This document shows positions 1-33,649 of a stretch of 33,649 bases of DNA, piece by piece. Position 1 is the stretch's first letter; every line of letters starts with the position of its first letter. The position numbers were made by a program, and so were the translations under genes. Origin of the DNA: an uncultured Campylobacterota bacterium (GTDB lineage: Bacteria > Campylobacterota > Campylobacteria > Campylobacterales > Arcobacteraceae); contig CAIJNA010000180.1 in the NCBI GenBank assembly GCA_903821805.1, forward strand, positions 1-33,649, written 5' to 3'. Under the pieces are notes generated by a model that was given only the letters and a program-made list of their open reading frames with translations, did not search any database and was not told the origin of the DNA.

Positions 1-870
1 CTCCAACGGGTCACAATAGACATCATCGACACGTCTTATGATCCCATCAACCCTTTTTAGACCATTAAGATTTTTAAGCCATAACTGATTGTTTTTTGTT
101 AGTAGATCTTCACCCTGAACTAATGTTAATCCCAGGAATGCACTTAAATAAGAATGTTCAAAATATGTTTCATTGTGTGGACCAGGAGTTAGCAGTGCTA
201 TAAGCGGATTTGTACTATTTGTTTTTGTAGATGCTTTTAGCATGTTTTTAAAATTATCTACATATCTTGAAAGTTTCTTGATATTTGTATTCGGATAAAG
301 ATCGTTTGCAATTGTATTCATTGTTAAACGATTCTCTATAGCATAACCAAGACCAGATGGAGCAGATGTTCTGTCTGTTATTACCCAAAATTTACCATCA
401 GGTCCCCTGCTAATGTCGCTCGCATAAAACTTTAAAGTATAATAATCTTTGTTTTTAAAGTTGTAAACCTCAGGTATAAAACCTTTGTGAGCAAAAATAA
501 TTTCCGCAGGTACAATGCCATCTTTTAAAAGTTTTTGCTCTGTATATATGTCTTTAAAAATTAAATCTAAAAGCTTAGCTCTTTGTTTTAATCCTAAAGA
601 AATTTCATTCCATTCCCTTTCTTCTATAATAAAAGGTATGGGGTCTAGATTCCATTTTCGATTGTTTCCATCTGGATCGTTGTAAATATTATATGTAACG
701 CCATTATCTTCAAGTCTCCAGTCTATTTCAACTTGCTTTTGCGCAAGTTGTTTGAGACCTACAAATGAAAGGCTATTTGCAATATCTATCCAGTGATTTT
801 TAATGCTGCAATTTTCATCGAACATTTCATCAAAAGGAGAGTTTAGTTTACAATTTTCGAAAATATCCAT
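1..870 (-). CDS. Circularly permuted ATP-grasp family protein (DUF404/DUF407, COG2308-like), 3' end truncated by the window edge
   Basis: Not in the ORF track because it runs off the window. Manual reverse-strand translation from ATG at 868-870 gives MDIFENCKLNSPFDEMFDENCSIKNHWIDIANSLSFVGLKQLAQKQVEIDWRLEDNGVTYNIYNDPDGNNRKWNLDPIPFIIEEREWNEISLGLKQRAKLL...GPDGKFWVITDRTSAPSGLGYAIENRLTMN...LLTPGPHNETYFEHSYLSAFLG, typical of cp-ATP-grasp proteins. Confidence 0.85.
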   Translation of the reverse strand, partial: MDIFENCKLNSPFDEMFDENCSIKNHWIDIANSLSFVGLKQLAQKQVEIDWRLEDNGVTYNIYNDPDGNNRKWNLDPIPFIIEEREWNEISLGLKQRAKLLDLIFKDIYTEQKLLKDGIVPAEIIFAHKGFIPEVYNFKNKDYYTLKFYASDISRGPDGKFWVITDRTSAPSGLGYAIENRLTMNTIANDLYPNTNIKKLSRYVDNFKNMLKASTKTNSTNPLIALLTPGPHNETYFEHSYLSAFLGLTLVQGEDLLTKNNQLWLKNLNGLKRVDGIIRRVDDVYCDPLE

Positions 871-874
871 GGTT

Positions 875-3800
875 TTAAATCTTTGCAACCCATCTTTGTC
901 TTAAATCCATTGTATGTGGATATTCTGGATTAGTGCCAATTTTTTGAATATTAAATACTTTTCCTCCATCTTTGACAACAATTTTTCTTGTTTCATTGCT
1001 TGAAGAATTATGCGGTGCAACTACAGGAGCCGATTGTTCTACCACATCACCTTGTGAATGATTAAAATCCCAATATCTGTTTATTCTTCTAGATTCTGCT
1101 TCATAAGAATTTACAGGAAAGCTATCGTAAGTTCTTCCGCCTGGATGTGATACAAAGTAGTTAAAGCCACCTATTGATTTTGTATTCCAATTGTCAACAA
1201 CATCAAACGTTAATGGCGTATCAACTCCAATCGTAGGATGAAGTGCAGACCATGGTTGCCATGCACGATACCTTACTCCACATACAAATTCACCATGTGT
1301 AGCAGATTTAACCAATGGAATCTCAACTCCATTGCACGTAAGAGTGTATCTTTCTGGAACAAAATCTCTCACTTTTATTTGAAGTCTTTCAAGTGAACTG
1401 TCAACATATCGTGCAGTTCCTTGGCTACCACTTTCTTCGCCAAGAACATGCCATGGCTCAATAGCCGCTCTTATTTCTATATCCATATTTTCTATTTTTG
1501 TCATTCCATATAGCGGGAATCTAAATTCAAAGAATGGATCAAACCAGTCAAGCTTGAATGGATATCCCTCATCATTTAAATATTCGACAATACTTTTCAT
1601 ATCTTCTCTAACATAGTGCTCAAGAAGGAATTCATCATGAAGTCTCGTTCCCCATCTAACAAGTTTGTGCTGATAAGGTTTTTTCCAGAAAGCACTTACT
1701 AAAGCCCTAACTAAAAGCATTTGTAAAAGTGCCATTTCTCTATGAGGTGGCATATCGAAGGCTCTTAATTCTAGAATCCCTAGTCTTCCAGTGCTGCTAT
1801 CTGGTGAATAAAGTTTATCGATGCAAAATTCACTTCTGTGAGTATTTCCTGTTATGTCAGTAAGCATATGACGGAATAGTCTATCTGTTAACCAAAATGG
1901 AACTTCACCATCTTCAGGAATTTGAGAAAATGCGATTTCTAATTCATAAAGATTTTCAATTCTTCCCTCGTCAACTCTTGGTGCTTGACTTGTTGGCCCA
2001 ATAAATGCTCCACTGAAAAGATAAGAAAGACCTGGATGATGTTGCCAAAAAGTTATCAAGCTTTGAAGAAGTCTTGGATTTCTAAGTAGTGGACTATCGC
2101 TAGGTTTCATAGCGCCTATTGTAACGTGATTTCCGCCACCAGTTCCTGTGTGTTTTCCATCAAGCATAAATTTCTCAGTACCTAGTCTGCAAATTCTTGC
2201 ATCTTTATATAGCTTGATGAGATTGTCACTTAGTTCTTGCCATGAAGATGCCGGCTGAATATTTACTTCAATAACTCCTGGATCAGGAGTAACTTTGATT
2301 CTATCTGTTCTCAAATCATGAGGAGGCTCATAACCTTCCAAAATAATCGGCATATTTAAATATTTAGCAGTAACTTCAATAGATGAAATAAGGTCTAAAA
2401 ATTGTTCAGTATCTTCAATTGGTGGCAAGAAAAGACATAATTTTTTTTCTCTAATTTCTGCACACATCGCAGTTTTAACAAAAGCAGAGTATGTATTCAA
2501 TTGTGTTGTAGTGTCATCTATATTTTTTGCTCTTGATTCCACATTTTCTTTATAATTACCAAGCTCAGGATATGAAGCAAATAGGTCAAGTTCAAATCCT
2601 TTTTCAAGTTCAGTGTGAGGTTTTGCCAACAATGAATTAAGCGGAAGTCTTAGACCAAGCGGTGAATTTCCAGCTGATAGAAACATATGTTTTCTTCTAA
2701 ATTCCCATTTTGAAGTTAGCCATTTTGTTTTACCAAATCCAAGAGGAAGTACAAATCCAACCTCTTTATTAAGACCATTTGATAGTTTTTCAGCGATAGT
2801 TTGTCTCTCAAGTGAGTCTTTTAAGTCAAATTCCAAAGGATCAATATCAAGAGGCATTTCTGCTTCTTTCATGATGTAATAAACTGGATCCTCAAACGCA
2901 GGAACAATATTTTCGGGGCTAACTCCTAAAACTAAAGCTAGATGACTTAAAAATTGTTTCGCATCTTTTGTTTCAAATTTGTACTCTTTGTTTTTGTCCG
3001 CTAAAAGTTCAGGATTTTCCCAAACAGGAACTCCATCTTTTCTCCAATAAATACTTGTTTGCCATCTAGGAATCGGCTCACCTGGATACCATTTTCCTTG
3101 AGCATGATGAAGCAATCCACCATTTGTATATGAGCTTAAAAGTTGTCTTGAAAGATCATTTGCAAGCTTTCTTTTGTGTTCTCCATCTGCGGTTGTATTC
3201 CATTCTGGAGCTTCCATATCATCAATGCTAACAAAAGTAGGTTCACCACCCATCGTCAATCTAACATCATTTGCAACTAGATCCTCATCAACTTTGAATC
3301 CAAGCTCATAAATCTCTTTCCATTGCTCTTCTCTATATGGTTTAGTAACTCTAGGAGATTCGAAAATTCTTGTAACTTTGTTTTCAAATTCAAATTCCGT
3401 TTCACATTTATCGCTAGCACCTTCAATAGCATGAGCAGAATTGTAATGAGGAGTGCAAGCAAGTGGAATATGACCTTCGCCTGCAAAAAGACCACTTGTT
3501 GAATCTAATCCAACCCAACCCGCTCCAGGAATATATACTTCGGTCCAAGCGTGTAAATCAGTAAAGTCCTCTTCTGGTCCACTTGGTCCATCTAAAGATT
3601 TTTCGTCTGCTTTGAGTTGAACTAAATAGCCAGAAACAAACCTGCTTGCAAGCCCCAAATGTCTTAAAACTTGTACAAACAACCATGAGAAATCTCTACA
3701 GCTTCCAGTTTTACATTTTAAAGTGTGATCACAAGTTTGCACACCAACTTCAAGTCTTAATGTATAGTTTAAATATTCATATATTTTTTGATTTAGAGCA

Positions 3801-4237
3801 ACTAAAAAGTCAATAATTGGCTTTTCACCTATGTCAACCGTTGACACAAATTCTCTAATTGCAGCACTATCTTCATCTAGTTCAAGATATGGGAATAGTT
3901 CTTTTTTTAAATCGTCCTTGTAAGAAAATGGATAATTTGCAGCACTTTCTTCGACAAAGAAATCAAATGGATTGATAGTTATCATGTCAGCAATGATTTC
4001 AACATTAATGCTTAATTCAGTAGTCTTTTCAGGGAAAACCAATCTTGCCAAATAATTACCAAAAGGGTCTTGTTGCCAATTTATAAAATGATTTTCCGGT
4101 TTTATTTTAAGGGAATAAGCCTCGATTGGTGTCCTGCTGTGAGGAGCTGGACGAAGCCTTATTATGTGGGGACTTAGATTAACTGGTTTGTCATATTTGT
4201 AGCCCGTTTTATGAGATATTACAACTTTTAATGCCAT
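875..4237 (-). CDS. Transglutaminase-like domain fused to DUF2126 (putative amidoligase)
   Basis: 1120 aa ORF. Transglutaminase Cys/His/Asp motifs: CKTGSCRDFSWLFVQVLRHLG, DLHAWTEVYIPGAGWVGLDSTSG. C-terminal DUF2126-like motifs: DVRLTMGGEPTFVSID, GKHTGTGGGNHVTIGAM, GRLGILELRAFDMPPH. Confidence 0.9.
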   Translation of the reverse strand: MALKVVISHKTGYKYDKPVNLSPHIIRLRPAPHSRTPIEAYSLKIKPENHFINWQQDPFGNYLARLVFPEKTTELSINVEIIADMITINPFDFFVEESAANYPFSYKDDLKKELFPYLELDEDSAAIREFVSTVDIGEKPIIDFLVALNQKIYEYLNYTLRLEVGVQTCDHTLKCKTGSCRDFSWLFVQVLRHLGLASRFVSGYLVQLKADEKSLDGPSGPEEDFTDLHAWTEVYIPGAGWVGLDSTSGLFAGEGHIPLACTPHYNSAHAIEGASDKCETEFEFENKVTRIFESPRVTKPYREEQWKEIYELGFKVDEDLVANDVRLTMGGEPTFVSIDDMEAPEWNTTADGEHKRKLANDLSRQLLSSYTNGGLLHHAQGKWYPGEPIPRWQTSIYWRKDGVPVWENPELLADKNKEYKFETKDAKQFLSHLALVLGVSPENIVPAFEDPVYYIMKEAEMPLDIDPLEFDLKDSLERQTIAEKLSNGLNKEVGFVLPLGFGKTKWLTSKWEFRRKHMFLSAGNSPLGLRLPLNSLLAKPHTELEKGFELDLFASYPELGNYKENVESRAKNIDDTTTQLNTYSAFVKTAMCAEIREKKLCLFLPPIEDTEQFLDLISSIEVTAKYLNMPIILEGYEPPHDLRTDRIKVTPDPGVIEVNIQPASSWQELSDNLIKLYKDARICRLGTEKFMLDGKHTGTGGGNHVTIGAMKPSDSPLLRNPRLLQSLITFWQHHPGLSYLFSGAFIGPTSQAPRVDEGRIENLYELEIAFSQIPEDGEVPFWLTDRLFRHMLTDITGNTHRSEFCIDKLYSPDSSTGRLGILELRAFDMPPHREMALLQMLLVRALVSAFWKKPYQHKLVRWGTRLHDEFLLEHYVREDMKSIVEYLNDEGYPFKLDWFDPFFEFRFPLYGMTKIENMDIEIRAAIEPWHVLGEESGSQGTARYVDSSLERLQIKVRDFVPERYTLTCNGVEIPLVKSATHGEFVCGVRYRAWQPWSALHPTIGVDTPLTFDVVDNWNTKSIGGFNYFVSHPGGRTYDSFPVNSYEAESRRINRYWDFNHSQGDVVEQSAPVVAPHNSSSNETRKIVVKDGGKVFNIQKIGTNPEYPHTMDLRQRWVAKI

Positions 4238-4526
4238 TGTTCATCCTTAATTTTGTTTACCTAAATGAAATATTTTTATTTCATCGTTTTGTTTCAAATA
4301 TAATAAAAGCTTTTTACTACACTTCATCCTAAAATAAAACTCAAAAAGTATGTAAATTGTATTTATACATTTATGAATTACATAAGTATATCCACCTTGA
4401 CTTGTTATTTTGTTTATTTAATTTGAATGAAAATCGCAATAATTGCCAAAAATATTGACTGAATTACACTAGAAGAATTTTTATTGGATATAAAATATCC
4501 AAAATAGCTATTTTAAAGACAAATAT

Positions 4527-5396
4527 CTATTTACCCCAATTAAGTTTTTGATTTAAAACAGCAAAATAATCTCTTTCTTTTGCTCGTATTAGTTTAGATT
4601 TTAATGGAGCGATTTTGACTTTCACGATGTCACCTTTTTTTAATTCATATGTATCTTGACCATCAATAAGCACAAAAGCTCCATCTATATCATTTGTAGT
4701 AAGGGCGATTTCAAAATCTGATGGCAGCACTATTGGTCTTTGTGTTAAAGAGTGAGCTGAAATAGGAGTTACAATAAAGGCATCAGTTAACGGATAAACT
4801 ACAGGACCACCACTACTTAGATTATATGCAGTCGAGCCTGTTGGAGTTGAGATTACAAGCCCATCGCCATAGTAGCTATTGAATTTTTTGTTATCAACAA
4901 AAGCATCTATTGTTACCATGTGAGTAACAGATTTGCCTTTAATAACAATATCGTTAAATGCAACAGTATGAATATCATTAATTGATGCATTGATCATCAT
5001 TCTTTCATCAATTTTGTAGTCATCATTTAAAAAATTTGTTAAAAATAAATCAAGCTCTTCTGGCAATACGGAGGTTAAAAATCCTAATGTTCCAAGATTG
5101 ATTCCTAATATCGCTTTATTGAAATCTATACTTCTTCTTGCAACAGATATTAAAGTTCCATCGCCACCAATAGTTACAAGAAAATCACTTTTTTGAACAA
5201 GTTCGCTAAATGGATATCCATTTTCTTCACCTATCATCTCGGCACTAGTTTTATCCAAAATGGTTTTAATGCCGAAATTGTTGAAAGTTGACTTGATTGA
5301 CAGATAAACATCTTGTAAATCTTTACTATTAGGACGCAGAATTATCCCTGCTAATTTTTTTGCTGATAAAAGTTCTTGATTTTGTATTGATTTCAT
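4527..5396 (-). CDS. nadK: NAD kinase
   Basis: Motifs VTIGGDGTLISVARR, INLGTLGFLT, GDGLVISTPTGSTAYNLSSGGP. Track ORF extends to 5414 with a TTG start; ATG at 5394-5396 (MKSIQNQEL) seems the likelier start. Confidence 0.93.
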   Translation of the reverse strand: MKSIQNQELLSAKKLAGIILRPNSKDLQDVYLSIKSTFNNFGIKTILDKTSAEMIGEENGYPFSELVQKSDFLVTIGGDGTLISVARRSIDFNKAILGINLGTLGFLTSVLPEELDLFLTNFLNDDYKIDERMMINASINDIHTVAFNDIVIKGKSVTHMVTIDAFVDNKKFNSYYGDGLVISTPTGSTAYNLSSGGPVVYPLTDAFIVTPISAHSLTQRPIVLPSDFEIALTTNDIDGAFVLIDGQDTYELKKGDIVKVKIAPLKSKLIRAKERDYFAVLNQKLNWGK

Positions 5397-5432
5397 CCTT
5401 GGATTATATCTCAAAATGATAAATTTTTAATT

Positions 5433-5438
5433 TATAAT
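5433..5438 (+). promoter_or_regulatory. Candidate -10 box (TATAAT) for gltB
   Basis: TATAAT in the divergent nadK/gltB intergenic region, about 58 bp before the gltB ATG; no clear -35. Confidence 0.45.
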
Positions 5439-5495
5439 GAACAAAATCTTAAGTACCATTAGGACTTTAAAAATAAGATAAGAAAGTATTAATAA

Positions 5496-8400
5496 ATGGG
5501 ACACAATTATTTACCAAAAGCAGAGGGTTTATACGATCCAAGATTTGAAAAAGATGCATGTGGAGTTGGCTTCGTAGCAAATATTAAAGGTGTTAAATCT
5601 CATGAAATTATTCAAAAGGGTATAGAGCTTCTCATAAATCTTGAACATCGTGGTGCTGTAGGAGCTGAAAAGAATTCTGGTGATGGAGCCGGTATTTTGG
5701 TTCAAATGCCAGATAAATTTTTTAGAAAAATTGCAATGTTGCAAAACATTAATCTTCCAAGTTTTGGTAATTATGCTGTTGGTGTTGTCTTTATTCCAAG
5801 AGACCCGGAGGGCGGTTTGGAATGCCAAACAATAGTTGAAAATTGCATATCAGAACTTGGACTTGATTTTTTAGGATGGAGAAAAGTACCAACTGACAAT
5901 AGTTCTCTTGGTGACAGTGTTAAATCTACTGAGCCGCATATTTATCATATTTTCGTTGCAAAACCAAACCATATCATAGATAGTGATGCGTTTGAGAGAA
6001 AACTTTATGTTGCCAGAAAATATATTCAAACAGAAGTTACAAGTTCTGATATCAAGAGTAATGAATATTTTTATATACCATCACTTTCTTACAAAACAAT
6101 CCTTTATAAGGGCCAGTTAATTACGGCTCAATTACCTTTATTTTTTGCTGATTTAAATGATAAAGATTTTGAATCAGCGATTGCATTGGTTCACAGTAGA
6201 TTTTCAACTAACACATTCCCATCTTGGCCTTTGGCTCAGCCTTTTAGATATTTGGCACATAATGGAGAGATTAATACTTTACGGGGAAATATTAATTGGA
6301 TGAGGGCTCGACAATCATTGATTGAATCAAATCTTTTTTCACAAGATGATCTAGATAAAATTTATCCTTATTTGATAAATGAAAAAACTGGCTCTGACTC
6401 TTCAATTTTAGACAATGTAGTAGAACTTTTGACTTTAGCAGGCAGAACATTACCTCATGTTATGACTATGATGATCCCAGAAGCTTGGGAAAAAGACAAG
6501 CAAAATAACAAAGAAATAAGAGATTTTTATGAGTACCATGCGACATTAATGGAGCCATGGGATGGGCCAGCTTCTTTGGCGTTTACAGATGGTAAGTTTG
6601 TTGGGGCAACACTTGATAGAAATGGACTTAGACCATCGCGTTATATACTTACTAAAGATGATATTTTAGTTATGGCGTCAGAGCAAGGGGCTATTTATTT
6701 TCCACCAGAAGATGTTCTTTTAAAAGGAAGATTACAGCCTGGGAAAATGTTTTTAGTGAATCTTGATGAAGGACGAATTGTTCCTGATATTGAAATTAAA
6801 ACAATGCTTGCAAAAGGGCATCCTTACGGCGAATGGTTGGACGAATTAAAAATATCCCTTGATAATTTACCACTAAATAACCAAGTAAAGCAGCCAAACC
6901 ACAAAACTATTTTAAGAAGACAAAAGTGCTATGGATATACTATCGAAGATTTAAAAACGATCATTGCTCCAATGGCAAAAGATGGATATGAGGCAATTGG
7001 CTCAATGGGAAATGACGCAACTTTACCTGTATTGTCAAATAAAGCAGTAAATCTATTTAATTATTTTCATCAACTATTTGCTCAAGTTACAAATCCACCA
7101 ATCGATCCAATTAGAGAAGAAAGCGTTATGTCTCTTGTCAGCTTTATAGGTCAGCAAGGTAATTTATTTGAGCAAAACAAAAAAACAAAAAAATTTATTG
7201 AACTTCCTCAACCAATCCTAACAAATGAAAATCTGGAAAAATTAAGAGGAATCAATGAGTCAAATTTTAAAGCCATAACTATTGACCTTTTGTTTGATGT
7301 AAAAACTATAGGCTCTATGGAGCAACGACTAGTAGCAGTTCGGAATGCTGCACTAACTGCCGTTCAGAATGGTTTTCAAGTTATTATTTTATCTACAAGA
7401 GGTGTTGACAAAAAGCATGCTGCCATACCATCACTTTTAGCTATTAGTGCAGTACACCATCATTTGGTGGAACATGGTATGCGAACAAATTGTGGTATTG
7501 TGATTGAGTGTGGAGATGCAAGAGAAGTTCATCATTTTGCAACATTAATTGGTTATGGAGCTAATGCCATTAATCCATATTTGGCATTTGAAACAATTGA
7601 AGATTTGAGAAAAAGAACATTGATTGATGAGCATTTAAGTAGCGAGAATGCAACAAAAAACTATATCAATGCTATTGAAAAAGGTTTATTGAAGATCATG
7701 TCAAAAATGGGCATTTCAACTATTCAATCATATACAGGGGCTCAAATCTTTGAAGCTGTAGGGCTTAGTGATGAAGTTGTTGCGAAATATTTCAAAGGGA
7801 CAGCAAGTAGATTAAGTGGTATTGGAATAAATGAGATTGAAGCTGAGGTTTTGATTTGTCATGAAGTTGCTTTTAGTGAAGATAATGTTGAGTCCACAGA
7901 TTTAAGTGTTGGAGGACTTTACTCCTATAGACAAAGAGGTGAAAAGCATCAATATACGCCAGAAAATATTTTCTTACTTCAGCAGTCAGCAAGAACAAAT
8001 GATTATGAAGTATTTAAGCAATATTCAAAAACATTAGATTACCAAGCCGATAATTTATTAAATTTAAGAGGTTTGCTGGATTTTAAAAAACAAGCACCGA
8101 TCTCAATTGATGAGGTTGAAAGTGTTGAGGAGATAAGAAAAAGATTCGCAACAGGCGCTATGAGTTATGGTTCAATTTCACTTGAAGCTCATCAAACAAT
8201 GGCAATAGCAATGAATGCAATTGGCGCAAAGAGCAATACTGGTGAAGGTGGTGAAGACCCACTTAGATTTAAGCCTTTTGCAAACGGAGACAATGCAAAC
8301 TCTTCTATTAAACAAGTTGCAAGTGGTAGATTTGGTGTAACCATGAATTATTTGGTAAATGCCAAAGAGATCCAAATAAAAATGGCACAAGGTGCAAAAC

Positions 8401-10043
8401 CTGGTGAAGGTGGGCAATTGCCAGGAGATAAGGTTGACGATATTATTGGAAAAACGCGATATTCAACTCCAGGGGTTGGACTAATTTCACCACCACCTCA
8501 TCATGATATTTATAGTATCGAGGACCTAAAGCAATTGATACATGATTTGAAAAACGCAAACAAAGAAGCACGAATAAGTGTAAAACTTGTATCAGAAGTT
8601 GGCGTTGGAACAATAGCAGCAGGTGTTGCAAAAGCTCATTCTGATGTTATTTTGATTTCTGGATACGATGGAGGAACTGGCGCTTCGCCTCAAACATCTA
8701 TAAAACACACTGGATTACCATGGGAATTAGGACTTGCAGAAGCTCATCAGACGCTTGTTAAAAATGGTCTTCGTTCAAGGATAGTGCTTCAAACAGATGG
8801 TCAACTTAAAACGGGACGAGATATTGTTATCGCTACATTGCTTGGTGCCGAAGAATGGGGTGTTGCTACTAGCGCACTTATAGTTGAGGGATGTATTATG
8901 ATGAGGAAATGCCATCTGAATACTTGTCCAGTTGGAATAGCAACTCAAGACCCAGAGTTGCGAGCAAAATATAAAGGTAAGCCAGAACATATTATAAATT
9001 ATATAACTTTTTTAGCGATGGAAATTCGAGAACTTATGGCCGAATTGGGATTTAGAACTATTAATGAAATGGTAGGTAGAGTAGACAAGCTTGAAGCTAG
9101 AAAAAATATTACTCATCCAAAAGCAAAACACTTAAAGCTTGAAAGACTTCTTCACGGTGTTCATATTCGTTCAACTGATTCTAACTATTGTTCATCATCA
9201 CAAGAGCATGGAATTGAAAATGCAATGGATAATCAACTAATAGAAATGGCTAAAGAATCAATTTTAAATGGTACAAAAACATACAATGACATAATCATAA
9301 CAAATGTCAATCGTACTCTTGGAACATTGCTCTCGTCTGAGGTTACAAGAAAATATGGAGAAAATGGATTGCCAAATAATACAATTCATTTTAAAATGAA
9401 AGGTAGTGCTGGCCAAAGTTTTGGAGCGTTTTTGACATCAGGCATAACTTTTGAAGTTGAGGGTGAAGTTAATGATTATGTTGGAAAGGGGCTTTGCGGA
9501 GGAAGAATTATTGTGTATCCTTCAAAGAGTTCTAGTTTTGAACCCAAAAATAATGTAATTATTGGAAATGTAGCATTTTATGGAGCCACAAGTGGAGAAG
9601 CATATATTTACGGATTAGCTGGCGAGAGATTTGCAGTGCGAAATTCTGGAGCCAATATAGTTACTGAAACACTTGGTGATCATGGATGCGAATATATGAC
9701 AGGTGGGAATGTTGTGGTTTTGGGGGAAATAGGTAAAAACTTTGCAGCTGGAATGAGCGGTGGTATTGCATATATTTATGATGTCAATAATAATCAATCG
9801 TTAAAAATAAATTCCGCAATGGTATATCTTGAAAGTATAAATTCTGAATCTGAAAACACAAAATTAAAAACAATGATTGAAAATCATTTTGAATTTACTT
9901 CAAGTAAAACTGCTAAAACTATTTTGGAAAATTGGGAAACCGCAAAAACACAATTCATTAAAGTTATCCCAAAAGAGTACAAGAAAGTTTTACAAAAGAA
10001 TGAACAAAAATGTGCGCAAGCTAATATAAAAGTGCAAGGCTAG
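5496..10043 (+). CDS. gltB: Glutamate synthase (NADPH) large subunit
   Basis: 1515 aa; N-terminal amidotransferase KDACGVGFVANIKG, VHSRFSTNTFPSWPLAQPFRYLAHNGEINTLRGN; FMN/Fe-S region GGTGASPQTSIKHTGLPWELGLAE, CHLNTCPVGIATQDPELR; C-terminal GXGXG beta-helix region. Confidence 0.98.
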   Translation: MGHNYLPKAEGLYDPRFEKDACGVGFVANIKGVKSHEIIQKGIELLINLEHRGAVGAEKNSGDGAGILVQMPDKFFRKIAMLQNINLPSFGNYAVGVVFIPRDPEGGLECQTIVENCISELGLDFLGWRKVPTDNSSLGDSVKSTEPHIYHIFVAKPNHIIDSDAFERKLYVARKYIQTEVTSSDIKSNEYFYIPSLSYKTILYKGQLITAQLPLFFADLNDKDFESAIALVHSRFSTNTFPSWPLAQPFRYLAHNGEINTLRGNINWMRARQSLIESNLFSQDDLDKIYPYLINEKTGSDSSILDNVVELLTLAGRTLPHVMTMMIPEAWEKDKQNNKEIRDFYEYHATLMEPWDGPASLAFTDGKFVGATLDRNGLRPSRYILTKDDILVMASEQGAIYFPPEDVLLKGRLQPGKMFLVNLDEGRIVPDIEIKTMLAKGHPYGEWLDELKISLDNLPLNNQVKQPNHKTILRRQKCYGYTIEDLKTIIAPMAKDGYEAIGSMGNDATLPVLSNKAVNLFNYFHQLFAQVTNPPIDPIREESVMSLVSFIGQQGNLFEQNKKTKKFIELPQPILTNENLEKLRGINESNFKAITIDLLFDVKTIGSMEQRLVAVRNAALTAVQNGFQVIILSTRGVDKKHAAIPSLLAISAVHHHLVEHGMRTNCGIVIECGDAREVHHFATLIGYGANAINPYLAFETIEDLRKRTLIDEHLSSENATKNYINAIEKGLLKIMSKMGISTIQSYTGAQIFEAVGLSDEVVAKYFKGTASRLSGIGINEIEAEVLICHEVAFSEDNVESTDLSVGGLYSYRQRGEKHQYTPENIFLLQQSARTNDYEVFKQYSKTLDYQADNLLNLRGLLDFKKQAPISIDEVESVEEIRKRFATGAMSYGSISLEAHQTMAIAMNAIGAKSNTGEGGEDPLRFKPFANGDNANSSIKQVASGRFGVTMNYLVNAKEIQIKMAQGAKPGEGGQLPGDKVDDIIGKTRYSTPGVGLISPPPHHDIYSIEDLKQLIHDLKNANKEARISVKLVSEVGVGTIAAGVAKAHSDVILISGYDGGTGASPQTSIKHTGLPWELGLAEAHQTLVKNGLRSRIVLQTDGQLKTGRDIVIATLLGAEEWGVATSALIVEGCIMMRKCHLNTCPVGIATQDPELRAKYKGKPEHIINYITFLAMEIRELMAELGFRTINEMVGRVDKLEARKNITHPKAKHLKLERLLHGVHIRSTDSNYCSSSQEHGIENAMDNQLIEMAKESILNGTKTYNDIIITNVNRTLGTLLSSEVTRKYGENGLPNNTIHFKMKGSAGQSFGAFLTSGITFEVEGEVNDYVGKGLCGGRIIVYPSKSSSFEPKNNVIIGNVAFYGATSGEAYIYGLAGERFAVRNSGANIVTETLGDHGCEYMTGGNVVVLGEIGKNFAAGMSGGIAYIYDVNNNQSLKINSAMVYLESINSESENTKLKTMIENHFEFTSSKTAKTILENWETAKTQFIKVIPKEYKKVLQKNEQKCAQANIKVQG

Positions 10044-10046
10044 ACC

Positions 10047-11507
10047 ATGGGAAAAGTTACAGGATTTAAAGAATACAAAAGAGAAGATTTTGGATATCAA
10101 AGAGTCGGTGAAAGAATAACTCATTTTAAAGAATTTACAATTGCAATGCCAAAAGATGATGTAGAAAAACAAGCTGCAAGATGTATGGAATGTGGAGTTC
10201 CATTTTGCCATAGTTCATACGGATGTCCCTTGGCAAATATTATCCCCCAGTTCAATGATTTAATTTATACAGACAAATGGGAAAGTGCATTTAGAAATCT
10301 CATGAGCACAAATAACTTTCCTGAATTCACAGGACGAGTTTGTCCTGCTATTTGTGAAACGGCATGCGTGCTTGGAATTAATGATGAACCGGTTGCCATT
10401 AAAAATATTGAATATGCAATTATTGAAAAAGCGTACGAAAAAGGGTGGATGAAAACTCTTTCTAAAGAAAAGCAAACAGGTAAAAAAGTAGCCATTGTAG
10501 GAAGTGGTCCCGCAGGACTTGCTGCTGCTGATCAATTAAATAAAGCAGGTCATGAAATTACAGTTTATGAAAAAGAAAAGAGAATCGGTGGATTACTTAG
10601 ATACGGCATACCGAATTTTAAACTCGATAAAAAAGATGTAGTTCAAAGACGAATCGATATCATGATAGAAGAAGGAATAAATTTTATACCGGAAGTTAAT
10701 GTCGGTGTAGATATATCTATCAATGAATTAGATAAAGAATTTGATGCAATTATAGTTTGCATAGGTGCTGGAAAACCTAGAGATCTCCCGATCATCAATC
10801 GAGATGCCAAAGGAATACATTTTGCTATGGACTTTTTAGCTCAAAATAATTCTATTTTAGAATGTGAAATTTTTAATGAACAAGAGAAAATATCAGCAAA
10901 AGGTAAAAAAGTTTTAGTTATCGGTGGCGGTGATACAGGAAGTGATTGTGTAGGAACATCTATTAGGCAAGGTGCTAAATCTGTAATGCAAATTGAGCTA
11001 TTGTCAAAACCACCATTATCCAGAACGGAAGAGATGCCTTGGCCAAAATTTCCTAGGATTTTTAAGCTTTCAACTTCTCAATCTGAAGGATGCGATCTGG
11101 AATTTGATGTCCTTTCGAAATCATTTATTAAGAATGAAACAGGCCATTTAATCGGTGTAAATTGTGTTAAGATTAAATGGGATGGACAAAACTTTAAAGA
11201 AATTGATGGTAGCGAATTTGTAATTGAAGCTGATTTGGTACTTCTTGCAATGGGATTTGTTGGACCGTCACAAGATTGTGTTATTGAAAACTTTAATCTT
11301 AAAATTGATCAAAGAACAAATATAGAAGCTATAAATTATAAGACATCTGTGCCAAAAATATTTTCTTGCGGTGATTCTCGAAGAGGACAATCTTTAATAG
11401 TTTGGGCTATTTTTGAAGGAAGAGAATGCGCAGTTGTTGTTGATGAATTTCTTATGAATAAAAAAAGTATGCTCAATCGTTCTAATAAATCTTTATATGA
11501 ACTATAG
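10047..11507 (+). CDS. gltD: Glutamate synthase small subunit
   Basis: 486 aa, 3 nt after gltB; ARCMECGVPFCHSSYGCPLANIIP, GRVCPAICETACVLGIN, GSGPAGLAAADQLNKAGHEITVYEK, VIGGGDTGSDCVGT. Confidence 0.97.
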   Translation: MGKVTGFKEYKREDFGYQRVGERITHFKEFTIAMPKDDVEKQAARCMECGVPFCHSSYGCPLANIIPQFNDLIYTDKWESAFRNLMSTNNFPEFTGRVCPAICETACVLGINDEPVAIKNIEYAIIEKAYEKGWMKTLSKEKQTGKKVAIVGSGPAGLAAADQLNKAGHEITVYEKEKRIGGLLRYGIPNFKLDKKDVVQRRIDIMIEEGINFIPEVNVGVDISINELDKEFDAIIVCIGAGKPRDLPIINRDAKGIHFAMDFLAQNNSILECEIFNEQEKISAKGKKVLVIGGGDTGSDCVGTSIRQGAKSVMQIELLSKPPLSRTEEMPWPKFPRIFKLSTSQSEGCDLEFDVLSKSFIKNETGHLIGVNCVKIKWDGQNFKEIDGSEFVIEADLVLLAMGFVGPSQDCVIENFNLKIDQRTNIEAINYKTSVPKIFSCGDSRRGQSLIVWAIFEGRECAVVVDEFLMNKKSMLNRSNKSLYEL

Positions 11508-11655
11508 TGTGTCATAACAGCATAATTTATAAAAAGATAGATTTTCAAATCTTCTTTTTAACTTGGCTGGAAGTTGTTATTGGTAAAATCCCATCATTAG
11601 TTTAGTTTTATATAATTATAAATACTAAAAAAGTTTCAAATGAGGGGATTTAATT

Positions 11656-12603
11656 ATGCTAGTAGGTAGAAGAGTTGGGATCGTAGGTTCTGGTTTTGTT
11701 GGAGCAACAGCAGCGTATAGTTTGACATTGCTTGGAACTTGCCATGAAGTAGTTATGTATGATATTTTTCCAGATTTGGCAAAAGGTAAAGCGATTGATA
11801 TCGGGCAATCTACAAGTTATTCTCCGCAGGGCACTATAGTAACTTCAGCTGAAACACCATCAGATATGAAAGATTGTGATATTGTTGTCATAACGGCCGG
11901 TGTTCCAAGAAAAGGTGATATGACACGAGAAGACTTACTTCTTATAAATGCCAAAATAGTCAAAACAGTTGTTCTTGATATCATGAAATACTCCCCGAAT
12001 GCAATTATTTTATGTGTGGCAAATCCATTAGATGTTATGACATATGTTATTCATAGACTTACAAAATGGCCAAGGAATAGAATTATAGGAATGGCTGGTG
12101 CTTTAGATATCTCAAGAATGGCTTATCAAATAAATAAAAAAGTTGGCTTTGGACCAGGTCAAACAAGAGCAATAGTTATTGGTGATCATGGTCAAAACAT
12201 GATTCCACTTCCAGAGATATCAGCAGTTGGAGGTATACCATTAAGTCAGCTTGTTGGAAAGAATGATATGGATGAAATTATCCAAAAAACAAAAGAAGGT
12301 GGAGCTGAAATTGTAAAATATCTTGGTACATCAGCATATTATGCTCCAGGAAGAGCTATTACAGTTATGATACAAGCTATTTTAGATGATTCAAGAATTG
12401 TTATTCCATCATCCGTTTTACTTGAAGGGGAATATGGATACAGCGATGTAACAGTTGGAGTCCCAGTAGTTTTAGGTTCTAGTGGATGCGAGCAAATTAT
12501 TGAACTTGAGCTTGACAGTGAGAATAAAGAGAAATTCGCAAACAGTGTCGCTTCTATCAAGGAAGGGATTAAGATATTGGAAGATAATGGATTTTTTGAA
12601 TAA
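11656..12603 (+). CDS. mdh: Malate dehydrogenase (LDH-like NAD-dependent type)
   Basis: 315 aa; VGIVGSGFVGATAAYSL, TAGVPRKGDMTREDLLLINAKI, CVANPLDVMTYV, VIGDHGQNMIPL. Confidence 0.92.
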   Translation: MLVGRRVGIVGSGFVGATAAYSLTLLGTCHEVVMYDIFPDLAKGKAIDIGQSTSYSPQGTIVTSAETPSDMKDCDIVVITAGVPRKGDMTREDLLLINAKIVKTVVLDIMKYSPNAIILCVANPLDVMTYVIHRLTKWPRNRIIGMAGALDISRMAYQINKKVGFGPGQTRAIVIGDHGQNMIPLPEISAVGGIPLSQLVGKNDMDEIIQKTKEGGAEIVKYLGTSAYYAPGRAITVMIQAILDDSRIVIPSSVLLEGEYGYSDVTVGVPVVLGSSGCEQIIELELDSENKEKFANSVASIKEGIKILEDNGFFE

Positions 12604-12635
12604 ATTGATAATATGAATGTAAAAATACTATATTA

Positions 12636-12667
12636 AAAAAGGCTAGTCAGTTTGACTAGCCTTTTTT
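12636..12667. terminator. Bidirectional intrinsic terminator between convergent mdh and tpx
   Basis: AAAAA-GGCTAGTCA-GTT-TGACTAGCC-TTTTTT: perfect 9-bp stem (12641-12649/12653-12661) flanked by A and T runs. Confidence 0.92.
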
Positions 12668-12691
12668 GTTTCAAAGAAAACTGTTCAAAGA

Positions 12692-13246
12692 TTATGAACA
12701 GTGTCCTCCTCCACAACAAGCTGATTTTGCAGGAGCTACAGATTTAGCAGCTGCTAAAGCTTCAGCATAATCAGGCTCAGAAGTAATTTCTGGAACCACT
12801 TGTTTGTAACAAACTTTACCGTCAGCATCAATTACGAAGATTACTCTTGCAGTAATTCCAGCTAATGGACCATCAGCTAATAAAACACCATAAGCGTTTG
12901 CAAAATCTTTGTTTCTGAAATCTGAACAAACTTTTAAGTTTTCAATTCCAGCTGCACCACACCATCTAGCTGCTGCAAATGGTAAGTCCATTGATACAGT
13001 GATAACTTCAACACCTTCAAGGTTTGCAGCTTCTGTATTAAATCTTCTAGTTTCAGCATCACAAACACCTGTGTCAAGTGAAGGTACTGCGATTACAAGT
13101 TGAACTTTACCAGCTCCACCGATAGTTTCGTTTTGAAGCATTGGGTTACAGTTTACTACTGTTACGATTGGAGCTAAATCTCCAACTTTTACTTCGTTTC
13201 CTGCTAAGTTGCATACTATGTTTTCTTTAAATGTTACTGTTGCCAT
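12692..13246 (-). CDS. tpx: Thiol peroxidase (Tpx, atypical 2-Cys peroxiredoxin) with Cys-rich C-terminal tail
   Basis: VIAVPSLDTGVCDAETRRFN (peroxidatic Cys), DLPFAAARWCGAAGIENLKVCSDFRNKDFANAYGVLLADGPLAGITARVIFVID, EITSEPDYAEAL; ends ...KSACCGGGHCS. Confidence 0.93.
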   Translation of the reverse strand: MATVTFKENIVCNLAGNEVKVGDLAPIVTVVNCNPMLQNETIGGAGKVQLVIAVPSLDTGVCDAETRRFNTEAANLEGVEVITVSMDLPFAAARWCGAAGIENLKVCSDFRNKDFANAYGVLLADGPLAGITARVIFVIDADGKVCYKQVVPEITSEPDYAEALAAAKSVAPAKSACCGGGHCS

Positions 13247-13374
13247 ATTTAATCCTTTTATTTTTTGTTTTAAGTGATAGAAGTTTAATTAAATAAGATA
13301 AATTTAGTCTTAATTGTAATTTCTAAAGTTACGAATTGATTTTTTGCTGAAATTTGATTTGAATTATAGTGTTT

Positions 13375-14538
13375 TTATTTGATTGAAAATGCTTGCTGAA
13401 TATTTGCGAGTGCTTTTTTTAGTTCACTTTTTGGTAGAGCAATATTTAACCTAAAAAAATATTTTCCATTTGAACCAAAGGTAATACCATCATTGAGTGC
13501 TAATTTTGCTTCATTTAAAAGTTTATCTTTTATCTCTTTATGTTTTAGTCCGGTATCTTGAAAATCAAGCCATAAAAGATATGTTGCATTTGTTTCGATG
13601 ATTTTGATTTTTGGTAAATATTTTGTAAAAAATGCATTTGTATAGTTAATATTTTCTTCCAAATATGTCAATAATTGGTTTAGCCAAATTTCACTCTCGT
13701 TGTTATAACAACTTTGAATCAATACATTTGATAGTGAATTTAGGGATACAATATGATCTCTTTTTGCATAAATTTTAAACTTCGTAAGAATTTCATTGTT
13801 TTTTGAAAAAGCATATGAAGTATTAAGACCCGCAACATTAAATGTTTTACTTGGTGCGTTCAGAATTAAACAATTTTCATTTATTGAAGCAAAAGATACA
13901 AAGTTTTTAAACGCTAGATCACTGTGAATTTCATCACTAATAACTAAAATATTATGCTTTACACATAAATCATTTAAGGTTTCAAGCTCATCTTTGCTCC
14001 AAATTCTTCCGATCGGATTATGGGGTGAGCACAATAGTAGTAGCTTTGTTTTTAATGATATTTTTGATTCCAAATCACTCAAGTTCATTACATATTTATC
14101 ATTTTGTAATTCTAATTGACTTTCAATGACGGTTCTTCCATTATCTTTTATTACACTAAAAAATGGAAAATAAACAGGTGGAAAAATTATCACTTCATCA
14201 CCATGTTCAGTAAAAGCTTCTATTGCAACTTTTAAAGATGGGACAACACCAGAGCAAAATAAAATATTTTCTTTTTGAAGTTCAAGATCATGTCTTTTTT
14301 GCCAGCTAATAACAGCATTAAAAGATTCGGACGAAGGAATTTCATATCCAAAAATTTGTTGTTTTAATTTATTTCTCATGCCTGAGCATACATGCTTTGG
14401 AGTCGCAAAATCCATGTCAGCAACCCACAATGGCTTAGCCTCATTGGTCCCAAAATATTCCACAAGACCATCATATTTGACGCAATCAGTCGAGTGTCTG
14501 TTAATTTTTTTGTCAAAATTAACAAACTTATTCTTCAT
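13375..14538 (-). CDS. PLP-dependent C-S beta-lyase, PatB/MalY family; candidate OvoB
   Basis: VADMDFATPKHV, FCSGVVPSLKVAIEAFTEHGDEVI, LCSPHNPIGRIWSKDELE, ISDEIHSDLAF, SKTFNVAGLNTSYAF. Track start is 14550; ATG at 14536-14538 forms TAATG with the upstream ORF stop and is preferred. Confidence 0.88.
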   Translation of the reverse strand: MKNKFVNFDKKINRHSTDCVKYDGLVEYFGTNEAKPLWVADMDFATPKHVCSGMRNKLKQQIFGYEIPSSESFNAVISWQKRHDLELQKENILFCSGVVPSLKVAIEAFTEHGDEVIIFPPVYFPFFSVIKDNGRTVIESQLELQNDKYVMNLSDLESKISLKTKLLLLCSPHNPIGRIWSKDELETLNDLCVKHNILVISDEIHSDLAFKNFVSFASINENCLILNAPSKTFNVAGLNTSYAFSKNNEILTKFKIYAKRDHIVSLNSLSNVLIQSCYNNESEIWLNQLLTYLEENINYTNAFFTKYLPKIKIIETNATYLLWLDFQDTGLKHKEIKDKLLNEAKLALNDGITFGSNGKYFFRLNIALPKSELKKALANIQQAFSIK

Positions 14539-16415
14539 TATTTTTCCCATATTGTAATATTGTCAATTTCTTCAACAAATTTTAAACTTTTTCCAAATAT
14601 TTCTTTTACTTTATCTTGCTTTGTAAAGTTTTTAAACGCTACAACAACTCTTCCAGAATTATTTAATCGCAGAGGAAGTTCTTCGAGTAAGTGGTCTAGA
14701 TTATAAAGTTCTTCATGATTATTTGAAAGTATAATAAAGTCAAAATTTCTAAAATTAGGTTTTAAATTGCAGCTATCACCTTGCCAAAAGTCTATATTTT
14801 TGATATTTTGTAACTCTAAATTTTTTTGTGCTGTTAAAATATTTCTCGCAGTAAAATCAATTCCAACCAAATGTTGAAATTTATTAGACATATTAAATAC
14901 AGCTTTTCCATAGTCGCATCCTAAATTTAAAGCCGTTTTATAATCCGGCTTGATATATTTGCTAGAAATGCTGGTAACGATATCAAAGAATTTTTCTTCC
15001 CTGAAAACAATGTGATTTTTTACTGTTTCAATATCTTCTTTGTGATCATTGGAAACAGATACATATCTAAAGCCTGCATGTTGAAAGAAATGTCTTCTGA
15101 AAGCATACCTAGAGCTTTTTAATGTCTCATTTCCTGTGCTTATAAAAGAACCACCTTTAATGATATTGTGTCTTTTATCAAAAGTTGGCACTGAAAAGTC
15201 ATCATAAAGAGGATGAATTTCAAATCCTTGGAAACCGTCAATTGTTGTTGTTGTCCACTGCCATACATTCCCGATAACATCAAAAAAATCACCATGAGCA
15301 AAGATATTGACTGGCGATGGTGATGTAAAATGTTCAAGATTAATATTGGCTGGAGCAATTTCACCCCATAATGGCTCATCTTTAACATTTGAAACATGAT
15401 AAATTTTGTACCACATTGCTTCACTTGGTAATGTAATATTTGTAGATGTTTTGTGCGATTTCCATTTACAAAATGCTAAAGCCTCTAAGTAATTAACTTC
15501 AACAGGCCAATTCATAGGGAGCTTAATAAGATTTTGTATAGTTCTTAAATGATACGTATTGTTTTCAAGCAACCAAAAAGTTGGATGGCTGGCTTTAGTA
15601 TAGTTTCTCCATCTAAGACCTTCGTCATCCCAAAAACTATCATTTTTGTAGCCACCATCTTTTACAAATTCTAAAAATTCACCATTGCTTGTTAGATATT
15701 TTGCTGCCTTGAAGTCATCAATTTCAAATGATGCCTCACCATATTCATTGTCCCAGCCATAAAAATCATCATCTCGCTTTTTGCCTAAATGGATAGTTCC
15801 ACCAGCAACATTAATTAGTTCATTTGCAGGAGCTTCGCCATATTCTTGACATTCTTTAAAAAGTTCTGTTGGCTCTATAACTTTATGATTTAATTGTCTA
15901 TGAAGAACCGATGATGTTTCAAGATGAATTCTTTCGTGTTCAATTCCCATCATAACTATCCACATGGGACTATCCCAAGTGATAGGAAGTTTGAATTCAA
16001 CAGTATCAATAAATTCTAGTACAACTTTTTGTACTTTAGCTCTATATTCTCTTGCATCTTCAACTTTTGGCCATGCATAATTTGATTGATTTAGATCATC
16101 CCAGCTCATCTCATCAACACCAACCGCAAAAATAGATTCAAAATTTGGGTTGATTCTATTTTTTAAAAATCCACCCAAAATAAGTTTATTAATATAAAAC
16201 GTTGCGGTGTGACCAAAATAAAATATAAGTGGGTGTCTTAATTTTTCTGGCTGTTCATAAAAGATATTATCATGTGCAAACATATTAAAAAGCTCTTCGA
16301 ATAGTTTGTAAGTTTTTACAAAATATTCTCGAATCTCAGATCTTTTTTTCTCGATATTGTCACCCCTTAAAGAGATATTGCGTGTGATGAAACTTTTATA
16401 ATCTTGTGCTTCCAT
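14538..16415 (-). CDS. ovoA: OvoA-like 5-histidylcysteine sulfoxide synthase with C-terminal SAM-methyltransferase domain
   Basis: HERIHLETSSVLHRQL (iron-binding HX3HXE), GNVWQWTTTTIDGFQGFEIHPLYDDFSVPTFDKRHNIIKGGSFISTGNETLKSSRYAFRRHFFQHAGFRYV (FGE/EgtB-OvoA type), then ALNLGCDYGKAVFNMSNKFQHLVGIDFTARNI (SAM-binding motif I). Confidence 0.9.
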   Translation of the reverse strand: MEAQDYKSFITRNISLRGDNIEKKRSEIREYFVKTYKLFEELFNMFAHDNIFYEQPEKLRHPLIFYFGHTATFYINKLILGGFLKNRINPNFESIFAVGVDEMSWDDLNQSNYAWPKVEDAREYRAKVQKVVLEFIDTVEFKLPITWDSPMWIVMMGIEHERIHLETSSVLHRQLNHKVIEPTELFKECQEYGEAPANELINVAGGTIHLGKKRDDDFYGWDNEYGEASFEIDDFKAAKYLTSNGEFLEFVKDGGYKNDSFWDDEGLRWRNYTKASHPTFWLLENNTYHLRTIQNLIKLPMNWPVEVNYLEALAFCKWKSHKTSTNITLPSEAMWYKIYHVSNVKDEPLWGEIAPANINLEHFTSPSPVNIFAHGDFFDVIGNVWQWTTTTIDGFQGFEIHPLYDDFSVPTFDKRHNIIKGGSFISTGNETLKSSRYAFRRHFFQHAGFRYVSVSNDHKEDIETVKNHIVFREEKFFDIVTSISSKYIKPDYKTALNLGCDYGKAVFNMSNKFQHLVGIDFTARNILTAQKNLELQNIKNIDFWQGDSCNLKPNFRNFDFIILSNNHEELYNLDHLLEELPLRLNNSGRVVVAFKNFTKQDKVKEIFGKSLKFVEEIDNITIWEK

Positions 16416-16437
16416 TGACTTCTTTTATTATTTTGAT

Positions 16438-18138
16438 TTATTTATTTTTTAAAATTTCAACAATTTTAGATAAGGCAATATCTTCTTTCTCGCCAGTTTT
16501 TCTGTTTACAAGTTCAACAAAACCCTCGCTTAATTTTTTACCTATTACAACAGCATAAGGTAGACCAATTAATTCAAAATCACTCATTTTAAATCCAAAT
16601 CTTTCTTTGGTTCTGTCATCAAGTATAGCTTCAATTCCTGCTGTTTTTAGGTCTTCATAAATTTTTGTTCCAGTAGATAACTCATCTTCGTTTTTACCAT
16701 TTGAAATAATAATATCAACAAAAAATGGTGCAGTTTCTTTTGTCCATACGCAACCTTTTTCATCATGACTCTGCTCAATAACGGCTGCAATTAATCTGCT
16801 TACTCCTATTCCGTAAGTTCCCATTTCAAACGGTTTGCTTTTACCATTACTATCTAAAAAGTTTGCTCCAAGTGCTTTAGAATATCTATCTCCAAGTTGG
16901 AAAATATGTCCAACTTCTATCCCTTTTGTATAGCTTAGTTTTCCACCACAACATTCACAAATATCACCTTCACAAACAGCTACTAAATCAAAATAAACAT
17001 TATCTTCCATGCAACAAACATCAACGCCAGCTAGGTGATAGTTTTCTTCATTTGCACCACAAACCATATCGTTCTCATCTTTTAGCTCACTGTCTATTTT
17101 AAATATAACGCTTGATGGAAGATCCTTTATCCCTACATATCCAGCTACTAGACCAGCATTAATTATTTCGTCCTCACTAGCATCTTCAAGCTCAAGTGCA
17201 TTTACACTATTACATGCTTTAGTTTCTTCAAGTTCATCATCACCTCTAACAAAAAATACCGCTATTTTTGTAGTATCCTCATATACCGCTTTTTTTATAA
17301 CAGCCTTGATAGTTTGTGACGGTAAAATATTTAGAAATGAACTTAATTCATCAATTGTTGTTGTGCTTGGAGTGCTAATTTTGCCACTTGCTAAATTGTT
17401 TTTAGTTTCAATTTTCTTATCTTTTCGTTTTGCAGCTTCTATATTTGCACCATAATTACAACTATCACAAACAACAATTGTATCCTCACCACTATTTGCT
17501 AGTACGTGGAATTCTTTACTTCCAGTTCCGCCAATTGCACCACTATCTGCATCAACTATTCTAAAATCAAGTCCAAGTCGTGTGAATATTTTTTTATAAG
17601 TTTCTTCCATAAGATGAAATTCACGTTTCATATCATCAGTATTTTCATGAAATGAGTAACCGTCTTTCATTAAAAATTCTCTTCCTCTCATAAGTCCAAA
17701 TCTTGGTCTAGCTTCATCTCTAAATTTCGTATTTATTTGATAAAGATTTATCGGTAAGTCTTTGTAGCTAGTAACTCTATTCTTAACAAGCTCAACCATA
17801 GCCTCTTCATTTGTAGGGCTTAGAACAAAACCATTATTTTTTCTATCTTTGATTCGCAACATTTCAAGACCCATTTTTGTAGCTCGTCCGCTATTTTCCC
17901 AAAATTCTATTGGAGTTACAAAAGAAAGTTGAACTTCTTGGGCACCACTATTATCAAGCTCTTCTTTAACAACATTTCTAATTTTATCAAGAACCATTTT
18001 CCCGAGTGGAAGATAATTATAAAGACCACTTCCGCTTGTATTTATGAAACCAGCTCTTAGTAAGAATTGGTGTGATGGCAATGTTGCATCATTTGGAGTT
18101 TCTTTTGTTGTTGGTATAAAAAGTTTTGAGAATTTCAT
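16438..18138 (-). CDS. proS: Prolyl-tRNA synthetase
   Basis: 566 aa; [82 protein letters not shown], editing-domain insertion, [26 protein letters not shown]. Confidence 0.98.
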
Positions 18139-19472
18139 TAATCTATTTCCTTATAATTGTTGATTTTATATGCATTGTCTATTGTGTTTTCATCTTGAAT
18201 ACCAAATAGATTTTGCGCAGTATTTAGTATTTCATCGCCTTTTAAAGATACTGAAACTTCTTTCAATTTGATTGTTGGAGTGTGTAAAAATTCCGCCATA
18301 ATTGATTGGCAGAGTTTTTCAATATTGGCAACATCATCATGTTTTATAAATTTCTTTTTGATGGCGATTTGTATCTTTTTATCTATTATTTCATCGCTTT
18401 TTGTTCTTATGTTTTTTATTATAGGCTCAACGGCCAGAGATTTTAGCCAAATAAAAAATTCTTCGCTCATTTGACGAACTATCCCGAATGCTTCTTTTGC
18501 CTGATTAGCTCTAAGCTCAAGAGTTTCATCAACAATACATTGCAAATCATCTACGCTATAAATATGTAAATTCGAAATATTCATCTCTTCAATATCTCTT
18601 GGTAGCGCAATATCAAACCAATTACGAGCAATTGAATTTTCTTTGACCATCTCTTTCGTTATGATCGGGTATGGAGCTGATGTTGCAGTTACAAGCAATT
18701 CCATCGAATCAAGTAGATATTCAAGTTCTTCGTAAGGTTTCACTTCAATCTGATTTGCGGCATAAGAATTTCCATTTCCATCTGTTATTATTGAATGAGC
18801 TAATATTCTTGCTTTTTTTATATTTCTGCTGCAAATAACAACATCAAAACCACTTTTAAGAAGATGTCTGCATGCGAGCTCACTCATTTCACCAGCACCA
18901 ATTACAAGAGCTTTGACTGACTTTGTGTCTTTGTAAAGTTGTCTAGCTTTTGCTACTGCTGTTGATGCTACAGAAACAGAACCAGTTCCAAGTTGCGTGA
19001 TATTTCGAACTTTTGCTGCACACTTAAAGGCAAAATTCATAACACGAGAAAGTTTTTGGTTTGAGAATTTTTTTTCTATTGCAAATCTGAAAGCGTCTTT
19101 TAGTTGACCAGCTATTTGTGTTTCACCAATAACAAGGCTATCCAAAGATGAAGCAACGGTAAAAAGATGGTAAATGGCAGCCATATTTTCATATACATCA
19201 GCTCTTTCATGCAGAGAATGAAAGTCTATTCCAGAACGATTTGAGAATAATTGCAGTATTTCTTTTGATGAATCGTTACAGCATTGAACACTTGCAATAA
19301 GCTCAACACGGTTGCATGTTGAAATCAACATCGCCTCATTTATTTGCTTGTTATCTAAGACAGTTTTTAAAAATGTTTCTTTTTCTAGTTCGTTTCCGAA
19401 TGCCAGTTTTTCTCTAGTTTTTATATCCGTATTTTTATGAGTAAAACTAACTATTAAATATTCCATAAGCAT
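18138..19472 (-). CDS. hemA: Glutamyl-tRNA reductase
   Basis: [79 protein letters not shown]. Confidence 0.97.
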
Positions 19473-19548
19473 AATTCCATTTATTTAAGTAAGTTTGATT
19501 ATACATTTTTCTTACTTTTGATATTATTTGAGACTATAAATCGTTAAT

Positions 19549-20559
19549 TTATTTTCTAAAAATTGCCACTTTAAATCTATCACCCATACCTGTCGGCTCA
19601 AGTAATGTTTTTACTCTATTAGCTTCTCGTAAATAATTAGCTTCATCTGTATTGTTAAGTAATATTTCGAGCAGCTCGATTATTCCAAATCTTACAAGTG
19701 CTTTTAGTTGCGTTTCATATATTATATTTTTTGCACCAGCTTGCTTGAAGCAATCAATTAAAAAAGCAAAATTCACATCGTATGTAATATCAGATTTTTT
19801 GAATAATTCACTTAGCGGTAAATCGTCTTCAAAAATAGGGTATACCTTATGCTTACTATAGATTCTACAAGAGAAATCATTTCTTGGATATTCATCCCCA
19901 TAATCAAACGTGATAAATTCAAATTTTTTGATTGAGGAACTTAGGCTTTTTGCAAAATCAAGAAATTCGAGTGAAACTTCACCTTTTGAAATATGGTGTT
20001 TTTTGCAAATATCGATTAAATGTTGATTTGCTGAGGGTTGAAAAATAATTTTATCATTTTCAACAAATCCTTGCTCTAAAACATCGTCTTTTGTGTAGAC
20101 AAGCTCGCAAGGAAAAGCATCAAAAATCTCATTAGCGACAACTATTGCATTATCTAAATTAATATCTTTAATTGAGCTGTAATGGATAAAGTTGATTGCA
20201 TCACCAAATGATTCATTAAGGTATTGTTTTTGCTTACCCCTTAAGTTCTCATATCGCTCACAAATGGCAAAAGTTAAAGTTTTTAAAAGTTCCGGTTTCA
20301 ATGTATAGATAAATTGAATAATATCAGCCATCAGATACCCATGATGGGCACCAATTTCCAAAATAGTTGTATTCTTATCTATAAAACCACTTTCAATCGT
20401 ATCTATTATTCTCTTAGCAATACTCCCGCCGAAAAGTTTACTAGCGCTAACTGCTGTAAAAAAATCACCGTCTTTTCCTATTGTTTTGTAATTGCTATAA
20501 TATCCATCGTCACCGTAAAGCCAATCATTGAAATAATCACTAAATATTTGCATCTTCAA
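19549..20559 (-). CDS. MidA/NDUFAF7-like SAM-dependent methyltransferase family (DUF185)
   Basis: 336 aa; YYSNYKTIGKDGDFFTAVSASKLFGGSIA, ILEIGAHHGYLMADIIQFI, VVANEIFDAFPCELV, FITFDYGDEYPRNDFSCRIYSKHKV. Confidence 0.8.
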   Translation of the reverse strand: MKMQIFSDYFNDWLYGDDGYYSNYKTIGKDGDFFTAVSASKLFGGSIAKRIIDTIESGFIDKNTTILEIGAHHGYLMADIIQFIYTLKPELLKTLTFAICERYENLRGKQKQYLNESFGDAINFIHYSSIKDINLDNAIVVANEIFDAFPCELVYTKDDVLEQGFVENDKIIFQPSANQHLIDICKKHHISKGEVSLEFLDFAKSLSSSIKKFEFITFDYGDEYPRNDFSCRIYSKHKVYPIFEDDLPLSELFKKSDITYDVNFAFLIDCFKQAGAKNIIYETQLKALVRFGIIELLEILLNNTDEANYLREANRVKTLLEPTGMGDRFKVAIFRK

Positions 20560-20570
20560 TTGATCCTAAA

Positions 20571-21755
20571 TCAAATTTTTGAAATTGCATTTTCCAGTCT
20601 TTCAAAACCTTTATCAATTTCATCTTTTGTAATAGTAAGAGGTGGCAAAAATCTAAGCGTGCTTCGTCCACTTTTTAGAACCAATAACCCTTCATTAAAA
20701 GCTCCAGAAACAATTCTACCTAGAGTTTCATCGTCAATAATTTTAATTCCTCGCATAAGCCCAATGCCTGTTGCGTATTCCATCGTTTTAGTGTTTTTAT
20801 TTACTATTTTTTCTATCTTTTCATTGAAATATATTATTTTATCACCAAGAGAATTATCTCTTTTAATGTGCTCCAAGATTTCAAGTACAGTTAATGCAGC
20901 TGTAGTAACCAGATAATTGCCACCAAATGTGCTTCCATGGTCACCAGCTACAAGTAAATCCTTGTGTTTTGTCAGAATAGCTCCAATAGGAACCCCCCCG
21001 CCAAGACCCTTTGCAAGAGTAACGATATCAGGCTCTATGTCGTAAAGTTTACAAGTCAAAAATTCACCAGTTCTAAAAATACCAGTTTGAACCTCATCAA
21101 CAATAAGTAAAATATCTTTTTCTTTTAAGATTTTTGCTAACTTTTGTATCTCTTCTTTATCAAATGGACTAACCCCGCCTTCCCCTTGAATAAGCTCTAG
21201 CATAACAGCAACAGTTTCATTGTCGATTGTTGAATAAATATCTTCTATTTTTGGTACAAAAGTAAATCCATCTGGGTAAGGTGCAAAAGAATCACTGTGA
21301 AATTTTGCTTGCCCAGTTGCTTTCACAGTACTTATAGTTCTTCCGTGAAATGAGTGCTCAAGAGTTATAATTTTAAATCTTTTGTGTTCACCTTTGGTTC
21401 GTCCATATTTTCTTGCCATTTTGATAGCACCTTCATTGGCTTCAGCACCACTATTTGCAAAAAATACACCTACATCATATTCTGCAAGCTGATTAATTTT
21501 TTGAGCTAAAAGCGCTTGTGGTTCAATCATAAAAAGGTTTGAAATATGTGTTATATTTGTTATCTGATTGTAAATTGCATCAGCAACTTTTTTATTACCA
21601 TGTCCAACAGAAACAACACCAATCCCACTTGTGAAATCAATATAATCTTTATTATTTTCATCAAAAAGAGTAGCATTTTCACCTCTTTTGAAATTCACAT
21701 AATTTCTAGCATACGTTTGCAAAACAAATTTTTTATCTATATTTTCTAAATTCAT
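20571..21755 (-). CDS. argD: Acetylornithine aminotransferase
   Basis: 394 aa; DFTSGIGVVSVGHGNKKVADAI, FFANSGAEANEGAIKMARKYG, LIVDEVQTGIFRTGEF, TLAKGLGGGVPIGAI, GSTFGGNYLVTTAAL. Confidence 0.95.
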   Translation of the reverse strand: MNLENIDKKFVLQTYARNYVNFKRGENATLFDENNKDYIDFTSGIGVVSVGHGNKKVADAIYNQITNITHISNLFMIEPQALLAQKINQLAEYDVGVFFANSGAEANEGAIKMARKYGRTKGEHKRFKIITLEHSFHGRTISTVKATGQAKFHSDSFAPYPDGFTFVPKIEDIYSTIDNETVAVMLELIQGEGGVSPFDKEEIQKLAKILKEKDILLIVDEVQTGIFRTGEFLTCKLYDIEPDIVTLAKGLGGGVPIGAILTKHKDLLVAGDHGSTFGGNYLVTTAALTVLEILEHIKRDNSLGDKIIYFNEKIEKIVNKNTKTMEYATGIGLMRGIKIIDDETLGRIVSGAFNEGLLVLKSGRSTLRFLPPLTITKDEIDKGFERLENAISKI

Positions 21756-21803
21756 TTTTATCCTTTTAAATATTGGGCGAATTTTAACACTTTTTTTACA
21801 GAG

Positions 21804-22487
21804 TTACTTGAAGTCTAAGATTTTGTATTCACCTGATTGTAATTTTTCAATATCCCATTTGTCGAAAGTTTCTCGATGAAGTGCTTGTACTCTGTTTTGA
21901 ACAGCACCGAACATTCTTTTAACTTGGTGATATCTACCTTCAACTATTTCCAGCAATACCGTTAAATCATCAATTTTTGTTAATTTTGCAGGCAGCAGCG
22001 GTTTGTCTTCACCATGCAATAATAATTCCCCACTTGCAAAAATAGATGCTACGCTATCAGCTATAGGGTGAGCCAACGTTACTCTATAAATTTTTGGAAC
22101 ATCACTTTTTGGACTAGTTAATCTATGGTTTAATTCACCATTGTCACTTAATAAAATAGCTCCAGTCGTATCCCTGTCAAGTCTTCCGATTGTAGAAAGC
22201 TTTGGATTTCTATTTTGCCATCTTAATGGAAGCAGTGAATATATTAATTTTCCACTGTCATCATGTGAACACACCACACCCTCTGGTTTATTCATTAAAA
22301 TCGTTAAAGACTCGCTATCAAGAGGCTCATTATCAATAGTAATTGATGAATGTTTTACTTTTTTTGATACATCAAATATTCGTAAATCATTTTCTTTTAC
22401 TTCATGAATTCTCAAAAACTTTTTTGCTTCACCTCTTGTGCAATATCCTAACTTTGATAAATAAGCATCTAATCTTTTTGAAGTCAT
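21804..22487 (-). CDS. rRNA pseudouridine synthase (RsuA/RluB/E/F family)
   Basis: S4-like N-terminus (RLDAYLSKLGYCTRGEAKKFLR), NKPEGVVCSHDDSG, STIGRLDRDTTGAILLSDNGELNHRLTSPK, EGRYHQVKRMFGAVQNRVQALHR. Confidence 0.9.
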   Translation of the reverse strand: MTSKRLDAYLSKLGYCTRGEAKKFLRIHEVKENDLRIFDVSKKVKHSSITIDNEPLDSESLTILMNKPEGVVCSHDDSGKLIYSLLPLRWQNRNPKLSTIGRLDRDTTGAILLSDNGELNHRLTSPKSDVPKIYRVTLAHPIADSVASIFASGELLLHGEDKPLLPAKLTKIDDLTVLLEIVEGRYHQVKRMFGAVQNRVQALHRETFDKWDIEKLQSGEYKILDFK

Positions 22488-22718
22488 GTTTTACCTTTAG
22501 TCTTATTTTTTTGAAATATTATCATTTATCGACATAATTTAGTACTTTTGATGGGCTGAATTATTATCTATTTTTGCATGACAATAGCAAATTTTTATTT
22601 TTCATTATCGTTTGAAGCATTAAAGAAAATTGTATTTGTGATATATTTTTTGTAATATTCTATTTTTTGTTACTAAAAGTAACTAATCTTAAGCAAGATG
22701 TCTATACTATTCTTTAAA

Positions 22719-22740
22719 ATTAAAATGCTATTAAAATGCT
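22719..22740. repeat. Perfect tandem duplication of ATTAAAATGCT (2 x 11 bp) upstream of acs
   Basis: Direct reading: ATTAAAATGCT ATTAAAATGCT followed by ATTT. Confidence 0.9.
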
Positions 22741-22752
22741 ATTTAGTACATT

Positions 22753-22758
22753 TATAAT
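22753..22758 (+). promoter_or_regulatory. Candidate -10 box (TATAAT) for acs
   Basis: TATAAT 41 bp before the acs ATG, 12 bp downstream of the 11-bp tandem repeat. Confidence 0.5.
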
Positions 22759-22799
22759 AGATTTACTAATATCAAACTAAAAAATATGGAGACTAAACA

Positions 22800-24761
22800 A
22801 TGGATAATATTTTCAATCCGATTAAATCAAGATTTAACAACCCAGCTTTTAAAAATATGTGTGAATATAATGAGCTTATGGATGAATTCAAAACAGATTA
22901 TGAAGGGACTTGGGCAAAATTCGCGAATGAAAAAATCGACTGGTTTAAACCTTATGATACTATTCTAGACGAAACTAATGCGCCATTTTACAAATGGTTT
23001 GTTGGCGGTAAAATGAATGTTGCTCACCAATGTGTTGATAGACATCTTGCAACAAAAAAGAACAAAGCAGCGATTATTTTTGAAGGTGACAATGGAGACC
23101 AAAGAATTATTACTTATCGAGAGCTTGCTTACGAAGTAAACAAAACTGCAAATATGTTCAAAAATCAATTTGACATAAAAAAAGGTGATCGAGTTATTGT
23201 TTATATGCCAATGATCCCAGAAGCAGCTATTACTATGTTAGCATGTGCTAAATTAGGTGCTATTCACTCTATAGTATTTGGTGGATTTTCTGCTGAAGCT
23301 TTAAGAGATAGAATTATTGATGCAGAAGCTAAGCTTGTTGTAACTTCAGATGGAGCATTTAGAAAAGGTAGCCCTTATATGCTAAAACCAGTTGTTGATC
23401 AAGCTTTAGAAAGCGGTTGCGAATGTGTTAAAAAAGTTTGCGTTGTTGAAAGAAATCATGAAGATATCACTTGGGTATCAGGTAGAGATTATAGTTACAA
23501 TGAGCTTATAAAGTTTGAGTCAAGCAAATGTGAGCCTGAAATGATGGACAGTGAAGATCCATTGTTCTTACTCTATACAAGTGGAAGTACTGGTAAGCCA
23601 AAAGGCGTTCAACATTCAAGTGCTGGATATATACTTTGGGCTCAAATGACAATGGAATGGGTTTTTGATATAAAAGACAACGATACATATTGGTGTACTG
23701 CTGATGTTGGTTGGATTACAGGACATACTTATATTGTTTACGGACCGCTCGCAGCAGGTGCTACAACAGTAATGTTTGAAGGTGTTCCAACTTTCCCAGA
23801 TGCTGGAAGATGCTGGAAAATGGTTGAGGAGTATAAAATTAATCAATTCTATACAGCTCCAACTGCAATCAGAATGCTTCATAAAATGGGAGCAGATGAG
23901 CCAAGTAAATATGACTTATCGAGTTTAAGAATTTTAGGAACAGTTGGTGAGCCTATAGATCCTCCAGCATGGAAATGGTATTATGAAGAAGTTGGTGGAA
24001 GCAGATGTTCAATTGTTGATACTTATTGGCAAACTGAAACAGGTGGACACATGATATCTCCACTGCCTGCAGCTACTCCAATTAAACCAGCTTGTGCAAC
24101 GTTTGCGCTTCCAGGTATTATGGCTGAAATAATCGAAGCTGATGGAACACCAACTGAAATCGGAGAAAAAGGTTTTATGTGTATTACAAAACCTTGGCCA
24201 GCAATGATTAGAAATATTTGGGGAGATAGCGAAAGATTTGTAAAATCATACTTTGGTGATTGTAAAAAAGATGGTAAACCTGTTTATTTTACAGGTGACG
24301 GTGCCATGATGAGTGAAGACAAATATATTACAATTACAGGAAGAACAGATGATGTTATAAATGTAAGTGGACACAGAATGGGAACGGCTGAAGTTGAATC
24401 TGCTATTAAAAAACATCCAAATGTTGCAGCGGTTGCAGTTGTTGGTAAGCCTCATGATATTAAAGGTGAGGGAATTTTTGCTTATATCGTATTAAAATCA
24501 GTAGCAAGTGAAGAAGCTAATCAAACTGCAGATGAACTTGAACTTTCTAAAGAAATTAATAAAATTATTAAAAATGAAATTGGCGCAATAGCACTTTGTG
24601 ATGAAATGGCTTTTGTTCCAGATCTTCCAAAAACAAGAAGTGGAAAAATCATGAGAAGAATTCTTAGAAGCATTGTAAAAGGTGAAGAGATCACACAAGA
24701 TACATCTACTCTAGAAGATCCATCAATAGTAGGAAAAATAGAAAAAATTGTAAGAGGTTAA
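22800..24761 (+). CDS. acs: Acetyl-CoA synthetase (AMP-forming)
   Basis: 653 aa; [91 protein letters not shown] (acetylatable Lys motif). Confidence 0.98.
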
Positions 24762-24804
24762 TTTATTTTTTCTTCAATAAATACGGGAAAAATAGCAAAA
24801 ATAC

Positions 24805-24833
24805 TTTACAAATAAAAATATTTTTGCTAAAAT
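24805..24833 (+). promoter_or_regulatory. Candidate sigma70 promoter for tRNA-Gly: TTTACA-N17-TAAAAT
   Basis: TTTACA at 24805-24810, TAAAAT at 24828-24833, 17-bp spacer, tRNA begins 33 bp later. Confidence 0.6.
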
Positions 24834-24866
24834 CCCATCTCATTTTCAAATGTAAATGAGAGCAAT

Positions 24867-24941
24867 GCGGGAGTAGCTCAGGGGTAGAGCACAACCTTGC
24901 CAAGGTTGGGGTCGCGGGTTCGAATCCCGTCTCCCGCTCCA
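24867..24941 (+). tRNA. tRNA-Gly (anticodon GCC), CCA encoded
   Basis: Cloverleaf: acceptor GCGGGAG/CTCCCGC, D arm GCTC..GAGC, anticodon arm CAACC-TTGCCAA-GGTTG, T arm GCGGG-TTCGAAT-CCCGT, T discriminator + CCA. Confidence 0.97.
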
Positions 24942-25059
24942 TTTCTTAATTAAAATAAATCAAAATCACAAAACTCATACTAATAGATTACTCTTTTACC
25001 ATGACAGAAGTAAAACAAGTGTAATATCACATATCCAAATAAAAAAGAGAGAACAAATA

Positions 25060-25608
25060 ATGGACGAAAAATTATTAAATAGAGCTAATCATAAATGTGA
25101 ATTATGTGGTTCAACTGAAAATCTTAGTGCGATGGAAGTTGCACCAAGTGACGGAAGTATAGATCAAAGTATTTGTATTTGTGATGTTTGTCGTGAACAA
25201 GTTGAAGACAACAGTAAACTTGATTCAAATAATATGCATTGTTTAAGTGACAGTATGTGGAGTGAAGTTCCTGCTGTTCAAGTTGTTTCATATAGATTGC
25301 TAAAAAAGTTAAATAATCAAGAATTGCTTGACATGCTTTATTTGGAAGATGATGTAAAGACATGGGCTGAAAATGAAGCAGAAGGTCCTGAAGGGCAAGA
25401 GCTTCCAAAAGATAGCAATGGTACCGTTTTAAATCAAGGCGATAGCGTAACTATCATCAAAGATTTGGAAGTTAAAGGTGCTAACTTTACTGCTAAACGA
25501 GGAACTTTAGTCAAAGGAATTGCGTTAAATGGAAATCCAGAGCAAGTTGAAGGGAAAGTAAACGGGACAAGAATTGTTCTGTTGTCATGCTTTTTAAAGA
25601 AAGTATAA
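25060..25608 (+). CDS. PhnA/YjdM-like zinc-ribbon protein
   Basis: KCELCGSTENLSAMEV...ICICDVCREQVE zinc ribbon; C-terminal KDSNGTVLNQGDSVTIIKDLEVKGANFTAKRGTLVKGIAL..NPEQVEGKVNGTRIVLLSCFLKKV. Confidence 0.88.
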   Translation: MDEKLLNRANHKCELCGSTENLSAMEVAPSDGSIDQSICICDVCREQVEDNSKLDSNNMHCLSDSMWSEVPAVQVVSYRLLKKLNNQELLDMLYLEDDVKTWAENEAEGPEGQELPKDSNGTVLNQGDSVTIIKDLEVKGANFTAKRGTLVKGIALNGNPEQVEGKVNGTRIVLLSCFLKKV

Positions 25609-25635
25609 GAGGCTTTTAGATACTCTTTCAAACTT

Positions 25636-25654
25636 TTATCAACACTGTTGATAA
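25636..25654 (+). promoter_or_regulatory. 19-bp palindrome TTATCAACA-C-TGTTGATAA in the rpsO leader
   Basis: Perfect 9-bp arms about a single C, about 33 bp before the rpsO start. Confidence 0.5.
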
Positions 25655-25686
25655 TTGAATAAAATATACCAATCAAGGAGGTCATG

Positions 25687-25959
25687 ATGGCTTTAGATCA
25701 GGACATAAAACAAGAGATAATCTCAACATACAGAAGAGATGAAAAAGATACAGGTTCAGCGGAAGTTCAAATCGCTATATTAACAAAACAAATTGTTGTT
25801 TTAACAGAGCACCTAAAAATTAACAAAAAAGACCATTCATCAAGACTTGGACTTTTAAAAATGGTTGGAAAAAGAAAAAGACTTCTTACTTACCTAAGAA
25901 GAACTAATTATGCAACTTTTACAAAAATCGTACAAGAGTTAGGAATCAGAGCTAAATAA
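25687..25959 (+). CDS. rpsO: 30S ribosomal protein S15
   Basis: [70 protein letters not shown]; preceded by AAGGAGG. Track start (25684) gives MMAL; start at 25687 fits SD spacing. Confidence 0.98.
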
Positions 25960-25980
25960 TTTTAGTTTATGATGACAAAA

Positions 25981-26009
25981 GCCCGGACATTTATGTTCGG
26001 GCTTTTTTT
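25981..26009 (+). terminator. Intrinsic terminator after rpsO
   Basis: GCCCGGACAT-TT-ATGTTCGGGC followed by TTTTTTT; G-T wobble in stem. Confidence 0.92.
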
Positions 26010-26069
26010 ATGTCTATATTAGAATTAGTAAAAATATTCTTAAATAGTAAAACGAGTAATTTTTAGCAA

Positions 26070-26104
26070 TAAAAAAAGCCTAGCTATAAATAGCTAGGCT
26101 TTTA
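26070..26104 (-). terminator. Intrinsic terminator for the cytochrome c gene (also terminator-like on + strand)
   Basis: AAAAAAA-AGCCTAGCTA-TAAA-TAGCTAGGCT-TTT: perfect 10-bp stem at 26077-26086/26091-26100. Confidence 0.88.
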
Positions 26105-26125
26105 AAACTTTATCAAATGATAAAA

Positions 26126-26398
26126 TTATTTTCCAAGACCTGTTGAAGCTAAATCAGCGTCACTATATTTAGCAACTTGACCTTTCATAACACCAGCCAT
26201 AGCTCCACCGTAAGTTCCAGCTTTATAACCTTTAAGTGCATGAGTAACATCTGCTTTAGTCAGATCTTTAACAATTTTAGATTTTCCTAATGCTGCTTTT
26301 TCAAAGTTTTGACCATGGCAACCTTTACAAGCGCCTAACTCAACAGCACCAAATGCTGCAACTCCACAAATTAATGTAGCTAATACAATTTTTTTCAT
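26126..26398 (-). CDS. Small class I c-type cytochrome (c553-like), periplasmic
   Basis: Signal peptide MKKIVLATLICGVAAFGA, heme motif CKGCH, candidate Met ligand in AMAGVMKGQVAKYSDADL. Confidence 0.88.
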   Translation of the reverse strand: MKKIVLATLICGVAAFGAVELGACKGCHGQNFEKAALGKSKIVKDLTKADVTHALKGYKAGTYGGAMAGVMKGQVAKYSDADLASTGLGK

Positions 26399-26474
26399 GT
26401 TTGTCTCCTATTTTTGATTGACTGAAAATATACAACGTATCAACTTTAACTATTCTTAGTGTAAAATCAAAAAT

Positions 26475-27071
26475 ATGAAAAAACTTGTGTTAAATATTAA
26501 TAAGCTTACTTTTGGTTACACTAAACAAAAATTAATCTATCAAGATTTTAATTTGAAGTTGTATCGTGGTGAGATTAAAAGTGTTGTTGGAAGCAGTGGA
26601 AGTGGCAAGAGCACACTGTTTGAGCTAATTACAAATAATATAAAACCCATTAAAGGGGAACTGAAATCACTAAAAATAAGTTCTATCTATCAAGACCCAT
26701 ATGGCTCGTTTCATCCAACATATACGATACAAAATCAGCTTAATGATATCATTGATGACTTTTCAGAATTGCCATTTCTTCTTGAACGTTTTGGGTTGAG
26801 TTTGGATTTCTTAAATAAAAAACCACACCAATTAAGTGGAGGACAGCTTCAAAGATGCAGTATAATTAGGGCTATACTTATGAAGCCAGATCTCCTTTTA
26901 GCAGATGAGCCTACAAGTGCACTTGATAATATAATTGCACTTGATGTTATGAAAGTTTTAATAAGTTTTGTAGATAGATTTGGAATTTTACTGATTACTC
27001 ATGATGAAGATTTGGCTCGTTGGTGTAGTGATGAGATAATAAATATAGAAAATAATAAAATAAGGAAATAA
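26475..27071 (+). CDS. ABC transporter ATP-binding protein (oligopeptide/nickel-like subfamily)
   Basis: Walker A GSSGSGKST, Q-loop IYQDPYGSFHP, signature LSGGQLQR, Walker B LLLADEPTSALD, H-loop LITHDED. Confidence 0.9.
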   Translation: MKKLVLNINKLTFGYTKQKLIYQDFNLKLYRGEIKSVVGSSGSGKSTLFELITNNIKPIKGELKSLKISSIYQDPYGSFHPTYTIQNQLNDIIDDFSELPFLLERFGLSLDFLNKKPHQLSGGQLQRCSIIRAILMKPDLLLADEPTSALDNIIALDVMKVLISFVDRFGILLITHDEDLARWCSDEIINIENNKIRK

Positions 27072-27073
27072 TT

Positions 27074-27787
27074 TTGGAATATATGTTCGCTTTTAATAAA
27101 ATACTCTCATCGCTTTTAATGCCTTTCTCGATAGGCTTATTTTTAATTCTTTTTGGAATCATTTTTCTTTTTAAGAGAAAAATACAAAAAGCAAAAGCAT
27201 TTTTAATTATCGGTATTATTTGGACTATGATTATTTCTCACAGCTCGTTTGCGAATCTTTTACTAGCACCTCTTGAAAATTCTTATCCAAAACTACAATC
27301 AGTCCCAGAACATGCAAAATATATTGTTTTTCTTGGTGGTGATATGGAAAATAGAGGTTGGGAAGTATTAAAGCAATACAATAAAATACATGGAGCTAAA
27401 ATAATCACATCTGGATACGAAGGAAGAGGGTCTACCCCAGAAGCAATACGAACAGCAGCCATAATAAAAGATGCAGGCATTATTGGTGAAGATATTTTGA
27501 TTTATCCAAAACCAAAAGACACGAGAGAAGAAGCTAAAAATATCAAAAATATACTTCGCAATGAAAGATTTATACTAGTTACATCAGCATATCACATGCA
27601 AAGAGCAATGATTATATTTGAAAGTGAAGGGATGAAACCAATTCCAGCACCAACTGATTTCTTAATAAAAGATAGTGATACAGCAATATCTCTTCCTGAT
27701 GGATATAGTCTTCAAAAAACAGAAAAAGCTTGGCATGAGTATCTAGGTATATTTTGGGCAAAGATAGTTAACCTTTTAGTTGATTAA
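27074..27787 (+). CDS. YdcF/ElyC-like DUF218 protein
   Basis: Two N-terminal hydrophobic segments, YIVFLGGDMENRG, IITSGYEGRGSTPEAIRTAAII, YPKPKDTREEAKNIK, LVTSAYHMQRAMIIFE. TTG start in track; ATG alternative at MFAFNK. Confidence 0.88.
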   Translation: MEYMFAFNKILSSLLMPFSIGLFLILFGIIFLFKRKIQKAKAFLIIGIIWTMIISHSSFANLLLAPLENSYPKLQSVPEHAKYIVFLGGDMENRGWEVLKQYNKIHGAKIITSGYEGRGSTPEAIRTAAIIKDAGIIGEDILIYPKPKDTREEAKNIKNILRNERFILVTSAYHMQRAMIIFESEGMKPIPAPTDFLIKDSDTAISLPDGYSLQKTEKAWHEYLGIFWAKIVNLLVD

Positions 27788-27900
27788 TGGTAAACTTCAA
27801 CATTATTCAAAACTAAACATGAATGTTAATAATGCTTATCAAATAGTATATTTAAGATTCTGGTGTGAGAAAAATGAACAACAATTAAGGACAAAATAAT

Positions 27901-28779
27901 ATGACAAAATGTGGCTATGTAAGTACCGTAGGTCGACCGAATGCAGGGAAAAGTTCTCTTTTAAACTGGTTGGTTGGAGAAAAAATTAATATGGTATCGC
28001 ACAAAGCAAATGCCACAAGAAAAAGATCAAATACAATCGTAATGAATGGAGATGATCAAATTATTTTTGTCGATACTCCAGGGCTTCATCATCAAGAAAA
28101 ACTAATCAATCAATTTATGCTAGAAGAAGCACTAAAAGCTATTGGCGAATGTGATTTGATATTATTCTTGGCACCTGTTACAGATAAAATTGTTCATTAT
28201 GAAAGATTTCTTGAAGAACACAAAAAAGAGACGCCACATATTCTTCTTCTTACAAAAACAGATTTTGTTACGACTGCTGAGGTTATGGCTAAAATAGAAG
28301 AATATAAGCAATATAGCGATAAATATAAAGCAATAATTCCAATCTCAATCAAAAAGGGTAAGAAACAAAATCTTATTTTGGACGAAGTTGTTAAATATCT
28401 TCCAGAGCAACCATATCTTTTTGACACAGAAATTCTTACAACTACGAATCTAAGAGATATTTATAGAGAATTTATTAGGGAATCAGTATTTGATAATATT
28501 AGCGATGAAATACCTTATGAAGCAGATGTGATAGTAAATAAGGTTGAAGAAAAACCAAAGGTTGAAGTTATCAAAGCAACTATAGTTGTTGAAAAGCAAA
28601 CCCAAAAAGGGATGATAATAGGCGAAGGTGGAATTGCAATTAAAAGAATAGGTCTTAATGCTAGAAAGAAAATTGAAAAACTTATTGGCAAAACAGTCTA
28701 TCTTGAATTATTTGTATCTGTTAAAAAAGGCTGGAGTAAAAACAAAGAGGGATTAAGAGAGCTTGGATACGATTTTTAA
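27901..28779 (+). CDS. era: GTPase Era
   Basis: GRPNAGKSSLLNWLVGEKINMVSHKANATRKR, DTPGLHH, TKTD, C-terminal KH region GMIIGEGGIAIKRIGLNARKKIEKLIGKTVYLELFVSVKKGW. Confidence 0.97.
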   Translation: MTKCGYVSTVGRPNAGKSSLLNWLVGEKINMVSHKANATRKRSNTIVMNGDDQIIFVDTPGLHHQEKLINQFMLEEALKAIGECDLILFLAPVTDKIVHYERFLEEHKKETPHILLLTKTDFVTTAEVMAKIEEYKQYSDKYKAIIPISIKKGKKQNLILDEVVKYLPEQPYLFDTEILTTTNLRDIYREFIRESVFDNISDEIPYEADVIVNKVEEKPKVEVIKATIVVEKQTQKGMIIGEGGIAIKRIGLNARKKIEKLIGKTVYLELFVSVKKGWSKNKEGLRELGYDF

Positions 28780-28876
28780 AGATTCGCACCAACTTTAATA
28801 TTGGTATTTGCTGTCTTGTTAGTTGGCTCAATATAAATTGATAAGCAGTAACAGATTATTAATAATACCAGCGGTG

Positions 28877-29848
28877 TTATTCCTCTATGCAAATTTCCTT
28901 ATCATTTATGTTCAAAATTGTATTGTAAGCGACAATAATAACTATCAACGTAACTACGGCAATTAAAGCATAAGACAATACAAATAATATCGCATCACCA
29001 GTTTTGTGAAACATAAGCATAGAGCTTATTGCCATTGCTGCTACTGGAAAAACAAATGCCCACCATGAAATAAAGAATTTTATCTTGATAAAATTTTTAT
29101 ACATAAAAGCCACCAAAAAAGTGAAAAATAATCCCATATTAAAAAGCATTAATGCAAAAGTATCGATTTGATTATACAGCTTTACGTATGCTAAGAAACC
29201 TACGGCTGGAGGCGCAATTAGTATGAAAAGAGTAGGCATAAATTTTGTAGCCATTTGATGGTGAAAAATAATTCTATTTAAAATAAGCGCAAAAAGCACA
29301 ATCCAGAAAAACATTCCAACACTAAAGAAGTAGTTTAAAATACCAGGATTTGCAAATCCTATTCCACCAACAGGAACTAGAACATTACCTACAATAGGGA
29401 TAAACCAAGCGGGATTTGAGTGATCTAAAATTTGATTTTTATTTATCCAAAACCTTACAGTATGCATTGTTAATGAAAAGTGCAAGATTACACCAACATA
29501 CCAAAAGAAAGCACTTACTGGTAATTTTACTTCTTTAAATATTATTGCCAACATAAGCATAGAGATCGAAATGGCAGCAAAAAAATTTATACGAATTGGA
29601 TGGTTAAATTCCATAATTACAGCATGTTTATACTTGCAATATTTCGTCATATAAATTACCGAGATAGTCATGAAAGCCATCGTTGTAAGATACATTAGTA
29701 CTGTTCCAATAATTGATGGAAATCCCAACCAAGAATGAGCTTTCTGATAAGTAATAGTTAAGCCACCAAGCCCCATTACTACAGCATACATCATAATTGG
29801 AAAAAATTCTAAACGATTTTTTGTACATTTTTGCTTCGATAATTCCAT
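28877..29848 (-). CDS. TDT/SLAC1-family (TehA-like) membrane transporter
   Basis: 323 aa polytopic protein; RLEFFPIMMYAVVMGLGGLTITYQKAH, HFSLTMHTVRFWI, NPAWFIPIVGNVLVPVGGIGF, ISWWAFVFPVAAMAISSMLM. Confidence 0.82.
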   Translation of the reverse strand: MELSKQKCTKNRLEFFPIMMYAVVMGLGGLTITYQKAHSWLGFPSIIGTVLMYLTTMAFMTISVIYMTKYCKYKHAVIMEFNHPIRINFFAAISISMLMLAIIFKEVKLPVSAFFWYVGVILHFSLTMHTVRFWINKNQILDHSNPAWFIPIVGNVLVPVGGIGFANPGILNYFFSVGMFFWIVLFALILNRIIFHHQMATKFMPTLFILIAPPAVGFLAYVKLYNQIDTFALMLFNMGLFFTFLVAFMYKNFIKIKFFISWWAFVFPVAAMAISSMLMFHKTGDAILFVLSYALIAVVTLIVIIVAYNTILNINDKEICIEE

Positions 29849-29978
29849 AGTAAAACCTTATAATTAATATATTATTTAATTATACCAAATCAAATCAAAA
29901 TTAAATATATTCTTTTGATTAGTTTAGATGGGAAAATCATTTGATGTAGTTTGGTAATTTGTCTGATTTTTTGTTATT

Positions 29979-30308
29979 TTAAAGTGTGTGCTTAATTGAG
30001 AATTTCATTTCTAGCAAAATTATTGCATTTAGATATTTGTCTTTATTCTCTAGCGATATTTCGTTTATGAGATGTTTGTTTCTTTGAAAAACTTCCCAAA
30101 CTCTAAGAGATGGTTCCGGTCGTTTTTTAATCCACAAAGCAATTGAAGTTGCTCCATTTATTAATGCTTGAACAAATTTTGCTTCAAGCCTTTTTTCTTC
30201 TTTTTTGAATATTTTCCATTCGTCTTCAAGTACCTCATGAGCTTCTACGAAATCATTTTCTTCAATCATCCGTAAAAATTCGTCAATACCAATTTTACTA
30301 TTTACCAA
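29979..30308 (-). CDS. DUF309-family protein
   Basis: 109 aa; FVEAHEVLEDEWKIFKKEEKRLEAKFVQALINGATSIALWIKKRPEPSLRVWE; TTG start overlaps the rimO 3' end. Confidence 0.75.
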   Translation of the reverse strand: MVNSKIGIDEFLRMIEENDFVEAHEVLEDEWKIFKKEEKRLEAKFVQALINGATSIALWIKKRPEPSLRVWEVFQRNKHLINEISLENKDKYLNAIILLEMKFSIKHTL

Positions 30309-31614
30309 TAATTGTTCCTAGTAATTTATCACCAACAAGCTCTGAAATTCGTACCTTATAAACCTTACCAAATTCAACACTGATATCAGTTTCATTGTCA
30401 TTAATGTAAATCTCACCATCAATTTCTCTTTCCCAAGATATTTTTCTAGCACTTAAAAGTAAATCATGCTCATCACTATATCCTTCAATTACAACATCAA
30501 ATTCAGTATTTATATCTTTCTCCATACTTTTTAGTGTTGTTGTTTTGATAATTTGACCTAATATTTCAGCTCTTGAGTCGATAATGTTTTGTGGTATTTT
30601 TTCTTTCATATCGTAAGCACTTGTATCTTCTTCGTCGCTATAACTAAATACATTTGCTCTATCAAAGTTGTAATCCTGAACATATTTGCAAAGCTCATTA
30701 AAATCTTCTTCGCTTTCACCTGGATGACCAACAATAAAAGTACTTCTTACAAAAGAATTTGAGACTTTTCTCATTTCGTCCATAAGCTCTTTAAGCTTTT
30801 CAGTTCCTTTTCCTCTTTTCATTATTTTAAGCATATTACTTGAAATATGTTGCAACGGCATGTCGTAGTAAGTGTGAAAAACATTACTATTTGCTATTTT
30901 ATTAATTAATGATATTGTTGTAGTTGATGGATAAAGATATAAAATTCTTGCACTTTTCACTCCATTGATCTTTTCGACTATGTCTATCAATCTTTCTAGT
31001 CCATCATTTATGTCATGATCTCTTAAATATGAACTACTATCTTGGCTTACAAATGAAAAGTCATAATAGCCATTTTGCACCATATTTTTTAGTTCTTTTT
31101 CTATGGAGTCCAAAGTTCTACTATTTAATTTACCTTTAAAATTCGGAATTGCACAAAATGCACACGATTGATTGCATCCCTCGCTTAATTTAATATATGC
31201 ATGAAAATTTGAGCCAGTTACAACACGGTCAAGTGTTTCATCTGCTAAGAAAACTTTAGGACTAAATTGACTTCTTTTTTCTTCAACAAGTTTGTCGATA
31301 ACGTCATAGTCACCAACACCAGTAAATATATCAACTTCGCTTAATTCATTTTGTAGTTCATCCTTATATCTCTGGCTAAGACATCCAGCCATAACAAGTA
31401 TAGAACCATCTTTTCGTTGATCATGAAGATTAAAAATTGTATTTAGAGATTCCTCTTTCGCACTCTCTATAAATCCACATGTATTTACTATAATAAGATC
31501 AGCTTCGCTAGCTTCATCTGTTATTTTGTAGTCCTTAAGACGACCAAGCATAACTTCGCTATCTATTAAATTTTTTGTGCAACCAAGACTAACTAGGTGT
31601 AGTTTTTTCTCCAT
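30298..31614 (-). CDS. rimO: Ribosomal protein S12 methylthiotransferase RimO
   Basis: 438 aa; HLVSLGCTKNLIDSEVMLGRL, NTCGFIESAKEES, radical-SAM LSEGCNQSCAFCAIPNFKGKLNSR, TFIVGHPGESEEDF, C-terminal TRAM-like domain. Confidence 0.96.
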   Translation of the reverse strand: MEKKLHLVSLGCTKNLIDSEVMLGRLKDYKITDEASEADLIIVNTCGFIESAKEESLNTIFNLHDQRKDGSILVMAGCLSQRYKDELQNELSEVDIFTGVGDYDVIDKLVEEKRSQFSPKVFLADETLDRVVTGSNFHAYIKLSEGCNQSCAFCAIPNFKGKLNSRTLDSIEKELKNMVQNGYYDFSFVSQDSSSYLRDHDINDGLERLIDIVEKINGVKSARILYLYPSTTTISLINKIANSNVFHTYYDMPLQHISSNMLKIMKRGKGTEKLKELMDEMRKVSNSFVRSTFIVGHPGESEEDFNELCKYVQDYNFDRANVFSYSDEEDTSAYDMKEKIPQNIIDSRAEILGQIIKTTTLKSMEKDINTEFDVVIEGYSDEHDLLLSARKISWEREIDGEIYINDNETDISVEFGKVYKVRISELVGDKLLGTIIGK

Positions 31615-31626
31615 TTTATACCTTAT

Positions 31627-32517
31627 TTATTTGATTAAACTGTAAAGTTTTTTGATTTCATCGGCCCACATATCTTCATTTGGCGTTTCAAGAATAAGTG
31701 GAATATCGTTCATTCGTTCATCATTTGCTATAAATCCAAAAGCATTTAATCCAATATGGCCAAGTCCTAAACTTTCGTGTCTGTCAACCTTAGCACCCAA
31801 AGGTGGTTTGCTATCATTAATGTGCATCCCTTTTAGAAACTCACGACCAACAACTTTGTCAAATTCTTTCCATGTTTTATCATAAGCATCTTGTGTTCTT
31901 ATATCGTAACCAGAAGTAAACATATGACAAGTATCAATACAAACACCAATACGACTCTTGTCTTCAATCTTATCAATTATGTATGCTAAATGTTCAAATT
32001 TATATCCAAGATTTGTCCCTTGACCAGCAGTATTTTCAATAACAGCTATAACACCTTTCGTGCAATCTAAAGCTCTATTAATTGATTCTGATATTGTTTC
32101 TAGGCATTCTATCTCTGCACTATAAGTAAGTTCCTCAAGATCAGGGTCTTTTTTCCCAAATCTCTGAAGATGACTTCCTGGATGAAAATTCAATCTATCA
32201 AGTCCAAGGGTAGAGCATCTTTGCATTTCATCAATAAACGCTTCACGACTTTTTAGTAGGCTTGACTCATCGTGATGACCAAGATTAATTAGATAGCTGT
32301 CATGAGGTAAAATATGCTTAGGCAAAATACCACTTAGTTCAAGATTTTTAAACCATTCATCTAGTGTTTTTGTATCAAATGGATTAGCATCCCATCTTTT
32401 TTGGTTTTTTGTAAAAAGTGCAAAAGCTTTTGCACCAATTGCCATAGCATTTAAAGGGGCATTCTGAACGCCACCACTTGCGCTTACATGAGCGCCGAAA
32501 AATTTATTATTTGACAT
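31627..32517 (-). CDS. nfo: Endonuclease IV (deoxyribonuclease IV)
   Basis: [117 protein letters not shown]. Confidence 0.97.
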
Positions 32518-32652
32518 ATTATCACCTATTTATATTTTTTATTATGATTACCTTTTGACAGAATATCAAAGATAGTTTGAAATGACTTTAATTTTAAATA
32601 TCAAGTTTAGTGTAAAGGAAATTTTACAAATAGGCATTTGTGCTACGAAGCT

Positions 32653-33630
32653 TTATTTGAGTAAATAAGGCTGCATAGCGTCTTTGTTTTCTAGTCTTTT
32701 CCCTTGAATAACTATTTCTCCTAAATTAATGTCATATGTAACACCTAATTCTGTTTTTCCATATGTAACTATGAAATCCCCTGCAAGTTTAATATCATTT
32801 TCGCTGGCATTTTTTGATAAGAGAACAAATGGACCAGTTGCGTTAACTATTCTGCCTTTGAAATATTTTTTACTTTTTGTATTCTCAAGTATTTGATTTT
32901 CGTCCTGCTTTCTTCCAACTACAAGTTTAGCACCATCTGGAAGTCTCAATTGTCTTCCTATTTTTAAAGTATCAATATCATCAACTTCAAGTGTATCATT
33001 GGCAATAAAATCTCTTAGTCTTGTTGTGAATTGAACATCAGTTAGCAAACATCCTCCAGATGGATGTTCAAAGTTTTCTAACCCAATCTCTTTTGCAAAC
33101 TCAAATTGTCTACTTCGTCCTCTGCCCCAAAAGTCTAATAATTTATCTCTGCTAATCCAACCCTCAAGTTCAGGCTTACTAGCAGGAAGCAGTTTACCGC
33201 TTAGTGGCCTAACTACTAATTCTTCTTGCCCACTTAATTTTTGAACTCTTAGCATTGCATCTTTTGTTTGACTCATAGGTCTTTGGCCAACAACTTCACC
33301 GCTAATCATAAATGATGCATCATATTTTTCTAAAAGTTTACTTGTGTGACGAAACATAAATCCATGACAATCAATACAGGGGTTGAAATAATTGCCATAA
33401 CCGTATTTAGGTTCAAATAAAACTTCATCAAGATATTTATCTTTTAGATCAAGGATTTCAAATTTAGCTCCAATATGATCACACATTCGCTTCATATATT
33501 CTACTCTGTCACCAACAGATCCAAAGCCCGTATCTACATGTATAGCAATAACCTCTATCCCTTGATCTATTATCACTTTCATAGCAAGAGTGGAATCTAA
33601 ACCACCACTAAATAATGCTAATGCTTTCAA
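32653..33630 (-). CDS. PP-loop ATPase, MnmA/ThiI-like putative RNA thiolase with NFACT-R-like C-terminal region
   Basis: PP-loop LFSGGLDSTLAM, NPCIDCHGFMF, HPSGGCLLTD (Cys positions resembling MnmA), C-terminal LKIGRQLRLPDGAKLVVGRKQDENQIL resembling NFACT-R. Confidence 0.75.
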   Translation of the reverse strand: MKALALFSGGLDSTLAMKVIIDQGIEVIAIHVDTGFGSVGDRVEYMKRMCDHIGAKFEILDLKDKYLDEVLFEPKYGYGNYFNPCIDCHGFMFRHTSKLLEKYDASFMISGEVVGQRPMSQTKDAMLRVQKLSGQEELVVRPLSGKLLPASKPELEGWISRDKLLDFWGRGRSRQFEFAKEIGLENFEHPSGGCLLTDVQFTTRLRDFIANDTLEVDDIDTLKIGRQLRLPDGAKLVVGRKQDENQILENTKSKKYFKGRIVNATGPFVLLSKNASENDIKLAGDFIVTYGKTELGVTYDINLGEIVIQGKRLENKDAMQPYLLK

Positions 33631-33649
33631 AATAACTCCTCAGGATTTA

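Follow-up and report, generated by a model that had tools for sequence, protein, structure and literature searches.

Results

The window, the whole 33,649-nucleotide stretch of DNA that was analysed, carries an OvoA-OvoB pair that probably produces 5-thiohistidine, with methylation presumably lost from this locus or moved to another one, and with the SAM-binding core of the methyltransferase domain retained. The genome that contains the window (G000) is a MAG of 1.2 Mb in 243 contigs, 92% complete, and is Arcobacteraceae-like, as its best relatives bear that name.

Organization of the ovoA-lyase locus

The genes of the locus were as follows.

13375..14538, minus strand: ovoB candidate, PatB-type PLP C-S lyase, 387 aa
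14538..16415, minus strand: ovoA, sulfoxide synthase with a fused compact C-terminal methyltransferase-like domain, 625 aa
14536..14540, minus strand: TAATG, in which the ovoA stop TAA (14540-14538) and the lyase ATG (14538-14536) overlap by 1 nt
16438..19472, minus strand: proS and hemA, upstream of ovoA on the same strand

Both ORFs of the pair lay on the minus strand at the coordinates given in an earlier note on this DNA, and the one-base TAATG overlap that it described was confirmed. The matches of the two products to TIGR04344 (E=3.4e-201) and TIGR04350 (E=3.1e-131) indicated that these identities were not due to chance. The gap between proS and ovoA was 22 nt in the window, and the same order of proS and hemA upstream of ovoA was found in G044, G045, and G046. 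The overlap of ovoA and the lyase was a conserved feature, mostly of 4-29 nt in directly adjacent relatives when the first start codon was taken; in the window, the lyase could start at 14538 or at a second in-frame ATG at 14550, which gives 391 aa and a 13-nt overlap with ovoA. The TAATG junction suggests translational coupling of the two genes.

A gene for a thiol peroxidase with the cysteine-rich tail CCGGGHCS and a TAA stop adjoined the pair (window 12692-13246, minus strand). Its product scored 245 bits with the NCBIfam Prx-SUH model, below the cut-off of 298, and is possibly a Cys form of that family. A thiol peroxidase gene was also located 3' of the lyase in G044. In three genomes belonging to genus g54, a conserved gene of about 136 aa was found directly 3' of the lyase (L089:3694-4101, L090:6660-7070, and L087:6924-7343). 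The L089 copy had no Pfam match, two of these three genomes had an OvoA lacking the methyltransferase domain, and the gene is a candidate helper gene.

The C-terminal domain is reduced to a SAM-binding core

The OvoA of the window has 625 residues, and the OvoA of most Arcobacteraceae has about 700. The compact form was present in ten Arcobacteraceae genomes from four genera, with 168-173 residues past the synthase part versus about 254. The features of the domain in the window were as follows.

14541..15056, minus strand: compact C-terminal domain, residues 454-625, 172 aa versus about 254
14907..14930, minus strand: SAM motif I, LNLGCDYG; G, C, and G invariant in all 23 aligned C-terminal domains
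14841..14864, minus strand: SAM motif II, GIDFTARN; DFTARN invariant in the ten compact domains
14760..14789, minus strand: SAM motif III region, FWQGDSCNLK, a hallmark of OvoC
14700..14714, minus strand: EELYN at the place of DRLY in intact OvoC; each of the ten compact domains has E instead of the R

The C-terminal SAM methyltransferase motif claimed in the earlier note is present, but it sits in a strongly reduced domain, a fact that had gone unnoticed. GC..G, D520, and FWQGD were present, whereas the N-terminal YExD...QYCEF..G cap, the EGEL hairpin insert, the SPYTW...TPK..WLGG stretch, and the FVIxETxRKxQH stretch were missing from the alignment, and DRLY was changed to EE[IL]Y in most of the compact domains. 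With TIGR04345, the domain in the window reached 79 bits, below the cut-off of 170. Judged by these alignments, it is not a normal OvoC domain.

Conserved columns were those conserved in at least 85% of 47 full-length OvoAs, and their segments (N-cap, SAM core, insert, and C-terminal) were defined by the motifs of the fold, not by what is lost. The domain in the window retained 17 of the 25 SAM-core columns, 0/9 in the N-cap, 1/3 in the insert, and 1/23 in the C-terminal segment; across the compact set, 16-20 of the 25 SAM-core columns were kept. Full-length OvoAs averaged 23.5 SAM-core, 8.4 N-cap, and 21.4 C-terminal columns, and stand-alone OvoM proteins had 16-20 in the SAM core, 8-9 of 9 in the N-cap, and 20-22 of 23 in the C-terminal segment. 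From its position in the fold and its conservation, the lost part is probably the acceptor side.

The FWQGDSCNLK motif, together with a fold match described below, points to descent of the compact domain from OvoC, and replacement by an unrelated methyltransferase was rejected on these grounds. Nine other genomes have a domain of the same compact length in an open frame, and an annotation or frameshift artefact was also rejected for this reason.

Stand-alone OvoM in a minority of the genomes

The Arcobacteraceae genomes were searched for OvoC/OvoM, with matches at E 1e-30 or better. Each positive genome had exactly one match, which was part of OvoA in 68 genomes and a separate gene of 241-247 aa in G043, G084, and G076. 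These three stand-alone OvoM relatives scored 292-297 bits with TIGR04345. The OvoA of G043, a congener of the window genome, has no C-terminal domain, and those of G084 and G076 are compact; the intact OvoM of each is encoded elsewhere. A stand-alone OvoM was thus found in 3/11 genomes with a compact or absent domain versus 0/68 of the others (one-sided p about 0.002, hand calculation). The same search at E 1e-30 found no intact OvoM in G000, G044-G046, G048, G049, G085, or G102; the five compact congeners of the window genome are 96-100% complete. In another genome, G272, whose OvoA has no methyltransferase domain, an intact OvoM carried an ADP-ribosylglycohydrolase domain (PF03747) fused to its N terminus (L098:4377-6218).

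The earlier proposal that ovothiol A is the product was not supported: TIGR04345 gave 79 of the 170 bits needed, the conserved columns outside the SAM core were nearly all lost, and this search found no separate OvoM in the genome or in its compact congeners. 5-Thiohistidine is the safer predicted end product. An unrelated methyltransferase could perform the last step.

Recurrence of the reduction

Reduced C-terminal domains with the SAM core kept were also found in four other Campylobacterota lineages (G003/G013, G273, G310, and G160). A further case, from outside the class, is the Prolixibacteraceae record L013. The domains of the sister genomes G003/G013 (L215 and L216) passed the TIGR04345 cut-off with 188-192 bits, yet kept only 6/23 C-terminal columns. 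Their SPYTW and ETxRK stretches are eroded, as would be expected of the same reduction at an earlier stage. OvoAs with no such domain were found in G043, G230, and G272, that is, in the genus of the window genome and in another family. In the tree of the C-terminal domain, all ten compact Arcobacteraceae domains formed one clade (100/100). The synthase tree, with its long branches, contained no clade of the compact genomes, but such a clade was not rejected (AU p 0.098). A single origin of the compact state is therefore uncertain, with the C-domain tree for it and the synthase tree neither for nor against it.

A tentative extension of these observations is that, in several Campylobacterota lineages, the OvoA methyltransferase evolved independently into a SAM-binding domain that has ceased to accept 5-thiohistidine, serving either as a built-in SAM sensor of the synthase or as a methyltransferase for a new acceptor, and that unmethylated 5-thiohistidine is their thiol; we regard this as possible.

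Beside the reduced OvoA of the Prolixibacteraceae record L013, no linked acetyltransferase (5THNAT) was found, and none was recognised in the inspected Arcobacteraceae neighbourhoods, where systematic naming covered only homologues of the window genes. A split OvoA in G096 was rejected as a candidate, as the pieces sit at contig ends. G158, a genome with no full OvoA match, has an OvoC-type domain remnant that contains an in-frame TAG (L218, G158:C1:1074543-1074917).

The compact domain is relaxed but maintained

The compact domain was relaxed yet maintained at the SAM site under purifying selection, as seen from dN/dS, the dN ratio, the invariance of the SAM core, and a confident predicted fold. 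Its dN/dS was about 0.2 in the least diverged, unsaturated pairs, and its dN was about 1.9x that of the synthase part, versus about 1.05 in full-length OvoA. Among the ten compact domains, 23/42 columns were invariant in the SAM core versus 8/130 elsewhere. The AlphaFold2 model of the domain had a pLDDT of 90 and seven strands, and the structures nearest to it were OvoA 8khq, OvoM 9bxl, and OvsM. In the AlphaFold2 model of the whole OvoA, the arrangement of the domains was unlike that in 8khq (rmsd about 15 A).

Given how well the SAM pocket is preserved, the main rival to the loss of methylation is a minimal working OvoC, whose acceptor site is perhaps completed by the synthase domain or by a dimer partner, so that ovothiol A would still be made. 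The preferential invariance of the SAM-site columns, the purifying selection, the confident seven-strand fold, and the best structural matches to OvoA and OvoM are all consistent with such an enzyme, as are the eight compact genomes that have no other OvoM. However, outside the SAM core nearly every conserved column has been lost and most of the domains have EE[IL]Y in place of DRLY, the domain has diverged faster relative to the synthase part than in full-length OvoA, and the congener G043 has dispensed with the C-terminal domain while having OvoM. The intact OvoM of G084 and G076 would also be superfluous if the compact domain methylated. Taken together, these points make a working minimal OvoC rather unlikely.

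It is unlikely as well that the compact domain is a functionless, decaying relic on its way to the domain-less state of G043, G230, and G272. The faster evolution of the domain, its GC content, which in each of the ten compact genes was lower than in the synthase part, and the occurrence of domain-less OvoAs in the same genus and another family would fit decay, whereas the low dN/dS, the SAM-core columns kept invariant across four genera, the absence of any frameshift or stop in the domain of the ten genomes, and the residues shared specifically among the compact domains argue against it.

The PLP lyase is very probably OvoB

The lyase scored 438 bits with TIGR04350 (PatB C-S lyase; cut-off 340), and its nearest solved relatives were PatB 6qp3 and 4dgt.

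13846..13848, minus strand: predicted PLP-binding lysine K231 in APSKTFN, which aligns with APSKTFN of PatB 6qp3

The adjacency of ovoA and the lyase, which the earlier note had suggested checking in related genomes, proved to be widespread: it was found in 17/79 OvoA-positive Arcobacteraceae genomes, among them all ten compact-domain genomes, and in 31/54 sampled OvoA-positive genomes of the class outside the family, with three more within 4 kb. Adjacency and gene overlap were kept in several families. One clade of the lyase tree (SH-aLRT 99) contained most of the OvoA-less Arcobacteraceae together with the Campylobacter-type genomes; OvoA-positive Arcobacteraceae mostly had lyases outside this clade. 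The window-type lyase was present in 75/79 OvoA-positive versus 3/25 OvoA-negative Arcobacteraceae genomes (Fisher p 1.5e-15, which is overstated because the genomes are related and not independent), and the four OvoA-positive genomes that lacked it are assemblies 54-88% complete.

A general cystathionine or cysteine-conjugate beta-lyase that merely adjoins ovoA is quite unlikely. The PatB/MalY type is a family of broad specificity, and in many Arcobacteraceae the same lyase type lies far from ovoA; against this, the lyase type tracks OvoA, with a different clade, shared with Campylobacter-type genomes, in most OvoA-less genomes, the adjacency and overlap are conserved across families, and the window genome carries another Cys/Met-family PLP enzyme. 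The proposal of a dedicated OvoB thus gained support from adjacency, overlap, clade, and co-occurrence with OvoA; on this basis, the lyase in the window is very probably OvoB, and there is good evidence that this lyase type is OvoB also in genomes that do not have it linked to ovoA.

The synthase part belongs to OvoA

15057..16415, minus strand: sulfoxide synthase part, residues 1-453, DinB-like N-terminal domain and FGE-sulfatase fold
15924..15938, minus strand: predicted iron ligands H160 and H164 of HERIHLE; the third ligand, H69, at 16209-16211

TIGR04344 matched residues 13-452 of OvoA over profile positions 2-444 of 444 with 669 bits (cut-off 400), the Pfam matches in this part were DinB_2 and FGE-sulfatase, and the nearest solved structure was the bifunctional OvoA 8khq. 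Both of the motifs previously pointed out, HERIHLE (residues 160-166) and FFQHAGFRYV, were found. H69, H160, and H164, which we take by homology with OvoA and EgtB to be the iron ligands, were invariant in 20 aligned OvoA sequences, and Y437, the conserved Tyr of SRYAFRRHF, was present in at least 90% of them. The SenA model gave 156 bits, below its cut-off of 420. Although EgtB and EgtB-IV are homologous to the enzyme, an EgtB-type ergothioneine synthase is highly improbable, since the EgtB model TIGR03440 gave 167 bits where 360 are needed, against 669 for the OvoA model, and no egtD was found over the cut-off in the window genome or its ten relatives (11 genomes), so that hercynine for the EgtB reaction is not expected. 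The view of the gene product as an OvoA-like sulfoxide synthase was therefore borne out, and residues 1-453 are well supported as an authentic 5-histidylcysteine sulfoxide synthase.

Discussion

The reading preferred here is that methylation has been lost or moved while the SAM-binding core was retained. OvoA would use Fe and O2 to join cysteine to C5 of histidine as a sulfoxide, and the coupled PLP lyase OvoB would cleave the sulfoxide into 5-thiohistidine, pyruvate, and ammonia. The C-terminal domain of OvoA, descended from the OvoC N-methyltransferase and stripped to a minimal SAM-binding Rossmann core, would probably no longer methylate 5-thiohistidine, and most likely the organism accumulates 5-thiohistidine, or a derivative made by another enzyme, rather than ovothiol A. 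The retained core may be a structural or regulatory domain that binds SAM, or may act on another acceptor. We infer the enzyme activities, the loss of methylation, and the end product from the observed homology, domain state, conservation, and distribution. Against this reading, the SAM pocket is clearly preserved, so the domain could still be catalytic; a replacement OvoM occurs in only three of the 11 compact or domain-less genomes; and G000 is an incomplete assembly in many contigs.

The route to ovothiol through OvoA, OvoB, and methylation is established (PMC9103826, PMC12631010). OvoA proteins without the methyltransferase have already been described (PMC9103826), as have truncated OvoAs encoded together with a 5-thiohistidine N-acetyltransferase (PMC12631010), and structures of the stand-alone OvoM of Sulfuricurvum have been solved (9bxl-9bxn). 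In the openly accessible literature, we found no account of the SAM-core-only form or of ovothiol genes in Campylobacterota, and no paper on the active site of OvoM; subscription papers were mostly outside this scope, and priority cannot be claimed. An annotated ovoA is always taken to imply ovothiol, and for this genome, too, annotation would predict ovothiol synthesis; because the methylating domain is gutted, the presence of ovoA may not mean ovothiol. 5-Thiohistidine is an antioxidant building block, and the pathway may end with it, a single step before ovothiol. The repeated reduction with the SAM site kept, and with OvoM relocated in some genomes, provides a natural set of enzymes on the purpose of the methyl group, with which one can ask whether 5-thiohistidine alone suffices. 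The assignment of the lyase clade as OvoB, linked or unlinked to ovoA, is strong and testable.

The synthase part matches the bifunctional OvoAs (Erwinia tasmaniensis; OvoA_Th2, 8khq) over its full length and shares their predicted iron-ligand and FFQHAGFRYV motifs; unlike them, the window protein has a methyltransferase of 172 aa versus about 254, without the N-cap, the hairpin insert, SPYTW...WLGG, and FVIxETxRKxQH. The lyase resembles OvoB (Naowarojna et al. 2018, as described in PMC9103826) as a predicted C-S lyase on the OvoA sulfoxide and a PLP enzyme next to ovoA, but its nearest solved relatives are PatB 6qp3 and 4dgt, and it is likened to OvoB by role and context. The stand-alone OvoM of Sulfuricurvum sp., also from Campylobacterota, belongs to the same methyltransferase family, and the AlphaFold2 model of the compact domain matched it with a TMq of 0.71-0.75; that OvoM is intact, whereas the domain in the window keeps the core only, and true OvoM relatives are encoded elsewhere in the genomes G043, G084, and G076. 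In the truncated OvoA of Bacteroidota with its 5-thiohistidine N-acetyltransferase (PMC12631010), OvoA lacks a working OvoC module, as the window protein probably does, and 5-thiohistidine is the branch point. There, the module is missing and the acetyltransferase is co-encoded; here, no acetyltransferase was recognised beside the gene at the inspected loci, and the SAM-binding core is kept.
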